Positions 1 through 64,000 of a stretch of DNA of 64,000 bases are shown in pieces. The notes below the pieces were generated by a model. It had not been told where the DNA came from. It did no database searches and worked only from the letters and a program-made list of their open reading frames with translations. The DNA comes from Sporosarcina sp. P33 (GTDB lineage Bacteria; Bacillota; Bacilli; Bacillales_A; Planococcaceae): NCBI RefSeq assembly GCF_002077155.1, contig NZ_CP015027.1:434001-498000 (forward strand). The letters run 5' to 3'. How positions within the stretch are numbered: position 1 is the stretch's first letter; each line of letters starts with the position of its first letter. Both the position numbers and the translations under genes were made by a program.

Positions 1-2
1 TG

Positions 3-695
3 ACAGAAGAACAGGCGATGGAAATGCCGTATAATCCATTTGATTTAACAAAAGTCTGGTATAAAAAAGATTTCCCATTAATTGAAGTCGGCGAATTTGA
101 ATTAAACCGCAATCCTGAAAACTATTTTGCAGAAGTGGAGCAGGCCGCATTCACGCCGGCAGCTATCGTACCGGGGATCGGATTCTCTCCTGACAAAATG
201 CTGCAAGGACGTTTATTCTCTTACGGCGATGCACAGCGTTATCGTTTAGGCGTCAATCATCACCAAATTCCGGTCAACGCACCAAAATGTCCGTTCCATA
301 GTTTCCACCGTGACGGCGCAATGCGTGTAGACGGCAATTTGGGCGCTACGACACACTACGAGCCAAACAGCTACGGCGAATGGCAGGAACAGCCAGACTT
401 CAAAGAGCCGCCACTAAAAATACACGGCGACGCGGACAACTGGAACTTCCGTGAAGACGATGATGATTACTTTACACAGCCGGGTAAACTGTTCAATATA
501 CTCAGCAGTGATGAACAGCAGCGTCTGTTTGATAATACGGCACGTAATATGGGCGATGCACCAAGAGAAATCAAAATCAAACATATCCGCCACTGCTACC
601 TTGCTGATCCAAAATACGGTGAAGGCGTAGCGAAAGCACTGGATATCCCGATGGAAGAAGTAGATATTGAAAATACAACGACCATTATCGAATAA
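3..695 (+). CDS. katA: Catalase, C-terminal part (5' end outside window)
   Basis: This is the last 230 residues of a monofunctional haem catalase, which breaks hydrogen peroxide down to water and oxygen in the cytoplasm. The reading frame is open from the window edge, so the first ATG at position 18 is internal. The fragment holds the proximal haem-ligand motif of the family, [12 protein letters not shown], in which the tyrosine coordinates the iron, followed by the conserved HHQIPVN segment. The catalytic histidine and distal haem side lie upstream, off the window. The C-terminus resembles the small-subunit catalase KatA of Bacillus, with no added flavodoxin-like domain. A strong hairpin follows the stop codon. 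Regulation (PerR is usual) cannot be judged because the promoter is not present. Confidence 0.95.
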
Positions 696-700
696 ACTCA

Positions 701-735
701 AAAGCCGCTTGGAAAATTTCCCAAGCGGCTTTTTC
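701..735. terminator. Bidirectional terminator between katA and the DUF368 gene
   Basis: A perfect stem of AAGCCGCTTGG type with a short AT loop is followed by a T-run on the plus strand and preceded by an A-run, so it can stop katA on the plus strand and the converging DUF368 gene on the minus strand. Confidence 0.85.
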
Positions 736-736
736 G

Positions 737-1552
737 TTATGCCTGATCCCCAACGGCATTCAATATGTTGGCAATGATCAATCCTAAAATAATCGCGATA
801 ATACTCATTACATACGGCGTGCCGCTTTCCGGGATTCCAGGAAAAATAACGAAAACGGAACCAAGAATCAGCCCGATGATGACGGCAAACATTCCCGTAC
901 GGAAATGTGACAGCAAATAGCGGATCACTTTACTGCTGACTACAAAACCAACTGCAATTCCTGCACCTGTTGCGATAATAATGGGGATATTAAAGTTAGA
1001 AATAGCGGTGATGACAGTTGTATACACCCCTAGCAGCAGCAATACAAATGACCCGCTGACACCCGGCAGCAGCATTGCCATACTGCCGGCCCATCCGGAA
1101 AAGAATAAGATAACAGCTGTTTTAGCCGTCAGATGCGTGATCGTAAGCGGGTCAGCCGGCTTAATGAAAACAGTCGAAGCTAAAGCAGCCGCCACTATGA
1201 GAATCAGCACAAAATGACGAAATGCAAAGTTCGTCCTTAATCCTGCCTGTTTGGATACAAACGGAATCACACCGATAATTAATCCTAAAAAGAAAAATTG
1301 TGTAGGTTCATGATAATGCTTCAGCAAATACGAAATGACTTTACTGAATAAAATAATCGTTGCCCCCATCCCGATCGCCAAGGGAATAAGGAAGCCAATG
1401 TGTTTCTTCCAGTCTTTACTGAAAAATCCGCTGATTGAACTGAGCAGCTGATCGTATATCCCTAAAATAAAAGCAATTGTTCCGCCACTTACGCCCGGGA
1501 TCAGATCACTGATTCCCATTAAAAAACCGCGATATAAATTTCTCCATTCCAT
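737..1552 (-). CDS. popT: DUF368 family membrane protein, probable undecaprenyl-phosphate translocase (PopT-like)
   Basis: A 271-residue polytopic membrane protein of the DUF368 family. Members (PopT) have been shown to return the carrier lipid undecaprenyl phosphate across the cytoplasmic membrane for reuse in cell-wall synthesis, in parallel with DedA-type UptA proteins. The sequence shows the duplicated family motif: PGVSGGT at about residues 19-25 and LPGVSGS at about 162-168, each followed by a hydrophobic helix, consistent with two related halves. Roughly eight or more membrane segments are visible. The start is supported by GGAGG ahead of the ATG. An extended -10 (TGATATACT, minus strand, near 1586-1594) lies about 35 bases upstream. 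It is monocistronic and converges with katA. The family assignment is firm; the substrate is inferred from characterised relatives. Confidence 0.85.
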   Translation of the reverse strand: MEWRNLYRGFLMGISDLIPGVSGGTIAFILGIYDQLLSSISGFFSKDWKKHIGFLIPLAIGMGATIILFSKVISYLLKHYHEPTQFFFLGLIIGVIPFVSKQAGLRTNFAFRHFVLILIVAAALASTVFIKPADPLTITHLTAKTAVILFFSGWAGSMAMLLPGVSGSFVLLLLGVYTTVITAISNFNIPIIIATGAGIAVGFVVSSKVIRYLLSHFRTGMFAVIIGLILGSVFVIFPGIPESGTPYVMSIIAIILGLIIANILNAVGDQA

Positions 1553-1585
1553 GCCTGTTGTTCCTCCAATGATTTCATTCCGTAT

Positions 1586-1594
1586 AGTATATCA
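1586..1594 (-). promoter_or_regulatory. Extended -10 promoter of the DUF368 gene
   Basis: The minus strand reads TG-A-TATACT, an extended -10 element, about 35 bases before the start codon. No convincing -35 is visible, which is common for extended -10 promoters. Confidence 0.5.
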
Positions 1595-1699
1595 CGCTGC
1601 CCTCTGCTGCTGACAGTGTATAACCTTTCCTTTTACTGCTTGCTCCATCTGTTTGAACAGTATATGAACAGCTCCATATAAATAGGACTGCGCAAAACA

Positions 1700-1738
1700 A
1701 AAGTTGTTCCATTGTTCGCTGAAACAATGAAACAACTT
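1700..1738 (-). terminator. Terminator of the pdaC-like gene
   Basis: A 16-base nearly perfect stem (AAGTTGTT-CATTGTT and its complement) with a six-base loop, followed on the minus strand by a T-rich tract, immediately after the deacetylase stop codon. Confidence 0.8.
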
Positions 1739-1742
1739 CACT

Positions 1743-3125
1743 TTAATAACTCTCTAATTCAGATACCGTCACAAATTTATATCCCTGTGATTTCAATGAT
1801 TCAAGTATAGCTTCCAGACCATCCGCTGTTGACTTATGAATGTCATGCATTAAGATGATACTGCCGTTTCTGCTGTCCTTTTGGACGTGTTCAAGCATTA
1901 ATTCGGGGTCATGGTGATCCCAATCCAGTGTATCGAGATTCCATAAGACGACAGGCAATTTTGTGCTCTCTCTCACCCGATTATCGACTGCGCCATAAGG
2001 CGGTCTGAAAACCGTGGCAGGTTTTCCTATCACTTCCCATATTATCTCTGATGTATCATGAACTTCCGATTGTAATTCATCATCCGTAACGTCAGTCAAT
2101 GATGGATGGTTCCAAGAGTGGTTACCGATTTCATGGCCTGCATCAGCTACTTCTTTCGCAATGGACGGATATAGATTAACACGATTACCGAGCATGAAGA
2201 AAGTTGCTTTAGCATCATATTTTTCGAGTATATTCAAGATTTTCATTGTATAGTTTGGATCTGGGCCATCGTCAAACGTCAAAGCAATCTTTTTATCTTT
2301 GTTCTCTTGCGTTGAAGATACTTGGAACTCTTTCGCTAAAAATGGGTTTAATTTTTCAAGCGGAATTTCCACTGTCGCAGGCCCCGCCTGTCTTTTCGTG
2401 AATTCACCCGTTCCGAAATACACTACCAATGCATCATCTGTTAAAGCAAAATTACGATAGTTTACCCACATCGGTTCAGTTGGCTGCCATACACTGTCTC
2501 TTATCAAATCGTCTTTAAGTGCAGGACTGTGATAAATTTCTTCGCGCACTACATGGGCTATCCGCTTCAATTTCTCCAAGTTCTGATCCGCTATATCACG
2601 CATCATTAGTTCCTTCCCTGTTTCCGGATTAATGTGGAATGTTTTGATCTCTGTATGGCTTTCTTTGTCTGCAAAATAGGTTGTGGCCTGCATGACAAAT
2701 GAATAATTTCCGGACAGATGCTGAAGTGTCTCAAAAGAAACAGCCAATTTAGTGACTTTGTGTTCGCTGTTCTGCACTTCGTCCGAATAACGCGTTTTTA
2801 CTTTTTCAATATGATCCATTACACGCTTATTGAATGTTTCATACTCTGTCTCAGGATATTCGATAATAAACGGACCTGCTGAATCATTTTGTTTTTCGGT
2901 TACGATTTTAATGCCAGGAAATGCAGATGTACTGGATTCCACTGACACTTCCTGTGTTGGTGCAGGTATGATTTCCTCTGTTGCGTGCTGCTCAGTTTCG
3001 GTACTTGCATTATTTTTCATGACGTTCACGATTAAGAATAGAGTGACCGCGGTCATCGTGATGATTGTAATTAACAATGCGCGATCAATCCATTGTGAAC
3101 GGCGTTTTTTATCTTTAACGTTCAT
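1743..3125 (-). CDS. pdaC: Membrane-anchored polysaccharide deacetylase, PdaC-like
   Basis: A 460-residue exported NodB-family deacetylase. An N-terminal signal anchor (about residues 16-36) is followed by a low-complexity linker, a DUF4163/DUF3298 (PdaC-type) domain (about 70-265) and a C-terminal NodB homology domain. Motif 1 is TFDDGPD (about 283-289), motif 2 is HEIGNHSWNH (331-340, two metal-binding histidines), motif 3 is RPPYG (374-378), motif 4 is NLDTLDW and motif 5 is LMHDIH. B. subtilis PdaC, with the same architecture and length, deacetylates N-acetylmuramic acid in peptidoglycan and lowers lysozyme sensitivity. The start has AAAGGAG seven bases upstream. It is a single-gene unit with its own promoter and terminator. 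The family is certain; muramic versus glucosamine specificity is inferred from the domain layout. Confidence 0.9.
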   Translation of the reverse strand: MNVKDKKRRSQWIDRALLITIITMTAVTLFLIVNVMKNNASTETEQHATEEIIPAPTQEVSVESSTSAFPGIKIVTEKQNDSAGPFIIEYPETEYETFNKRVMDHIEKVKTRYSDEVQNSEHKVTKLAVSFETLQHLSGNYSFVMQATTYFADKESHTEIKTFHINPETGKELMMRDIADQNLEKLKRIAHVVREEIYHSPALKDDLIRDSVWQPTEPMWVNYRNFALTDDALVVYFGTGEFTKRQAGPATVEIPLEKLNPFLAKEFQVSSTQENKDKKIALTFDDGPDPNYTMKILNILEKYDAKATFFMLGNRVNLYPSIAKEVADAGHEIGNHSWNHPSLTDVTDDELQSEVHDTSEIIWEVIGKPATVFRPPYGAVDNRVRESTKLPVVLWNLDTLDWDHHDPELMLEHVQKDSRNGSIILMHDIHKSTADGLEAILESLKSQGYKFVTVSELESY

Positions 3126-3279
3126 GGAAAGACTCCTTTAGTGCACACCGCTCTAATAGGCTCTGCACGTTTCACCATTCTTATGTCCTTTTGCCTTGTT
3201 TATGATATGCAATTTTCATGCCGCATATCTATCCATTCTGTGAATGGCTTCCCAAACAATGGACATTTTTCTATCTACT

Positions 3280-3307
3280 AGTATACAACAAAATCAAGCT
3301 TTCACAA
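3280..3307 (-). promoter_or_regulatory. SigA-type promoter of pdaC
   Basis: The minus strand carries TTGTGA, 16 bases, TATACT. This leaves an untranslated leader of about 145 bases before pdaC in which I see no clear structured element. Confidence 0.6.
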
Positions 3308-3511
3308 CAATATGGCCAACTCTTCCCTTCCCTTTTTTTCTTTAGGATGAATAAATACAGCACAGTTATCCTTTTCCGGTAAATGAAAATATGCTATACT
3401 ATTTTGGGCCCGAATTTTGCAACTTCGAGCTGAAGGGAATCATTTTCCTTTTGTACACACCGATCTCGGCTGTTGTCTACTGCAAAGATTAAACAGAAGG
3501 CGGTAATTTAC
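3308..3511 (+). promoter_or_regulatory. trhO upstream region: extended -10 and structured leader
   Basis: TGC-TATACT (3392-3400) is an extended -10 for trhO. The leader of about 105 bases that follows contains short self-complementary stretches (CTTCGAGCTGAAG; CCGATCTCGG) but no riboswitch class I recognise. The remainder of the gap back to the pdaC promoter is AT-rich and featureless. Confidence 0.4.
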
Positions 3512-4489
3512 ATGGAACAGAAGAACTATCGAGTATTATTGTTTTACAAATATGTCACGATTGAGGAGCCCGAAGAGTTCGCAGCTTCACACTTGGCATT
3601 TTGTAAAGAAACAGGATTAAAAGGACGAATTCTTGTGGGAGAAGAAGGTATTAACGGAACTTGTTCAGGTACGATTGAACAAACTGATGCCTACATGGAA
3701 CATATGAAAGCAGATCCCCGCTTCGCTGACATTTGGTTTAAGATTGACGAAACAGATGGACATGCCTTCAAAAAAATGCACGTTCGTCACCGTCCGGAAA
3801 TCGTCAACCTCAGCCTGGCTGAAGACGTGAATCCTTTGGAACTGACGGGCGAATATTTGGAGCCTGAACAGTTTTTACAGCAAATGCAAGAGGAGAATAC
3901 TGTCATATTAGACGCACGGAATGATTATGAATATGATTTAGGACATTTCCGGGGGGCAATTCGTCCGGATATTGAAAACTTCCGTGATCTTCCGCAATGG
4001 GTAACTGAAAACAAAGATAAGCTCGAAGGCAAGAAAATTTTGGCTTACTGCACAGGCGGTATTCGCTGTGAAAAATTCACAGGCTGGCTGAAGCGCGAAG
4101 GTTTTGAAGATGTGGCACATTTACACGGCGGAATTGTTTCGTACGGTAAAGATCCAAAAGCAAAAGGTCAGTTATGGGATGGCCAGTGCTACGTGTTTGA
4201 CGAGCGTATTGCGGTTCCCATCAACCAAGTGGAGCATGTAATCGTCGGCCGCGATCATTTCGACGGCACACCTTGTGAGCGTTATGTAAACTGCGCGAAT
4301 CCGGAGTGCAATGCGAAGATCTTATGTTCTGAAGAGAACGAGCACCTCTATATGCGCAGCTGTTCAGACGATTGCCGCACCCATCCCCGCAACCGCTATT
4401 TCGTTGAGCACGATATGACAGTTGCTGAGTATGATGAACGTCTTGCTAAAATTGAAGCGTTGCGTGAAAATGAAACCATTTCACAATAA
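3512..4489 (+). CDS. trhO: Oxygen-dependent tRNA uridine-34 hydroxylase, rhodanese family
   Basis: A 325-residue TrhO/YbfQ protein, which uses oxygen to make 5-hydroxyuridine at wobble position 34 of certain tRNAs, the first step toward 5-methoxyuridine in Gram-positive bacteria. It has an N-terminal ferredoxin-like domain (about 5-100), a central rhodanese domain with the catalytic loop [10 protein letters not shown] (about 180-190) and a C-terminal cysteine-rich segment (several CxxxC/CxxC pairs, about 250-295), typical of the long TrhO group. I chose the internal ATG because AGAAGGCGG lies just ahead of it; a longer frame begins 13 codons earlier without such a site. It is transcribed alone, with an extended -10 promoter and a downstream hairpin. 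Confidence 0.9.
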
Positions 4490-4490
4490 A

Positions 4491-4543
4491 ACAAGAGGAT
4501 GCTCTTTGAAGTGTACATCATACTTCAAAGGCATCCTTTTTCT
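4491..4543 (+). terminator. Terminator of trhO
   Basis: The inverted repeat AGGATGC-CTTTGAAGT pairs with its complement around a nine-base loop and is followed by TTTTT on the plus strand. It stands between converging trhO and pstB. Confidence 0.8.
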
Positions 4544-4578
4544 TGTGTTTTTAAGTGAATCGTATGGTTGACACCCGC

Positions 4579-5355
4579 TCACCCAAACTTCCCCGTAATA
4601 TAATCTTTCGTTTCAGGGAATGCCGGTGAAGTAAAAATGTTAGCTGCAGGACCATATTCTTTTACTTCTCCGTTAAGGAAAAATGCGGTGAAATCAGAAA
4701 TTCTGGCTGCCTGCTGCATATTATGCGTGACAATAATAATTGTGTACTGCTCTTTCAGCTTTTTGATCAACTCTTCAACTTTTCCGGTAGAGATCGGGTC
4801 TAATGCAGAGGTAGGTTCATCCATCAATAATATTTCAGGTTTAGTCGCAAGTGTCCTGGCAATAGTCAGCCGCTGCTGCTGTCCGCCTGACAGACCTCCG
4901 GCAGGTTTATCCAGCTGATCTTTCACCTCATCCCATAAAGCTGCAGCACGCAGATTCATTTCTACAATCTCATCCAGCACTTTTTTATTGTTCTCCCCTT
5001 GAATTCGCGGACCGTAGGCAATGTTTTCATAAATCGAAAAAGGAAAAACGGATGCATGCTGGAAGACCATCCCTACTTTCTTTCGCAGCTCGACGGGATC
5101 AATAGAAGAATCTAATATATTTTCCTCTCCAATCCAAACAGCTCCTTCTGCCCGTACTCCGGGAATTAGATCATTCATGCGGTTGATGATCCGTAAAAAG
5201 GTCGATTTGCCGCATCCAGACGGTCCAATGAGCGCTGTGATTTGTTTCTCTTCAAACTGGAGATTAATATTTTTCAGTGCATGATGGGAATCATAGTAGA
5301 ATTGCAGATTTTCCGTCTGAATCACTGACCGCTTCATCGTTTTCGTTTGCCTCAT
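4579..5355 (-). CDS. pstB: Phosphate ABC transporter ATP-binding protein (second PstB)
   Basis: A 258-residue ATPase that energises the PstCA phosphate channel from the cytoplasmic side. Visible are the Walker [10 protein letters not shown] (about 43-51), Q-loop, signature LSGGQQQR and Walker B LLMDEP followed by the H-loop THNM. AGGAGAG precedes the start at a good distance, so I kept the first ATG. It is the last gene of pstS-pstC-pstA-pstB-pstB, separated from the preceding pstB by about a dozen bases. Two PstB copies in tandem also occur in B. subtilis (pstBA, pstBB). It should share phosphate-starvation control from the Pho box ahead of pstS. Confidence 0.95.
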
Positions 5356-5367
5356 AACAGCTCTCTC

Positions 5368-6198
5368 CTATCCGATTCGTCCATTTATATAATGGGAAGT
5401 TTGTTCATAATGCGGATGATTAAATATCTGTTCGGTCTGTCCATGTTCAATCACACGCCCCATATAAAAGTACGCCGTTTCATCCGAAATCCTTGCTGCC
5501 TGCTGCATATTATGAGTCACGATGATAATTGTATAGTCTTTTTTCAATTGGGATATCAATTCCTCAATTTTTGCTGTAGATACTGGATCGAGTGCGGACG
5601 CAGGTTCGTCCAATAATAATACGCTCGGTTTCATTGCAAGCGCTCTTGCGATACAAAGGCGCTGTTGCTGACCGCCTGATAAACGCAAGGCGGATGTATG
5701 TAAATGATCTTTCACTTCGTCCCATAGAGCGGCTTTCTTCAAGCTATCTTCCACAATCTCATCCAGTTCCGACTGTTTTTTCACACCATGCCGCATAGGC
5801 CCAGATGCCACATTCTTAAATATGGATTTGGCGAACGGCACCGGCCGCTGAAATACCATGCCAATCTGTTTGCGGACTTCAAGTAAGTTGACATACGGAG
5901 AATGAAGTTCTGCGCCTTCATAATAAATTTCCCCTTCTGTACGGCAATCATCAATGCCTTCGTTCATCCGATTAATAGAACGTAAAAATGTTGATTTTCC
6001 ACATCCCGATGGACCGATCAACGCAGTCACGGATTGTTTAGGAAATATCAGACTCACTTGATCGACAGCGCGATGTTTACCATAATAGACGGACAGCTTA
6101 TTTGTTTGAAGTACAGAACTGAATTGAATATTTGGACTGTCCGCTGCTTTCGACGGGTTGGTTTTCATTCCGGCTGGCTGTAAAGCAACTGATTGCAT
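5368..6198 (-). CDS. pstB: Phosphate ABC transporter ATP-binding protein (first PstB)
   Basis: A 276-residue PstB ATPase, paralogous to the gene that follows it. It carries Walker [10 protein letters not shown], signature [15 protein letters not shown] and Walker B LLLDEP, with a roughly 30-residue N-terminal extension before the ATPase core. The start is set at the ATG with AGGAGG six bases upstream. A longer frame begins with a GTG inside the end of pstA and would place the ribosome binding site within the coding sequence. The operon position between pstA and the second pstB means the two ATPases may form a heterodimer or act alternatively; the sequence does not decide which. Confidence 0.95.
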   Translation of the reverse strand: MQSVALQPAGMKTNPSKAADSPNIQFSSVLQTNKLSVYYGKHRAVDQVSLIFPKQSVTALIGPSGCGKSTFLRSINRMNEGIDDCRTEGEIYYEGAELHSPYVNLLEVRKQIGMVFQRPVPFAKSIFKNVASGPMRHGVKKQSELDEIVEDSLKKAALWDEVKDHLHTSALRLSGGQQQRLCIARALAMKPSVLLLDEPASALDPVSTAKIEELISQLKKDYTIIIVTHNMQQAARISDETAYFYMGRVIEHGQTEQIFNHPHYEQTSHYINGRIG

Positions 6199-6211
6199 GG
6201 GAATCCTCCTC

Positions 6212-7096
6212 TTAATTTGCACTCATTTTTTTACACAATAAACTTCCGATAATACGTGATGTGATATTAAAAAATAAAATCGAAATGATCAGCAAAGCTG
6301 CTGCACCATCAGAGACAGCAGCTGCATCCGGCATAATACCTTCTCCATTAATCTTCCAAATATGAACAGCCATCGTTTCAGCCGGTCTGAATGGATTCAG
6401 TGGAGAAGTTGCAGACAGCGGATTCCAATTGGTGAAGTCTATAATCGGTGTACTCATTCCGGCTGTATAAATCAGTGCAGCCGCTTCACCAAATACACGG
6501 CCAGATGCCAGAATAACACCCGTTACGATACCAGGCAGAGCGGCAGGAAGTACGATTGTCGTAATCGTTTCCCAACTTGAAAAACCGAGCGCCCAGCCTG
6601 CCTCGCGCTGTGATTTCGGCACGTTAGTAATCGACTGTTCCACAACCCGAACAAGTAATGGCAGATTAAATACCGATAGTGTAAAGGCACCTGATAAAAT
6701 CGAAAAACCCCAGTCCATATACAAAACGAAAAATAGAAAGCCGAACAATCCTACGACTATGGAAGGCAGAGAAGACAGCACTTCAATCAGTACACGAATA
6801 CAGCGGATTGTCCAATGATCTTTCGCATATTCCGCTAAATAAATCCCCGCACCGATAGCAATCGGTATAGAAATCATCAGTGTCAATACAAGTAAATAAA
6901 AGGAATTGAACAGCTGAGGCCCCACTCCCCCGCCTTCTTTAAAAACTTGTGGAGGAGAGGTAATGAACTGCCAGCTAAGCTGCGGAATCCCTCTTACAAA
7001 AACAAATCCGAGCAGCCCGGCTAAAATGGTGATAATGATGCCCACTATACAATATAACCCTGCCGTTGCCAGTTGATCTTTCATCTTGGCGGACAT
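6212..7096 (-). CDS. pstA: Phosphate ABC transporter permease PstA
   Basis: A 294-residue integral membrane permease with six predicted transmembrane helices and the binding-protein-dependent transport signature EAGWALGFSSWETI in the cytoplasmic loop that contacts PstB. With PstC it forms the channel for inorganic phosphate delivered by PstS. Its ATG overlaps the stop codon of pstC by one base (TAATG), which suggests translational coupling and equal production of the two permeases. The stop codon lies close to the pstB start. The length is normal for the family. Confidence 0.95.
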   Translation of the reverse strand: MSAKMKDQLATAGLYCIVGIIITILAGLLGFVFVRGIPQLSWQFITSPPQVFKEGGGVGPQLFNSFYLLVLTLMISIPIAIGAGIYLAEYAKDHWTIRCIRVLIEVLSSLPSIVVGLFGFLFFVLYMDWGFSILSGAFTLSVFNLPLLVRVVEQSITNVPKSQREAGWALGFSSWETITTIVLPAALPGIVTGVILASGRVFGEAAALIYTAGMSTPIIDFTNWNPLSATSPLNPFRPAETMAVHIWKINGEGIMPDAAAVSDGAAALLIISILFFNITSRIIGSLLCKKMSAN

Positions 7097-8028
7097 TATC
7101 GCACTCTCCCCTTTCCAGCCACTCGGACAGTGATTGTAAAAATTAGGGACATGATTAACAGCACAAGCGCTAAGGACCAGAGTGCATTATTTTCCACTTG
7201 TCCCATAACGGTATAGCCCATTCCCATCGTTAAGATACTCGTTACAGTAGATGCTGGTTCAAACAGTGAATGCGGAATCACAGAGGCGTTCCCAATGACC
7301 ATCTGTACAGCCAGTGCTTCGCCGAATGCGCGGGCCATACCAAAAATTACGGCCATCATCAGACCAGGCTTCGCTGTTTTTAATACGACTTTGCAGATCA
7401 TTTGCCACCTGGTTGAGCCCAGTGCCAACGATGCTTCCCGTAACGAGCGGGGAACCGACTGAATAGCATCCAGCGCCAGACTCGTGACTGTCGGTAAAAT
7501 CATGACAGACAACACAATAGTGCCCGCTGCAATTCCGAAGCCGCTGCCTGGAAACATATTACGTAAAAATGGAACAACCGCGCTTAATCCTATAAATCCA
7601 TAGACAACAGAAGGAATTCCTACTAACAGCTCAATCACCGGCTGCATAATTCTTTTTCCGCCACGGGGTGCAATCTCGCTCATAAATATTGCAGCGCCGA
7701 TCGCAAGTGGTCCCGAAATCAGAGCAGACAGTCCAGTGACAGCCAGTGAACCTAATAAAAATGGCAGCGCCCCAATAATGGGCTTACCGAAGGAATTTAC
7801 TTCCGCCGGGTTCCAAGCTGTGCCAGTAAAAAAATCTTTCACACTGCCGTCATTTGTAATGAATGTTGCCAGTCCTTTTGAAAACACCAGAAACAGTATT
7901 GCTGCTGTGATGGCTGCCGTAAGGGCAACAGAGAGGAATGTTATCCATTTGCCTATTCGTCCCGTGCGTATTTTACCGCTTTTTTTATATAATGGATGTT
8001 CCATCTCTTTCATCATTTTAGCCATCAT
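7096..8028 (-). CDS. pstC: Phosphate ABC transporter permease PstC
   Basis: A 310-residue permease with six predicted membrane helices and the cytoplasmic signature REASLALGSTRWQM. It forms the phosphate channel together with PstA. The chosen start is the ATG after AAAGGAG with a five-base spacer; a TTG five codons earlier would include that site in the gene and is unlikely. The first thirty residues are charged and cytoplasmic, as in other Bacillales PstC proteins. It is the second gene of the operon, about 40 bases after pstS. Confidence 0.95.
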   Translation of the reverse strand: MMAKMMKEMEHPLYKKSGKIRTGRIGKWITFLSVALTAAITAAILFLVFSKGLATFITNDGSVKDFFTGTAWNPAEVNSFGKPIIGALPFLLGSLAVTGLSALISGPLAIGAAIFMSEIAPRGGKRIMQPVIELLVGIPSVVYGFIGLSAVVPFLRNMFPGSGFGIAAGTIVLSVMILPTVTSLALDAIQSVPRSLREASLALGSTRWQMICKVVLKTAKPGLMMAVIFGMARAFGEALAVQMVIGNASVIPHSLFEPASTVTSILTMGMGYTVMGQVENNALWSLALVLLIMSLIFTITVRVAGKGRVR

Positions 8029-8068
8029 CTGCACTCCTTTCAAACTCGCAGAAATTGATTGGATATGA

Positions 8069-8965
8069 TCATTTTTTCATGATTGATCCTTCCGCATCCC
8101 GTTCCACCTTCATACCTGTTACTGGCAAGTAATCCATTTCAACAAGCAATGTTTCCTGTATTTCATCTGACAGTATATAGTCAATCAATTCTTTAGCCAG
8201 GCCTGTTGCTTCGCCATTTGTATACATATGCTGATACGCCCATATTTCCCATTCGTTCGATTCGACATTTTTACGGTTAGGTGTCACACCGTTAACTTGC
8301 AGAGCTGTGGTTGTTTCGTCGAAATAGGAGAATGCTAAGTAGCTGATCGCCCCCGGTGTCTCACTGACAATCTTGCGTACCGTGCCAGATGAATCTCGCT
8401 CCTGCGCATCGATTGGTTCTTTCCCCTGCAAAGCAAATGCTTCAAAAGTTGCGCGTGTCCCGGACCCTTTTGCACGATTGATGACAATGATTTCCTGATC
8501 AATTCCGCCAAGCTCTTTCCAGTTTTTAATTTTTCCTGTAAAGATACCAATTAATTCTTCAGTTGTGATATCATCTACTCCCGTCTCTGGATGACTTACA
8601 GGTCCCATACCCACAACAGCAACTTTGTGGTCCACTAAACTTCCGGCATCCACACCTTCTTTTTCTTCAGCGAAAATGTCTGAGTTCCCGATATCCACTG
8701 CGTCTTCGCTGATCTTACTTAATCCAGTGCCGCTGCCGCCGCCTTGTACGCTGATCACTGAACCTGGATTCTCTTTCGTATATTGTTGGGCAGCAGCTTC
8801 GACCAATGGCTGCATTGCACTTGAACCTACTGCCATGATCGGCTCTGCGGCCTGACTCGTTTCTTCTTTCTCACTTTCATCTGCATTCGTACTGCTGCAA
8901 GCTGCAATCACCCCTGCAGATAGTAAAGCAAATGCCAATAAAGTAATACGTTTACGCTTTTTCAT
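8069..8965 (-). CDS. pstS: Phosphate-binding lipoprotein PstS
   Basis: A 298-residue extracellular solute-binding lipoprotein that captures inorganic phosphate and hands it to PstCA. A lysine/arginine-rich signal peptide ends in the lipobox VIAAC at about residues 20-24, where lipidation and cleavage are expected, followed by a short acidic linker. The phosphate-binding loops GSGTG and RAKGSGTRATFEAF are present. The start is the ATG preceded by AGGGGG; a GTG one codon earlier is too close to that site. It is first in the operon and lies directly downstream of a promoter with a Pho box, so induction under phosphate limitation by a PhoP-type regulator is expected. Confidence 0.95.
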   Translation of the reverse strand: MKKRKRITLLAFALLSAGVIAACSSTNADESEKEETSQAAEPIMAVGSSAMQPLVEAAAQQYTKENPGSVISVQGGGSGTGLSKISEDAVDIGNSDIFAEEKEGVDAGSLVDHKVAVVGMGPVSHPETGVDDITTEELIGIFTGKIKNWKELGGIDQEIIVINRAKGSGTRATFEAFALQGKEPIDAQERDSSGTVRKIVSETPGAISYLAFSYFDETTTALQVNGVTPNRKNVESNEWEIWAYQHMYTNGEATGLAKELIDYILSDEIQETLLVEMDYLPVTGMKVERDAEGSIMKK

Positions 8966-9022
8966 CACTGCGCCCCCTAGGTTTTCTATTTTTAGTAGTA
9001 ACTCTCGTCCTCTTGCTCCTTT

Positions 9023-9087
9023 ACTATAATCAATGAATATTAAGGGCTGATAGAGGAAACGTAAAGGTTATGTAAAGAAGGTGTATA
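9023..9087 (-). promoter_or_regulatory. Pho box and -10 element of the pst operon
   Basis: On the minus strand four hexamers are spaced exactly 11 bases apart: TATACA, TTTACA, TTTACG and TCTATC (9082-9087, 9071-9076, 9060-9065, 9049-9054). This matches the PhoP-box architecture of TT(A/C/T)ACA repeats separated by about five bases. A TATAGT -10 (9023-9028) lies about 20 bases downstream, with no -35 hexamer, as expected for an activator-dependent promoter. Confidence 0.8.
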
Positions 9088-9137
9088 GAAAAAAGGCTGC
9101 CGATCGGATCCGTTATTGGATTCGTCTGCAGCCGTAG
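9088..9137 (-). terminator. Terminator of the lone response-regulator gene
   Basis: The minus strand forms a long imperfect hairpin closed by GGCTGC/GCAGCC and ends in TTTTTT. The T-run directly abuts the first Pho-box hexamer of pstS. Confidence 0.75.
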
Positions 9138-9153
9138 TATGTATTCGGTGTAT

Positions 9154-9864
9154 TCAGTTGATCACATCTTCAAATTTATAACCGAAACCTCTGACCGTCT
9201 TAATATAAACAGGCCGTTTTGTGTCGGGTTCAATCTTTTCCCGCAAATGACTGATATGAACGTCTACAATACGTGAATCCCCTGTGTAGTCATAATTCCA
9301 TATCGCATTCAATAATTGCTCACGGTGAAGAACTTTACCCGAGTGCCGCATCAGGTAGAACAGCAGCTCAAACTCTTTCGGTGTCAGTTCTAAAAGCTCT
9401 CCGTCCAGGAAGGCTTCGATTCGGTCGGGATGGAGTAATAGATTTCCGGCCCGGAGTTCTGGTTCCGATTTTGATTCTATTTCTTGAACAGAATCCTGCA
9501 GCTCCGTTCTGCGTAAAAGAGCTTTCACTCGGGCAAGCACTTCTCTTGGACTAAACGGCTTTGTCAGATAATCATCCGCGCCAAGTTCCAGTCCAAGAAC
9601 CTTGTCGAATTCATCACCTTTCGCAGTCAGCATTAAAATCGGAGTATGGATTTTTTCTTGACGCAGTGTCTTGCATACATCCATACCATCCACCCCCGGC
9701 AGCATAATGTCGAGAAGCAGTACATCCGGTTTTTCAGAACGTGTCATCGAAATCGCCGTATTGCCATCCCGTGCGATGTATACGGTATATCCTGCCTGCT
9801 CCAAGTTGTATTGCAAAAGAGTAGCAATTGACTGTTCGTCTTCCACAACCAAAACCTTTTTCAT
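9154..9864 (-). CDS. OmpR/PhoB-family response regulator, PhoP-like, without adjacent kinase
   Basis: A 236-residue two-domain response regulator. The receiver domain (about 1-120) has the acidic pair ED near residues 8-9, phospho-acceptor D52 in LLDIMLPG, the conserved threonine in MLTAKG and the lysine in TKPFSP. A winged-helix DNA-binding domain (about 140-234) contains LTPKEFELL and VRGFGYKF. It resembles PhoP and WalR. No histidine kinase gene is adjacent: upstream is an unrelated oxidoreductase, downstream is pstS. Its position just before the pst operon and a partial Pho box in its own promoter suggest a role in phosphate control. A second, distinct PhoP with its PhoR partner lies near 37 kb. 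The kinase that phosphorylates this one cannot be told from the sequence. Confidence 0.88.
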   Translation of the reverse strand: MKKVLVVEDEQSIATLLQYNLEQAGYTVYIARDGNTAISMTRSEKPDVLLLDIMLPGVDGMDVCKTLRQEKIHTPILMLTAKGDEFDKVLGLELGADDYLTKPFSPREVLARVKALLRRTELQDSVQEIESKSEPELRAGNLLLHPDRIEAFLDGELLELTPKEFELLFYLMRHSGKVLHREQLLNAIWNYDYTGDSRIVDVHISHLREKIEPDTKRPVYIKTVRGFGYKFEDVIN

Positions 9865-9918
9865 CTGGTTAGCTCCTTTACGGATAAGTTATTGATTTCC
9901 TGAAAGTCTACGTATCTA

Positions 9919-9946
9919 CTGTACGGTGATGTAAAGAAAATGTCCA
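9919..9946 (-). promoter_or_regulatory. Partial Pho box upstream of the lone response regulator
   Basis: The minus strand reads TGGACA, TTTACA and GTACAG at exact 11-base spacing. Two of the three hexamers resemble PhoP half-sites. The match is weaker than the one at pstS. Confidence 0.45.
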
Positions 9947-10025
9947 CATAAATCATATTTTGAATAATTTTATTATGACCAGTTATAATCTGATATGGAA
10001 AAGCAAGATACTTCAGTGCAATTAA

Positions 10026-10054
10026 TTGACATCACTACTTCCGGCTAGTACCCT
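10026..10054 (+). promoter_or_regulatory. Possible promoter of the MDR oxidoreductase
   Basis: TTGACA, 17 bases, TACCCT. The -35 is perfect but the -10 is weak, which may mean activator help. The heptamer CTAGTAC occurs twice (10045-10051 and 10091-10097), once over the -10 and once in the leader. Confidence 0.4.
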
Positions 10055-10123
10055 ATTTAATAAGCTTACTTTTAGTTAGTTCGCTATCTTCTAGTACATT
10101 ATAGATTAACAGGAGGAATTAAC

Positions 10124-11143
10124 ATGACAGAAAAAACTCAGAGAGAAATTCATTTAGCCAGCCGGCCTAAAGGATTGCCGACAATGGAAACGTTTGATTT
10201 TGTAGAGAAACCAATTCCTGTTATTAAAAACAATGAGGTACTTGTGCGCACGCTTTACGTTTCAGTCGATCCGTATATGCGCGGCAGAATGATGGACGCA
10301 AAGTCTTATATTCCGCCTTTCAAACTTCATGAAGCTATTACCGGCGGTGTGGTAGGTGAAATTGCCGCGTCAAATTCAGAGGCATTTCAGGCAGGTGACC
10401 TGGTCGTCGGCAACCTTAACTGGGCTGAGTATACTGCGGTTTCCGAAAAGGATGTCCGTAAAATCGACCCGAATATTGCTCCGGTCACAACGCACTTAGG
10501 AATTCTCGGTATGACAGGTCTTACCGCATACTTTGGCTTACTGGACATCGGCAGACCGCAAAAAGGTGAAACTGTCGTCGTATCCGGTGCCGCGGGTGCA
10601 GTCGGTTCAGCAGTTGGACAAATTGCTAAAATGAAAGGTGCTTCTGTCATTGGAATTGCAGGCTCACAGGAGAAAATTAATTATCTGAAAAATGAACTGG
10701 GATTTGATGAAGCAGTCAATTACAAGCTGGACAGTTTTGAAGATGATCTGAAAAAAGCGGCAGCTGACGGCGTAGATGTGTACTTCGATAATGTAGGCGG
10801 CGAGGTTACTGATGCGGTGTTTACGCTGTTGAACAAGCATGCGCGCATTGCACTGTGCGGGGCTATTTCTTCTTATAACAAAGAGGAGGACAGCGGTCCG
10901 CGTCTTCAATCGCAGATGATCAAAACGAGCGCGCTGATGAAGGGCTTCACGGTAGGAGATTATTCTGCAGACTTTGCGAAAGGAGCGGCTGATCTGGGCA
11001 AATGGCTGGCAGAAGGAAAACTGACATATGAAGAGACAATAGTAGAAGGTTTTGAAAATATTCCGGAAGCATTCCTCGGGCTGTTTGAAGGAAAGAATCT
11101 CGGCAAACTGCTGGTAAAAGTAGCAGATCCGACAAAACAATAA
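10124..11143 (+). CDS. NADP-dependent MDR-family oxidoreductase (YfmJ/CurA-like)
   Basis: A 339-residue zinc-independent medium-chain dehydrogenase/reductase of the leukotriene B4 dehydrogenase/CurA group, which reduces the C=C bond of enals, enones and related electrophiles with NADPH. The N-terminal GroES-like domain has VSVDPYMRGRM (about 47-57). The Rossmann domain has VSGAAGAVGSAVGQIAK (about 152-168), and YFDNVGG follows. The zinc-ligand residues of alcohol dehydrogenases are absent, as expected. AGGAGG stands eight bases ahead of the ATG. It is a single gene, closed by a strong hairpin. A detoxification role for reactive carbonyls is inferred from the family; the natural substrate is unknown. 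Confidence 0.85.
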   Translation: MTEKTQREIHLASRPKGLPTMETFDFVEKPIPVIKNNEVLVRTLYVSVDPYMRGRMMDAKSYIPPFKLHEAITGGVVGEIAASNSEAFQAGDLVVGNLNWAEYTAVSEKDVRKIDPNIAPVTTHLGILGMTGLTAYFGLLDIGRPQKGETVVVSGAAGAVGSAVGQIAKMKGASVIGIAGSQEKINYLKNELGFDEAVNYKLDSFEDDLKKAAADGVDVYFDNVGGEVTDAVFTLLNKHARIALCGAISSYNKEEDSGPRLQSQMIKTSALMKGFTVGDYSADFAKGAADLGKWLAEGKLTYEETIVEGFENIPEAFLGLFEGKNLGKLLVKVADPTKQ

Positions 11144-11149
11144 ACTGAT

Positions 11150-11195
11150 CAAAAAACACCCTGTATGGAAGAATCAATTCCATACAGGGTGTTCT
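11150..11195. terminator. Bidirectional terminator between the MDR oxidoreductase and yumC
   Basis: A perfect stem AACACCCTGTATGGAA with its complement around a short loop lies between converging genes. A-rich on the left and GT-rich on the right, it fits best as the yumC terminator and can also serve the oxidoreductase. Confidence 0.75.
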
Positions 11196-11203
11196 GTATT
11201 CTA

Positions 11204-12187
11204 TTAACCGAATATACTCGTGCTGTGCAGCGGCTGCACTCTTGCTTTTGGATCAAGATATGCCTTTGCGTGGCTGATCGCAACCGGCGCTTCGCCCATA
11301 CCTACTGCAATCAACTTCACTTTGCCGTCGTATGTTGTCACATCGCCTGCTGCATATATTCCTTCAATATTCGTTTCCATGCGGGAGTTGACAACAATCG
11401 AATTACGATCCATGTCCAAGCCCCATTCTTTCAACGGTCCAAGTGAAGAAATATTACCATAGTTAACGACTACATGATCGAATTCCAGCTCTTTTACGCT
11501 GCCGTCTTTTTCTTTCAATACCACTTTTTCTATTGCATCTCCATCACCGCGCAGCTCGCTTACAGCATGAGAAGTCAATACATTCACTGTCGAAGCGTGT
11601 AACTGATTGACGCTTGTTTCATGGGCAGTGAAACGCTCTCTGCGGTGAACAAGTGTTACTTGGCTTGCAATATTCTCAAGCATCAGCGCCCAGTCCAGTG
11701 CAGAATCGCCTCCGCCGCAGACTAGGATGTTCTGATCTTTAAACAGTGACAAGTCTTTAATACCATAGTGTAATGTCTTCCCTTCAAAATCAGGTTCTTC
11801 TTTCAAACCAATTTTTCGGGGCTGGAACGCGCCGATTCCGGCAGTTAATAGAATTGTGCGGGTCAGATGCTGTCCTTTGTCCGTTGTCAAAACGAAATGA
11901 TCGTCTTTCTTTTCAACAGAAAGTGCAGCTTCACCCAGGCAAATTTCAGGTTTTGCATAATGTGCTTGCGTCACAAGGTTTGCCACTAAATCCTTCGCCA
12001 AAATTTTCGGAAAACCGCCTACATCATAAATGTATTTATCAGGATATAGCTCGATTAATTGGCCGCCAAGCTGCGGTAAGCTATCAATAATTTTTACAGA
12101 CATCTCACGCATACCTGCATAGAACGAAGAAAATAATCCTGTTGGACCTCCGCCGATAATCGTAATATCCACTATTTCTTGATTCAT
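11204..12187 (-). CDS. Ferredoxin/flavodoxin-NADP reductase, thioredoxin-reductase-like (YumC type)
   Basis: A 327-residue FAD protein of the type 2 ferredoxin-NADP reductase family. An N-terminal FAD-binding motif GGGPTGLFSSFYAG (about 12-25) and a second dinucleotide motif CGGGDSALDWAL (about 158-169) for NADPH are clear, followed by the C-terminal FAD motif IYAAGDV. The CxxC redox pair of thioredoxin reductases is absent, which separates it from TrxB. It supplies reduced ferredoxin or flavodoxin from NADPH in the cytoplasm. The start has AGGAG at normal distance. It is transcribed alone. Confidence 0.9.
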   Translation of the reverse strand: MNQEIVDITIIGGGPTGLFSSFYAGMREMSVKIIDSLPQLGGQLIELYPDKYIYDVGGFPKILAKDLVANLVTQAHYAKPEICLGEAALSVEKKDDHFVLTTDKGQHLTRTILLTAGIGAFQPRKIGLKEEPDFEGKTLHYGIKDLSLFKDQNILVCGGGDSALDWALMLENIASQVTLVHRRERFTAHETSVNQLHASTVNVLTSHAVSELRGDGDAIEKVVLKEKDGSVKELEFDHVVVNYGNISSLGPLKEWGLDMDRNSIVVNSRMETNIEGIYAAGDVTTYDGKVKLIAVGMGEAPVAISHAKAYLDPKARVQPLHSTSIFG

Positions 12188-12295
12188 CTAAAACACTCCT
12201 ATAATTAATCTTTAGTACAAAGCTATGGGGTGTACCACTTATGTTCCTCTAGTATATTATCCACCATTTGAAAGGGAATTACATCTATTTTGTAT

Positions 12296-12583
12296 TTACA
12301 ATTCAGGAAAAAGATCTGTGCAATACTGCTCTGCGGCCGCCTGCTCTTCTTCGTCCCATTCTACATCGAACGGACTTCCCGTAGCCAATTCATAAAATTG
12401 GTATGTAAGCATTTTGCGCTGACCGTCTTTCACAGAATACAGCATTCGTAAGCCAGTGCCCTCTTCATTAAACAGTTCATCTTCTTCATCTACTTTCACT
12501 GTCAAAAGAACTTCGTAGCGCTGACCTTCGATAATGCCTGTTGGATCGATTAATTCCTCTACTGTACCATTTACTATTTGCAT
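12296..12583 (-). CDS. Small acidic protein, probably DUF6509 family
   Basis: A 95-residue strongly acidic protein with no signal peptide or membrane segment. It begins with a beta-rich segment (VEELIDPTGIIEGQRYE) and ends in an acidic helix with one cysteine. I recognise it only as resembling the DUF6509 group of Bacillales, some members of which were once misnamed pullulanase; nothing here supports an enzyme function. GGAG precedes the ATG. It stands between yumC and the divergent M3 peptidase gene. Confidence 0.65.
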   Translation of the reverse strand: MQIVNGTVEELIDPTGIIEGQRYEVLLTVKVDEEDELFNEEGTGLRMLYSVKDGQRKMLTYQFYELATGSPFDVEWDEEEQAAAEQYCTDLFPEL

Positions 12584-12753
12584 TCAACTTCTCCTTCTTC
12601 CCGCTCACTAAGAGTTTACTCTCTCTATCCTACATCATTTCATAAGATTGTGGCAATTTATGAACGCCATTTTCGGTAAATAGTTTGCTTTTCGGTATAG
12701 GTTGCCGGAAAATGAAGGAATACACACCATCTATCCAAACGAGGAGGAGTACA

Positions 12754-14484
12754 ATGCTTACTTTTGAAGATTATGAGTATACTCGCCCGAATATCGAAAA
12801 TCTGACAGCCGAGTTTACCTCTGCACTTGCACAGTTTGAACAAGCACATTCATTTGAACAACAATCTGCTGTCATTCAGCAGCTAAATAGTCTGACGAGT
12901 GATTACAGCACACAGGAAAATATTATGTATATCCGTTCATCAATTGATACAAATGATACGTTCTATCAGCAGGAACGCGATTATTTTGATGAAATAGGCC
13001 CGCAATTCCAGGCGCTGCAAAGTTCATATTATAAGGCGCTAATTGCCACACCATTCCGTTCACAGCTTGAAGAAAAATGGGGCTCGCAGCTCTTTCACCT
13101 GGCTGAGAACGCGATCCGTTCCTATTCAGATGAAGTTCTGCCGCTCTTGCAGCAAGAGAATAAACTCATATCCGAATACGCTAAACTCGTCGCTTCTGCA
13201 CAAATTGATTTCCGCGGCGAGACACTGACATTAGCACAGCTTGGCCCCTATAAAGAATCCTTGAACCGTGCTGTCAGAAAGGAAGCGATGAATGCTTCAG
13301 CTGACTTTTTCGCGGCAAACGAAGAACAGTTCGACCGTATATTCGATCAGCTTGTAGCTGTCCGCCATAAAATTGCTGTGACTCTTGGATTTAAAAACTT
13401 TACGGAACTCGGATACGTGCGGATGAACCGAATCGGTTATGATGCAGAGATGGTCGAAAATTTCCGCAGACAAATCCGGACGTCTGTCGTTCCGCTGACC
13501 GAGAAAATCCGCGCGATGCAAAGCCGGAGAATCGGCGTAGCGCAGATGAAGTTCTATGATGAACCGCTGCATTATCCGGAAGGTAATCCAAAGCCAAAAG
13601 GATCACCTGAATGGATTCTAGAAAACGGGCAGAAAATGTATCAGGAACTGTCACGGGAAACCGGCCGCTTTTTTGATTATATGAAGCGCAAAAATCTGTT
13701 GGATCTTGTGGCGAAAAAAGGCAAGGAAGCAGGCGGGTATTGCACATTTATCGAGAATTACGATTCCCCGTTCATCTTCTCGAATTTCAACGGCACTTCC
13801 GGAGACATCGATGTCCTGACACATGAGGCGGGCCACGCGTTCCAAGTGTATTCCAGCCGTTCCATCGGGATTCCCGAATATATTTGGCCGACAAGTGAAG
13901 CAGCGGAAATACATTCCATGAGCATGGAATTTTTCACCTGGCACTGGATGGACCTGTTTTTCGGCAGTGATGCCGACCGGTACCGCTACGCCCACCTGCT
14001 GGGAGGAGTATTGTTTTTGCCGTACGGAACAGCAGTCGATGAGTTCCAGCAGCGTATTTATGATCAGCCGGAGCTAACACCGGCTGAGCGAAAAGCGGTC
14101 TGGAAAGAGCTTGAGACTACTTATTTACCGCTGCGGGATTACGATGGCCACCCGTATTTGGAACAAGGCGGCTTTTGGCAGAGACAGGGTCATATTTATG
14201 AAGTGCCGTTTTACTATATTGATTATGCATTGGCACAAATTTGCGCCTTCCAATTTTGGCAGCGTTCATTAGAAGATTTTGAAGGTGCATGGAAAGATTA
14301 CTTAGAGCTTTGTGCATTAGGCGGCTCTAAATCATTCTTGGAGCTTATCAAAACCGCTCACTTGAAATCCCCTTTTGAAGAAGGCACAGTTGAATCCATT
14401 ACAGACTTTATACATGACTGGATGATTGACAACAAGATTTTTTGCCTTCATTTAATAAAAAAAGGATGTGCACGATCGTCATGA
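12754..14484 (+). CDS. M3-family oligoendopeptidase (PepF-like)
   Basis: A 576-residue cytoplasmic zinc metallopeptidase of the M3 family that cleaves short peptides. The catalytic motif THEAGHAFQVY (HExxH type) is present, with the third ligand glutamate in TSEAAEIHSMSMEFF downstream. GAGGAGGAG lies just before the chosen ATG; an in-frame start 23 codons earlier lacks such a site. The last 15 or so residues look abnormal for the family: after DWMIDNKIF the frame continues into CLHLIKKGC and stops inside the left half of the terminator hairpin. Removing one T from the six-T run near 14439 would give a stop before the hairpin. A small natural or sequencing frameshift at the extreme C-terminus is therefore possible; the catalytic core is intact. 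Confidence 0.9.
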   Translation: MLTFEDYEYTRPNIENLTAEFTSALAQFEQAHSFEQQSAVIQQLNSLTSDYSTQENIMYIRSSIDTNDTFYQQERDYFDEIGPQFQALQSSYYKALIATPFRSQLEEKWGSQLFHLAENAIRSYSDEVLPLLQQENKLISEYAKLVASAQIDFRGETLTLAQLGPYKESLNRAVRKEAMNASADFFAANEEQFDRIFDQLVAVRHKIAVTLGFKNFTELGYVRMNRIGYDAEMVENFRRQIRTSVVPLTEKIRAMQSRRIGVAQMKFYDEPLHYPEGNPKPKGSPEWILENGQKMYQELSRETGRFFDYMKRKNLLDLVAKKGKEAGGYCTFIENYDSPFIFSNFNGTSGDIDVLTHEAGHAFQVYSSRSIGIPEYIWPTSEAAEIHSMSMEFFTWHWMDLFFGSDADRYRYAHLLGGVLFLPYGTAVDEFQQRIYDQPELTPAERKAVWKELETTYLPLRDYDGHPYLEQGGFWQRQGHIYEVPFYYIDYALAQICAFQFWQRSLEDFEGAWKDYLELCALGGSKSFLELIKTAHLKSPFEEGTVESITDFIHDWMIDNKIFCLHLIKKGCARSS

Positions 14485-14514
14485 TCACATGACTTTCTGC
14501 ACATCCTTTTTTAT
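14458..14514. terminator. Terminator between the M3 peptidase and the diguanylate cyclase
   Basis: AAAGGATGTGCA pairs with TGCACATCCTTT around a long loop and is followed by TTTTTT on the plus strand and T-rich sequence on the minus strand. It overlaps the annotated 3' end of the peptidase gene. Confidence 0.75.
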
Positions 14515-15992
14515 CTTTTAACTGGTTCGTAGAAAGAATACTGATCCTTCCCTTTCTTCTTTGACTGATACAATGCTACATCGGCTTTACGATACAGTGT
14601 ATGAATCGTATCTTTCTTTTCTGCAGTGGCTATCCCGATACTGATAGATAAATGAATCTCTTCCTTTTGTAAATAGGCAAAAGACTTTCGCATCGATTCA
14701 AGCATACTGTCAGCACACTTCATTACTTGTTCTTCAGTTACACGTGAGAACAGCACAACAAATTCATCGCCGCCGATTCTGGCAGCCAGATGATCTTTCC
14801 CGCTTTCTTTATCGATAATTTTGGCAGCTTTCACCAATAATTTATCGCCTTCTCCATGCCCCAATGAATCATTGACGGATTTGAAATTATCCAAATCAAT
14901 GATCATGAATTGCAGCGGCCCTTTTTTCTGCCGCAGCCATTGCACAGCCGTATCTTCAAAGGCCGCCCGGTTCTTCAAACCGGTCAATACATCATGGAAA
15001 GCCAGATGGACGGGCCTGGCGATCATTCTTGCCAAGACGACAGACAGAATGATTGTGAAAATAATGATACTTACCGTTTGAAAAATGAACTGGCTGCGAT
15101 AAGATTTCAGCAGATCAGAAACCGGTATATCATAATACGCAATTTCCACTACGCGATTCGCAGACAGACCGGGCACTGCATCTGCTTTATACGGTATGTA
15201 CCGGTATGTTAATGTTTGGCCGTTTTCTTTTGCTGTAATTTCTTTTGTTTCAAACTTCTTATATGCTTCCGTAAAAATGGGTTTTCTTGATGGATTAATC
15301 GTTTCTTCTTTACCTGCACCTCTGTCACCAAGCAGTAATCCTAAATAGTTATATACATTCACCGATTTAATCTGCTCGTTTTCTTCTTCCAGACGATGCA
15401 TCGTGTCAATGAAGTTGAACTCTTTATATACTAGTTTGTCTTCCAGATAGTAGCCAAGCTCTATAAGATATTTTTTGTCAGGCGTCGGCATATAACTGAA
15501 TTTCTTAAAGGTCCCGGTATCTTGATGAATGTCCAGTGCATCATGAGAGAAAATACCTAGTTTTCTGCGTTCTGTCAACAGCGAGCTGAATTTACGGCAG
15601 CATTCATTAAAATTCAACCCAATGTCCGGTGTATAGCTGCTTTCGATCACTTCATTATTTTCATCGATAATAAATACATCCATGCCGCTTTGCTCTTTCA
15701 ATGCAGCAAAGTCCCATGTGGAGAAGTCAGGCTGTCTTTCGTAGAGTGCAATCAATGTCTCGGAGTATTCTTCCATACTCGCTGCGCGTTCAACGTCAAG
15801 GACATTATATACTTTATCAATGGTGGCCAGACTGGTAATAATCTCGTCTTCTGCCATCTGAACCTGTATTTCTAAATTGGTTTCCACATTCTTTTTTAGT
15901 CGTACATAATCCGCTGTAATGATAATCAGCGATAAAAGGAGCGTAAAGCATATGAGGATGCCAGTTAACTTTATACGAAAATTTTTGCCCAC
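14511..15992 (-). CDS. Membrane diguanylate cyclase with extracellular sensor
   Basis: A 493-residue protein predicted to make cyclic di-GMP from two GTP. It has a first membrane helix (about 8-28), a large extracytoplasmic sensor region (about 30-295, probably Cache-like), a second helix (about 300-325) and a cytoplasmic GGDEF domain with the intact motif RIGGDEF near residue 415. I see no clear RxxD inhibitory site just upstream and no EAL or HD-GYP domain. The start is set at a GTG with AAGAAGGGG ahead of it; the ATG 13 codons upstream has no ribosome binding site. It is a single gene. The signal sensed is unknown. Confidence 0.88.
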   Translation of the reverse strand: MGKNFRIKLTGILICFTLLLSLIIITADYVRLKKNVETNLEIQVQMAEDEIITSLATIDKVYNVLDVERAASMEEYSETLIALYERQPDFSTWDFAALKEQSGMDVFIIDENNEVIESSYTPDIGLNFNECCRKFSSLLTERRKLGIFSHDALDIHQDTGTFKKFSYMPTPDKKYLIELGYYLEDKLVYKEFNFIDTMHRLEEENEQIKSVNVYNYLGLLLGDRGAGKEETINPSRKPIFTEAYKKFETKEITAKENGQTLTYRYIPYKADAVPGLSANRVVEIAYYDIPVSDLLKSYRSQFIFQTVSIIIFTIILSVVLARMIARPVHLAFHDVLTGLKNRAAFEDTAVQWLRQKKGPLQFMIIDLDNFKSVNDSLGHGEGDKLLVKAAKIIDKESGKDHLAARIGGDEFVVLFSRVTEEQVMKCADSMLESMRKSFAYLQKEEIHLSISIGIATAEKKDTIHTLYRKADVALYQSKKKGKDQYSFYEPVKR

Positions 15993-16039
15993 TTTACGGC
16001 ACCCCTTCTTCTTTTCATCAATTGAAAACATCTGTTAAA

Positions 16040-16048
16040 AGTATATCA
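16040..16048 (-). promoter_or_regulatory. Extended -10 of the diguanylate cyclase gene
   Basis: The minus strand has TG-A-TATACT about 50 bases before the GTG start codon. The -35 is poor. Confidence 0.45.
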
Positions 16049-16116
16049 CATAGTAGTTCATTGGAACCTGTTTTATAGATAATATTTTACTTTTTCGCAA
16101 GCCTTTTTCCGATAAG

Positions 16117-16153
16117 AAAAAGCAAAAAGTCTCAAGGACTCTTTGCTTTTGGT
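16117..16153 (-). terminator. Terminator of fhs
   Basis: On the minus strand AAAGCAAAGAGTC pairs with GACTTTTTGCTTT around a short loop and runs into TTTTTC. Confidence 0.7.
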
Positions 16154-16195
16154 TTTATTTTCATTTTTGATCAACTTGTTATGTCACGGGAAAAA

Positions 16196-17884
16196 TCACA
16201 TTAGCCCTTGAGCATTCCCATCCTGATCCACATCCATTTTCAAAGCAGCAGGCTGCTTTGGCAGACCCGGCATCGTCATGATGTCTCCGGTTAAACAGAC
16301 GAGGAAGCCAGCCCCTAATTTCGGCAGAATGCTTCGGACTGTAATGAAAAAGTCTGTCGGACGGCCCAGCTTTTTCGGATCATCCGAGAATGAGTATTGT
16401 GTCTTAGCCATACAGACGGGAAGTAAATCCCAGCCATTCTTTTTGATCTCCGCCAAATCTTTCTTCGCCTGATCAGTAAACACCACACCTGACCCGCCGT
16501 ATACTTTTTGAACAATGGCAGTCACTTTTTCTTCCACAGATTGTTCCACTTCATAGATCGGTGCAAAATTATTCGGCTCATCGATGACTTTCAATACTTC
16601 TTTAGCCAGCGCTTCCCCGCCTGCACCGCCGTTTTGCCAGACATCTGTCATAGCCATTTTAATTCTATTGTCTTCGCACCATTTTTGGACTTTCTGCAAT
16701 TCCGCTTCAGAATCCCCCACGAAATGATTGAGCGCGACGACAGGCTGCACGCCGAATGCCCGAATCGTTTCCACATGTTTCTCCAAATTAACTAAGCCTT
16801 TTTCTGTTGCCTCACTGTTCTCTGCTTTCAAATCTTGTTTGGCCACGCCGCCATGCATTTTCAGCGCACGGATTGTCGTCACGAGAACCACTGCATCAGG
16901 CTTGAAATTGCCTTTGCGCGCTTTAATGTCCATAAACTTCTCAGCGCCCAGATCGGAACCGAAGCCCGCCTCCGTCACAACAAAGTCTGCCAGATTACGC
17001 GCAGTATTTGTTGCAATCAGCGAGTTGCAGCCATGGGCAATATTCGCAAAGGGACCGCCATGAATTAAAGCAGGAGTGCCTTCAATAGTTTGGACAATGT
17101 TTGGCATAAATGCATCTTTTAATAACAGAGTTAACGCGCCTTCTACGCCAAGCTCACGGACAGTGACTGCTTCTTTGTCATACGTATAGCCAATCACAAT
17201 ATCAGACAGACGCTCTTTCAAATCTTGCAGACTGGTTGCGAGACAGAACACCGCCATGATCTCTGACGCTACGGTAATATCGAAACCGTCTTCACGGGGA
17301 ATCCCCTGTGACGGACCGCCTAAACCGACCGTTACATGACGCAGTGCACGGTCATTCATATCCATGACACGTTTCCATGTAATTCTGCGCGGATCAATGT
17401 TCAATAGATTTCCCTGATGAAGATGATTGTCAATTAACGCACTCAGCGCGTTGTTAACTGTAGTGATCGCATGCAGATCGCCTGTGAAATGCAGATTGAT
17501 ATCTTCCATTGGCAAAACTTGTGAGAATCCGCCGCCTGTCGCTCCGCCTTTAATACCCATTACCGGCCCGAGTGAAGGCTCGCGCAATGCCACCATCGTT
17601 TTCTTTCCTAAACGGGAAAGTGCATCTCCAAGACCTACAGTTACCGTTGATTTCCCTTCTCCAGCCGGTGTAGGGCTTGTCGCGGTAACGAGAATTACTT
17701 TTGCCTGCTCAGACTGCTTGGGAATGAGATTCACATTAATTTTCGCTTTATATTTTCCGTATAACTCCAGTGCATCCAACGGGATTCCCGCTTTTTCTGC
17801 TATTTTCTCGATTGGCTGCATTGTCGCTTTTGAAGCAATTTCTAAATCTGTCAGTGTTTTTACCCGTTCTGTCACTGCTCCCAC
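16196..17884 (-). CDS. fhs: Formate-tetrahydrofolate ligase
   Basis: A 562-residue enzyme that makes 10-formyl-tetrahydrofolate from formate, THF and ATP, feeding purine synthesis and initiator-tRNA formylation. The ATP-binding P-loop TPAGEGKST (about 71-79) and the glycine-rich [16 protein letters not shown] segment are conserved, and the length is normal. The start is uncertain: the listed GTG sits very close to an AAAGG, while a second GTG three codons on has a better spacing from it. It lies only about 25 bases after the preceding alcohol-dehydrogenase-like gene on the same strand, so the two are probably cotranscribed, although they share no obvious pathway. Confidence 0.95.
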
Positions 17885-17909
17885 TGCCTTTCTGTTCCGG
17901 ATCTATTAT

Positions 17910-18893
17910 TTATTGCATAATGTTCAAAATGATTTTTCCAAATTGCATACTGTCGCCCAATTTAGCAAATGCTTTGTCCGCCTGCTCCAGTGGGATCACA
18001 GAATCAATCACAGGATGAATCTGATGTTCATCCATAAAAGCCAGCATATCCCGTAATTCTTCACGGCTTCCCATCGTTGTGCCGAGCATTGTATATTGGC
18101 CATAGAAAAATTTCCGTAAATTCAGTTCAACAGTATCGTCTGTTGTTGCGCCGAAGACGACTATGCGGCCGCCTTGCTTCAGAATTTCGAGCGAGCGATT
18201 AAACGTGGCTCTTCCCACGCTCTCTATGACGAGATCTACATGTTCATTCTTTAATTCTTCCAGCCAGTCGCTATTTGTATCAATCGCCAAATCCGCGCCA
18301 ATCGTTTTCGCATGCTCTCTTTTTTCTTCACTTCTTGATGAAACAATTACCCGTGCCCCAAGTTTCTTCGCAAACTGAATCATGTACGTGGCGACACCGC
18401 TTCCTGCGCCCGGAATGAACACTGTCTGCCCTTCCTGAATCTGCCCTTTCGTCACAAGCGCGCGATAACCTGTCAATCCCGCCAGCGCAACTGCCGCAGA
18501 CTCTTCCCACGTCAGATAAGATGGCTTCTTTTCCAGCTGCTCTGCGGAGATAGAAATTTTTTCAGCAAACGTGCCGTGATCAGGCAAACCGAGAATATCA
18601 AATTCGGCAGACGGCGCGTCACTCTTTTCGTACCAGCGGAGAGACGGGTTAATAATTACTTCATCCCCCACGTTCCATCCGGTTACATCCTGGCCTATTG
18701 CTTCAATAGTGCCCGCACCATCTGAGCCCAGAACGAGAGGTTCTGCAGCATTCCCGCGGCGTGCGGGCAATCCTGTATCGCGCCGGTTCAGACCCGCTGT
18801 CTTCAGTGCAACAACCACTTCCCCTGCACCAGCCTTAGGGTCTGCAATATCTGTATATTGTAATTCACCATTTTTATGAACAAATGCCTTCAA
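17910..18893 (-). CDS. Zinc-independent alcohol dehydrogenase/quinone oxidoreductase family protein
   Basis: A medium-chain dehydrogenase/reductase of about 327 residues. The GroES-like domain (about 1-120) contains GLNRRDTGL, where true zinc alcohol dehydrogenases carry a catalytic cysteine, so it groups with NADPH:quinone reductase-like enzymes. The Rossmann motif is VFIPGAGSGVATYMIQFAK (about 150-168). The start is ambiguous. A TTG nine bases after AGGAAGG gives the usual N-terminus MKAFVHKNG and is chosen here. An ATG at 18902 directly abuts that site. The longest frame begins at 18944 behind AGGAA. The substrate is unknown. The gene precedes fhs in the same transcription unit. Confidence 0.85.
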   Translation of the reverse strand: MKAFVHKNGELQYTDIADPKAGAGEVVVALKTAGLNRRDTGLPARRGNAAEPLVLGSDGAGTIEAIGQDVTGWNVGDEVIINPSLRWYEKSDAPSAEFDILGLPDHGTFAEKISISAEQLEKKPSYLTWEESAAVALAGLTGYRALVTKGQIQEGQTVFIPGAGSGVATYMIQFAKKLGARVIVSSRSEEKREHAKTIGADLAIDTNSDWLEELKNEHVDLVIESVGRATFNRSLEILKQGGRIVVFGATTDDTVELNLRKFFYGQYTMLGTTMGSREELRDMLAFMDEHQIHPVIDSVIPLEQADKAFAKLGDSMQFGKIILNIMQ

Positions 18894-18987
18894 TCCACTC
18901 ATCCTTCCTGCAATGATCTTCGGTACTATCATACCGTATTTCATCGTATATTCCTACATTTCAATTTATTTGACTGGGTATGCCATG

Positions 18988-19021
18988 CAAAAAAACACAA
19001 TGAGCCGTAGCATCATTGTGT
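18988..19021 (-). terminator. Terminator of the XRE regulator gene
   Basis: ACACAATGA and its complement form a stem followed by TTTTTTT on the minus strand. Confidence 0.8.
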
Positions 19022-19509
19022 CATAAAGTGCGTCTTTTATATTTAGCTAATTCCAATAATTCGAGTACATCTTTTTTAGGCAGGCGGATGACCAATTCCA
19101 TCAGCTCTTTTTCAGCCAAACGGCGGCCTTTTCCGCTGCGGTACTTCTCTTTATTCACTGTGTCGATTTCTGTATATAATTCATCAGTTTCCGACGGCCA
19201 ATTTCCGGAGGATTCAACATTCATCGTTTCACGAAGACGATCATAGAGAGATTCCACTGTATTGCCTGTTGCTTTGAAATACGGTGTAAATGTCACCTCA
19301 CCCATAATCAATTCATCAGTAGAAACAGAGAACCGCTCTGAAATTTTAGCGATCCATGCTGCAGACGGTGCGTTTTTGCCGCGCTCCCAATCTTTAATTC
19401 GGCTGGCAGACGTACCGATTGCCGCTCCAAATGCCATCATCGAAAGTCCGCGGCGTTCTCTCAGCGCTTTCAAACGCAATCCAAAATCATCCTTACTCCA
19501 TTCGTTCAA
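19021..19509 (-). CDS. XRE-family helix-turn-helix regulator
   Basis: A 162-residue DNA-binding protein. An N-terminal Cro/C1-type helix-turn-helix spans about residues 10-65 (LRERRGLSMMAFGAAIG as first helices, recognition region SASRIKDWERG). The remaining 95 residues are charged, with no ligand-binding domain that I recognise. The start is a TTG with AGGGGG seven bases upstream. It has its own promoter (perfect TTGACA) and terminator. Neighbours are metabolic genes and there is no phage context, so I do not read it as a prophage remnant. The target genes are unknown. Confidence 0.8.
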   Translation of the reverse strand: MNEWSKDDFGLRLKALRERRGLSMMAFGAAIGTSASRIKDWERGKNAPSAAWIAKISERFSVSTDELIMGEVTFTPYFKATGNTVESLYDRLRETMNVESSGNWPSETDELYTEIDTVNKEKYRSGKGRRLAEKELMELVIRLPKKDVLELLELAKYKRRTL

Positions 19510-19542
19510 CGAAATACCCCCTGTGTACCCTGTAATGTATTA

Positions 19543-19572
19543 ATATTATTATCAAAATAGCCTGGTTGTCAA
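19543..19572 (-). promoter_or_regulatory. Promoter of the XRE regulator
   Basis: Minus-strand TTGACA with an AT-rich -10 region offering AATAAT at 16 or TAATAT at 18 bases. Confidence 0.6.
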
Positions 19573-19630
19573 TTAATTTTTATATGAAATGCATTTTCTG
19601 TTCAAATCGCCGGCAAGCTAGCTGTACCAA

Positions 19631-20116
19631 TTAGTAGCCGCTTTTCTGACGCGCATAGTTTTCTTCATTTTTATCGATATACGCCTGAATAATCTGATCT
19701 TCAGTGAATCCAAGCGTCTTGGCGAGCGCACCGTAGTGAACCCAAATCGTTTTGTAATCATCCAATGTCAGCGAGTCTAAAAAGGCATGAATAGAATGGC
19801 TTGTCTGGATGAATAATTGCGTAAGATTTTGTTCTTGCAGCGGACTTGCCGGCCATTCTTCCAATCCGTCATAGCCTTTCTCAATGCCCAATGACAGCAA
19901 GAAATGGATCGAGTCCACGTATTCCTCCAGAACGACATCTTCAGCAGAAGGCCCTTTGGTGCTCCAGAACTTAAAGCAGCGTGTCTCATTGGCAAGTTCG
20001 GAAAGTTCGACTAATAATGCCAGTCCTCTTTCCGCGAACGTTTCATTCGTCTGATGATTTTGTTGAATGTATGTATCGAGTGCCCGCTGCATTTCAAACA
20101 ATTGATGTAATTTCAT
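19631..20116 (-). CDS. Dimeric all-alpha dUTP diphosphatase
   Basis: A 161-residue protein of the dUTPase_2 (all-alpha NTP pyrophosphatase) family, which hydrolyses dUTP to dUMP and keeps uracil out of DNA. The metal-binding motif is visible as ELSELANE (about 34-41) and, further on, EEYVDSIHFLLSLG (about 64-77), the ExxxE and ExxxD acidic pattern of the family. I chose the ATG preceded by TTGGAGGG; the longer frame begins six codons earlier and contains that site. It is divergent from ysdB across a short promoter region with a perfect 19-base palindrome. Confidence 0.85.
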   Translation of the reverse strand: MKLHQLFEMQRALDTYIQQNHQTNETFAERGLALLVELSELANETRCFKFWSTKGPSAEDVVLEEYVDSIHFLLSLGIEKGYDGLEEWPASPLQEQNLTQLFIQTSHSIHAFLDSLTLDDYKTIWVHYGALAKTLGFTEDQIIQAYIDKNEENYARQKSGY

Positions 20117-20144
20117 CTGAATTCCCTCCAACATGTACTAAAAG

Positions 20145-20171
20145 TGAAACTTTACAGACTGCTCATCCGTA
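20145..20171 (+). promoter_or_regulatory. Sigma-W-type promoter of ysdB
   Basis: TGAAAC, 17 bases, CGTA. This fits the ECF sigma-W promoter pattern, and ysdB is a known sigma-W target in B. subtilis. The predicted start site lies about 30 bases before the ysdB ATG. Confidence 0.75.
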
Positions 20172-20187
20172 TAGTACTGTACTATAC
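20169..20187. repeat. Perfect 19-base palindrome between dUTPase and ysdB
   Basis: GTATAGTACTGTACTATAC is fully self-complementary around a central T. It overlaps the sigma-W -10 of ysdB and offers a TATAGT -10 for the opposite strand. It could be an operator, or simply two back-to-back -10 elements. Confidence 0.6.
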
Positions 20188-20207
20188 CATTAGCAGGAGC
20201 TGATTTC

Positions 20208-20588
20208 ATGGTTTTATTAATTCGCGTATTCATTCTGGCACTTGTCATTTACTTATTTTATGCGGGAATCCGCTATTTGACAGATGCTAAACGTAAGTTA
20301 GATGAAGCGTATGAAAAAGGACAGTATTATTTTTATGATGACAATAAAAACATCCGTAAAAACTTTTTCATCACGTATAAAGGCGCGATGTTTGAAGGCG
20401 AGAAATATCTGGGTACTACGACTGATTCATTCGATGTAGTTTCCATTTTCATTTGGGTAAAAAATGAGTCGAAACTGCAAGGTATGACAAAAGAAGACTT
20501 TCATTTTCTCGAAACAGAAGTTCAAACGTATTATCCGCATGCTGAAATCAACTGGAAGAATCCGATCGAACAATTAATGAAATCTTGA
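20208..20588 (+). CDS. ysdB: Sigma-W pathway membrane protein YsdB
   Basis: A 126-residue protein with one N-terminal membrane helix (about 3-23) and a cytoplasmic domain with YYFYDD and KNFFITYKGAMFEGEKYLG. It matches YsdB, whose gene also neighbours ysdA and rplT in B. subtilis and is transcribed by the envelope-stress factor sigma-W. The biochemical role is not known. AGGAG precedes the ATG. It has its own sigma-W-type promoter and a strong terminator. Confidence 0.85.
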   Translation: MVLLIRVFILALVIYLFYAGIRYLTDAKRKLDEAYEKGQYYFYDDNKNIRKNFFITYKGAMFEGEKYLGTTTDSFDVVSIFIWVKNESKLQGMTKEDFHFLETEVQTYYPHAEINWKNPIEQLMKS

Positions 20589-20591
20589 CTT

Positions 20592-20630
20592 TTACGGAAA
20601 TAGCCTCAGCCGCTATTTCCGTTTTTTACT
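20592..20630 (+). terminator. Terminator of ysdB
   Basis: ACGGAAATAGC with its complement around a seven-base loop, followed by TTTTTT on the plus strand. Confidence 0.85.
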
Positions 20631-20638
20631 CGAATTCC

Positions 20639-20929
20639 TCAGAATAAGCCGGCAGACGGCAACTTCACGCCATAGATTGCAAGCACGATGACAATGTCCA
20701 TCATAGCGAGAAGTAAAAATCCGATGCGAAAATGGGTTTTTCTCGTTTTATGATGAAAAACCTGCATACCGAAATAGGCTCCCACTCCCCCGCCGAGTAA
20801 AGCAAGCAGCCAGAGATTTCGTTCGGGTATCCGCTGGTTTTTCTTTTGCGCCTGCCGTTTATCATATCCCATAGCGACAAATGCCCAGACGGACAGAACC
20901 GCCATGTAGATCAATAGAGTTTGCGCCAT
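20639..20929 (-). CDS. ysdA: DUF1294 family membrane protein YsdA
   Basis: A 96-residue protein with three predicted membrane helices and the family motifs YDKRQA and LALLGGGVGAYFGM followed by HKTRK. It matches YsdA (DUF1294), adjacent to rplT in B. subtilis; its function is unknown. I chose the second ATG, nine bases after ATGGAGG; the first ATG abuts that site. It lies about 80 bases downstream of rplT and its terminator, on the same strand, so some read-through from the ribosomal operon is likely. Confidence 0.85.
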   Translation of the reverse strand: MAQTLLIYMAVLSVWAFVAMGYDKRQAQKKNQRIPERNLWLLALLGGGVGAYFGMQVFHHKTRKTHFRIGFLLLAMMDIVIVLAIYGVKLPSAGLF

Positions 20930-20943
20930 TGCAGCCATTCCTC

Positions 20944-20999
20944 CATACGAAAAAATCCACCTTCATTTCCATATAAGAATGAAAACGAAAGCGGATTTT
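20944..20999 (-). terminator. Terminator of infC-rpmI-rplT
   Basis: On the minus strand AAAATCC...CATTC pairs imperfectly with GAATG/AAATG...GGATTTTTT after the rplT stop codon. Confidence 0.7.
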
Positions 21000-21007
21000 G
21001 GTTCATC

Positions 21008-21367
21008 TTATTTTGCTACAGATTTCTTTGCAGTTTCTGCAAGCTGTGCAAATGCTTGTGCATCTGTCACTGCAAGATCTGCAAGCATTTTACGGTTAAC
21101 ATCGATGCCAGCTACTTTCAAGCCGTGCATTAATGTGCTGTATGAAAGACCATTCATACGAGCAGCCGCGTTGATGCGTGTAATCCATAGTTTACGGAAA
21201 TCCCGTTTTTTCTGACGACGGTCACGGTATGCATAGTTATAAGATTTCATTACCTGTTGGTTAGCTACCTTATAAAGTCTATGTTTTGAACCAAAATAAC
21301 CTTTTGCTAATTTCAATACTTTTTTATGACGCTTGCGCGTTACTGTTCCACCTTTTACGCGTGGCAT
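21008..21367 (-). CDS. rplT: Ribosomal protein L20
   Basis: A 119-residue large-subunit protein that binds 23S rRNA early in 50S assembly. The basic N-terminus ([14 protein letters not shown]) and the signature [21 protein letters not shown] are typical. In B. subtilis L20 also binds the infC leader and causes premature termination, and the attenuator upstream of infC here fits that model. It is third in infC-rpmI-rplT, 42 bases after rpmI. Confidence 0.98.
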
Positions 21368-21409
21368 AGTGCATTACCTCCTGCTTATCCTGTAAGTGTG
21401 TGTTCGGTA

Positions 21410-21610
21410 TTACTTCATGTTTGTTAGCATTTCACGAATACGCTTGTAATCGCCTGAAGAAACTAGTGAAGACTTGCGTAAGTGACGCTTAGCCTTTGTA
21501 GATTTGTTTGCAAAAAGGTGACTTGTGTAAGCACGGCCACGCTTTAGTTTACCAGTTCCAGTTCTTTTGAAACGTTTCGCGGAACCGCGGTGAGTTTTCA
21601 TTTTTGGCAT
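21410..21610 (-). CDS. rpmI: Ribosomal protein L35
   Basis: A 66-residue, highly basic protein of the 50S subunit, beginning [14 protein letters not shown] and ending [11 protein letters not shown], both conserved. It is the middle gene of the infC operon, 26 bases after infC, with a GGAGG site before the ATG. Confidence 0.98.
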
Positions 21611-21636
21611 GTTCTGTTCCTCCTAAATTGTTCGTG

Positions 21637-22155
21637 TTACTGTTTTTCGGCAAGCGGTGCAAGTATTAAGAACATGCTCCGGCCTTCCATTTTTGGTTTA
21701 ACTTCAACAGTTGCTACTTCTTTGCAGGCTTCTGCGAAACGATCCAGCACTCGTTGGCCAATTTCTTTGTGCGTAATTGCACGGCCGCGGAAACGAATCG
21801 AAGCTTTTACCTTATCCCCATTTTCGAGGAATTTGATTCCGTTACGAAGTTTCGTTTGGAAATCATGCTCATCAATGGTCGGGCTGAGCCGAACTTCTTT
21901 GACATTGATGACTTTTTGATTTTTACGTACTTCACGCTCTTTCTTTTGCTGTTCGAACTTGAACTTTCCATAGTCCATAACACGAGCTACTGGGGGCTTC
22001 GCTTGTGGAGCAACAAGAACAAGGTCCAGGTTCACTCGAGCAGCAATTTCTAAAGCTTCATTACGTGATTTGATACCGAGCTGTTCGCCGTTGTGATCAA
22101 TTAATCGCAACTCACGTGCCCGGATACCGTCATTTACGTACATGTCTTTGCTAAT
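21637..22155 (-). CDS. infC: Translation initiation factor IF-3, ATT start codon
   Basis: A 172-residue initiation factor that prevents premature 50S joining and checks the initiator tRNA and start codon. The N-domain ([13 protein letters not shown]) and C-domain ([15 protein letters not shown]) are fully conserved. No ATG, GTG or TTG fits the site CGGAGGTGG, but an ATT nine bases after it gives ISKDMYVND, the usual IF-3 N-terminus. ATT start codons on infC are well known and let IF-3 repress its own translation. The longer frame starting at a GTG (22191) would bury the ribosome binding site. It is first in infC-rpmI-rplT behind a long attenuator leader. Confidence 0.92.
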
Positions 22156-22410
22156 AGTAATCCACCTCCGAATATTGTCTCGTGAATACACGTTTTGGGT
22201 ACGCCGGAAATACCGGCTTCAGGTCCCACAGGTCCATCCATTTTACGAAATAAAAAAAGTAGACAAATAGTATTTGTCTACCCGCGTAAGTAACCTATGC
22301 CTGCTATGCATAGAGATTCACTTATGTGCTAACCTGGCAACAACTTCATTGCGTCGATCAGGTGAGAAGCGGGTAGCCTCTTCTTATACCACAAACTGTA
22401 TTCATTTAAC
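22156..22410 (-). promoter_or_regulatory. L20-type attenuator leader of infC-rpmI-rplT
   Basis: The transcript start predicted from the promoter gives a leader of about 250 bases. It contains a perfect hairpin (GTAGACAAATA and complement, 22259-22281) followed on the minus strand by TTTTTTT, an intrinsic terminator well before infC. A second short stem (GCCGG/CCGGC, 22203-22217) lies between it and the gene. This matches the known L20 autoregulatory leader of Bacillales, in which L20 favours the terminator. Confidence 0.8.
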
Positions 22411-22417
22411 CTTATTA

Positions 22418-22446
22418 ATATTATCATGTATTGCATGGTGTGTCAA
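22418..22446 (-). promoter_or_regulatory. Promoter of infC-rpmI-rplT
   Basis: TTGACA, exactly 17 bases, TAATAT on the minus strand: a near-ideal SigA promoter. Confidence 0.85.
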
Positions 22447-22567
22447 CAGCATAACATTTCCTGCTGTTGGATGCACTGGCACTGTCTGAATTTCTTCAAC
22501 TTTGTAAGTATAGCGCATAGTGAACTATATTGCAACTGTTAATTTCAATTTCACGCGGAAAACTTAT

Positions 22568-22598
22568 GGAAACCTGCTTCGGGCTACCGAAGCAGGTT
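22568..22598 (-). terminator. Hairpin after thrS
   Basis: AACCTGCTTCGG pairs perfectly with CCGAAGCAGGTT around a three-to-seven-base loop, directly after the thrS stop codon. The following T-tract is poor, so it may be a weak terminator or mRNA end stabiliser. Confidence 0.6.
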
Positions 22599-22606
22599 CC
22601 TGTCTG

Positions 22607-24541
22607 TCAGTCCTTCTTTACGTCTTCTTTGATCATTTCAATAAACGCGTCAAATGACATGCTGACGGATTTTTGTTCACCGTATTTGCGCACATTGACT
22701 TCGCCCGCTTCCATTTCACGGTCTCCAAGAACTAGCATGTATGGAACTTTCTGCACTTGTGCTTCACGGATTTTATAACCGATCTTCTCTTCGCGGCTGT
22801 CCACATCGACACGGAATCCTGCTTGCGTTAGCTTTTCTCTGATATCATCTGCGTAGTCAAAGTGAACTTCCGGAGAAACCGGGATAACTTCCACTTGAAT
22901 CGGCGCCAGCCATGTCGGGAATGCGCCTTTGTATTCCTCGATCAGGAAGGCAACGAAACGTTCCATCGTTGACACGACACCTCTGTGAATAACAACCGGG
23001 CGATGCTGCTTGCCGTCTTCACCGATGTACGTGAGATCAAAACGCTCCGGCAATAAGAAGTCCAGCTGAGCAGTAGAAAGAGTTTCTTCCATACCGATGG
23101 CTGTCTTTACCTGCACGTCCAGTTTCGGACCGTAGAATGCTGCTTCGCCTTCTTCTTCTGTATACGGAAGCTCCAGCTCATCCATCGCTTCTTTCAGCAT
23201 CTTTTGTGCACGTTCCCACATTTCATCGTCATCAAAATATTTAGTTGTATCTTCCGGATCACGATAAGACAGACGGAACGTATAATCCTTGATGTTGAAA
23301 TCTTTATATACTTCAATAATCAAATTAACTACACGTTTAAATTCTTCTTTAATCTGATCAGGACGCACGAAAATATGTGCATCATTCAATGTCATTCCGC
23401 GCACGCGCTGCAGACCTGAAAGCGCTCCGGACATTTCATACCGGTGCATAGTGCCAAGTTCAGCTATTCGAAGCGGCAAGTTTCGATAAGAATGAATGCC
23501 ATTTTTATATATCATCATATGATGCGGACAGTTCATAGGACGCAACACCAGATCTTCATTGTCCATGCTCATCGCAGGGAACATGCCGTCCTGATAGTGA
23601 TCCCAGTGACCTGAAGTTTTGTACAGTTCCACACTTCCAAGTACCGGTGTATAAACGTGCTGATAGCCCAGTCTTTCTTCTTTATCAACGATGTAGCGCT
23701 CGACTACGCGGCGGATTGTCGCGCCTTTAGGAAGCCAAAGCGGTAAACCTTGCCCGACTTTTTGCGAGTTCGTGAATAGATTCAGTTCTTTCCCGATTTT
23801 ACGGTGGTCACGCTCTTTTGCTTCCTGCAACAGACGCAAATGTTCTTTTAGTTCGTCTTTTTTGAAGAACGCTGTTCCGTAGATTCGCTGAAGCATTTTG
23901 TTGTCGGAATTACCTCTCCAGTATGCGCCTGCAATACTCAGTAATTTGAACTCTTTCAGCTTCCCTGTAGACGGCACGTGAATTCCGCGGCATAGGTCGA
24001 AGAATTCGCCTTGTTCGTAAATTGATACTTGCTCACCTTCAGGAATTGCTTCAAGAAGTTCCAATTTATATTCATCATCGATTTCCTCGAAACGCTTTTT
24101 GGCTTCTTCACGGGAAACATCGTGACGGATGATCGGCAGATTTTCACCGATGATACGCTTCATTTCTTTTTCCAGTTCAGGCAAATCTTCCGCAGTAATA
24201 GGTGTAGGCGAATCGATATCATAGTAAAATCCGTTTTCGATGACCGGACCAATACCGAGTTTCGCATCAGGGAATTTGCGTTTAACGGCTTGTGCCAGAA
24301 GGTGAGCCGTACTGTGGCGCAAGATTTCCAATGCTTCATCTGATGTTGGAGTGATAATGCTGATGTCCCCATCTTCATGAATGGGTGTTGTTAAATCAAT
24401 CAGCCGATCTCCAATTTTCCCTGCCAGTGCGCTCTTACGCAGCCCGGGGCTGATGGAGCCTGCAATCTCTTCCGTTGTTACGCCATTCTCAAATTCTTTT
24501 ACTGCTCCATCCGGAAATGTTAAATGAATGTTTTCTGCCAT
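22607..24541 (-). CDS. thrS: Threonine-tRNA ligase
   Basis: A 644-residue class II aminoacyl-tRNA synthetase charging tRNA-Thr. It has a TGS domain (about 1-65), the editing domain with [10 protein letters not shown] (about 73-82), the catalytic core (motif 2 around [18 protein letters not shown]; zinc ligands near MNCPHH) and the anticodon-binding domain (about 540-640). Length and order are normal. GGGAG lies ahead of the ATG. Expression is controlled by the T-box leader immediately upstream, so it should rise when tRNA-Thr is uncharged. Confidence 0.98.
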
Positions 24542-24568
24542 TTGTATGACTCCCTTTCTTTTTTTGAA

Positions 24569-24835
24569 CGCAAAAAAGCCTCATCCCTAAAGGGACGAGG
24601 CTTGAGCTCGTGGTTCCACCCTTCTTCCTTCTATTCGCATAGGCGAAAAGACGAAGCTTTCGATCGGCTAACGGGCCGTTACCGTCATCAGCTACTCTAT
24701 TCACTGATGCTGCTCGGAGGTGGTAAATTTATGTTCTGCCTGCAAGGGTTTCAGCCTGGCCCCTGCTCTCTGGAAGGTGATCAATAAATTATTGTCCTCT
24801 TCGATGCATTTTGACAATTTATTTAAGTTGAACTG
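24569..24835 (-). promoter_or_regulatory. T-box riboswitch (tRNA-Thr) of thrS
   Basis: The minus strand contains the T-box core GGGTGGAACCACG (24609-24621), the antiterminator region and a strong terminator hairpin AAGCCTCGTCCCT with its complement followed by TTTTTT (24573-24604). Upstream, the stem I elements AGAGAGCAGGG and an ACC ACC run near 24719-24724 are consistent with a threonine ACC specifier; I cannot confirm the exact codon without folding. Uncharged tRNA-Thr should allow read-through into thrS. Confidence 0.9.
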
Positions 24836-24841
24836 AGTAAT

Positions 24842-24870
24842 AGTATAGAAAAGTCTCAGTGAAATTGCAA
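24842..24870 (-). promoter_or_regulatory. Promoter of the thrS T-box leader
   Basis: TTGCAA, 17 bases, TATACT on the minus strand. Confidence 0.75.
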
Positions 24871-24914
24871 GTGTATTTTCTTATTTTTCAACAATCGGAT
24901 CAAACTTCAGCTTT

Positions 24915-25856
24915 TCAATCCCGCCAATTTTCTCCTTCCAGTCTGAAAGGTTTGCTGACCATACGGATTCTTTCCATTATCCGGGCAGCCTTAATTGGCT
25001 CTTTTTCGCCGCGCTGGCTTGTAGTGAGATGATATTCCAGTTCATCATAATCAAAGTTGGAAGTAAAAAAGACCGGCAGTTTTTCTGCCATACGATACTG
25101 CAGTATCGTGCCAAGCACTTCATCACGCGTCCATGTTGACATCGTTTCTGCCCCAATATCATCGAGCATGAGCACAGGAGCGCGTTTTACAAACTCCACT
25201 TTTTCGTCCAGCGTCTGGTTTTGTATGGATTGTTTCATTTCACGTAAAAACTCCGGCACATAAACAACTACTGTCTGAATCCGTCTCGTCGCCAATTCAT
25301 TCGCTAACGCACCTAAAATAAAGGATTTTCCAATGCCAAAGTTTCCGAACAAATAGAAGCCGCGATCCGGCACTTCTCCTGTTGAATCGATATGATTCAG
25401 GAAGTCTTTCGCTGCGCGTATGACGATGACACGGCTATTTTCTGACGTGAAATTGACGTCCGCCAACCGCGCCTCCATTACCTCTTTTGGCATATACATG
25501 CTGCTGACCATTTTAGAGACATTGCGCCGTTCGTCTTCCAGCTGCTTCGTTGGACAGACGACGTAGTCAAGGTCAATCAGGCGCTGTGAGATCACCAATT
25601 TAGGTTCAAAGCCTTTCATGACGTTAATGCAGCCTGCAAGATTTGGACAGCGTTCACATGCATGGGATGCTGTTGTGAATTCATACAGCTTCCCGAGGCT
25701 TCGGTCCACGACTTCTGTATTCACTTCATCCGCATGCTCACCGATAAATTGTTGGACAGCCGGATCTTCCAACACTTCACTTCGAAGCTCCTCATATTTT
25801 TTTGTTAATGAAGGGGCATTGACTACCCGTTTCATCGCGTCACCAATTCGTTCCAT
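24915..25856 (-). CDS. dnaI: Primosomal protein DnaI (helicase loader)
   Basis: A 313-residue AAA+ ATPase that loads the replicative helicase DnaC onto DNA with DnaB and DnaD in Bacillales. The N-terminal domain carries a zinc-binding CERCPNLAGC cluster (about 72-81). The ATPase domain has Walker A GNFGIGKS (about 168-175) and Walker B VLMLDDIGAE. AGAGGTG precedes the ATG, and the stop codon of dnaB is one base upstream (TAATATG), so the two are translationally coupled. It is the last gene of nrdR-dnaB-dnaI. Confidence 0.95.
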   Translation of the reverse strand: MERIGDAMKRVVNAPSLTKKYEELRSEVLEDPAVQQFIGEHADEVNTEVVDRSLGKLYEFTTASHACERCPNLAGCINVMKGFEPKLVISQRLIDLDYVVCPTKQLEDERRNVSKMVSSMYMPKEVMEARLADVNFTSENSRVIVIRAAKDFLNHIDSTGEVPDRGFYLFGNFGIGKSFILGALANELATRRIQTVVVYVPEFLREMKQSIQNQTLDEKVEFVKRAPVLMLDDIGAETMSTWTRDEVLGTILQYRMAEKLPVFFTSNFDYDELEYHLTTSQRGEKEPIKAARIMERIRMVSKPFRLEGENWRD

Positions 25857-25857
25857 A

Positions 25858-27219
25858 TTATTTCACCTCTGATTCTTGAATCCCCAACTCTTTCAATAAT
25901 TTCTTACGCTCTTCTTCCACATTGAAATCAGCAGGTTGTTCATATGTTTTCTTTTTATTGTCACGCTTGGAAAACCATTCAGGAACTTTTTCCTCACGGG
26001 TTGTTTTTCGTTTTGCAGGTGCTGGCTTTTTCCCTTCTTTAAGCCACTTCATATATTGATCATGCTCTTTTCTCGAAAGTTCAAGGGCTGTTTTCGCATC
26101 TTTTACTTGTTTATTTGCCCAGTGAGAAGCAATTCTCTCCACAAAACTGTTGGTGATTTTCCCGTCATTGCGGATCATCACATATTGGAGCAGCACATTT
26201 ACTACGCCTACCGGGAATTTATGCAAGTTGATCAATCGTTCGGCAAGCTGAACGTCTACAAGGAAAGGCTCTTTGCCGCTGACTTTCCGCAGCATATCTT
26301 TAGGCGGTGTATGTTCTAAATAATACAGCAGTTCTTCATCACGGCTCATATGTTCTTTTGGCTCTTCCGCCGGTGCAGCATTAGTGAAAACAGGCTGCAG
26401 CTTAGGCGGTTCTGTCGAAGTATTCATTTTGTAAAAATCCAATGCTGCCTTCCGAACTCTTTCTTCGGTCAGCTGATGGTTCTCATCTATAGAAAGCATA
26501 ATGACTTTTTGCATATCCAGCGCGCTTAATGAATACAGGAAAGCCAGCATAGCAATCATTTCCCGAGAAATACTCCGCAACGAAGCTTTCGGAATCATTT
26601 GATCTGAAAGACCGCTGTAAAATAACTCAAAGTTAAATTCCGATTGATAAAATGGAATGCCGGGCGGCTCTGTTTTCCCTTGAAACTGCATTCCGGCGGT
26701 CATTTCCATCGCCTGATCCCCTCTTGCCGGCTGAAATACATCCAAAAATGTACGTGAAATATCCTGATATTCTTCCATTGGCATTGGTTCCTCGAGAAAA
26801 CGGTTCCGCAACTGGCGGTATGGATGCTCGCCTATTTTACTGAATAAAAATGTAGACAGGAGCGGATCATTGAAAAATGAATGCGCGTCAAGCGGCGGCA
26901 GTAATTCATAGACAAATGAGCGCTTTTCCAGCTCTATTTTTTTCTTATAGGTGCGCAATAATCCGATCGCTTCCAATGAAATCCGTGCTTCAAAAATCGC
27001 TTGAAGCGGAAAAGAAGACATATTCATTAGATAATAATGGTTGTGCTCTTGCGGTTCTCTGCTTTCCGCATCTGACCAGAGCGTCATGAATAAACTGACC
27101 GCCTCAGGTCCGATGAGCGGCTGATAGAATAATGTAAGCATCTGCCGGTCATATGTGGAAAAAGGGTGCGCTAATCTTACTTCGAAGGAATCGACAGGCT
27201 GCAACTCTGTATAAAGCAT
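25858..27219 (-). CDS. dnaB: Replication initiation and membrane attachment protein DnaB
   Basis: A 453-residue Bacillales-specific DnaB/DnaD-superfamily initiator (not the E. coli helicase). It acts with DnaD and DnaI in helicase loading at oriC and at restart sites. The N-terminal winged-helix region (about 1-120), the DDBH2 region around DEELLYYLEHTPPKDMLR and YVMIRNDGKI (about 290-370), and a basic C-terminal tail are visible. GGGGAGG lies 11 bases ahead of the ATG. It is the middle gene of nrdR-dnaB-dnaI, the same order as in B. subtilis. Confidence 0.93.
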   Translation of the reverse strand: MLYTELQPVDSFEVRLAHPFSTYDRQMLTLFYQPLIGPEAVSLFMTLWSDAESREPQEHNHYYLMNMSSFPLQAIFEARISLEAIGLLRTYKKKIELEKRSFVYELLPPLDAHSFFNDPLLSTFLFSKIGEHPYRQLRNRFLEEPMPMEEYQDISRTFLDVFQPARGDQAMEMTAGMQFQGKTEPPGIPFYQSEFNFELFYSGLSDQMIPKASLRSISREMIAMLAFLYSLSALDMQKVIMLSIDENHQLTEERVRKAALDFYKMNTSTEPPKLQPVFTNAAPAEEPKEHMSRDEELLYYLEHTPPKDMLRKVSGKEPFLVDVQLAERLINLHKFPVGVVNVLLQYVMIRNDGKITNSFVERIASHWANKQVKDAKTALELSRKEHDQYMKWLKEGKKPAPAKRKTTREEKVPEWFSKRDNKKKTYEQPADFNVEEERKKLLKELGIQESEVK

Positions 27220-27251
27220 TTGAACAATCGCCTCCCCTTCTGGTCAAACAT

Positions 27252-27719
27252 TTACTCTTCATGATCTTTTCTGTTCTGCAGCTGCTGCAGTTCATCTATA
27301 AAGACGGTGATGTCTTTGTAATGCCGATAGACGGAAGCAAAGCGCACATAAGCAACTTCATCGACATCCACTAAACGTTCCATTACCATCTCTCCGACTT
27401 GTTCGGAGTCTATTTCAACATTTCCCGAGCTTCTCAGTTCTTTTTCAATAGAAGTGACAATATCTTTTAGTTCTTCAATCGGAACTGCACGTTTTTCACA
27501 GGCCCGGATCAAGCCCCGCAATAATTTTTCGCCGCTGAATTCTTCCCGTGTCTTATCCTTCTTCACGACGACTAATGGAGAATGTTCTACTTTTTCAAAT
27601 GTCGTGAAACGAAAAGTACATTTCTCACATTCACGTCTTCTTCGAATGGAACGGTTTTCTTCGGCCGGCCGTGAATCGATTACACGTGTTCCGTTGTAGT
27701 GACAAGCTGGACATAACAT
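27252..27719 (-). CDS. nrdR: Transcriptional repressor NrdR
   Basis: A 155-residue nucleotide-sensing repressor of ribonucleotide reductase genes. The N-terminal zinc ribbon CPAC...CEKC (C3, C6 and a pair about 25 residues later) is followed by an ATP-cone domain ([17 protein letters not shown] onward). I chose the ATG preceded by GGAGG that yields MLCPACHYN; the upstream part of the longer frame overlaps the promoter. It is first in nrdR-dnaB-dnaI. No nrd genes are in this window, so its targets lie elsewhere. Confidence 0.95.
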
Positions 27720-27753
27720 AGTTAGTTCCTCCGCATATTCATTAGTACTTTTC

Positions 27754-27781
27754 ATTATAACAGAAACTGTCCATACAACAA
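27754..27781 (-). promoter_or_regulatory. Promoter of nrdR-dnaB-dnaI
   Basis: TTGTTG, 16 bases, TATAAT with an extended TG-T ahead of the -10, on the minus strand. Confidence 0.6.
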
Positions 27782-27793
27782 CAAGCGGACATA

Positions 27794-27824
27794 GAAAAGC
27801 ACTCCACCCTGTAGGATGAAGTGC
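27794..27824 (-). terminator. Terminator of gapB
   Basis: GCACTTCATCCT pairs with its near-complement around a short loop and runs into TTTTC on the minus strand. Confidence 0.75.
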
Positions 27825-27836
27825 CGGAATCACTCA

Positions 27837-28859
27837 TTAAGAAGTTACTTTGTCTGCTAAAGCAGCAGCCACTTTTTTTGCTAATTCCACTACGCGTGCG
27901 GAATAGCCCCATTCGTTGTCGTACCAAGCAAGTACTTTGATTTTACGGTCGCCCATGACTATTGTTGAAAGTCCGTCAAGTGTGGCAGATTCTGTTGTCG
28001 TGTTGAAGTCGATCGATACAAGCGGTTCTGTAGTGAAACGAAGGATGCCGTTCATTGATCCTTCAGCTGCTTTACGGAAAGCGTTGTTTACTTCTTCAAC
28101 CGTTACATCTTTTTCCACGTCCACTACCAGGTCAACAAGAGAAACGTTCGGTGTCGGGATACGCAATGCCAGACCATGAATCTTTCCTTCTAATTCAGGC
28201 AATACAAGAGACAAAGCTTTTGCTGCTCCTGTAGAAGTAGGAATGATGGATTCTCCGCAAGAACGCGCGCGGCGTAAATCTTTATGCGGATTATCAAGGT
28301 TCTTCTGGTCATTTGTATAAGCATGGACAGTCGTCATCAGGCCGTTCACAATACCGAATTCATCATTCAATACTTTTGCGACCGGTGCCAGACAGTTTGT
28401 CGTACAGCTTGCATTAGAAATAACGCTGTGTTTTTCAATGTCCAGTTTATCATCGTTAACGCCGATCACTACTGTCACATCTTCATCTTTGCCCGGTGCA
28501 GTCAAGATGACTTTCTTCGCACCCGAATCTAAATGAAGCGCCGCTTTATCACGTGAATTGAATACGCCTGTTGATTCGATGACAATATCTACACCAAGTT
28601 CTTTCCAAGGCAGTTTTGAAGGGTCGCGCTCTGTAACGAGTTGTACACGTTTACCGTCTACAATAATTGCGTTTTCTTCTGCCTGAATGTCACCATCGAA
28701 AATACCGTGTGTTGAATCATATTTTAAGAGATGTGCTATTGTTTCTGCGGGATATGTCGCATTTACAGCAACTAAATTAACATCGTCTTCCTTAATGATC
28801 TGGCGGAACACCATACGTCCAATACGTCCGAGTCCGTTAATTGCAATATTAGTAGTCAT
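27837..28859 (-). CDS. gapB: Glyceraldehyde-3-phosphate dehydrogenase, gluconeogenic GapB type
   Basis: A 340-residue GAPDH. The NAD(P) motif INGLGRIGRM is at the N-terminus and the catalytic cysteine sits in SNASCTTNCLAP (about 150-161). Sequence features such as the TYPAETIAHLLKYDSTHG segment and its location next to nrdR-dnaB match GapB, the NADP-preferring enzyme used in gluconeogenesis in B. subtilis, rather than glycolytic GapA. GGAGG precedes the ATG. Its promoter carries two sites fitting the CcpN consensus, which supports repression under glycolytic conditions. The speD gene that accompanies gapB in B. subtilis is missing here. Confidence 0.92.
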   Translation of the reverse strand: MTTNIAINGLGRIGRMVFRQIIKEDDVNLVAVNATYPAETIAHLLKYDSTHGIFDGDIQAEENAIIVDGKRVQLVTERDPSKLPWKELGVDIVIESTGVFNSRDKAALHLDSGAKKVILTAPGKDEDVTVVIGVNDDKLDIEKHSVISNASCTTNCLAPVAKVLNDEFGIVNGLMTTVHAYTNDQKNLDNPHKDLRRARSCGESIIPTSTGAAKALSLVLPELEGKIHGLALRIPTPNVSLVDLVVDVEKDVTVEEVNNAFRKAAEGSMNGILRFTTEPLVSIDFNTTTESATLDGLSTIVMGDRKIKVLAWYDNEWGYSARVVELAKKVAAALADKVTS

Positions 28860-28879
28860 GAAAGGGATCCTCCTGCATG

Positions 28880-28922
28880 TATGTTATACTTATTATCTTT
28901 AATCGTTCATTAGTATAACACA
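28880..28922 (-). promoter_or_regulatory. CcpN-type operator pair at the gapB promoter
   Basis: TATGTTATACT (28880-28890, plus strand) and TGTGTTATACT (28912-28922, minus strand) both fit TRTGHYATAYW, the consensus I recall for the gluconeogenesis repressor CcpN, in inverted orientation 21 bases apart. The second overlaps the -10. Confidence 0.7.
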
Positions 28923-28939
28923 TTTTATCATTAAGCCAA
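28912..28939 (-). promoter_or_regulatory. Promoter of gapB
   Basis: TTGGCT, 16 bases, TATACT on the minus strand. Confidence 0.65.
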
Positions 28940-28981
28940 CACTAATACACAATTTATTCATAAATTATTTGCAGAAAATAA

Positions 28982-29581
28982 TTATCGGGGCATAGCTTGC
29001 CAGTCATCAAGGATTTTTTCCAGCTGGATTCGCGACTCTTCAACCGTTCCGTTGTTATAAATAACTTTGTCAGCCCCTTGTTCCTTACTGCGCATGTCAA
29101 GCTGCGAAGCAATTCTTGCGTCCGCTTCCGCTTCAGTCAGTCCGTTGCGTGCCATCAGGCGCTGCTTTTGCTGTTCTTTTGTCACAGAAACGACGAGAAT
29201 TTTCTCGACGTAGTCATACAATTTGCTTTCAAAGAGTAACGGGATGTCCATAATGACGGTTTGAAAGCCTTGCTTCAGGTAGTCCTCTTTCTGACTGACC
29301 ATTCTGCCTCTGATCGCCGGATGCATTAATTCGTTCAACTGTTTGCGTTTTTCTTCGTCACCAAAGACAATGGCGCCAAGCTGCTCTCTGTTAAGCGTTC
29401 CGTCTTGATGCAGCACATGTTTGCCGAACGCCTGCGCAATCTGATCAAGAAGCGGGCTGCCCGGCTCTACCACTTCTCTGGCAATTACATCTGCGTCTAC
29501 AATAGGGTAACCTTTTTCGCGAAGCATATTTGCCACCGTACTTTTTCCGCTTGCAATACTGCCCGTCAACCCGATGATCAT
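28982..29581 (-). CDS. coaE: Dephospho-CoA kinase
   Basis: A 199-residue P-loop kinase catalysing the last step of coenzyme A synthesis (dephospho-CoA plus ATP). The Walker A is GLTGSIASGKST (about 4-15), followed by the family segment DADVIAREVV and a lid region with KEQQKQRLMARNGL. The start is the ATG eight bases beyond AAGGAG; a GTG three codons earlier abuts that site. It closes a polA-mutM-coaE unit, with about a dozen bases between mutM and coaE. Confidence 0.95.
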   Translation of the reverse strand: MIIGLTGSIASGKSTVANMLREKGYPIVDADVIAREVVEPGSPLLDQIAQAFGKHVLHQDGTLNREQLGAIVFGDEEKRKQLNELMHPAIRGRMVSQKEDYLKQGFQTVIMDIPLLFESKLYDYVEKILVVSVTKEQQKQRLMARNGLTEAEADARIASQLDMRSKEQGADKVIYNNGTVEESRIQLEKILDDWQAMPR

Positions 29582-29593
29582 ACCTACCACTCC

Positions 29594-30466
29594 TTATTTT
29601 TGGCAAGCAGGGCAATAGACAGATGTCCTGCCCGCAATCTGCCTGCTCTTTGTCGGCTTACCGCAGACAGTACAGATCTTTTTTCCATACATATGCAATC
29701 GGTCTTGCATCGTTCCCGCATTGCCGTTGACCGAACGGTAATCTGATATCGTACTGCCTCCCGCATCAATGCTCTCCTGCAGCACGCGCACGATTTCTTC
29801 AAATAGCAGGATTTTCCGCTTTCTGCTGATTCGTTCTGCCGCTCGCCCCGGATGAATTTTCATATGGAATAAAGCTTCCGTCGCATAGATATTGCCGCAG
29901 CCTGAAATAACTTTTCCGTCCATAATCACTTCTTTAATTGGCTTCTTTTTATATTTCGGCGATTCTGCCATAGACAGAAAATGTTCCAGCGCCTCTTCGG
30001 CAAACGGTTCCGGCGCCATATCCAGCAACGGCGGAAAATCTTCTTCTGACTGTAAAAGACGCATCTCGCCAAATCTGCGTATGTCCGAATAGACGAGCAG
30101 ACCGCCGTCTTCCATCTCCAAAAAAATATGGGCATGTTTACGAAACTTGTCTTCTGTAATGTCATCGGGAGAATTGACGACGAACCACGCGCCCGTCATG
30201 CCTAAATGGCTGACGAGCAAATGCGGACGGCTGTCTTTCAATAAATGAAAATAAATATATTTACTGCGCCGGACAATCTTCTCGATGTGCATCTGCTCCA
30301 TCCCCTGAAGAAAGTCCTCCACTGTTTTGCCTTTAATGATTGTTTCTTTTCCTGCTAATTTTGACGTCACAACGGTATCCGAGACTGAAAGCTGTTTGAC
30401 CGTCCGTCCTTCCACAAGCGGTGCGAGATCCCGCACCACTCCTTCTACTTCCGGCAGTTCCGGCAT
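29594..30466 (-). CDS. mutM: Formamidopyrimidine-DNA glycosylase (MutM/Fpg)
   Basis: A 290-residue bifunctional glycosylase/AP lyase that removes 8-oxoguanine and other oxidised purines. The N-terminus after Met is PELPEVE, with the catalytic proline and glutamate. The H2TH region and the C-terminal zinc finger (CTVCGKPTKS...YCPACQK) are present. Choosing the ATG that gives MPELPEVE is decisive, since the proline must be N-terminal; the longer frame overlaps polA. The ribosome site (GAGTGG) is modest, so coupling to polA translation, which ends ten bases upstream, is likely. Confidence 0.96.
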   Translation of the reverse strand: MPELPEVEGVVRDLAPLVEGRTVKQLSVSDTVVTSKLAGKETIIKGKTVEDFLQGMEQMHIEKIVRRSKYIYFHLLKDSRPHLLVSHLGMTGAWFVVNSPDDITEDKFRKHAHIFLEMEDGGLLVYSDIRRFGEMRLLQSEEDFPPLLDMAPEPFAEEALEHFLSMAESPKYKKKPIKEVIMDGKVISGCGNIYATEALFHMKIHPGRAAERISRKRKILLFEEIVRVLQESIDAGGSTISDYRSVNGNAGTMQDRLHMYGKKICTVCGKPTKSRQIAGRTSVYCPACQK

Positions 30467-30476
30467 GAATATCCAC

Positions 30477-33101
30477 TCACTTTGTTTCGTACCAGGACTT
30501 GCCATAATTCCAATCGACTTTCAATGGAACGTCCAGTTGAATCGTCTGCTCCATGACTTCCGGTACGATTTCTTTTAACTTCTCCAGTTCTTCCATAGGC
30601 GCTTCAAAAATCAGCTCATCATGCACTTGCAGCAGCATACGGGCCTGCAAATTTTCTTCTTCAAGTCGTGCATCCATATCAATCATTGCCTGTTTAATGA
30701 TATCTGCAGCTGTCCCCTGAATCGGTGTGTTCATGGCAGTGCGCTCCGCAAATCCGCGCAAATTGAAATTGGAGCTTGTGATATCAGGCAAATAACGGCG
30801 GCGCTTCAGCAGAGTCGTTACATACCCTTTTTGTTTTGCATCAGTAATACTGTTATCCATATATTGCTTTACGCCCGGGAAGCTTGCCAAATACGTGTCA
30901 ATGAATTCCCCTGCTTCTTTGCGCGTAATATTTAAACTTTGTGATAATCCATAGTCGCTGATTCCATAAACAATTCCAAAGTTGACCGCTTTTGCCGCAC
31001 GCCTCATATTCCCGTCCACTTCGTCTTCTTTGACGCCAAATACATCCATCGCCGTTTTCGTATGAATATCTGCGCCTTGACGGAACGCTTCGATTAACTT
31101 TTCGTCCTGTGAAATATGCGCAAGCACACGCAATTCGATTTGCGAGTAATCCGCCGCGAACATAATCCAGTCTTTTTCAGACGGTATGAACGCCGCGCGT
31201 ATTTTTCTTCCTTCTTCCAAACGGATCGGGATATTTTGCAAGTTGGGATTGATGGAACTCAATCTTCCTGTCTGAGTCAGCGCCTGCTGGAACCGGGTAT
31301 GAATTTTTCCGTCTTCATGAATTTCTTTCGTCAGACCTTCGATATATGTGGAATTCAATTTTCCGAGCTGCCGATATAATAAAATATGCTGGATAATTTC
31401 ATGTTCACTTTCAAGCTTCTCGAGCACATCGGCAGCTGTGGAGTAACCTGTTTTCGTTTTCTTGATCGGTGTCAGGCCGATTTTTTCAAATAATATAACA
31501 CCCAATTGCTTAGGTGAATTAATATTAAACTTCTCGCCCGCCATTTCATAAATCGTTTTCTCAATGACTGCCAGACGTTCTGATAACTCTTCACCAATTG
31601 AGCGCAATACATCCACATCTGTTCTGACGCCCGTCACTTCCATTTTTCCAAGTATCTTTGCCAATGGCAGTTCGAGATCATGGAATAAGTCCCGCTGCTC
31701 ATTATCCTCTAATTGTTTTGTAATGACCGGATACAGCTCCCAGACGGCATGCGCTTTTCTTGCCGTATGATTGGCCAGTTGTTCCGCTGCCGGCAATGAA
31801 CGTTTAGCTCCTTTGCCGTAGACTGTTTCATCATTTTCAACGCCATGATAGCCGAATGACCGTGCGATCTCAGATACTTCATTTGTCGAGAATGAAGGAT
31901 TGACGATGTACGCAGCCAGCATCAAATCAAAGTCTATGCCAGCAAGCTCTAGGCCGAGCCGCGCAATTGCCGCATAGGCAGACTTGGAATCAGAGACATA
32001 TTTACGGGTCCCGTGATCTTCAATCCACTTTTTAAAGACGCCGGAAGAAGCAGCCAGCTCCGTCGAAATAAAATACGTCTGCTCGTCATTCGACAGGCCG
32101 ATGCCTAAAACGTCTCCAGACAAATAGTTTTCTCCATCGATTTCCACATGCAGCGCCATTGTGTCTGTTAACATATCCGAAGTGATTTCTTCCACGTGGT
32201 GAACGCCAATTTCTTCCAGCGGCTCAACTTCGACAGGCGCATCCATTTTTTCAAGCAAGGATTTGAATTGCAGCTCTTTGTATAACTGAATGACTTCCTC
32301 TTCATTTCGTCCTGCATAATCGAGTTCCTGCAGCGATACGGTAATCGGCGCGTCCACTTCAATCGTTGCAAGCTCTTTACTCATAAATGCCTGCTCTTTA
32401 TTATTCACTAAGTTTTCCTTCATTTTCTTTGCGGTAATTTGATCGATCGATTCATAGACGTTTTCTACAGAACCGTACTCTTTCAGCAGCTTCAGCGCAG
32501 TTTTTTCTCCGATTCCCGGCACACCTGGAATATTATCGGATGCATCACCCATCAGACCTTTCATGTCGATAATCTGCAAAGGGGCAATGCCGTACTTTTC
32601 TTCGATATGTGCAGGCGTGTAGATTTCGAGATCGGTAATTCCTTTTCTCGTAATGCATACGGTCGTATGTTCATTTGATAATTGTGTTAAATCCTTATCA
32701 CCTGAAATAACGACAACTTCCGCTTTGGCTTCACTGCATTCTTTGCTTAGTGTTCCGATGATGTCATCCGCTTCGTAGCGGTCGAGTTCATACTGTTCAA
32801 TGCCAAATGCTTCAATCAGCTTACGGATGTATGGGAATTGTTCTGACAGCTCAGGCGGGGTCTTTTGGCGGCCCCCTTTGTATTCGGTGTACGTGCTGTG
32901 GCGGAACGTCGTTTTCCCGGCATCCCAGGCTACCAGCATATGCGTCGGTTTTTCTTTCTCCAGAATCATTTCAAGCATCATAGTAAAACCATATACCGCA
33001 TTTGTGTGAATCCCTTTTTCATTCGTCAATAAAGGCAGCGCGAAAAACGCACGGTACGCTAAGCTGTTTCCATCCAATAAGAGCACTTTCTTTTTCGTCA
33101 A
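30477..33101 (-). CDS. polA: DNA polymerase I
   Basis: An 874-residue repair and Okazaki-fragment-processing polymerase. It has an N-terminal 5'-3' exonuclease (about 1-290; DGNSLAYRAFFAL, DASDNIPGVPGIGEKTA), a central 3'-5' exonuclease fold that is degenerate (HVEIDGEN where active enzymes have DTET), and a C-terminal polymerase domain with DYSQIELRVLAHIS (motif A, about 650-663) and QVHDELIFE (motif C). Loss of proofreading residues is usual in Bacillus PolA. The start is a TTG giving MTKKKVLLLDGNS, behind AAGGAG; a GTG four codons earlier overlaps the site. Confidence 0.95.
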   Translation of the reverse strand: MTKKKVLLLDGNSLAYRAFFALPLLTNEKGIHTNAVYGFTMMLEMILEKEKPTHMLVAWDAGKTTFRHSTYTEYKGGRQKTPPELSEQFPYIRKLIEAFGIEQYELDRYEADDIIGTLSKECSEAKAEVVVISGDKDLTQLSNEHTTVCITRKGITDLEIYTPAHIEEKYGIAPLQIIDMKGLMGDASDNIPGVPGIGEKTALKLLKEYGSVENVYESIDQITAKKMKENLVNNKEQAFMSKELATIEVDAPITVSLQELDYAGRNEEEVIQLYKELQFKSLLEKMDAPVEVEPLEEIGVHHVEEITSDMLTDTMALHVEIDGENYLSGDVLGIGLSNDEQTYFISTELAASSGVFKKWIEDHGTRKYVSDSKSAYAAIARLGLELAGIDFDLMLAAYIVNPSFSTNEVSEIARSFGYHGVENDETVYGKGAKRSLPAAEQLANHTARKAHAVWELYPVITKQLEDNEQRDLFHDLELPLAKILGKMEVTGVRTDVDVLRSIGEELSERLAVIEKTIYEMAGEKFNINSPKQLGVILFEKIGLTPIKKTKTGYSTAADVLEKLESEHEIIQHILLYRQLGKLNSTYIEGLTKEIHEDGKIHTRFQQALTQTGRLSSINPNLQNIPIRLEEGRKIRAAFIPSEKDWIMFAADYSQIELRVLAHISQDEKLIEAFRQGADIHTKTAMDVFGVKEDEVDGNMRRAAKAVNFGIVYGISDYGLSQSLNITRKEAGEFIDTYLASFPGVKQYMDNSITDAKQKGYVTTLLKRRRYLPDITSSNFNLRGFAERTAMNTPIQGTAADIIKQAMIDMDARLEEENLQARMLLQVHDELIFEAPMEELEKLKEIVPEVMEQTIQLDVPLKVDWNYGKSWYETK

Positions 33102-33132
33102 AATCCATCCCACTCCTTCGTATTCATCGCTA

Positions 33133-33193
33133 ATAAAAAAACGTCATTTTCATCTAGTTTACCACGTTGGCAACTGTAAATGAAAATGACGCA
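33133..33193 (-). terminator. Terminator of phoR-hflKC region
   Basis: CGTCATTTTCAT and its exact complement flank a 28-base loop and are followed on the minus strand by TTTTTTT. Confidence 0.8.
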
Positions 33194-33199
33194 CTTATG

Positions 33200-34228
33200 T
33201 TACTGTGTATTGCCCGTTAACAGCTTGGCATATGGTGAATCTGCCGGCAGAATGATCATCGTTTCGTCATCTACGACTTTCGAGTACGATTGAAGTGTTC
33301 TGTACAGTTTGTAAAACTCCGGGTCTTTAGAAAATGCATTATTATAAATTTTTGCAGCTTCGGCTTCACCCTGTGCCGTTACAACCGCCGCTTCTCTCTT
33401 TGCTTTCGCAAGCATTTCCTGAACTTCCCGGTCTGTTTCTGCTTCAATTTTCTGCTTTTCCGCATCGCCTTCTGACAGATACGACTGAGCAGTGGACTCA
33501 CGCTCCGAAATCATCCGCGTGTAAATGGATTGTTCGTTTTCTTCAGGCAAGTCAATACGCTTCATGCGCACATCGACTACTTCAATCCCGAAGTTTCCTT
33601 CTTCCAAAAACTTATTTACTTTTTCCGTCACATTATCGTTCAAGCTACCACGGGAAGAGTCTTCGTCATTGACGACATTCACGTAATCAAGCCGCCCCAT
33701 CTCATTGCGGACAACCGAATAGATGAACTCTTCCATTCTCGCTTCTGCATTCACGATATTCCTAGCGTTGGCAATCATTTTAGCGGGGTCCGTAATATGC
33801 CATACCGCATAGTTATCGATAATAATCCGCTTCTTGTCTTTCGTATTGATTTCTGCTTCCGAGACATTGTATGTCATTTGATTTTTCGGCAGTGAAGAAA
33901 CACTTTGAATGAATGGTATTTTCATATTGATACCCGGCTCCTGCACAATTCTTGTAATTTCACCGAATTGACGGATGATCCGGTACTCATTCTCTTTGAC
34001 GATGAATAAGTTGGACAGCAGAATGGCCAATAGGGCAAAGATCGCTGTCAGCGTGATAATTAACTTCGTATGGCGTTTAATATCCGCCGCCTTTTTCGGT
34101 CTCATTGGCGTGACTTTTGAGTCCGGCCCGGTTTCTGCCGGCTTTTGCACTTTTTTCTTTTGATCCGTTTCGCTCATTTTCTTTAACGCATCTTCTATTT
34201 TCTTGAAGGGGTTCTGTTCGTTGCTCAT
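33200..34228 (-). CDS. hflC: Membrane protease modulator HflC (SPFH family)
   Basis: A 342-residue SPFH/prohibitin-family protein. A lysine-rich cytoplasmic N-terminus of about 50 residues is followed by one membrane helix (about 53-73), the SPFH domain (about 75-250) and a coiled coil rich in E, A and K (about 245-295, including AEKQIKIEAETDREV-like heptads). HflC with HflK forms a large cage around the FtsH protease and restrains its attack on membrane proteins. Its ATG overlaps the hflK stop codon (ATGA) with AAAGGAGGG inside the end of hflK. B. subtilis has no hflKC between polA and phoR, so this is an addition to the conserved order. Confidence 0.9.
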   Translation of the reverse strand: MSNEQNPFKKIEDALKKMSETDQKKKVQKPAETGPDSKVTPMRPKKAADIKRHTKLIITLTAIFALLAILLSNLFIVKENEYRIIRQFGEITRIVQEPGINMKIPFIQSVSSLPKNQMTYNVSEAEINTKDKKRIIIDNYAVWHITDPAKMIANARNIVNAEARMEEFIYSVVRNEMGRLDYVNVVNDEDSSRGSLNDNVTEKVNKFLEEGNFGIEVVDVRMKRIDLPEENEQSIYTRMISERESTAQSYLSEGDAEKQKIEAETDREVQEMLAKAKREAAVVTAQGEAEAAKIYNNAFSKDPEFYKLYRTLQSYSKVVDDETMIILPADSPYAKLLTGNTQ

Positions 34229-35202
34229 GAAGCTTTCCCTCCTTTCGCGGCTGACTTATCCGTTTCTTCCGATTCGCCTGCCTGCGTTTTCTGCAGCTGC
34301 TGGAGCGGCAAATACTTCATCGTCTCGCCGCTGTCATTCATAATATAAAGATTGGCTTTTGGCAGCACTTGTTCAAGTGTTTCCAAAATCAGACGTTCCC
34401 TTGTGATTTCTTTGTTCTTTGCGTATTCATTATACAGATCACTGAATACCGCAACATCTCCGCGGGCCTGCTCAATACGTGCTGTCTTTTTCCCCTGAGC
34501 CTGGGATTTAATTGCGTCCCGTTCACCGATTGCTTCTTTCGTGCGCTTGTTCTCGTATTTCTTTGCTTCGTTAATTTTCGTATTTTTTGTTTCACGCGCA
34601 TCTGTAACAGCAGTAAACGCTGCACGCACTTCGGCATTCGGCAGTTCCACGTCCTGAAGCTTGACACCCTGCACAGCGATACCGATATCATATTTCTTTA
34701 CTAAACTTGTTAATAGGTCGCGTGTCTTCGCTTCAATCTCCGCCTTGCCGTCTGTCAGTGCGGCATCAATGGTAGAGCTTCCAATGATGGATCGAATGGA
34801 AGCGGATGCGGCGTCGCGTAATATTTCAATTGGTTCTTCCGCATTGAATAAGTATTTCTTCGGATCCACAATACGCCATTGGACTGTCAGATCGGTCAGG
34901 ACAATATATTCGTCACCTGTGATCATCTTCGTTTCTTTATCGACAATCTCCCCCGACTTATCTTGCTTGTAACCGAAGTGTATACTGTACGTTTCCTTTG
35001 ATAAAATTTCTGCCCGCTGAATTGGCCACGGCAGTTTGAAATGAAGACCTGAGTCGGTAATTGGTGCCCCGGCCTGCCCAAATGAAATGACGACAGCCTG
35101 TTCAGATTCGTCCACGGTATACCACGTAGTAAATACGATCAATAAAAGCAATAGTCCCGTGACCGCTAAACCGAGTGACACTAAGATTCTTTTTGTGCCC
35201 AT
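34225..35202 (-). CDS. hflK: FtsH protease modulator HflK (SPFH family)
   Basis: A 325-residue SPFH protein with a single N-terminal membrane helix (about 7-28), the SPFH domain (about 30-215) and a C-terminal helical region (about 215-300) that ends in a lysine/glutamate-rich tail. It forms the HflKC complex with the following gene, at a four-base overlap. It lacks the long glycine-rich N-terminal extension of E. coli HflK. GGGAGG precedes the ATG. A promoter of sigma-W shape lies in the 75 bases after phoR, so it may be induced by envelope stress independently of phoPR. Confidence 0.9.
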   Translation of the reverse strand: MGTKRILVSLGLAVTGLLLLLIVFTTWYTVDESEQAVVISFGQAGAPITDSGLHFKLPWPIQRAEILSKETYSIHFGYKQDKSGEIVDKETKMITGDEYIVLTDLTVQWRIVDPKKYLFNAEEPIEILRDAASASIRSIIGSSTIDAALTDGKAEIEAKTRDLLTSLVKKYDIGIAVQGVKLQDVELPNAEVRAAFTAVTDARETKNTKINEAKKYENKRTKEAIGERDAIKSQAQGKKTARIEQARGDVAVFSDLYNEYAKNKEITRERLILETLEQVLPKANLYIMNDSGETMKYLPLQQLQKTQAGESEETDKSAAKGGKAS

Positions 35203-35235
35203 ATCTGTTCCTCCCTTTTCTATGTATGACTACTG

Positions 35236-35262
35236 TACGGAACAACAGACCAGTAAGTTTCA
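35236..35262 (-). promoter_or_regulatory. Sigma-W-type promoter of hflKC
   Basis: The minus strand reads TGAAAC, 17 bases, CGTA: the same elements and spacing as the promoters of ysdB and sppA in this window. The predicted start site is about 27 bases before the hflK ATG. Confidence 0.7.
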
Positions 35263-35277
35263 CTTTTGACACCCGGA

Positions 35278-36687
35278 TTATTCTGCTGCAGGCAATTGAA
35301 TGCGAAAAACGGTGCCCACTCCTACTTCACTGTCAACGGAAACCGTGCCATGGTGCGCTTCCACGATGTGTTTTACAATCGCGAGACCTAAACCTGTACC
35401 GCCGGATTCTCTGCTTCTCGCACGATCAATACGATAAAACCGCTCAAACAATCGCGGCAGTTCTGAAGACATAATCCCAATCCCCTGATCGCTGACCGTG
35501 ATCTCCACCTGATCCTGCTCCGCTTTTACCCCGACTGTAATTTCCGTGTTTTCCTGTGAATATGCAATGGCATTGTTTAATAAATTGACCATCACCTGTA
35601 CAAGACGATCGTGATCCGCCGGAATAATCAATTGCTTCGGCATGTTTAATACAATATTCATCTCTTTTTCCAATACTTTTGTCTGAACAATTTTGATCGA
35701 CTGTTTAATAATCTCCACTACATCGACAGACTCATGGCTAATTTCAAAACTTCCGCTTTCCAGGCTCGATAGCCGCAATAAATCTTCAATTAATAATTGC
35801 AGCCGGTTACTTTCTTTATACATGATCTGCAAGAAATCCCGCGTAAGCGCCGGATCATCCACCGCGCCGTCCAGAAGCATCTCAGAGAAACCTTTTATCG
35901 AAGTGACCGGCGTTTTCAGTTCATGCGAAACATTCGCCACAAAATCTTTGCGCACTTGTTCCAGCCGGATCAGCTTGGTAATGTCATGCATGATAATAAC
36001 AATTCCGAGCCAATTGCCGTTTTCCCCAATAACTGGCGCACCATACACTTCCAAGTGGCAAATTCCTTCATCAGTGAGTATCTGTGATTGAAAAGAGCGA
36101 ACTTCTTCTGTCAGGAATATCGCTTCAATTTCTTCCTCAATATCCGAAGGCAGTCCGATATCTTTATACGTTTTGCCCATCAGCTTTTCCCCATCGCGCT
36201 GAAACGTCTCTTCAAATACCCGGTTGACCAAATTGACGGCGCCTTGTCTGCCGAACATCAGCAGGCTGCTCCCGATACTGCTGACCAGCGTTTTCAAGCG
36301 TTCCTGCTCCATTGCACGCTGAGCAGAATTCCCTTGCAGCTTTTGAGCGATTTGATTGATCTCGTTAGTCAGCTGCTGATGTAATGCACTGTCTTCCAAA
36401 TGAGCCCGGGCTACATAATTCCCCTGTGCCAGCTGGTGAGTTATATCGGCGAAATGATCGATTGGCTGCGCAAACTGCTGAAGTATTTTTGCCATCACGA
36501 ACATCATGACAATGAATGCCAAAACGAGCGTGAACAGCAAGTAGACCCAATACGTCTGCTGAATGACCGGTTCCACCTCATCCGCGAATAAATGAAAAAA
36601 TTGTCCTAAGATGATTCCCAGCACAATTAAAAGAATGGATAAAATAACTGCGGAAGCTGCTAAGAGTTTTGAATAATAGTTCTTCAT
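35278..36687 (-). CDS. phoR: Sensor histidine kinase PhoR
   Basis: A 469-residue membrane kinase paired with PhoP. It has TM1 (about 9-31), a loop of only about 15 residues, TM2 (about 47-66), HAMP (about 67-120), PAS (about 130-235), HisKA with the phosphorylated histidine in NVSHELKTP (H255), and HATPase with N, G1 (DQGIGI), F and G2 (GTGLGLAI) boxes. B. subtilis PhoR is about 110 residues longer because of an extracytoplasmic sensor domain that is absent here; sensing through the membrane, PAS domain or Pst is more likely. GGGGAG precedes the ATG. It is cotranscribed with phoP and the MaoC-like gene. Confidence 0.92.
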   Translation of the reverse strand: MKNYYSKLLAASAVILSILLIVLGIILGQFFHLFADEVEPVIQQTYWVYLLFTLVLAFIVMMFVMAKILQQFAQPIDHFADITHQLAQGNYVARAHLEDSALHQQLTNEINQIAQKLQGNSAQRAMEQERLKTLVSSIGSSLLMFGRQGAVNLVNRVFEETFQRDGEKLMGKTYKDIGLPSDIEEEIEAIFLTEEVRSFQSQILTDEGICHLEVYGAPVIGENGNWLGIVIIMHDITKLIRLEQVRKDFVANVSHELKTPVTSIKGFSEMLLDGAVDDPALTRDFLQIMYKESNRLQLLIEDLLRLSSLESGSFEISHESVDVVEIIKQSIKIVQTKVLEKEMNIVLNMPKQLIIPADHDRLVQVMVNLLNNAIAYSQENTEITVGVKAEQDQVEITVSDQGIGIMSSELPRLFERFYRIDRARSRESGGTGLGLAIVKHIVEAHHGTVSVDSEVGVGTVFRIQLPAAE

Positions 36688-36693
36688 CTTGTT

Positions 36694-37389
36694 TTACTCC
36701 CCAAATTTATAGCCCACGCCTCTCATCGTTTTGATATAACGCGGCTTTCTAGTATTTTCTTCGATTTTATCCCGCAGATGACTGACATGCACATCGACGA
36801 TTCTCGTGTCCCCCGCAAAATCATAATTCCATACAGCCTGAAGAAGCTGATCACGGGTGAACACCCGATTCGGATTTTTCATGAAATAGACGAGCAGTTC
36901 AAATTCTTTCGGCGTGAATTCAAGCCGCTCCTTATCCAAATAGACTTCCAGCCGTTCTGGATACACTGTCAGCTGGCCTGAAACAAGCACTTTCTCATTG
37001 GATTGCCCGCGTTCACCAGTACGCCGCAGAACTGCCCGTACCCTCGCAGCGACTTCCCGGGGGCTGAATGGCTTTGTCATATAATCATCGGCACCCATCT
37101 CTAAACCGACGATTTTATCCATCTCCTCCCCTTTGGCAGTCAGCATAATAATCGGTGTTTCAATGTTTTGCTTTCTGAGCATCCGGCATACTTCTAACCC
37201 GTCTATTTTCGGCAGCATTAAATCGAGAACAATCAAATCCGGCTGTTCATCCAGCACTTTTTCCAGAGCCTCTTCACCGTCAACTGCCAGAATGGTATCA
37301 AAGTTTGCTTGCTGCAGTGTAATAGCAAGCAATTTTTGAATGGACTCTTCATCTTCAACAATCAGAATTTTATGCTGTTTAGTTTCCAT
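36694..37389 (-). CDS. phoP: Phosphate response regulator PhoP
   Basis: A 231-residue OmpR/PhoB-family regulator. The receiver domain has ED pair, phospho-acceptor D56 in IVLDLMLP, TAKG and TKPFSP; the winged-helix domain has LEFTPKEFELL and TMRGVGYKF. I chose the ATG preceded by AAAGGA; it gives METKQHKIL and overlaps the end of the preceding MaoC-like gene by 11 bases, suggesting coupling. PhoR lies directly downstream. It is closely related to, but clearly distinct from, the lone regulator next to pstS. Confidence 0.93.
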   Translation of the reverse strand: METKQHKILIVEDEESIQKLLAITLQQANFDTILAVDGEEALEKVLDEQPDLIVLDLMLPKIDGLEVCRMLRKQNIETPIIMLTAKGEEMDKIVGLEMGADDYMTKPFSPREVAARVRAVLRRTGERGQSNEKVLVSGQLTVYPERLEVYLDKERLEFTPKEFELLVYFMKNPNRVFTRDQLLQAVWNYDFAGDTRIVDVHVSHLRDKIEENTRKPRYIKTMRGVGYKFGE

Positions 37390-37861
37390 CTGCCGAATCC
37401 TTTGGTTTGCTGACATCAGCTGGCTTCTGCGGCGCTACGACGACCACTTCTCCGCTCATGATCCGCTCGCCTTCTTCATCTGTGGCGTCCACTTGAATAG
37501 TTACTTGATTTGACGCCGGATCGAGTTTCGTAATTTCCAGGATGAATTCCACAATGGCATAATGATAAACAGGCTTTGGGAAATGGAGCTGCTGATTAAT
37601 AATGTGCGCGCCGGGACCCGGCATATGTTTGGATATCGCCGCGGTCACAATACCTGTCAGCATAATCGGAGGGACAATAGGCTGTCCATAAATGGTCTCT
37701 GCGGCATAGTCATGCTGCAAATACAGCGGATTCGCATCGTTTGTCAGTCCCAGATACAGCATCAAGTCTTTATCTTCAATTTTTTCCGTGAGGTGCAGCC
37801 TTTCCCCCACCTCTAACTTCGATATATCTTTACCTATGGATTTTCGTTTGCTTTTTAACAA
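37379..37861 (-). CDS. MaoC-like hot-dog-fold protein
   Basis: A 160-residue protein of the MaoC/R-specific enoyl-CoA hydratase superfamily. The hydratase segment is recognisable as LTNDANPLYLQHDYA (about 38-52; D and H at the family catalytic positions, with N-P-L in place of the usual N-P-I/V-H), followed by GQPIVPPIMLTG. The start is a TTG with GGAGGG upstream. The C-terminus is a lysine/proline-rich tail overlapping phoP. Genes between mdh and phoP are not found in B. subtilis. An acyl-CoA hydratase function is possible; a role linked to phosphate control is not shown by the sequence. Confidence 0.75.
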   Translation of the reverse strand: MLKSKRKSIGKDISKLEVGERLHLTEKIEDKDLMLYLGLTNDANPLYLQHDYAAETIYGQPIVPPIMLTGIVTAAISKHMPGPGAHIINQQLHFPKPVYHYAIVEFILEITKLDPASNQVTIQVDATDEEGERIMSGEVVVVAPQKPADVSKPKDSADGN

Positions 37862-37924
37862 TATAATCCCTCCTGTAGTTGTGTACATGTGAATGAAAAA
37901 GCTGAAAATTACTTCAATAAGTAA

Positions 37925-37933
37925 ATTATAACA
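37925..37933 (-). promoter_or_regulatory. Extended -10 ahead of the MaoC-phoP-phoR unit
   Basis: The minus strand has TG-T-TATAAT about 60 bases before the MaoC-like start codon. No 11-base-spaced Pho hexamers are visible here. Confidence 0.5.
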
Positions 37934-37962
37934 ACCCACTGGTGAAAAATCGAGTTACACTA

Positions 37963-37996
37963 AAAAATCGGCCAGCTCCATAGCTGACCGATTTGC
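37963..37996 (-). terminator. Terminator of citZ-icd-mdh
   Basis: AAATCGGTCAGCT pairs with AGCTGGCCGATTT around a four-base loop, followed by TTT on the minus strand. Confidence 0.8.
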
Positions 37997-38007
37997 AGAA
38001 TACAAAG

Positions 38008-38946
38008 TTATGCAAGAACATTCATCACAGCACGCACTGAATCCGCGGACTTTTCAAGCCCGGTTTTCTCAGCGTCTGTTAATTCAAGTTCAATGATTTT
38101 TTCAATACCGCCTGCACCTAAGACAGTCGGCACACCTAAATAAATACCATTCATGCCGTATTCGCCTTCAAGATATGCGATAGAAGGCAGCACACGTTTT
38201 TGGTCTTTCAATATGGCTTCCGTCATTTCCACTAAAGCAGCGGCCGGTGCATAATAAGCAGAGCCGTTCCCTAACAGGTTGACGATTTCCGCTCCGCCTT
38301 TACGTGTGCGTTCCACGATTTCTTCCAAACGGCCGGACGGGATTAAATTTTCAAGAGGAACGCCTCCCGCAGTAGAATAGCGCACAAGAGGGACCATATC
38401 ATCCCCGTGGCCGCCGAGGACAAACCCTGTCACGTCTTTCACTGACAGATTCAGTTCCTGTGCTACAAACGTGCGGAAACGCGCTGTATCCAGTACGCCT
38501 GATTGGCCGATGACACGCTCTTTCGGAAACCCGGACTCTTTGTATACCGTATAAGTCATTGCGTCGACAGGATTCGTCAGAACAATAATCTTTGTATCCG
38601 GTGAGTACTTGACGATTTCAGCAGTCACTGATTTCATTACTTTTTGATTTGTCTGTACTAAGTCGTCACGGCTCATTCCTGGTTTGCGTGCAATGCCCGC
38701 GGTAATGACGACTACGTCGGAATCCTTCGTGTCCTCATAATTCGATGTGCCGGTAATCGCAGCATCAAACCCCTGAACCGGACCAGCTTCCAACATGTCC
38801 AAAGCTTTGCCTTTCGTCGGATTTTCCATAGCTGGAATATCCACGATCACGACATCGCAAAGTTCTTTTTGAGCTAAAAGGAATGCAGTTGTTGCTCCAG
38901 TAAAACCAGATCCTATAACCGATACTTTTTTACGCTTCAATGACAT
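38008..38946 (-). CDS. mdh: Malate dehydrogenase (LDH-like)
   Basis: A 312-residue NAD-dependent enzyme interconverting malate and oxaloacetate. The dinucleotide motif is [14 protein letters not shown] (about 8-21), with GSGFTG in place of the usual GAGFTG. The substrate arginines lie in [11 protein letters not shown] and the catalytic histidine in [20 protein letters not shown] stands six bases before the ATG; an upstream in-frame start lacks a site. It is last in citZ-icd-mdh, the same order as in B. subtilis. Confidence 0.96.
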
Positions 38947-38980
38947 GTAAAACTCCCCTTTTTCAGAACAATATAGTAGA

Positions 38981-39006
38981 AAGAGAGGGATTTTCATCCC
39001 TCTCTC
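38981..39006 (-). terminator. Intercistronic hairpin between icd and mdh
   Basis: AGAGAGGGA and its complement flank a short loop on the minus strand, followed by TTTC. It may lower or process the transcript between icd and mdh. Confidence 0.55.
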
Positions 39007-39015
39007 GTCAGTCTC

Positions 39016-40284
39016 TTATAGGTTTTCGATTAATGCATCAGCGAATCCGGAAGTGCTAACTTCTGTCGCATTGTCCATTAGACGTGCGAAGTCGTATGTC
39101 ACTACTTTTGACGCGATAGTTTTCTCGATGGAAGCAGTGATTAGATCAGCTGCTTCGTTCCAGCCAAGGTGCTGAAGCATCATAACACCTGAAAGCAATA
39201 CGGATGAAGGGTTAACTTTATCCAATCCTGCATACTTCGGTGCTGTACCGTGAGTTGCTTCAAAGATCGCATGTCCAGACTCGTAGTTAATGTTCGCTCC
39301 CGGTGCAATTCCGATTCCGCCTACTTGCGCAGCAAGTGCGTCAGAAACGTAGTCACCGTTCAAGTTCATTGTAACTACTACATCGAACTCTTTTGGACGT
39401 GTCAGGATTTGTTGCAGGAAGATATCAGCAATTGCATCTTTAACGATGATTTTGCCTGCAGCTTCTGCATCAGATTGCGCTTTATTAGCAGCATCTGTTC
39501 CTTCAGCATCTTTAATACGGTCATATTCTTTCCATGTGAATACTTTGTCGCCGAATTCTTCTTCAGCCAACTCGTAAGCCCAGTTTGCGAATGCGCCTTC
39601 TGTGAACTTCATGATGTTTCCTTTGTGTACAATCGTCAAAGACTTACGGCCTTCACTGATTGTATAATTTAACGCTGAACGTACAATACGCTTTGTACCT
39701 TCTTCAGAAATCGGTTTAATACCAAGACCTGAAGTTTCAGGGAAACGAATATTTTTAACGCCTAACTCAGTTTGAAGGAAGTTAACTAATTTCTTTACTT
39801 CGTCAGTACCTTCCTGATACTCGATACCAGCATAGATATCTTCAGTGTTCTCACGGAAAATAACCATGTCACAATCCTCAGGACGTTTCACGGGTGATGG
39901 TACTCCTTCGAAATAACGAACCGGACGCAAGCACGTGTACAGATCTAGTTCCTGACGCAGTGCTACGTTCAATGAACGGAATCCTCCACCGATCGGCGTT
40001 GTAAGAGGTCCTTTAATCGCAATCAGATATTCTTTAATTGTTTCTAGAGTTTCTTTCGGAAGCCAATCACCAGTTTCGTTGAATGCTTTTTCTCCTGCAA
40101 GAACTTCCAGCCAATTAATTTTCTTTTTTCCTTCATAAGCTTTCTCAACTGCTGCTTCGATAACGCGTGAAGCTGCATGCCAAATATCCGGACCTGTTCC
40201 GTCACCTATAATGAAAGGAATTGTTGCGTGATCTGGGACGTTTAAAACACCGTTAGTTACTGTAATCTTTCCATCATTAGCCAT
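39016..40284 (-). CDS. icd: NADP-dependent isocitrate dehydrogenase
   Basis: A 422-residue TCA-cycle enzyme converting isocitrate to 2-oxoglutarate with NADPH. Visible are the substrate-binding [13 protein letters not shown] (phosphorylatable serine region), the tyrosine/lysine pair around the centre (Y in GIEYQEG, K in [12 protein letters not shown]), and [14 protein letters not shown] near the C-terminus. AGGAGG lies nine bases before the chosen ATG. It is the middle gene of citZ-icd-mdh. Confidence 0.97.
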
Positions 40285-40309
40285 TATTGATATCCTCCTG
40301 ATTTCAATA

Positions 40310-40338
40310 TCAGTGGGCCGGTATACGAGATACCGCCC
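40310..40338 (-). other. Intercistronic hairpin between citZ and icd
   Basis: GTGGGGCGGTAT pairs with ATACCGGCCCAC (one G-G mismatch) around a five-base loop. There is no T-run, so it is more likely a processing or stability element than a terminator. Confidence 0.5.
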
Positions 40339-40355
40339 CACGAATTTACTATTTT

Positions 40356-41471
40356 TTATCGTTCATTGATAGGGACATACTTTTGCATGCCTGGTCCTAC
40401 GTACTCTGCACGCGGACGGATCAAGCGGTTGTTTTCGTATTGCTCCAGGATATGTGCAATCCATCCTAAAAAACGAGAAACTGCAAAAATAGGCGTGAAA
40501 ATATCATGATCGATGTCTAATGAATGATATACCGAAGCGGAGTAGAAATCAACATTTGGAGGCAATTTCTTTTCTCCAGTGACAATTGCTTCGATTTTTT
40601 CAGACATATTGTACCACTTTTCTTCACCGCGAAGAGCAGTCAATCGTTTAGACATTTCACGCAAGTGCTTCGCACGCGGGTCACCCTGACGGTATACACG
40701 GTGTCCGAAGCCCATGATTTTTTCTTTGTTTGCAAGCTTTTCACGAATATAAGATTCTACTTTATCTTCATCGCCGATTTCCATCAGCATATTCATAACC
40801 GCTTCGTTTGCACCGCCGTGCAGTGGGCCTTTGAGTGCGCCAATTGCAGCAGTAACACCAGAATACATATCAGACAGAGTAGCTACACAAACGCGTGCAG
40901 TGAACGTAGATGCGTTCAGCTCGTGGTCTGCATGCAATACAAGTGCTTTGTTGAATGCTTCTTCAGCAATATCAGCAGGCTCTTCCCCAGAAAGCATGTA
41001 AAGGAAGTTTGCCGCATAGCTTAAACCTTTTTTAGGCGCCACAGGCTCTTGTCCTTTTCTGATACGTGCGAATGCTGTTACAACAGTTGCAACTTTCGCC
41101 TGAAGCTTAACTGCCTTTTTGTAGTTCTCTTCAGGTGACATATCTTCCGCTTTGTCGTCGTATAATCCTAGAAGTGAGATTGCTGTGCGAAGTGCTGCCA
41201 TTGGGTGCACTTTGTCGATTGGGTACGTTTTGAAGTGGTCGATAACCCCTTGTGGAATTTCTGCGTTATCTTCTAATTGCTGCTTCAATTCAGCAAGTTC
41301 TTCTGCATTTGGCAGACGCTTGTGCCACAGAAGATAGACAACCTCTTCAAAACTAGCATTTTCCGCCAAGTCATCGATGCCGTATCCTACGTATGTAAGA
41401 GTGTCATCGATAATGGAACTGATTTGTGATTGTGCTGCAACGATACCTTCCAATCCTTTTGTTGCTGTCAT
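40356..41471 (-). CDS. citZ: Citrate synthase
   Basis: A 371-residue type I-like citrate synthase condensing oxaloacetate with acetyl-CoA. The catalytic residues appear as H in [12 protein letters not shown] in [17 protein letters not shown] and D in [16 protein letters not shown] precedes the ATG. It heads citZ-icd-mdh. The promoter carries a CcpA-type cre right at the predicted start site, which fits catabolite repression of this operon in B. subtilis. Confidence 0.97.
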
Positions 41472-41553
41472 GATATTCTCTCCTTCTTCCCAGTTTGGCC
41501 ACCCTCTGAAGCGGAGTGCGGAGTGATGACCATCTGCTTAATTATATTTTTAT

Positions 41554-41567
41554 CTAAAACGCTTACA
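41554..41567 (-). promoter_or_regulatory. Candidate cre (CcpA site) at citZ
   Basis: The minus strand reads TGTAAGCGTTTTAG, which matches TGWAARCGYTWNCW at 12 of 14 positions and lies at about +1 to +14 of the predicted transcript. Confidence 0.65.
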
Positions 41568-41573
41568 AAGTCC

Positions 41574-41601
41574 ATTATAGCAACTTTTCCGATTTTGTGA
41601 A
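41574..41601 (-). promoter_or_regulatory. Promoter of citZ-icd-mdh
   Basis: TTCACA, 16 bases, TATAAT on the minus strand. Confidence 0.7.
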
Positions 41602-41654
41602 TGGTTAATAACTATTTTTGTTTATATTTACTAGAAAGGAATGGGCAAATCCAT

Positions 41655-42620
41655 ATGATATCCTTCGACTCAAAACGTTTGCAAACCTATTCACGCCAAT
41701 GGCTGCCTGCTATATTGATCGTTCTTTTCTTGGTGGTAATTCCGCCTGTCGGATTTGCGATTGTTTTTGCTTTCTTTACTGCTCCGCTCATGAATTCCCT
41801 GATTTCCCTTACAAAGCTTCCTGCTTTTTTAGCTGCTTTACTCATAATGGGAATGCTCGCCTCTTTAGTATACACCTTCTTGTTACTATCAATCAATGGA
41901 TTGATTTCTGTCATCTGGACAATGGAAGATCAATTGGGGCTGATCATTGAGATGATGGATAGCAGAGGGTGGAACTTGCATGCAGCAGCCGAGCAATTTA
42001 TCCAGTCGAGTCATGATGCAATGGATGGGATACTGAACTTTCTGCAAAAAATCTTTCAGTCGATTTTCAGCATATTTCTATTTATCATTGCTTATTTTTT
42101 CTCTCTGCGGGAAAGTGCAACAAACCGGTTTTGGTTTTTAGTGTACTTTCCTTCAGACTTCAGACAGTTCGCCAGACGCATTTTTGATAAGTCAAGCCGC
42201 CTGATGGGTCATTTCTTCTCGGTTCAGATCCGTCTTTTTTTCATTACCTTTGTGCTTATGACGATTGGATTCTGGTTACTGGATTTCGAGTCTTTTCTCA
42301 CAAAAGCTTTTTTGATTTCAATGGTCGACAGCATCCCATTTCTCGGAATCGGGCTGGTTTTTCTGCCGATGATTGCATTTTCCTTCTATATTGATGACAT
42401 GTATTCTGCTGTCGGTTTATTAGTTTTGTATATCGTTTTGCTTGTCACCAGACAGATGACTGAATCACTTTTATGGGCCCATACATTCAAACTGCGCACG
42501 GTACATTCTTTCATTATTACCGCTTGCGCCGTTTATTTGTTTGGCATCTACGGTATTTTATTTTTGCCGTTCTTCTTATTCATTGCCTTAAAAGTCAAAG
42601 AACATCCCACATTTACATGA
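41655..42620 (+). CDS. AI-2E family membrane protein, YtvI-like
   Basis: A protein of about 321 residues with seven to eight hydrophobic helices in the AI-2E/DUF20 arrangement: two helix pairs at the N-terminus, an amphipathic central region (about 90-150), and the C-terminal SMVDSIPFLGIG motif with following helices. In B. subtilis ytvI occupies the same place between citZ and fxsA/pyk and is called a sporulation membrane protein. Transport substrate unknown. The start is uncertain: the chosen ATG has only a distant AAAGGA, and a longer in-frame ATG lies at 41601. The 3' end overlaps the converging fxsA stop codon by eight bases. Confidence 0.78.
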   Translation: MISFDSKRLQTYSRQWLPAILIVLFLVVIPPVGFAIVFAFFTAPLMNSLISLTKLPAFLAALLIMGMLASLVYTFLLLSINGLISVIWTMEDQLGLIIEMMDSRGWNLHAAAEQFIQSSHDAMDGILNFLQKIFQSIFSIFLFIIAYFFSLRESATNRFWFLVYFPSDFRQFARRIFDKSSRLMGHFFSVQIRLFFITFVLMTIGFWLLDFESFLTKAFLISMVDSIPFLGIGLVFLPMIAFSFYIDDMYSAVGLLVLYIVLLVTRQMTESLLWAHTFKLRTVHSFIITACAVYLFGIYGILFLPFFLFIALKVKEHPTFT

Positions 42621-42996
42621 CACGAATTTGTCCGCTGCGGATTTTATTGTAGATCCATTTGACAATAAACGGATACAGTATTTTACGGGGTCCGCCAAAC
42701 AGCAGCAATAAACCAGCAATATCCGTAATAAATCCAGGCATTAATAATAATAACCCGCCCAGTAAAATACAGACGCTGTCTACGAGAGCTTTGCCCGGCG
42801 TCTCCCGGTTAGCCAGGCGGTACTGCAGATCTCGCCATGCACGCAGGCCTTGTTTTTTCGCAAGATATGCACCGCCGATTCCCGTTGCAATGATGATTGT
42901 AATTGTCGGAAGAATTCCGATGGTCTTTCCCGACAGCATCAATACAGCCAGTTCTGCAGTCGGGACAAGGATGAATAATGCTGCTAACCATTTCAT
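42613..42996 (-). CDS. fxsA: FxsA family membrane protein
   Basis: A 127-residue protein with three to four membrane helices and the FxsA features PTAELAVLM near the N-terminus and LLLMPGFITDIAGLLLL in the second half. E. coli FxsA reduces exclusion of phage T7 by the F factor; the role in Bacillales is unknown. GGAGG precedes the ATG and sits immediately after the T-run of the pyk terminator, so expression depends on read-through from pyk. Confidence 0.88.
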   Translation of the reverse strand: MKWLAALFILVPTAELAVLMLSGKTIGILPTITIIIATGIGGAYLAKKQGLRAWRDLQYRLANRETPGKALVDSVCILLGGLLLLMPGFITDIAGLLLLFGGPRKILYPFIVKWIYNKIRSGQIRVM

Positions 42997-43005
42997 ACAG
43001 TAACC

Positions 43006-43048
43006 TCCAAAAAAGACCGCCCTCTCAACGTGAGAATAGCGGTCTTTG
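43006..43048 (-). terminator. Terminator of pfkA-pyk
   Basis: AAAGACCGC pairs with GCGGTCTTT, with an inner CTCA/TGAG stem, followed by TTTTTT on the minus strand. Confidence 0.85.
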
Positions 43049-43053
43049 TGTTT

Positions 43054-44814
43054 TTACAATACTTTTGCGTGACCGTTGTAGATGACTCCGCTTGCTGCGT
43101 CCATTGTAATGTCACTGCCATTTTTAATAATTGATGTAATGTTCTCGGCACCTACGATTACAGGTATGCCTAAACTCAATCCCACCACTGCCGCATGGCT
43201 GGTCAATCCGCCAGTTTCTGTGATGATGCCCGCACATCGCTCAAGTGCCGCATACATGTCACGGTCAGTAGACTGGGTGACGATGATATCGCCTTCTGTC
43301 ACTTGCGTCAGCGCTTCCTGTGAGGACTTGATGACCTTCGCTTTACCGAATGCAACATTTTTGCCGATTCCCTGTCCGCGCCCGATCAAATCGCCGATAA
43401 CATGCAGCTTCATCAAGTTTGTCGTGCCCGCTTTACCAACTGGCACGCCCGCAGTGATGATCACTACATCACCGTGTGTGACGTATTGATGTTTTACACT
43501 TTCTTCAACTGATTCCTGAAGAATTCCATCGATGTCTAAAGCTTTTTTGCCGACGATAGGATAGACGCCCCAGACCAGTGTCAGCTTATTAGAGATCATT
43601 TCTGAACGTGTCACCGCAATGATCGGAACACCCGGACGGTATTTAGCGATCATAGTAGCTGTCTGTCCGCTTTCAGTTGGCGCCAAAATAGCCTTGACAT
43701 TCAAATTCAAAGCGGTATAAGCAGCGGCTTGTCCAATTGCCTCTGTCAAATTACCTTCTTTTTCTCTCGTTCTTCTGGAAACAACAGAGTGGAAGTCCAT
43801 TGATTCTTCGGTGGACAACGCAATTTTACACATAACGTTCACTGATTCCACCGGGTATAATCCGGCAGCTGTCTCGCCTGAAAGCATGACCGCGTCAGAA
43901 CCGTCTAAAATCGCATTGGCAACATCACTTGACTCCGCACGTGTCGGGCGCGGGTTTCTTTGCATAGAATCCAGCATCTGAGTCGCTGTAATAACAGGCT
44001 TACCGAATTGGTTACATTTGCGGATCATCGTTTTTTGCACCAGCGGAACTTCTTCTGCAGGAATTTCAACACCCAAGTCCCCGCGCGCAACCATCAGACC
44101 GTCAGATAATTGAAGGATTTCATCCAGATTATCGACACCTTCCTGGTTTTCAATCTTCGGCACGATATGGATGTGACCGCCATTATTCTTTTCGAGTAAT
44201 TCGCGGATTTGAATGACATCACTTGCACGGCGCACAAATGAAGCAGCGATAAAATCGACGCCCTGTTCAATACCGAACAGAATATCTTCTTTGTCCTTAT
44301 CCGTAATTCCCGGCAGCTGCACAGAAACATTCGGCACGTTGACGCCTTTATTGTCTTTTAAAGGGCCTGCGTTGATTACTTTTGTATGAATTAAGCCTTT
44401 TTCGTTATCTTTACCCGTCACTTCCAGTTCAATCAGGCCATCGTCAAGAAGCACGAATGAACCGCGTTCGACGTCATTGATTAGCTTCTCATACGTAACG
44501 GAAAAGACTTGGCTTGTCCCAAGAACTTCCTTCATCGAAATGTCCACTGCCTGTCCTCTCGTTAACTCGATCTGCCCGTCTTCCATTTTATGCGTCCGTA
44601 TTTCAGGACCCTTCGTGTCGAGCAGAATTCCGACCAACTTTCCTTTTTCAGCGGCCGCTTTGCGGATTCGTTCAATACGTACTCTGTGCTCTTCTTGGGT
44701 GCCGTGGGAGAAGTTCAGACGTGCAACGTTCATCCCCGCGTCAATCAGTTTCAGCAATGCCTCATACGATTCACTTGCCGGCCCGATTGTACACACTATT
44801 TTTGTCTTTCTCAC
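43054..44814 (-). CDS. pyk: Pyruvate kinase with C-terminal PEP-utiliser domain
   Basis: A 586-residue glycolytic enzyme making pyruvate and ATP from phosphoenolpyruvate. The barrel domain shows [12 protein letters not shown] at the N-terminus, [10 protein letters not shown] (about 238-247) and the Thr/Arg region TATQMLDSM. An allosteric domain (about 345-470) is followed by an extra phosphohistidine-like domain (about 480-586) with [18 protein letters not shown], as in other Bacillales enzymes. It follows pfkA by 38 bases, forming pfkA-pyk. Confidence 0.97.
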
Positions 44815-44852
44815 TACTTATCGCTCCTCTGCGTCATGTAGACTCTGACTAA

Positions 44853-45833
<981 letters not shown>

Positions 45834-45850
45834 TTACTGTTATGTACGAG

Positions 45851-45878
45851 CAAAAGATGCGGTCGCCCGCATCTTTTA
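45851..45878 (-). terminator. Terminator after accA
   Basis: AAAAGATGCGG pairs with CCGCATCTTTT around a four-base loop, starting in the accA stop codon; a TTTT tract follows. The space to pfkA is too short for a clear separate promoter, so partial read-through is likely. Confidence 0.7.
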
Positions 45879-46829
45879 TTCCGAAAATACACCGATTGCT
45901 CGGAATTTCTTATATCGGTTATCAATTAATTCTTCCGGTGACAACTTACATAATTCATTGAGTGATCTTCGCACCGTTTCACGCATCTCGTTTGCCTGCT
46001 TAGCGGCATCACGGTGAGCGCCGCCAAGAACTTCCGGGATCACTTCATCGATAATGTTCATTTCTTTTAAATCTGGCGCCGTAATTTTCATTGCTTCCGC
46101 TGCCTGCTTGGCAAGCGACGCGTCTTTCCACAAGATGGAAGCCGCCCCTTCCGGAGATATTACGGAGTATGTGGAGTTTTCAAGCATATGGATATGGTTA
46201 GCTACCCCAAGTGCCAATGCTCCCCCGCTTCCGCCTTCCCCAATCACAATGGAGATGACAGGCACTTTCAAGCCGGCCATTTCGACCAGATTGCGTGCAA
46301 TAGCTTCACTCTGTCCGCGTTGTTCGGCAGCTTTCCCCGGATATGCGCCTTTCGTATCGATGAAGCAGATAATCGGCCGGTTGAATTTCTCGGCCTGTTT
46401 CATCAGACGCAGTGCTTTTCGGTATCCTTCAGGATGCGGCATGCCAAAGTTTCTTTTGACATTTTCTTTTGTATCTTTCCCGCGCTGATGGCCAATAATG
46501 GTAATCGGAGTCTCTTCAAAAGAAGCAATACCGCCAATAATCGCTTCATCATCAGCAAAATTACGGTCTCCGTGAAATTCGATAAAATCTTCAAAGAGAC
46601 GGGAAATATAATCATTGGTTGTCGGTCTTGCAGGGTGCCGGGCGACTTGGACGCGATCCCATGGCTCCATGCTTTCATAGATATCTTTTTCTAAATTTGC
46701 CAATCTGCTTTTCAGATTCACAATCTCTGAGGAAAGATCGACATCATTCATGGCTGTATATTCTTCCAGCTCATTAATTTTTTCACGCAGCTTTACAATA
46801 GGTTCTTCAAAAGCGAGTGTTTTACTCAT
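45876..46829 (-). CDS. accA: Acetyl-CoA carboxylase carboxyltransferase alpha subunit
   Basis: A 317-residue subunit that, with AccD, transfers the carboxyl group from biotin-BCCP to acetyl-CoA to make malonyl-CoA. The N-terminal coiled-coil region (about 10-55) and crotonase-like fold with [15 protein letters not shown] (about 199-213) are present. Its ATG overlaps the accD stop codon by four bases (ATGA), so the two subunits are translationally coupled. Confidence 0.97.
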
Positions 46830-47698
46830 ACAAGTTCCGTCTCCTTTCCTGCGTGAAGTTTCAGGATTTTATACATAACACCTGGCATGTCATTCCGATG
46901 AACAATTGCGTCTAATTGACCATTATTCAGCAAAAATTCAGCTGTCTGGAAATCATCCGGCAGCTTTTCACGCACAGTTTGCTCAATGACACGGCGTCCC
47001 GCAAAACCGATCAGCGCTTTTGGTTCAGCCAGGTTAATGTCTCCTACCGATGCAAAGCTGGCTGATACACCGCCGGTCGTCGGATACGTCATGATGGAAA
47101 TATACAATAACCCTTGGCTCGCGTGCCGTTCAAGTGCTACACTCACCTTCGCCATCTGCATCAAGCTGATGACACCTTCCTGCATCCGCGCACCGCCGCT
47201 TGCTGAAAATATCAGCATCGGAATCCCTAATTCTGTTGCTTTTTCTACTGCTCTCGTAATCTTTTCACCAACGACTGAACCCATGGAGCCCATTCTGAAA
47301 TGCGCATCCATAACGGCAACGGCTGCTTTCTGGCCCTGAATTTTCCCGACACCTGTCAGCACCGCTTCATTCAGCCCTGTTGCTTCCGCATCAGCCTCTA
47401 CCTTTTCTGTATAGGAAGGGAAATTTAACGGGTTCTCTGTTTTCAGATGATTGTCCATCGATTCGAAACTGCCCTCATCAAACAGATGATCGATCCGTTC
47501 CTGTGCAGTCATTTTGTAATGGTGCTGACAAGAAGGACAGACTTTGCCGTTCTTCAATAATTCTTTCGTCAGGATGACATGCTTGCACTCCGGACATTTT
47601 GTCATAATTCCTTCGGGCACATCCGCCTTACTTTTTGCAGACGGCATTGTATGTTGGTCTTCTTTTGGTTTCTTTTTAAATAATTCTCTGATACTCAT
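46826..47698 (-). CDS. accD: Acetyl-CoA carboxylase carboxyltransferase beta subunit
   Basis: A 290-residue partner of AccA. The N-terminal four-cysteine zinc ribbon (CPEC at about 35-38, CPSC at about 54-57) is followed by the carboxyltransferase fold with [11 protein letters not shown] and [20 protein letters not shown] precedes the ATG, which overlaps the stop codon of the upstream FCD regulator gene by four bases. The order regulator-accD-accA forms a tight operon. Confidence 0.97.
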
Positions 47699-48357
47699 TC
47701 CGTTTCCCTTCTTTCTCCCTCAACTTGGTTCATCCATTGTTCATAACAAGCCAAGGCTTGCTCTGTATTACCAGCCATCATTTCACCCAGCAATTCACGG
47801 ACAGTCATTATTTCATCTGGATCAGTAATGGCCACATCGAAAGAAACTCCGCTGTATTGCTTCAATAAAAACCAAATTTTCAGTGAGAGCCGATTTTCAG
47901 TTGCGACAATCGTTTCGCGGACCATATCTTCACGCAAAAACATCGCTTCTTCTTCGTTTAATTTACTTTGCATACCTCTCCAAACAGGCAACATGCGCAG
48001 TTCTTCATTTTTGGTGACTGCTGTAATCGCCGCACGCTCGTGAATCATCCGGGTTTCAACTACATCCTGGATGGATCTTGCCTGCTGCATGATAAATGCC
48101 GAGAGAACTTCCACTAACTGATGTTTTTTAAAATCGGATAAAAACGTGCCTTCGCCTCTTCTCGTTTCAATCAGACCGAGCAGTTCCATACTGCGCAACG
48201 CTTCACGGACTGCCGTTCTGCTCACTTGAAGTTTTTCCGCCAAATGACGTTCAGATGGCAGCTTATCGCCATATTCGATTTTTTGCTCGCTGATCAGTGA
48301 TTGCAGCTCTCCGATAATATCCAAAAAACGCTTGGATGATGATTGTGAATTTTGCAT
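47695..48357 (-). CDS. FadR/GntR-family regulator with FCD domain
   Basis: A 220-residue regulator. The GntR winged helix (about 10-75) contains [24 protein letters not shown] in two parts, here [11 protein letters not shown] and [10 protein letters not shown]; the all-helical FCD domain (about 90-215) binds an organic acid or acyl ligand in relatives. It overlaps accD by four bases and so is cotranscribed with the malonyl-CoA-forming genes, which suggests fatty-acid or carboxylic-acid sensing. A GTGGTCTGACCAC palindrome at the start of its transcript is a likely autoregulatory site. In B. subtilis a malic enzyme gene occupies this place. AAAGGAG precedes the ATG. The ligand is unknown. Confidence 0.85.
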
Positions 48358-48389
48358 GAGGAGAACTCCTTTTTCGTTCCATCAACAGA

Positions 48390-48402
48390 GTGGTCTGACC
48401 AC
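48390..48402. promoter_or_regulatory. Palindromic operator candidate of the FCD regulator-accDA operon
   Basis: GTGGTCTGACCAC is a perfect 13-base palindrome of the TGGTnnnACCA type bound by FadR-subfamily GntR regulators, at about +2 to +14 of the predicted transcript. Confidence 0.7.
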
Positions 48403-48411
48403 CTGCATACT

Positions 48412-48440
48412 AGCATACAAAAAAGAGAGCACTACGTAAA
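48412..48440 (-). promoter_or_regulatory. Promoter of the FCD regulator-accD-accA operon
   Basis: TTTACG, 17 bases, TATGCT on the minus strand. Confidence 0.55.
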
Positions 48441-48524
48441 GCAATATCTTGAAAATACAAGTGTTTATTTTTCGTCATTTTTCCTCCCGACTGAACGCTC
48501 GCTTGTCGAAAAGTGGAGTTTGGT

Positions 48525-48552
48525 TTCTAATGGCGCGCTATGCGCCATCAGA
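48525..48552 (-). terminator. Hairpin after dnaE
   Basis: ATGGCGC pairs with GCGCCAT around a five-base loop, flanked by TTCT/AGAA that can extend the stem. It lies about 40 bases past the dnaE stop codon. There is no T-run, so termination is uncertain. Confidence 0.4.
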
Positions 48553-48591
48553 AGCCATAGAATTTTATACAATAATGTAGTATTTTATTTT

Positions 48592-51500
48592 TTATTCTTC
48601 TATACGGACTGCCGGCTGCAGCTGATCAACGATAAGCTGTACCGATTGATTGCGGTAATCGATGCTTCCCGAAACTCGAACAAATGCCTGTTCTTGTAAA
48701 TGGACGCTGGTTTGCGCAAATTGTTTCGGAAAGACCGTACAGGATATTTCTTCTGTTTCGTCCTGCAATGTCAGGAATGCCATTGCTTCCCCTTTTTTTG
48801 TTCGGATTCTTTTAATAGACAGTATCATGCCCATGCACTGAACTTTTGTGCCTTTCCGTAAAGTAAACAGCGAGGAAATTGGCGGGATCCGATCTGCTGC
48901 CTTGCGCTTAAGCTGCTCAATAGGATGTTCCGACAGATAAAATCCTAACATATCATGTTCAAAACTGAGCCTGGTCATCTGATCCATCTCTCCGCCCGGT
49001 GTATATTTCGGCTGCGAATTAAAATGAAACTGATCACTTAATGCATCATCACCTATAAAAAGCGCATGGGAATGAGCGGCATCTATGGATGCGAGAAGGA
49101 CAGAACGCTTTTCACCAAAGTCATCCAGCGCACCTGCTTTAATTAGCGGGATTATCGATTTCTCAGTGAAATGATCTGCCCCAAGCGCGACGGCCATGTC
49201 AAACATGGATTGCCAGCCGCCCTTTTCACGTGAATCTGCCAGATGCCGGTAAAACGCAAGAGTGATTCCTTTGATCGCGCCCAGCCCGAGACGGATTGCA
49301 TCGCCTTCCACTGTATGTGAATAACGGCTTTTCGTCACAGAAGGCGGCAGAATGCGTATCCCTCTCCCTTTTACTTCACGGATCACTTCCATCATCTTTT
49401 CCTTGCTGCCTGTCAGAGATGATAAATAGGCCGCATAAAAGTACGTAGGTTCGTTCGCTTTAAAATATGCGAGACGGTAGGAAATCAGAGAATACGCTAC
49501 TGCGTGGCTCTTCGGAAATCCATAATCAGCAAATTTGACAATTAAGTTATACACATTATTCGCTTTGATGCGGTCGAATCCTTTTTTTATGGCTCCGGCA
49601 ATAAAGTGCTGCCGTTCTTTCTCCAGCACTTGCTGATTCTTCTTGCTGATCGCCCGCCGGAGAAGATCTGCTTCCGCCAGTGTAAAGCCTGAAATTTCTA
49701 CGGCAATTTTCATGATCTGCTCCTGATAGATGATGATGCCGTACGTTTCCGCCAAAATCGGCTCCAGTTCAGGTATGTCATAGCGGATCGGCTCCTGTCC
49801 GTTTTTACGGCGGCTGTACAGCGGAATGAATTCCATAGGACCCGGTCTGTACAAAGCATTGACCGAGTAGACATCCTTAAAGTTATCAGGCCGGATAGTT
49901 TTCAGCGCACGCCGCATTCCCGGTGATTCAAACTGGAATATGCCGGTCGTGTCGCCTGCCTTGAATATTTCATAAGTCAACGCATCGTCCAGCGGAATAC
50001 GTTCAAAATCAATGACTTGCTTCTTATTGTATTGAATCATGGAACGGATTCTGTCGAGCAGCGTTAAATTGCGCAGTCCTAAAAAGTCCATTTTCAATAA
50101 TCCGGCTTCTTCCACGTCTTTCATAGCCCATTGCGTCAAGAACACTTCTTCGGTACCTATCTGCAGCGGCACATAATGAACGAGCGGTTTTGCTGCAAGC
50201 ACGACGCCCGCTGCGTGTGTGGAAGCGTTTCTCGGTAAATCCTCCAGACGTTCCGCTGCCATCTGCCAGACAGCTCTGCGCGGATCCACGTCAATCCAGT
50301 CACGGAGTTTTTTCGATTGAATGATATTCTCTTTGAATGAACGGCTGCTGTTTAATTCGTTTGACATGAAGCGGACTTCTTCCGGGGTGAAATCAAGCAC
50401 TCTGGCGACGTTGCGCGCAACGGCTTTCGTTGACAGCGTACCGAAAGTAATAATCTGCGCGGCATATTGTTTGCCGTATGTATCCGCCACATAATTTACG
50501 ACTTCTGTTCTGCGGTGATCCGCGAAATCGATATCGATATCGGGCATCGTCACCCGTTCGGGATTCAGGAACCGTTCAAACAGCAATCCGTAGACAATCG
50601 GATCGACTTCCGTAATGCCAAGCGCATATGCAACGAGTGATCCGGCAGAAGACCCCCGTCCGGGACCGACTAAAATGCGCTCGGATTTTGCATAGCGCAC
50701 ATAATCTTCTACTATTAAAAAGTAATCAGTGAAGCCCATCTGACTGATAATTGATAATTCGTACCGCAGACGTTCTTCGTATGCTGCAGGCAATACGTGA
50801 AAGCGCTGCTGCAGACCCAATCGGCAATGCTCTTTTAGCAAGGAGTCAGATGTCTGGCCGTCTTTCACGGGAAATGCCGGCAGCAAAAAGTCTTCCTTCT
50901 GAATGCTTACATTGCACGCATTCATCATAGCTTCTGTAGTTTTCAGCCATTCAGGACGGTCAGAAAACCAATTCATGAACTCTTCCCGCTCAGGCAAATA
51001 AGCCTGGCGATAGCGATTGGGAGGTTTTTGCGGGTCGTTCAGTTTATATCCTTTACGAATGGCCGTGGCCACTTCATACGCCTGAAAATCTTCCGGATGA
51101 AGAAAACGTGTTTCATGGCAAGCAGCAATAGGCAGCCCGCTTTCCTCACTCAGTCTGATAAGATGTTCTTCCTCCGCATGGGCGCTTCCTGCTGGCCGGC
51201 TGATTCCGATAAATGCAGACGAATCCGAGCGCCCTTCAGCGATTTGCTGCAGCACTTCCACGTTTCGTGCATTTGCCCAAGATGCATCGGTCATCGCGCA
51301 GATGATAAAGCACCCTTCCCTGTAGGCCTGCAGCCAAGTAAGCGGCAGCGTCTCATCTTCACGCGTCGAAATCGCACTGCTCATTTTCATTAAATTAGAA
51401 AAGCCTGTCTGGTTTCGCGCATACACATACAGAAGCACTTCTGTATCATCTGCATTCAGCATGACAGACAGGCCGATCACAGGGCGTATGCCGTATTTCG

Positions 51501-51660
51501 TGGCCATTTTACTGAAAGACCGGACGCCATATAATTTACTGTTGACGATTGCGGCAGAAGCAGCCCCTCTTTTCTGCAAAAGAGGAGCCAGTTCATCTAA
51601 CTTTACAATCCCTCGCAATAGATCTGCGCCGGTTATAATTTGCGGATACATCAGGTTCAT
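48592..51660 (-). CDS. dnaE: DNA polymerase III alpha subunit, DnaE type
   Basis: A 1022-residue C-family polymerase; in Bacillales DnaE extends RNA primers before PolC takes over. The catalytic aspartates are in PDIDIDFADHRR (about residue 372), and the fingers and helix-hairpin-helix regions and a C-terminal OB fold (about 930-1015) are present. The N-terminal PHP domain has lost its metal ligands: where B. subtilis DnaE has HLQVH and DDH motifs this protein has YPQII (Y5, I9) and NSK (40-42), and a later DVH is ETR. GAGGGA precedes the ATG. It follows nrnA by 19 bases. No PHP activity is expected. Confidence 0.95.
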   Translation of the reverse strand: MNLMYPQIITGADLLRGIVKLDELAPLLQKRGAASAAIVNSKLYGVRSFSKMATKYGIRPVIGLSVMLNADDTEVLLYVYARNQTGFSNLMKMSSAISTREDETLPLTWLQAYREGCFIICAMTDASWANARNVEVLQQIAEGRSDSSAFIGISRPAGSAHAEEEHLIRLSEESGLPIAACHETRFLHPEDFQAYEVATAIRKGYKLNDPQKPPNRYRQAYLPEREEFMNWFSDRPEWLKTTEAMMNACNVSIQKEDFLLPAFPVKDGQTSDSLLKEHCRLGLQQRFHVLPAAYEERLRYELSIISQMGFTDYFLIVEDYVRYAKSERILVGPGRGSSAGSLVAYALGITEVDPIVYGLLFERFLNPERVTMPDIDIDFADHRRTEVVNYVADTYGKQYAAQIITFGTLSTKAVARNVARVLDFTPEEVRFMSNELNSSRSFKENIIQSKKLRDWIDVDPRRAVWQMAAERLEDLPRNASTHAAGVVLAAKPLVHYVPLQIGTEEVFLTQWAMKDVEEAGLLKMDFLGLRNLTLLDRIRSMIQYNKKQVIDFERIPLDDALTYEIFKAGDTTGIFQFESPGMRRALKTIRPDNFKDVYSVNALYRPGPMEFIPLYSRRKNGQEPIRYDIPELEPILAETYGIIIYQEQIMKIAVEISGFTLAEADLLRRAISKKNQQVLEKERQHFIAGAIKKGFDRIKANNVYNLIVKFADYGFPKSHAVAYSLISYRLAYFKANEPTYFYAAYLSSLTGSKEKMMEVIREVKGRGIRILPPSVTKSRYSHTVEGDAIRLGLGAIKGITLAFYRHLADSREKGGWQSMFDMAVALGADHFTEKSIIPLIKAGALDDFGEKRSVLLASIDAAHSHALFIGDDALSDQFHFNSQPKYTPGGEMDQMTRLSFEHDMLGFYLSEHPIEQLKRKAADRIPPISSLFTLRKGTKVQCMGMILSIKRIRTKKGEAMAFLTLQDETEEISCTVFPKQFAQTSVHLQEQAFVRVSGSIDYRNQSVQLIVDQLQPAVRIEE

Positions 51661-51679
51661 TTCAATCCCTCAGCTCTGC

Positions 51680-52621
51680 TTAATAGTTTCTGCAAATTTC
51701 CTGCAGTTTGACAATAATTTCGTCCACTTCTGTCCATGAATATGCGGAAGCACCTGAAGCAAGAGGGTGGCCGCCGCCGTTGTGCTGCATGGCCAATGTA
51801 TTGATGACAGGGCCTTTCGAGCGCAGACGGACACGGATTTGATCATCTTCTTCGATAAAGATGATCCATGCACAGATTCCTTTCACATCCCCAAGCGATC
51901 CAACCAGCTGAGAGGTTTCGGAAACTGTCACATCAAACTCTTTCAGGATATCTTTCGTTAATTTAATATAGGCCGCACCGTGTTCATCTATTGTAAAGTT
52001 CTGATAGATATACCCTTGCAGATGCAGAATTTTTCGGTCGACTTCATACATTCCCGCAAATAATTTTGTACGGTCAAACGGTTGTTTGATTAATGAACTC
52101 GCAACTTCGAATGTTTTCTCTGTCGTACTTTGGAACATAAACCGGCCTGTATCACCTACAATTCCTGCAAATAAGAAACGGGCAGCTTCAGGAGACATTT
52201 CCCAGCCGTATACTGCCTGCCCTTCTTCAAAGATGGTATAGATCATTTCAGAACAGGAACTCGCATCTGTATTCACCCAGCGTTCATCGCCATACGGGTC
52301 TTCATTTGGGTGATGATCAATTTTCAATAAAAATGCGCCGCGGTCATAAAAAGGCCCGTCGATCCGATCTGTGTTTGCTGTATCAGTGACAATGACCAGC
52401 GCCCCTTCGTAATCGGCTTCCGTCACAGTGTCAGGCTCCCCCAAGTAGCCGAGCAGTTCATCATGTGTGCCTGCTGCCAGCACTTGTTTTGCGGGATAGT
52501 TTTTCTGAATTAATGCCTTCAGTCCCATCTGTGAACCGTATGCATCCGGATCCGGTCTGACATGCCGGTGAATAATAATTTTTTCATATTGTTCAATTGT
52601 GTCAATGATTTGTCGTTTCAT
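51680..52621 (-). CDS. nrnA: Bifunctional oligoribonuclease and pAp phosphatase NrnA
   Basis: A 313-residue DHH/DHHA1 phosphoesterase that degrades short RNA oligonucleotides and hydrolyses pAp to AMP. The DHH domain has HRHVRPDPDAYGS (about 19-31), the central DHH motif appears as IDHHPNED, and DHHA1 carries the GGGHPLASGAS motif. The chosen ATG is behind GGGGGG; an in-frame ATG 12 codons earlier includes it. It lies just ahead of dnaE on the same strand, as in B. subtilis, and is divergent from ytpI. Confidence 0.95.
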   Translation of the reverse strand: MKRQIIDTIEQYEKIIIHRHVRPDPDAYGSQMGLKALIQKNYPAKQVLAAGTHDELLGYLGEPDTVTEADYEGALVIVTDTANTDRIDGPFYDRGAFLLKIDHHPNEDPYGDERWVNTDASSCSEMIYTIFEEGQAVYGWEMSPEAARFLFAGIVGDTGRFMFQSTTEKTFEVASSLIKQPFDRTKLFAGMYEVDRKILHLQGYIYQNFTIDEHGAAYIKLTKDILKEFDVTVSETSQLVGSLGDVKGICAWIIFIEEDDQIRVRLRSKGPVINTLAMQHNGGGHPLASGASAYSWTEVDEIIVKLQEICRNY

Positions 52622-52738
52622 GTGTTTCCCCCCAAGTTTCTGTCCAAGTATTCGCATTTCCGATAAAAAGCCGATACAATGTAGTATGAACCGCAGCGCG
52701 CAGGCGCCAGGTTATTTTTATGTAATGGAGGCTTTTTG

Positions 52739-53068
52739 ATGGAGACGGTTAATTTTCTTTTTGTTTTTGGTATCGTCGCTTCCGGCGTTTTTTATTTTGT
52801 TTTTAAAACACGCCAATTCCGGACAAGCCATATGTTTCCCATCCGTAAAAAGATGTATGCAAGCATGGCAGGAACTTCACTTGGTGCCTTATTGATTTTT
52901 TTCGGCATCAATCAATTGCTGCTCTTTGACGGCGTCCTGACATATATCGTGTCGGCTATTTTTATTTTATTCGGCGGCTATGTGGCGATCTTTAATTTTA
53001 ACGCCCAGAAACACTATAAGCAGTTCGTAGAAGAAGAACGTGCATTAAACAAAACTGACGTCAATTGA
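52739..53068 (+). CDS. ytpI: YtpI family membrane protein
   Basis: A 109-residue protein with three membrane helices (about 5-20, 42-62 and 68-88) and a charged C-terminal tail, matching the YtpI family that lies beside nrnA/ytoI in Bacillus. Function unknown. The ATG with ATGGAGG upstream is chosen over a TTG one codon earlier. Its 3' end runs into the hairpin shared with ytoI. Confidence 0.82.
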   Translation: METVNFLFVFGIVASGVFYFVFKTRQFRTSHMFPIRKKMYASMAGTSLGALLIFFGINQLLLFDGVLTYIVSAIFILFGGYVAIFNFNAQKHYKQFVEEERALNKTDVN

Positions 53069-53086
53069 TGTCAGTTTTTTATTTTT
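53054..53086. terminator. Bidirectional terminator of ytpI and ytoI
   Basis: ACTGAC/GTCAGT arms around a GTCAATTGAT core (itself able to pair) are followed by TTTTTT on the plus strand and flanked by AAAA on the other side. The left arm is within the ytpI coding end. Confidence 0.7.
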
Positions 53087-54386
53087 CAAAAAGCTGGAAC
53101 GTCCCCATTGCTTTGGCCACAATGCCGTCATTGGATGTCAGCTCGATTTCCAGTTTGATGAAGCGGCGGCTTAAGTGAATGATTTTCGGTTCTACGGTCA
53201 CCGTTGCACCCAGCTGCACTTGTTTAATGAAATAAATCGTTACGTTCTCGGGAACACTTTCTCCGCGTTTTTGGAGTTTGATCGCGCGGCTGCCCGCTTC
53301 TGTTAAGATTGTCAGCATCGCTCCATAGGATAGTGAGCCAAATTGATTGGTCATTTGCGGAACAACGGAAAACTCGATTTTATCCGGTGAATTAGTAATT
53401 GCTTTCATTTGATTTTTGACGATGTCATCGATTGTTTCACCTTGCTGCGGCTGACGCTGGGTCATTTGCAGTGCTTTTAAAACGTCCTGACGGCTGATAA
53501 TTCCTTCAAGAATACCCGCATCATCGACAACAGGCATCAAATCGATACCTTCCCAAATCATACTGTGCCCCGCAGAAGCCACACTCATTTTACCGTTCAC
53601 CGTAATCGGATGGGTTGTCATGACTTTCCCGATAATATTGACATCAGGCTTACTGACCACGTCACGGGATGTAATAATTCCTACAAGCGTTCCGTCTGAT
53701 TTTACGACGGGATAGGCTGAGTGCGATGTTTGGTGATTCACTTCAAAGAACTGATCCACCGAATCCTCTGGCGATAATGTCACTGTGCGGGCAATCGGCG
53801 TGAGGATATCTTCCACCAATAAAATTTCTTTCTCGATCAGCTGATCATAAATAGCCCGGTTCAGCATCGTTGCCACGGTAAACGTGTCATAACTTGTGGA
53901 GATGACCGGCAAATTCATTTCATCCGCCAGCTGCTTCACTTCATCAGTCGCATCAAAGCCGCCTGTAACCAGGACAGCTGCCCCGGCCTTAATAGCGATT
54001 TCATGCGCTTTCAGCCGATTTCCTACAATCAATAAACTGCCTGCGTCGATATATCGGATCATATCGTCCAGCTGCATGGCGCCCACTACAAATTTCGTTA
54101 ATGTTTTATGTAAGCCGTCGCGGCCGCCCAGCACGACACCATCGACAATATTGATCACTTCAGCAAATGTCAGGCGCTCAATGTTTTCTTTTTTCTTTTT
54201 TTCAATCCGGATCGTTCCTACCCGTTCGATAGTATTGACAAGTTTCTGATTTTCCGCCTCTTTTATTGCGCGGTATGCAGTGCCGTCACTGACTTCCAAT
54301 GCTTTCGCAACTTGACGTACAGAGATTTTTTCTCCAACTGCTAAGCTTTCAATATAACGCAAAATCTGTTCGTGTTTAGTTGACAT
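53079..54386 (-). CDS. ytoI: HTH-DRTGG-CBS-hotdog regulator YtoI
   Basis: A 435-residue protein with an N-terminal winged helix (about 1-60), a DRTGG domain (about 70-175), a tandem CBS pair (about 190-305; MTTHPITVNGKMSVA marks the second) and a C-terminal hot-dog thioesterase-like domain (about 330-432). CBS pairs bind adenosine nucleotides and DRTGG domains are associated with them, so a nucleotide-controlled DNA-binding protein is likely. The hot-dog domain may bind an acyl-CoA. The family is YtoI of B. subtilis; its targets are not known. It faces ytpI and is separated from ytkL by a terminator. Confidence 0.88.
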   Translation of the reverse strand: MSTKHEQILRYIESLAVGEKISVRQVAKALEVSDGTAYRAIKEAENQKLVNTIERVGTIRIEKKKKENIERLTFAEVINIVDGVVLGGRDGLHKTLTKFVVGAMQLDDMIRYIDAGSLLIVGNRLKAHEIAIKAGAAVLVTGGFDATDEVKQLADEMNLPVISTSYDTFTVATMLNRAIYDQLIEKEILLVEDILTPIARTVTLSPEDSVDQFFEVNHQTSHSAYPVVKSDGTLVGIITSRDVVSKPDVNIIGKVMTTHPITVNGKMSVASAGHSMIWEGIDLMPVVDDAGILEGIISRQDVLKALQMTQRQPQQGETIDDIVKNQMKAITNSPDKIEFSVVPQMTNQFGSLSYGAMLTILTEAGSRAIKLQKRGESVPENVTIYFIKQVQLGATVTVEPKIIHLSRRFIKLEIELTSNDGIVAKAMGTFQLFEK

Positions 54387-54452
54387 GATTTCACCTTTTC
54401 CTTAACCTTCTGTTAGGTTTCTGCTTTTTGCTAATCATACCATAATTTCATT

Positions 54453-54494
54453 AAAAAAACGGTCCAAGACGATAACTATGCGTCTTGAACCGTA
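54453..54494 (-). terminator. Terminator of ytkL
   Basis: ACGGTTCAAGACG pairs with CGTCTTGGACCGT around an eight-base loop, then TTTTTTT on the minus strand. Confidence 0.85.
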
Positions 54495-54512
54495 ATTATT
54501 TGTTTCCGTCTT

Positions 54513-55190
54513 TTACAGCTCGATTGATTCACCAGGCTCCATAATTTTCACTTCGTGATTCGTCACGAGCGACTTGAAGTTCTGCGGATCGAGCTCAATC
54601 GGAGGGAACGTATTAAAGTGAACAGGGACAGTCAGCTTCGGGTTCAGAAGTTCCACTGCTTTTGCCGCATCTTCAGGCCCCATTGTGAAATTGTCCCCGA
54701 TTGGAAGGAATGCCACGTCTATTCCGGCTTCTCCGTATAATTTCATATCACTGAACAGCGATGTATCTCCGGCATGATAGATGACTTTGTCTTCAATGGT
54801 CAGCAGCAGTCCTGCCGGCATGCCGGTATAAATAATTTCATTATCTTCTGTAGTATACGATGAACTATGGAAGGCTTGTGTATATTTCACTGTTCCAAAA
54901 TCAAATTCATTTGCCCCGCCGATATTCATACCGTGTGTTTTTACCCCCTGGAATCCAAGGTATACGGCTAATTCATTGGGCGCTACGACCAGGATATCTT
55001 CTCTTTTTGCAATGTCCATCGTATCGCCGACATGGTCATTATGGCCATGCGTAAGCAAGATGACGTCAGGTTTTTCATCAGCTGCCTTCAGATCGGTCAG
55101 TTTATTGCCCGTAATAAACGGATCAATTAATATAGTTTTCCCTTTTGTTACAATTTTTACGACCGAATGGCCATGGTACGAGATTTTCAA
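54513..55190 (-). CDS. ytkL: Metal-dependent hydrolase, UPF0173 (YtkL)
   Basis: A 225-residue metallo-beta-lactamase-fold protein of the UPF0173 family. The metal motif [12 protein letters not shown] (HxHxDH, about 52-63) and later histidines in YHAGDTSLF and VPVHFNTF are intact. The physiological substrate is unknown. The start is a TTG with AGGAGTG eight bases upstream, giving MKISYHGHS, the usual N-terminus; the longer frame runs through the promoter and into the divergent gene. Confidence 0.9.
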
Positions 55191-55298
55191 AACGATCACA
55201 CTCCTATAGTTAATAACTCTCTCTATACCTATACCTTCTCCATTGCAGCATAAAACCCTCTTTTTTGTTATACTAACCAAAACAGAGGAGGCTATATT

Positions 55299-56393
55299 TT
55301 GGCGAACATTCAAAAAGTACAGGATTTCTTAGTTGAACATTCTATCGACGCAGCACTTATTACGAATCCCGATAATATATTTTATCTGACAGATTTCCGC
55401 AGTGATCCGCACGAAAGATTGCTTGGCGTAGTGGTTTTCAAAGAAAAGGACCCGTTTATTATTTGTCCCGCGATGGAAGTCGCTGATGTAAAAGCAATTG
55501 GCTGGAATTATGATATTATCGGCTATAAAGACACAGACAACGCCTTTGCATTTTTAGAACAGGCGATTACTGAAAGAATTTCTTCGTTCTTATTGCTGGC
55601 AATTGAAAAACAGCATCTGACAGTAGATCGTTTTGAAATTTTACAGTCGCGCTTCCCTTCCTTGCAATTTGCGAACTTGGATGAGAAACTCGCAAGCTGC
55701 AGATTAGTTAAAAATGAAATTGAATTGGAACATCTGCGTAAAGCGGCAGAATTGGCGGACTATGCCATCGAAGTCGGCTGCAATGAAATCGCAGAAGGCA
55801 AAACGGAGCTGGAAATCGTGCAGGCGGTAGAGACCGCAGTGAAACAAAAAGGCGCAGAGAAAATGTCATTTGACACAATTATTGTTTCAGGCACAAAAAC
55901 TGCCTCGCCCCACGGCATTCCGGGTGAACGAAAAATAGAGAAAGGCGATTTCATTTTATTCGATCTTGGCGTTGTATATAAAGGATATTGTTCGGATATA
56001 ACGCGGACAGTGTCATTCGGCGAACCGTCTGAAGAAAAGCGTAAGATCTATGAGACAGTCAAAAAAGCCCAGCAGGCGGCAATTGACGTGGTGCGTCCCG
56101 GCACACTGGCAAAAGAGGTTGATCTTGCGGCTCGTTCTGTCATTGAAGAAGCAGGTTACGGTGAGCTCTTCCCGCACCGAATCGGACACGGTCTCGGTAT
56201 TTCCGTTCATGAATATCCTTCATTAACAGGTACAAATGATATGCCTCTTGAAAAAGGTATGGTGTTCACGATTGAACCGGGCATTTATGACCCGTCAATT
56301 ACCGGTGTGCGTATCGAAGATGATTTGTATGTGACGGAAGACGGAGTCGAAGTGCTGACAAAGTTCCCTAAAGATCTGAAAGTTATCGGATAA
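55299..56393 (+). CDS. Xaa-Pro peptidase family protein (M24B)
   Basis: A 364-residue metallopeptidase of the aminopeptidase P/prolidase family, cleaving peptides next to proline. The creatinase-like N-domain (about 1-125) precedes a pita-bread catalytic domain with metal ligands in [18 protein letters not shown] (split here as [15 protein letters not shown]), [18 protein letters not shown] and EDD. The start is a TTG with GGAGG at normal spacing. A TG-T-TATACT extended -10 lies about 30 bases upstream. It is divergent from ytkL. Confidence 0.9.
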
Positions 56394-56431
56394 GCACAAT
56401 GGGCGATCCTGCCGTCTCGCTGTACGTTAAA

Positions 56432-56478
56432 AGAAAAAGACTGAAGACGAATCCCTGCAAGGGTCATCTTCAGTCTGT
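56432..56478 (-). terminator. Terminator of ald
   Basis: AGACTGAAGA and its complement flank CCCTTGCAGGG; on the minus strand the hairpin is followed by TTTTTCTTTT. Confidence 0.8.
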
Positions 56479-56508
56479 GGCCGCTGCTGAGTGCAGCGGT
56501 CTTTTCTT
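56479..56508 (+). terminator. Terminator of the Xaa-Pro peptidase gene
   Basis: CCGCTGC pairs with GCAGCGG around a five-base loop, followed by TCTTTTCTT on the plus strand. Confidence 0.7.
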
Positions 56509-56516
56509 ATGGAAAA

Positions 56517-57638
56517 TCAGATCGTTTCCAATGCTTTTTCTACTTGAACATGTTCTAATTCCTGCGCTTCTGCCACTGCCTGATAGGTGATGTGTCCGGC
56601 CAGTGTGTTTATTCCTTTTCGCAGTGCTTCATTGTCCATACATGCTTTTTTGACGCCTTTATTGGCAATTTGAAGTGCGTAAGGAATAGTTACGTTGGTC
56701 AGTGCCATAGTGGATGTCTGTGGAACTGCCCCCGGCATATTGGCGACTGCGTAATGGATGATGCCATGTTTTGTATAGGTCGGGTCATCATGCGTTGTGA
56801 CGCGGTCGGATGTTTCGAAAATTCCGCCCTGGTCAATTGCGATGTCGATCAGTACAGAGCCCGGGCTCATCGATTTAACCATTTCTTCCGTTACAAGTGT
56901 CGGCGCTTTTGCACCTGGAATCAGCACACAGCCGATGACCAGGTCTGCATCTTTTACTGCGTGTGCAATATTATACGGGTTCGATACCAGTGTTTGAATG
57001 TGTTCCCCGAAAATCTCATCAAGCTGACGCACACGTTCTACTGACAAATCCAAAATAGTTACATGTGCGCCGATTCCGATGGCAACGCGCGCTGCGTTCG
57101 TGCCTGCCTGGCCGCCGCCGATAATTGTGATTTTTCCGCGGGATACGCCAGGTACTCCGGCAAGCAAAATGCCTTTTCCGCCTCTTGTCTTTTCCAAGTA
57201 CTGTGCACCGATCTGTGTTGCCATACGGCCTGCAACTTCGCTCATCGGCGCCAATAAAGGCAATCCGCCGCTTGGCAGTTGAACGGTTTCATAAGCGATT
57301 GCAGTCACTTTATTTTCAAGCAGCGCTTGTGTCAGTTTCAGTTCCGGCGCTAAATGTAAATACGCAAATAAGATGAGCCCTTCACGGAAATACTGATATT
57401 CTGAAGCGTCCGGCTCTTTTACTTTCAGAACCATCTCTGCTCCCCATGCTTCAGCGGCAGTATTGACAATCGTCGCACCTGCTTCCGCATACTCCTCGTC
57501 CTTGAAACTTGACCCTATACCCGCACCTGTTTCAATTAATACTTCATGTCCGGCATTTTTTAATGTCAATACACTTGCAGGGGCTATTGCCACTCGGTTT
57601 TCATTGTTTTTAATTTCTTTTGGAACACCTATACGCAT
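56517..57638 (-). CDS. ald: Alanine dehydrogenase
   Basis: A 373-residue NAD enzyme deaminating L-alanine to pyruvate and ammonia. It shows [17 protein letters not shown] at the N-terminus (substrate arginine R15 and the KEIK signature), catalytic histidine in FAYLHLAPE (about 95) and the NAD motif [15 protein letters not shown] (about 169-183). AGGAGG stands seven bases before the ATG. It is monocistronic. The upstream AT-rich region contains widely spaced inverted repeats that may bind an activator such as AdeR. Confidence 0.96.
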
Positions 57639-57677
57639 GCAAAATCCTCCTAAAATGAAAGTTCGTTTCACGTCGAT

Positions 57678-57804
57678 CTTCTTTTTGTCGATTAATGACA
57701 ATTTAATCTTATCAGAATATAAAAGATTTTACCTCTTTTTTTCTATGTTTCATAAATGTTTTTTGTTTATACAATTTTATAAAATAATTTCGACAAAAAA
57801 GAAG
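57678..57804. repeat. Inverted repeats in the ald/usp intergenic region
   Basis: CTTCTTTTTGTCGA (57678-57691) recurs inverted as TCGACAAAAAAGAAG (57790-57804), about 98 bases away. The left arm is part of a second palindrome, TTGTC-GATTAAT-GACAA (57685-57701). The rest of the gap is AT-rich; both promoters must lie here, but I cannot fix their hexamers. Confidence 0.55.
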
Positions 57805-57872
57805 GATTCTCTTCAACTATGAAGAATATGTACAGTGTAGAATCAATTTAACTTTAAGGATGGAGTGGTACT

Positions 57873-58328
57873 ATGGCACTTACGTACAAAAATATCATCG
57901 TAGCTGTGGATGGTTCAGATGAGGCAAAATGGGCTTTCAAAAAAGCGATTGCAATTGCAGATCGTAACGACGCAACTCTTCACTTGATCAATATTATTGA
58001 TACGCGTTCTTACGCAGCGGTGGAAGCTTACGACCGTTCCATTGCAGAGCGTGCGCAAAAATATGCTGAAGAACTGCTGCAGGACTACAGCTCAGAAGCT
58101 GCACAGGCAGGCATTACAAATGTTCAGGTCCATGTGGAATATGGTTCCCCTAAAACATTGATCCCGCGGGATATTGCGAAAAAGCTCAAGGCAGATTTAA
58201 TTATCTGTGGTGCTACAGGTCTGAACCGTGTAGAACGCTTCTTGATTGGAAGTGTTTCCGAGAATATCGTTCGCTCCGCGAAATGCGATGTACTCGTCGT
58301 ACGCACACCTGAACACCTTCAGGACTGA
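57873..58328 (+). CDS. Universal stress protein, UspA family
   Basis: A 151-residue cytoplasmic protein of the Usp fold. The ATP-binding signature GATGLNRVERFLIGSVSE (G-2x-G-9x-G(S/T) pattern, about 114-131) indicates the nucleotide-binding subgroup. Function is likely linked to starvation or stress survival, inferred from the family. GGAG precedes the ATG. It is single, divergent from ald, with a strong terminator. Confidence 0.92.
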   Translation: MALTYKNIIVAVDGSDEAKWAFKKAIAIADRNDATLHLINIIDTRSYAAVEAYDRSIAERAQKYAEELLQDYSSEAAQAGITNVQVHVEYGSPKTLIPRDIAKKLKADLIICGATGLNRVERFLIGSVSENIVRSAKCDVLVVRTPEHLQD

Positions 58329-58340
58329 TAGTTTTCAAAG

Positions 58341-58388
58341 GCTGTCCAGAAAATCGTGGCTAACGATTTTCTGCGACAGTTTTTTCGT
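58341..58388 (+). terminator. Terminator of the universal stress gene
   Basis: CTGTC-CAGAAAATCG and its complement CGATTTTCTG-CGACAG flank a seven-base loop and are followed by TTTTTT. Confidence 0.85.
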
Positions 58389-58468
58389 GTGCACTCATGC
58401 AGCCGCAGTCTGTCGATCCGTTATGAAGCCGCACGTGCCGTATCAATACAATTTACGCATTCATTAAA

Positions 58469-58506
58469 TATGTCCCGCCCGTCAGAAGTTCTGACAAGCG
58501 GGACAT
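58469..58506 (-). terminator. Terminator of ackA
   Basis: TGTCCCGC and GCGGGACA form the base of a hairpin with an inner GTCAGAA/TTCTGAC stem. The T-tract is weak (ATATTTAAT). The bases between this and the usp terminator hold nothing I recognise. Confidence 0.65.
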
Positions 58507-58510
58507 ACGG

Positions 58511-59731
58511 TTATTCTGCTGCGACTTCCAGCGATTCTACAGGTATACCTGCAATTCGAACGGTATCGCGTGCTAACATGATTTCTTCGTTTGTCGGGAT
58601 AATTAGTACTTTTACCGGTGAATGCGGGAAGCTGATATACGCTTCTTCGCCGCGGATATTGTTAAGGCTTGGATCGAAGTAAACACCCATAAATTCCAGG
58701 CCGTTCATAACCTTCTCCCGCACAATTGCGCTATTCTCACCGATTCCAGCTGTAAAGATAATCGCGTCGACACCGCCCATTCCTGCAGCATATTGTCCGA
58801 TATGCTGGTGAATACGGTCAGTGAAGACATCAAGCGCTAATTGTGCGCGTTCGTTTCCTTGCTCTGCAGCTTCCGTGATATCACGCAAATCACTGGAGAA
58901 TCCGCAAAGGCCGAGCAGCCCTGATTTTTTATTCAATACATTGACTACTTCTTCAGCTGACTGTTCTGTACATTCCATTATGTACGGAATTAGCGCCGGG
59001 TCGATATTCCCTGATCGAGTACCCATAATGACGCCCGCCAACGGTGTGAAGCCCATTGACGTGTCTACTGACTTGCCGCCTTTAACAGCTGCAATACTTG
59101 CGCCGTTGCCGAGGTGGCAAGAAATTAGCCGTGTATCTTCAAGCGGTCTGTTCAAAATTTTGGCAGCACGCTCTGTTACGTATTTATGGCTTGTGCCATG
59201 GAAACCGTATTTACGGATGCCATAATTTTCGTAATATTCGTATGGCAGTGCATATAAAAACGACTTTTCAGGCATAGTCTGATGGAACGCTGTATCGAAA
59301 ATTGCAACTGCCGGTGTATTTGGCAATGCTTTCTTAAATGCTTTGATTCCGACAATATTTGCCGGATTATGCAGCGGTGCGAATCTTGAAATCTCTTCCA
59401 ATTTTCCAATTACTTCATCCGTGATCAAAACGGAGTCACTATATAGTTCTCCCCCATGAACTACGCGGTGACCAAGCCCGTCAATCTCATCATAGGATGA
59501 AACAACCCCTTCACTGAGCAATTGCTCCAGCAGCATAGTGACGGCTGCAGAGTGATTCGCAATATCCAAAACTTTTTCGATTTTCTTTTCATCTGTTGCC
59601 ATGGAGAAAACGGAATTCTCTAGACCGATTCTCTCAAATAACCCCTTGGTAATCTCTTTTTCTGTCGTCATTTCGATCAATTGGAACTTCAAAGAAGAAC
59701 TTCCGGCATTTATCGACAAAATTTTCGGCAA
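58511..59731 (-). CDS. ackA: Acetate kinase
   Basis: A 406-residue ASKHA-fold kinase interconverting acetyl phosphate/ADP and acetate/ATP, used in overflow metabolism. The N-terminal [11 protein letters not shown], the arginine-bearing GHRVVHGG, the catalytic DTAFHQTMP and the GIGENS phosphate loop are intact. The start is a TTG behind AAGGGG that gives [11 protein letters not shown]; the extra upstream residues of the longer frame include the promoter. It is transcribed separately from ytxK behind a near-ideal promoter. Confidence 0.97.
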
Positions 59732-59777
59732 AAATACCCACCCCTTACTATGATTACGTCGTATAACGTTTGAAGTT

Positions 59778-59806
59778 ATTATAGTATCTAACAATTTTAA
59801 AAGCAA
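59778..59806 (-). promoter_or_regulatory. Promoter of ackA
   Basis: TTGCTT, 17 bases, TATAAT on the minus strand. Confidence 0.75.
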
Positions 59807-59884
59807 TTGAATTCATGAAAATCATGCCGCTGATCTGTGATTAATTTTTGACAAGAAAAAAAAGAAGGAAGAGCGACGACTCAG

Positions 59885-60799
59885 TCACTCCCCTTCCGCT
59901 TCCATCCAGTCATTCAATTTACTGAAGAACCTCTGCATTGCCGCGGCATTTCCGAGCTCCGGAATTTTAGCAAGCAGTACATCCGGCATAATAAATTGTT
60001 CATGTGGCGGCTGCTGTAGCAGTAAAATACTTTTTGCGAAACGCTGATCAGAAAACAGGGATTCAGGCAATTCCAGCAAACCTCTTAACAGCTTATGGTC
60101 TTTAACAAAGTTCAGAATTGGTTCTGCACCTTCCGCGCTCAGCAGCCTTGACGGGACGATAAATAATCCGTAACCGCCCGGCTTCACATAGCGCATGGAC
60201 TGCTCGATATACAAGTAATGGGAAAACGCATGGCCTTCCGCCGGCATGAGCTCATACTCCATAGCAACTTCATCGTCAGGATAATACCCGACCGGAATAT
60301 CACTGACTACCGCATCGACCAAATCAATCGGCAGCGGGCGGAGTGCATCCTGCAAATAGAAAGACACCGGAAGCTCCAGCAAATTGGCAGTCGCTGCTGC
60401 AATTTGAATTAATACATCATCGATTTCCACCGCACTTGCAGATGCGGCTCCTTTGTATTGATTAAGAACTGTAAATAAGAGATTTCCTGTTCCGGCGGCA
60501 GGATCCAAAAACGTAACCGGCTGTTTGCCATCGAGTAATTTATTAATTACATAGCCGATCAGAAAACCAATCGTGTCTGGAGTCATCTGATGATGGGCCT
60601 GGGCTGATTGTTTCATTCCTTTAAGCAGAGCCAGCTGAATACCTTTTCGGATTTCTTCTTTTTCGGGATTCTGCAATTCAACCGCGGACGGATGATCAAG
60701 CCATTTTTCACTCGCTTCCAATACGGCATCCAAATACAGACCATCCGTTGATTCAGCATGCTGGTCATAATACGCAAATATTTTTTCTGTATTGTTCAT
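59885..60799 (-). CDS. ytxK: Class I SAM-dependent methyltransferase, YtxK-like
   Basis: A 304-residue protein built like an N6-adenine methyltransferase: helical N-domain, SAM motif I FLDPAAGTGNLL (about 95-106), and a long C-terminal Rossmann part. Motif IV, expected as (D/N)PPY, reads SDIPVGYY, so the classic catalytic tetrad is not present; YtxK relatives in Bacillus may share this. The target is unknown. No restriction or specificity gene is nearby, so it does not look like part of a restriction system. GGGGGA precedes the ATG. It lies between tpx and ackA, as in B. subtilis. Confidence 0.85.
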   Translation of the reverse strand: MNNTEKIFAYYDQHAESTDGLYLDAVLEASEKWLDHPSAVELQNPEKEEIRKGIQLALLKGMKQSAQAHHQMTPDTIGFLIGYVINKLLDGKQPVTFLDPAAGTGNLLFTVLNQYKGAASASAVEIDDVLIQIAAATANLLELPVSFYLQDALRPLPIDLVDAVVSDIPVGYYPDDEVAMEYELMPAEGHAFSHYLYIEQSMRYVKPGGYGLFIVPSRLLSAEGAEPILNFVKDHKLLRGLLELPESLFSDQRFAKSILLLQQPPHEQFIMPDVLLAKIPELGNAAAMQRFFSKLNDWMEAEGE

Positions 60800-60817
60800 T
60801 CGTTATTCCCCCAATAA

Positions 60818-60846
60818 GAAACCCACCTATCGTCCAGGTGGGTTCG
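60818..60846 (-). terminator. Hairpin after tpx
   Basis: AACCCACCT and AGGTGGGTT flank a seven-base loop, followed by TTCTTATT on the minus strand. Confidence 0.65.
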
Positions 60847-60850
60847 TTGT

Positions 60851-61354
60851 TTACATCAATTCTTTAACTGCTTTGATGGCTGCATCGTAATCCGGATGAT
60901 CAGTTGCTTCACTGACATACTCTACATACGTTACGTTATCATCGCGGTCAACTACAAAGATTGAACGAGTCAATAAACGCAATTCTTCAATTGCCGTACC
61001 GAATGCTTTTCCGAATGACAGGTCGCGGTGATCAGAATAAAGGTGTACATTTTCTACCTTTTCTTCTTCCTTCCAGCGCGCTTGAGCAAAAGGAAGGTCG
61101 CATGAAACCGTCATGACTTCCACATCATTGCCAAGGGAATTCGCTTCATCGTTAAAGCGCTTCGTTTGAATAGAGCATACACCCGTGTCGACAGAAGGCA
61201 CTACACTGATCAAGCGTACTTTGCCTTTCGAATCATCTAATGTGACAGGATTCAAATCATTCGCAAGCACTGTAAAATCCGGTGCCTGATCACCTACTTT
61301 TACTTCTGAGCCCAGAAGATGAATCGGATTATTTTTGAATGTGACTTGTACCAT
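60851..61354 (-). CDS. tpx: Thiol peroxidase Tpx, lacking the usual resolving cysteine
   Basis: A 167-residue atypical 2-Cys peroxiredoxin of the Tpx family. The peroxidatic cysteine is C60 in DTGVCSIQT. In the well-studied Tpx proteins the resolving cysteine follows DLPFAQxRW; here that position is lysine (K95, in ARWKEEEKV). The only other cysteine is C85, in SCDLPFAQ. The enzyme may therefore use C85 or an external thiol. AAAGGAG precedes the ATG. It lies close behind yteJ on the same strand and could share its transcript. Confidence 0.92.
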   Translation of the reverse strand: MVQVTFKNNPIHLLGSEVKVGDQAPDFTVLANDLNPVTLDDSKGKVRLISVVPSVDTGVCSIQTKRFNDEANSLGNDVEVMTVSCDLPFAQARWKEEEKVENVHLYSDHRDLSFGKAFGTAIEELRLLTRSIFVVDRDDNVTYVEYVSEATDHPDYDAAIKAVKELM

Positions 61355-61382
61355 AACTAACCACTCCTTTTACGATAGTGTA

Positions 61383-61934
61383 CTAAACGGTAGGGTCTTC
61401 TTGCAACTGATGTTGTTCAGGATGTATCATCTTCTGAACTTCCACTCTTTCAAATGTGCGTTCATGAACAACGACTGTATCCGCAAACAAGTCATGAAGC
61501 GCCATCTTTTTCGGCAGGAACAAAACGAGCAAATAAGGAATCCATAACATTTGTGAAATAAAACGTCCGAAGCCTTCTCTGAACAGAATAGCGCTCCAGC
61601 CTGGCTTGCGTCCGTCCGCTGTCATGACACGGATTCCCATGACCATCTTTCCTATCGTCTGCCCCGCAAACTTCGTCATCAACATAAAATACAGCAGCAG
61701 TAAAACAAGTGCCGTCACTTTATACGGGCTGAATAAAAAGGCGGATGGCTTGGTAATGGCTATATCGAGCACGCGAAACACCGGCTTGACAAAGATGCCG
61801 CTTATCGCCGAAATAACTAGCATATCAAGTAAAAATGCCCATAGTCTGATCCAGAATCCAGCGTATTTAGGTATGAGTCTCTGTTCCATCTGCACTGTTT
61901 GATCTGTATCCGGCAGTTCGTTCATCATGTTCAT
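61383..61934 (-). CDS. yteJ: RDD family membrane protein YteJ
   Basis: A 183-residue RDD-family protein with a short acidic N-terminus and three to four membrane helices. It has LIPKYAGFWIRLWAFLLDML near the start, where the usual R-D-D residues appear as R, D, and QTIGKMVMGIRVM in the second half. In B. subtilis yteJ is cotranscribed with sppA under sigma-W and affects the response to antimicrobial peptides and SppA activity. The chosen ATG follows AAGGAGG, just after the sppA stop codon. Confidence 0.85.
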   Translation of the reverse strand: MNMMNELPDTDQTVQMEQRLIPKYAGFWIRLWAFLLDMLVISAISGIFVKPVFRVLDIAITKPSAFLFSPYKVTALVLLLLYFMLMTKFAGQTIGKMVMGIRVMTADGRKPGWSAILFREGFGRFISQMLWIPYLLVLFLPKKMALHDLFADTVVVHERTFERVEVQKMIHPEQHQLQEDPTV

Positions 61935-61944
61935 GTCCTCCTCC

Positions 61945-62949
61945 TTACTCACCATATAAATACATCATGCGCGGCGCGTGATTATCAGTCAGCAGCTTTT
62001 TCATGATTTGTGACTCTGCATCTCCACTGAATACATCATGGGCTTTCATGGAAAGCAATGCGGTTAAATTTGTAGGTGTTCCATACTCAAACACTTCCGC
62101 TTTCTCCAAATGATAGTCTTCTTTCATTTGAGAAATGACAAGGGGCAGCTTTCCATAATCATCAGCAAGCCCTGCTTCAATTGCTTGACGGCCATTCATG
62201 ACGCGCCCATCGGCTACTTTGCGCACCGCTGCTTCTTTCATGCCGCGCCCTTCTACAATAATGTCGACGAAACGCTGATACGAGTCATCAATCATTTCTT
62301 GCAGCATGGCACGTTCTTCAGATTTCATTTCCCGTGTAGGACTCATCATATCTTTATATGGACCTGATTTAATCGTCGGGAAATCGACTCCGTATTTTTC
62401 CGCCAGTTTTCCATAATTGACAGACTGCATGATGACTCCAATTGAACCGGTTAATGTTTCAGGATGAACATATATCTTGTCTGCCGGAGCGGAAATATAA
62501 TAGCCTCCTGAAGCCGCCATGCCGCCCATCGCCGCATACACCGGAATTTTTTTCGCTGACTGAATTTCTGTCAGCGCATCATAGATATCGGAAGATTCCA
62601 GCACACCGCCGCCTGGGGAATTCACTGAAAGTACAATCCCTTTCACGGTGTCGTCATTTGCCAATTCATTCAATTGCGTCATAAATTGGCGGTGATTGTA
62701 CTCCGCTCCGCTGAATATAGACGCTTCACCTGTGTCCTGAATAACGCCATCCACCGTTAATACCGCGATGCGTTCACTGGAACTTCCTTCCTCCACGATT
62801 GTTTCCTGCACCTGCTTTTCCATTACATTGATTTCATTGACGAAACTGTTCCAGTCTCTCGTAAAGACCCATGACATCATATTGATCCCAACGGACACAA
62901 TAATCAATGTCGCCGCAACAGCAACGGCAATCCATCTTTTTGCATTCAT
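61945..62949 (-). CDS. sppA: Signal peptide peptidase SppA
   Basis: A 334-residue membrane serine protease of the ClpP/crotonase fold that degrades remnant signal peptides. One N-terminal membrane helix (about 7-27) is followed by the protease domain with VNSPGGGVLESSDIY, the nucleophile serine in MGGMAASGGYYIS and the lysine base in SGPYKDMMSP, as in short SppA proteins. GGAGG precedes the ATG. A sigma-W-shaped promoter stands 30 bases upstream, matching the sigma-W control of sppA-yteJ known in B. subtilis. Confidence 0.95.
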   Translation of the reverse strand: MNAKRWIAVAVAATLIIVSVGINMMSWVFTRDWNSFVNEINVMEKQVQETIVEEGSSSERIAVLTVDGVIQDTGEASIFSGAEYNHRQFMTQLNELANDDTVKGIVLSVNSPGGGVLESSDIYDALTEIQSAKKIPVYAAMGGMAASGGYYISAPADKIYVHPETLTGSIGVIMQSVNYGKLAEKYGVDFPTIKSGPYKDMMSPTREMKSEERAMLQEMIDDSYQRFVDIIVEGRGMKEAAVRKVADGRVMNGRQAIEAGLADDYGKLPLVISQMKEDYHLEKAEVFEYGTPTNLTALLSMKAHDVFSGDAESQIMKKLLTDNHAPRMMYLYGE

Positions 62950-62981
62950 AAATAATTTCCTCCTTTGTCCACATATTACTG

Positions 62982-63008
62982 TACGTTCCTCATCGTCCTA
63001 ATGTTTCA
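62982..63008 (-). promoter_or_regulatory. Sigma-W-type promoter of sppA-yteJ
   Basis: The minus strand reads TGAAAC, 17 bases, CGTA, with the ATG about 33 bases past the CGTA. Confidence 0.8.
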
Positions 63009-63053
63009 TTCATGCTACACTTGGTCTATTAACTGAAAAAGGAGACGATTCAA

Positions 63054-63854
63054 ATGACTTCGGAATACGTGATATTTCTGTTTAGCCGGCTGGACGAAGA
63101 TACCGTCCATAAAAAAAGTTTTGTTGGAAAACAGCTGCAAAAGGAAGGTTTTGTACTGACAGACAATCATACAGAAGCAAATGTTGTTATCAGTATCGGC
63201 AGTGACGGAACTTTCCTTCAGGCAGTGCGCAAGACTGATTTCCGTCAGGACTGCATTTACCTGGGACTTTCTATAAAAGGTCCGCACGGCGTATATTGCG
63301 ATTTCCAATATGATGATATTCGCCCGCTGATACAAACATTACGGCAATCAACTATTAAAGAACGTCATTACCCTTTACTGGAAGTGAAAATTAACGGGCA
63401 TAAACCTTTTTATTGTCTGAATGAATTCAGTATCCGCTCCACGATCATCCGCACATTCGTCATGGATATTTACATCGACGATTTGCTATTCGAAACCTTT
63501 TTAGGTGACGGCATGATCATTTCGACGCCTACAGGCAGCACGGCGTACAATAAGTCCGTAAAAGGCGCGGTGATTGACCCGCTGCTTCAAAGTTTCCAGG
63601 TGACTGAGCTCGCATCTGTAAACAATAACCGTTACCGCACACTTGGCGCTTCCTTTATTTTAAGCAATCAGCGTCAATTGACTCTCAGCATTCAGCAGGA
63701 AGGCAATGAATTCCCGTCGATCGCTGCCGACAACGAAGCGCTTGGCATTAAACAAGTTGAAAAGGTGGAAGCGATGCTGAGCAAGAAAGTCATCCGTACA
63801 GCCAAGCTTTCAGACAACTCATTCTTCGAAAAAGTTCAGCGCACGTTTTTTTGA
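63054..63854 (+). CDS. NAD kinase, second Bacillus type (YtdI-like)
   Basis: A 266-residue ATP-NAD kinase making NADP. The glycine-rich motif reads SIGSDGTFLQAV (about 47-58), where most NAD kinases have GGDGT. The NAD-binding NEFSIRS and GDGMIISTPTGSTAYNKS motifs are intact. It is similar to YtdI (PpnKB) of B. subtilis, and its neighbours sppA-yteJ and the acyl-CoA ligase match that locus. AAAGGAG precedes the ATG. It is divergent from sppA. Confidence 0.93.
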   Translation: MTSEYVIFLFSRLDEDTVHKKSFVGKQLQKEGFVLTDNHTEANVVISIGSDGTFLQAVRKTDFRQDCIYLGLSIKGPHGVYCDFQYDDIRPLIQTLRQSTIKERHYPLLEVKINGHKPFYCLNEFSIRSTIIRTFVMDIYIDDLLFETFLGDGMIISTPTGSTAYNKSVKGAVIDPLLQSFQVTELASVNNNRYRTLGASFILSNQRQLTLSIQQEGNEFPSIAADNEALGIKQVEKVEAMLSKKVIRTAKLSDNSFFEKVQRTFF

Positions 63855-63860
63855 TTAAAA

Positions 63861-63915
63861 GCTAAAAGGACTATCCAATCGTCGGATAAAAACGACTTTT
63901 GGCAGTCCTTTTTTC
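63861..63915. terminator. Terminator between the NAD kinase and acyl-CoA ligase genes
   Basis: AAAAGGACT pairs with AGTCCTTTT, enclosing a smaller CGTCG/CGAC stem, followed by TTTTTT on the plus strand. It serves the converging genes. Confidence 0.75.
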
Positions 63916-63935
63916 ATTGCAGCCAATCTATCAAA

Positions 63936-64000
63936 TTACTGATTTTGTTCTTTTTTACGCAATTCAACACGCATAATCTTTCCGGAAGAAGTCTTCGGCA
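63936..64000 (-). CDS. Acyl-CoA synthetase, C-terminal end (5' part outside window)
   Basis: The minus strand encodes a final 20 residues, PKTSSGKIMRVELRKKEQNQ, then TAA. This is the catalytic-lysine motif (PKTxSGKI) of the C-terminal lid of acyl-adenylate-forming enzymes. By position next to the NAD kinase it corresponds to ytcI of B. subtilis, a probable medium-chain acyl-CoA or acetyl-CoA ligase. The rest of the gene lies beyond the window. Confidence 0.8.
   Translation of the reverse strand, partial: PKTSSGKIMRVELRKKEQNQ

Follow-up and report, generated by a model that had tools for sequence, protein, structure and literature searches.

What transcribes hflK and hflC in Sporosarcina sp. 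P33, a soil bacterium, and how old is the arrangement that does so? We approached this question in a window of 64 kb (the whole stretch of DNA analysed), in the 3.24 Mb genome to which it belongs and in the genomes of relatives. Our answer, which we hold to be very likely, is that the phoR-hflK gap contains a sigma-W promoter, which would drive hflK-hflC through SigW released from RsiW, with HflKC acting on FtsH. This control would be ancestral, and hflKC would have been lost in the line leading to B. subtilis.

A promoter between phoR and hflK

The hflK gene (34225-35202, minus strand) encodes a protein of 325 aa with an SPFH domain, matching Band_7 and scoring 217.7 bits against TIGR01933 (cut-off 159.4), and hflC (33200-34228, minus strand) encodes a protein of 342 aa with 217.4 bits against TIGR01932 (cut-off 134.4). 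Both members of this adjacent HflK/HflC pair are thus above the equivalog cut-offs. The two reading frames share 4 nt, hflC starting before hflK ends, and form one operon. The conserved neighbours are co-directional with hflK, with phoR (35278-36687, minus strand) upstream and polA (30477-33113, minus strand), the conserved neighbour of hflC, downstream. From the end of phoR at 35278 to the start of hflK at 35202 there is a gap of 75 nt. When this gap was searched in Sporosarcina sp. P33, we found no terminator and no convincing strong sigma-A promoter.

On its minus strand, the gap reads TGAAAC (35262-35257), a 17-nt spacer and CGTA (35239-35236), followed by the ribosome-binding site AGGGAGG (35216-35210) and the ATG at 35202. 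The -35 and -10 elements, TGAAAC-N17-CGTA at 35262-35236, match exactly what the earlier note had claimed for this gap and lie 60 nt upstream of the hflK start. Transcription would be expected to begin at around 35229. The same note had pointed to two further promoters in the window with identical elements and spacing, in front of ysdB and sppA-yteJ, as sigma-W company for hflK, and both are exact, with N17. The second site (20145-20171, plus strand) is 63 nt upstream of a ysdB-like ORF (20208-20588) that adjoins a ysdA-like gene, rplT and rpmI. The third (62982-63008, minus strand) is 59 nt upstream of sppA (61945-62949), which is followed by yteJ (61383-61955).

Three sites in 64 kb, when 0.35 exact matches are expected from shuffles, are suggestive only, and a single such match would not be unusual in a stretch of this length. 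One of 100 shuffles of the window also held three, and one could argue on these grounds that the hflK motif is a chance match with no function.

Conservation of the promoter among relatives

The decisive check on the reality of the hflK promoter was its conservation. Among 80 named HflK relatives (Sporosarcina, Planococcus, Lysinibacillus, Psychrobacillus and others), 76 carry an exact match in the 150 nt ahead of hflK. Its spacer is 16 or 17 bases long and it lies 57 to 77 nt upstream of the start codon (median 60). The remaining four have one base different in the -35 element. Elsewhere in these loci, counting both strands, 2 matches occurred in 1.08 million strand-positions, a background of roughly 0.0003 per 150 nt. 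The reversed pattern gave 0 matches upstream of hflK in these relatives. Occurrence at the same place in 76 of 80 relatives against such a background rules out the chance match, to which we assign a negligible probability. When distant relatives are compared, the -35 and -10 elements stay constant, whereas the spacer and the flanking bases differ at many positions, which we take as a signature of selection on a promoter.

Two smaller features were seen around these elements. In close relatives of S. ureae, a 9-bp dyad, GACTACTGT-TCCGT-ACAGTAGTC, lies over the hflK -10 element, and a weaker dyad trace covers the same element in the window (35230-35255). The dyad is absent from other genera and, being confined to the closest relatives, was dropped as a general feature of the promoter. 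In the hflK leader, downstream of the promoter (35221-35228 in the window, and the same place in relatives), ATACAT is present in 34 of 76 relatives.

The sigma factor reading the promoter

Sigma-W control had been proposed from the shape of the promoter, with a search for sigW and rsiW suggested as a check and the absence of sigW as an argument against it. We found a SigW orthologue in the genome (290.6 bits, cut-off 243.1), encoded behind its own TGAAAC-N16-CGTA promoter, and the gene that follows sigW is RsiW-like, with a product of 211 aa that matches general anti-sigma models weakly. The genome also encodes a SigX-like factor (251.5 bits, cut-off 260) and two further ECF-like factors.

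Since these other factors are present, overlap with SigW is possible, and B. subtilis ECF factors share promoters. Hence, one could argue that the hflK promoter is read mainly by the SigX-like or another ECF-like factor, SigW being secondary or uninvolved. However, the base following CGT is A in 76 of 76 relatives, and CGTA is the -10 form of SigW, whereas CGTC is that of SigM and SigX. Besides, sigW itself carries the motif seen upstream of hflK, and this motif is missing from the hflK genomes without SigW. Among 28 hflK genomes outside the family, the motif was present in 22 of the 25 with SigW and in 0 of the 3 without it, a tentative difference (Fisher p 0.006, but 0.07 with exact motifs alone), as the SigW-less genomes represent only two lineages. 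According to these comparisons, a main role for another ECF factor is quite improbable, and the reading of the hflK promoter by SigW is strongly supported at the sequence level.

A different doubt concerns how much this promoter contributes, as hflKC might be expressed mainly by read-through from phoP-phoR, the SigW promoter being a minor addition. The shortness of the gap after phoR, the terminator not found in it and the conserved, co-directional neighbours would all fit such an arrangement. On the other hand, a terminator-like hairpin lies directly upstream of the -35 element in about half of the relatives (a rough scan counted 48 of 80, including a few that are weak or fall within phoR), and the promoter is strongly conserved. 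We find it unlikely that read-through is the main source. In the relatives with this hairpin, placed as it is just upstream, most hflKC transcripts probably start from the SigW promoter. In Sporosarcina sp. P33, where no terminator was found after phoR, read-through from phoPR may add to hflKC transcription, and both sources may add up.

If SigW does drive hflK-hflC, the response can be pictured from its homologues. As in B. subtilis, envelope stress would lead to proteolysis of RsiW and free SigW, and free SigW would bring RNA polymerase to TGAAAC-N17-CGTA, from which the hflK-hflC operon would be transcribed. The two products would form an assembly around membrane-bound FtsH, as their E. coli homologues do, and adjust the turnover of membrane proteins.

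Depth of the promoter across Bacilli

The earlier note had supposed that hflKC joined the sigma-W regulon in this organism. This part of its proposal is not supported, since the same promoter stands at the same place throughout Planococcaceae, the organism's own family, and also in Bacilli of nine further families, so it did not arise here. With TIGR01933, HflK passed the cut-off in 210 of 261 genomes from the order and in 64 of 399 from the class. The exact motif was found upstream of hflK in each of 11 further genera of Planococcaceae. Among 28 loci from other families, 16 have the exact motif, spanning the nine families, and six more have a one-mismatch -35 element with CGTA. The usual order in the other-family loci with the motif is phoP-phoR-[P]-hflK-hflC-polA, where P is the promoter.

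The earlier note had also called HflKC absent from this locus in B. subtilis, which agrees with our search of that control genome, where TIGR01933 gave no match. Judging from its distribution, the hflK promoter seems to be of the same age as the locus, and B. subtilis is therefore the exception. Sigma-W control is most likely ancestral at hflKC, and the absence of these genes from B. subtilis would most simply be a loss.

Four Paenibacillus-like genomes have only a degenerate TGCGAC or TGAGAC-N16-CGTA upstream of hflK (one of them is counted among the six one-mismatch loci), and no phoR match was found beside hflK in them. Their SigW is divergent, at 246 to 250 bits, and perhaps the promoter has co-evolved with it.

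SigW-type sites in the genome

A search of the whole genome (one contig) for TGAAAC-N16-17-CGTA, the other check suggested by the earlier note, returned 38 sites, compared with 12 for the reversed pattern. About 16 of the 38 are intergenic with a start codon 48 to 84 nt downstream. The genes behind the intergenic sites include sigW-rsiW, nfeD1b-floA, a ydjI-like SPFH gene (Band_7_1), ysdB and sppA, together with a DUF4097 gene (yvlB-like), a DUF350 gene and an ABC transporter. Other intergenic sites of this type precede uncharacterised or membrane proteins, possible extra members of the regulon.

A Band_7 search of the genome retrieved HflK, HflC and the ydjI-like protein only, FloA being identified separately, and FloT was not found by this search. 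As the Band_7 matches and FloA each carry a site (that of the ydjI-like gene at contig positions 100130-100155), every SPFH gene found in the genome (ydjI-like, floA and hflKC) stands behind an exact SigW-type promoter.

Comparison with known systems

In B. subtilis, the sigma-W regulon includes yqeZ-yqfAB (floA), yuaFGI (floT), pspA-ydjGHI and sppA-yteJ, behind the same form of promoter as here (PMC3498285). Targets common to that regulon and this genome are sigW-rsiW, nfeD1b-floA and sppA-yteJ, as well as the ydjI-like, ysdB-like and yvlB-like genes. Unlike in B. subtilis, which lacks hflKC altogether, hflKC is an additional target here, the ydjI-like gene has a site of its own, and FloT was not among the Band_7 matches. 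YdjI, FloA and FloT are SPFH proteins under sigma-W control in B. subtilis, linked to the membrane stress response (PMC8581546). SPFH proteins have sigma-W or sigma-W-type promoters in both organisms, although HflK and HflC belong to a separate SPFH branch (TIGR01933 and TIGR01932).

We found no report of sigma-W control of hflKC in open-access papers; subscription papers may hold one. That hflKC is a new, widely conserved target of the known sigma-W regulon is well supported by the comparison of promoters. Because the regulon was defined in B. subtilis, where hflKC is missing, an apparently old part of the response has been hidden, and in the rest of Bacilli few sigma-W targets appear to be as conserved as hflKC. 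The sites found here suggest that SPFH proteins are controlled as a class by sigma-W.

HflK and HflC of E. coli are modulators of FtsH that assemble with it (PMC12048511). Both proteins of Sporosarcina sp. P33 pass the equivalog cut-offs, as said above, and one canonical FtsH is encoded (881 bits, cut-off 600). The difference is that hflKC is flanked here by phoR and polA and has a SigW-type promoter, and that its complex with FtsH is a predicted one. None of the 38 motif sites is near the FtsH gene. If our reading of the hflK promoter is true, the proteins that modulate the main membrane protease would be tied to the envelope-stress response.

A broader and more tentative proposal is that sigma-W ancestrally regulates all the SPFH membrane scaffolds of Bacilli (FloA, YdjI, HflKC and FloT). 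HflKC would belong to the core of this set, although B. subtilis has lost it, and would feed back on the sigma-W response by setting FtsH activity. We regard this as possible rather than probable. In B. subtilis, the sigma-W target pbpE is raised when FtsH is lost, which would fit such a feedback loop. A second FtsH-like protein is also encoded in the genome (contig 1091811-1093115), with a score of 389 bits that is below the FtsH family cut-off.

Follow-up and report, generated by a model that had tools for sequence, protein, structure and literature searches.

A FadR-type palindrome conserved at the head of the regulator-accD-accA operon in Sporosarcina and other Bacilli, the probable operator of the regulator encoded behind it

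The regulator-accD-accA operon and its promoter

The window, by which we mean the whole 64-kb stretch of Sporosarcina sp. P33 DNA analysed here, comes from a genome of 3.24 Mb in a single contig. Behind dnaE, the minus strand carries in order a promoter (TTTACG-N17-TATGCT), the palindrome GTGGTCAGACCAC, a ribosome-binding site and the genes for a FadR-subfamily GntR regulator, AccD and AccA. In window coordinates, the features are as follows:

48592 to 51660, minus strand: dnaE, the neighbour upstream of the operon
48435 to 48440, minus strand: -35 element TTTACG, found in 66 of the 67 operator-aligned named loci
48412 to 48417, minus strand: -10 element TATGCT, 17 nt from the -35 element
48390 to 48402: putative operator palindrome GTGGTCTGACCAC, present in all 68 named loci
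48389 to 48403: family consensus AGTGGTCWGACCACT, spanning the palindrome and its flanks
48366 to 48372, minus strand: ribosome-binding sequence AAAGGAG of the regulator gene
47695 to 48357, minus strand: FadR-subfamily GntR regulator, 220 aa (PF00392, E 6e-17), with a predicted FCD-like C-terminal domain lacking the metal-site histidines
46826 to 47698, minus strand: accD, carboxyltransferase beta subunit of acetyl-CoA carboxylase (TIGR00515, 396.7 bits, cut-off 317.45)
45876 to 46829, minus strand: accA, carboxyltransferase alpha subunit (TIGR00513, 507.4 bits, cut-off 319.3)
44853 to 45821, minus strand: pfkA (6-phosphofructokinase), an open reading frame named by reading its sequence, 54 nt behind accA

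The identities of accD and accA come from NCBIfam equivalogs. The coordinates bear out the four-base overlaps described in the initial annotation, both between the regulator gene and accD and between accD and accA; pfkA may be co-transcribed with accA. Only 8 of 12 promoter positions agree with the sigma-A consensus, and the promoter is missing from the list of a promoter scanner run at threshold 9, because its score lies below that threshold. An inverted repeat (TGGTTTCTAATGGCGC / GCGCCATCAGAAGCCA) at 48521 to 48557, behind dnaE, is possibly the dnaE terminator.

The TGGTnnnACCA palindrome reported downstream of this promoter is indeed there, perfect apart from its unpaired central base, and the 64 kb contain no match to TGGTNNNACCA other than GTGGTCTGACCAC. 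A single sequence proves little in this case, since such matches often arise by chance: at least one appeared in 47 of 100 shuffles of the window, and the genome holds 18 of them versus 13 for the reversed control. Taken alone, the palindrome is not beyond chance; it is its conservation that lifts it far above chance and rules out a chance origin. The search of the genome for the same 13-mer, proposed together with the palindrome, returned one exact copy. When the same genome was scanned with AGTGGTCWGACCACT, the operon site had one mismatch, no second site had fewer than two, and the next best was a single place with two. At up to three mismatches there were 30 places versus 82 for the reversed control, and a wider regulon in this genome was rejected on these counts.

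Conservation in the family of the window

A protein scan yielded 70 named loci, of which 68 are orthologues with accD adjoining the regulator gene; the other two (L069 and L070), together with L157, which has no accD, were excluded as non-orthologues, and many of the loci L071 to L130 belong to the same species as L001 to L068. The 68 loci come from Sporosarcina, Planococcus, Psychrobacillus, Filibacter, Planomicrobium and others, with regulator identities of 46 to 89%, and the nearest named relatives of the window regulator are all Sporosarcina (79 to 89% identical). One of the 68 loci (L017) stands in a record titled Arthrobacter beigongshangensis, with a Sporosarcina-like locus, a regulator 60% identical and the same gene order; the record is probably misnamed or mixed. 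dnaE lies upstream in 67 of the 68 loci and the contig ends there in the remaining one.

The operator was present in all 68. A perfect TGGT-N3-ACCA occurs within 200 nt of the start in 63 and TGGCCAGACCA in four, while the last one (L038) has TTGGTCTGACCACT 286 nt upstream. The absence of the palindrome from species with the same operon, named beforehand as evidence against the proposal, was thus not seen in any of these loci. We aligned 67 loci on the operator core, and since they had been picked for that core, only the flanks and the promoter are free of this bias. The positions on either side of the searched core are G and C in 32 of 32 loci (the 67 after dereplication), extending the palindrome to AGTGGTCWGACCACT. 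A 17-nt spacer was picked in 67 of 67 by a promoter finder that grants a half-point bonus for this length, and in all but one of the 67 the TGGT core begins 10 to 14 nt past the -10 element.

At the level of whole genomes, all 151 members of the family have the regulator; so do 260 of the 261 genomes in the order, made up here of this same family. The exact 13-mer is present in 120 of the 151, as a single copy in 119 and twice in one; the reversed-pattern control matched in one of 151. Second copies occur in G392, G432 and G458, and the one in G432 sits within a coding frame. Of the 31 genomes without it, 12 were opened, and every one had an operon version with one or two mismatches. Among 73 of the 120 family genomes with a site, it lies 23 to 60 nt upstream of the regulator match in 67 and 168 to 334 nt upstream in six.

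Co-occurrence of site and regulator across the class

We extended the comparison to 250 genomes of the class (Bacilli, as judged from the named relatives), 22 of them from the window's family, calling the regulator at a profile E value of 1e-30 or less. The regulator was found in 112 genomes and the exact 13-mer in 91: both in 87, the regulator only in 25, the site only in four and neither in 134 (Fisher p 1e-38). Outside the family, the corresponding counts were 68, 22, 4 and 134, and the reversed control matched in 17 of the 250. The FadR-type operator that the initial annotation had placed at the start of the regulator-accD-accA transcript is therefore tied to the regulator throughout the class. 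All 10 loci opened among the 22 non-family genomes with the regulator and no exact site had a site within two mismatches of AGTGGTCNGACCACT. Over the 112 loci and 14 specified positions, 62 sites match at all positions, 43 miss one and seven miss two. Considering that site and regulator are kept together across many families, usually with one site per genome, we read the palindrome as the site of this regulator. Two genomes of one other family have a second site between the regulator gene and accD (one exact, one with one mismatch).

Sites without the regulator and at acpP

A single one of the 261 genomes in the order (G021) has no regulator. Its accD is immediately preceded by a TTTACG promoter and AGTGGTCCGACCACT (L191, G021:C1, around 217576), and hence the promoter serves accD there. 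The site can outlive its regulator, as this genome shows.

In one genus (g9), an operator-like palindrome is found just after a -10-like element of acpP in seven of eight genomes (L202:1525-1537, L204, L205, L206, L209, L212 and L214); 23 further genomes were examined, and all of them lack it. In G151, the genome of L202, it is exactly AGTGGTCAGACCACT; this assembly has 8% contamination, and six other genomes of the genus agree on the palindrome. The acpP site likely represents an expansion of the regulon to the acyl carrier protein, and it points to a role of the regulator in lipid synthesis.

The regulator and its sensor domain

The N-terminal part of the regulator is a GntR winged helix-turn-helix (PF00392, 61.5 bits, cut-off 27, E 6e-17). 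Its C-terminal part has no credible Pfam match, and none to PF07729 (FCD) at E of 0.1 or less, although three orthologues from other families (L140, L144 and L146) score as FCD with E values of 1e-24 to 1e-26. A predicted model (mean pLDDT 79.8) aligned over residues 90 to 220 with the FCD domain of TM0439 (3sxm) at a Z score of 13.5, an rmsd of 2.9, 127 aligned residues and 16% identity; helical bundles can reach a Z of 13 through shape alone, but orthologues with the same gene order carry Pfam FCD. The C-terminal domain is modelled as an all-helical FCD-like fold.

FCD domains bind a metal through an Asp-His-His-His motif. At the aligned positions the window protein has D-V-V-W, and none of the three histidines is kept in any of the 82 family proteins, so that the description of the protein as an FCD regulator in the initial annotation agrees with the predicted fold and fails at the level of the Pfam match and the metal site. 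All four residues, D-H-H-H, are kept in 10 of 26 sampled non-family orthologues. These proteins group with one that has lost the site in a midpoint-rooted tree, a rooting that does not fix the number of losses. The signal in the window's family is thus not a classical metal-dependent FCD ligand. A helix of 13 residues is nearly invariant in this family, which indicates that the domain is still under selection there. Shortened regulators of 141 to 184 aa are found in four sampled genomes (L151, L153, L154 and L155), with a fifth at L190 (150 aa). The first four have kept the operator with zero to two mismatches, just before the regulator gene in three and approximately 1.3 kb upstream in one.

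Known regulators of fatty acid and malonyl-CoA synthesis

Long-chain acyl-CoA releases the FadR protein of Escherichia coli from its DNA, where the operator core is TGGTCNGACCA. This core is nearly identical to the one described here, and lipid metabolism is the target in both cases. However, the window protein scores 35.2 bits against the E. coli-type FadR model (TIGR02812, cut-off 249.2), matching only with its N-terminal part (residues 24 to 121), and we therefore rejected its identification as FadR proper; a further difference is the essentially single site per genome here.

FadR-subfamily regulators use TGGT-N3-ACCA operators, according to a survey of the group (PMC4494728), and GTGGTCTGACCAC fits their common feature of TKGT/ACMA boxes with 3 nt between GT and AC. 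The GntR winged helix and the position of the regulator beside its targets are likewise shared with the survey set, but here the target is acetyl-CoA carboxyltransferase, a subject on which the survey's main text is silent (accD is not named in it), and the sensor lacks the metal-site histidines. Both the DNA-binding part and the operator belong to the FadR-subfamily kind described there. For E. coli FadR, direct control of acc operons has been suggested, and the protein is described as a positive, dual regulator (PMC11602165). The same source describes AccR of Shewanella oneidensis, also dedicated to an acetyl-CoA carboxylase gene, but a LysR-family activator acting on the gene of a multidomain enzyme, and FasR of Corynebacterium glutamicum, which also acts at the promoters of some acc genes but belongs to the TetR family and has a large regulon. 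In Bacillus, FapR controls fatty acid synthesis genes in bacteria related to those studied here; it differs in responding to malonyl-CoA, and accDA is stated to lie outside its regulon (PMC5437119).

According to a 2017 paper, B. subtilis had no identified mechanism for the control of malonyl-CoA synthesis (PMC5437119); regulators specific to acetyl-CoA carboxylase genes were called elusive in 2024 (PMC11602165), and a review cites control of accDA by Spo0A in Bacillus (PMC4525379). We found no description of this regulator in the open PMC literature; it is apparently undescribed.

A probable autorepressor and its alternatives

It is highly probable, from the sequence comparisons, that the palindrome serves as operator for the regulator whose gene follows it, and that this protein is a dedicated FadR-subfamily GntR autorepressor of the carboxyltransferase operon. 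A dimer would bind AGTGGTCWGACCACT, with the TGGT core just past the probable transcription start; it would thereby extend over the beginning of the transcribed region and repress the regulator gene together with accD and accA. In this way the carboxyltransferase half of acetyl-CoA carboxylase, and through it the malonyl-CoA supply, would have a set-point control of its own. Repression and autoregulation are the simplest reading because of the nearly constant placement of the core in the family, 10 to 14 nt behind the -10 element. A protein bound just downstream of a -10 element usually blocks transcription, and we consider it unlikely on this ground that the regulator activates the operon or has a dual effect on it, as the behavior suggested for E. 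coli FadR at acc operons might lead one to expect. We infer binding, repression over activation, autoregulation, the physiological role and any assignment of the ancestral gene order from the genome comparisons.

An inverted repeat at this place could also function in the mRNA, as a 5'-terminal hairpin affecting stability or translation, rather than as a DNA operator. The predicted 5' leader does contain the repeat and folds into this hairpin. A stem should keep its pairing, however, and changes in the six core pairs over the 112 loci broke it 26 times and kept it three times. Moreover, the letters are nearly invariant, with A at the centre in 70 of the 112 loci and T in 41, and the similar motif in the one genus lies just after the -10 element of acpP. 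These observations make the hairpin very improbable, and a search of Rfam over window positions 40000 to 56000 returned nothing. Binding of the site by a different FadR-type protein, with the neighbouring regulator acting elsewhere, is also very unlikely. The genome does encode several GntR paralogues (eight matches to the regulator in all at E of 0.001 or less), GntR relatives share half-site preferences, and the genome without the regulator retains the site; against this, the 13-mer occurs in only four of the 138 class genomes without the regulator versus 87 of the 112 with it, set beside the 17 control matches.

A different question is whether the autorepressor responds to a ligand, either as a metal-dependent FCD sensor of organic acids or as a sensor of malonyl-CoA or acyl-CoA, a reading that would be compatible with autorepression. 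The FCD-like predicted fold, the metal site kept in the 10 non-family orthologues, the FCD scores of the three orthologues tested and the selection on the nearly invariant helix all speak for a ligand. On the other hand, none of the 82 family proteins keeps any of the histidines, and versions of 141 to 184 aa have lost much of the domain while the operator persists. A ligand for the regulator is therefore possible, and ligand-controlled feedback is a tentative reading that we think somewhat doubtful. The feedback loop on malonyl-CoA synthesis foreseen in the initial annotation is a fair inference if taken as autoregulation of the carboxyltransferase operon; its small-molecule ligand finds no support in a domain that has lost its metal site in this family and much of its length in some orthologues.

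How acetyl-CoA carboxylase genes are controlled is an open question, which a single sequence-defined operator makes directly testable in culturable species. The operator also offers a natural switch for malonyl-CoA engineering.

Malic enzyme and gene order in other families

Outside the window's family, the site is usually far from the regulator gene. In a sample of 48 of the 68 non-family class genomes having both, it lies 1280 to 1536 nt upstream in 46 and approximately 50 nt upstream in two. dnaE was upstream of the site in all 20 class loci opened, and in 19 of these, all non-family, the order is dnaE, operator and a malic-enzyme-like gene of 409 to 429 codons, with both malic-enzyme domains in the three tested; the twentieth (L190) has no malic enzyme. 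Most of the other families examined thus have the full order dnaE, promoter/operator, malic enzyme, regulator, accD and accA; in the window's family, the operon lacks malic enzyme. The operator position in the malic-enzyme loci is less certain, because the spacers picked by the promoter finder varied in length (16 nt in 16 of 20) and the distance to the operator ranged from 5 to 27.

The arrangement of malic enzyme, regulator, accD and accA would link the malonyl-CoA supply to a likely NADPH source. A broader reading, on which we are evenly divided, is that many families share an ancient dedicated controller of malonyl-CoA supply (and of malic enzyme in most families other than the window's) with about one operator per genome, in which the site and the DNA-binding domain have been kept while the sensor has lost its metal site or been cut down. 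In the window's family, the protein would then be a ligand-free negative autoregulator fixing the amount of carboxyltransferase, or would respond to a signal that is not a metal-bound organic acid, for example a protein contact through the 13-residue helix. If true, this would illustrate how a regulator can lose its sensor and still keep its target site.

Two other peculiarities of gene order were observed. Nine loci (L140 to L145, L148, L150 and L152) have a conserved frame of approximately 70 codons starting MWTVI between the regulator gene and accD; as read from the gap sequences, these are of families whose regulator keeps the metal site. In G454 (L147), approximately 780 nt without a clear gene separate the operator from the regulator, where other families have malic enzyme or nothing.
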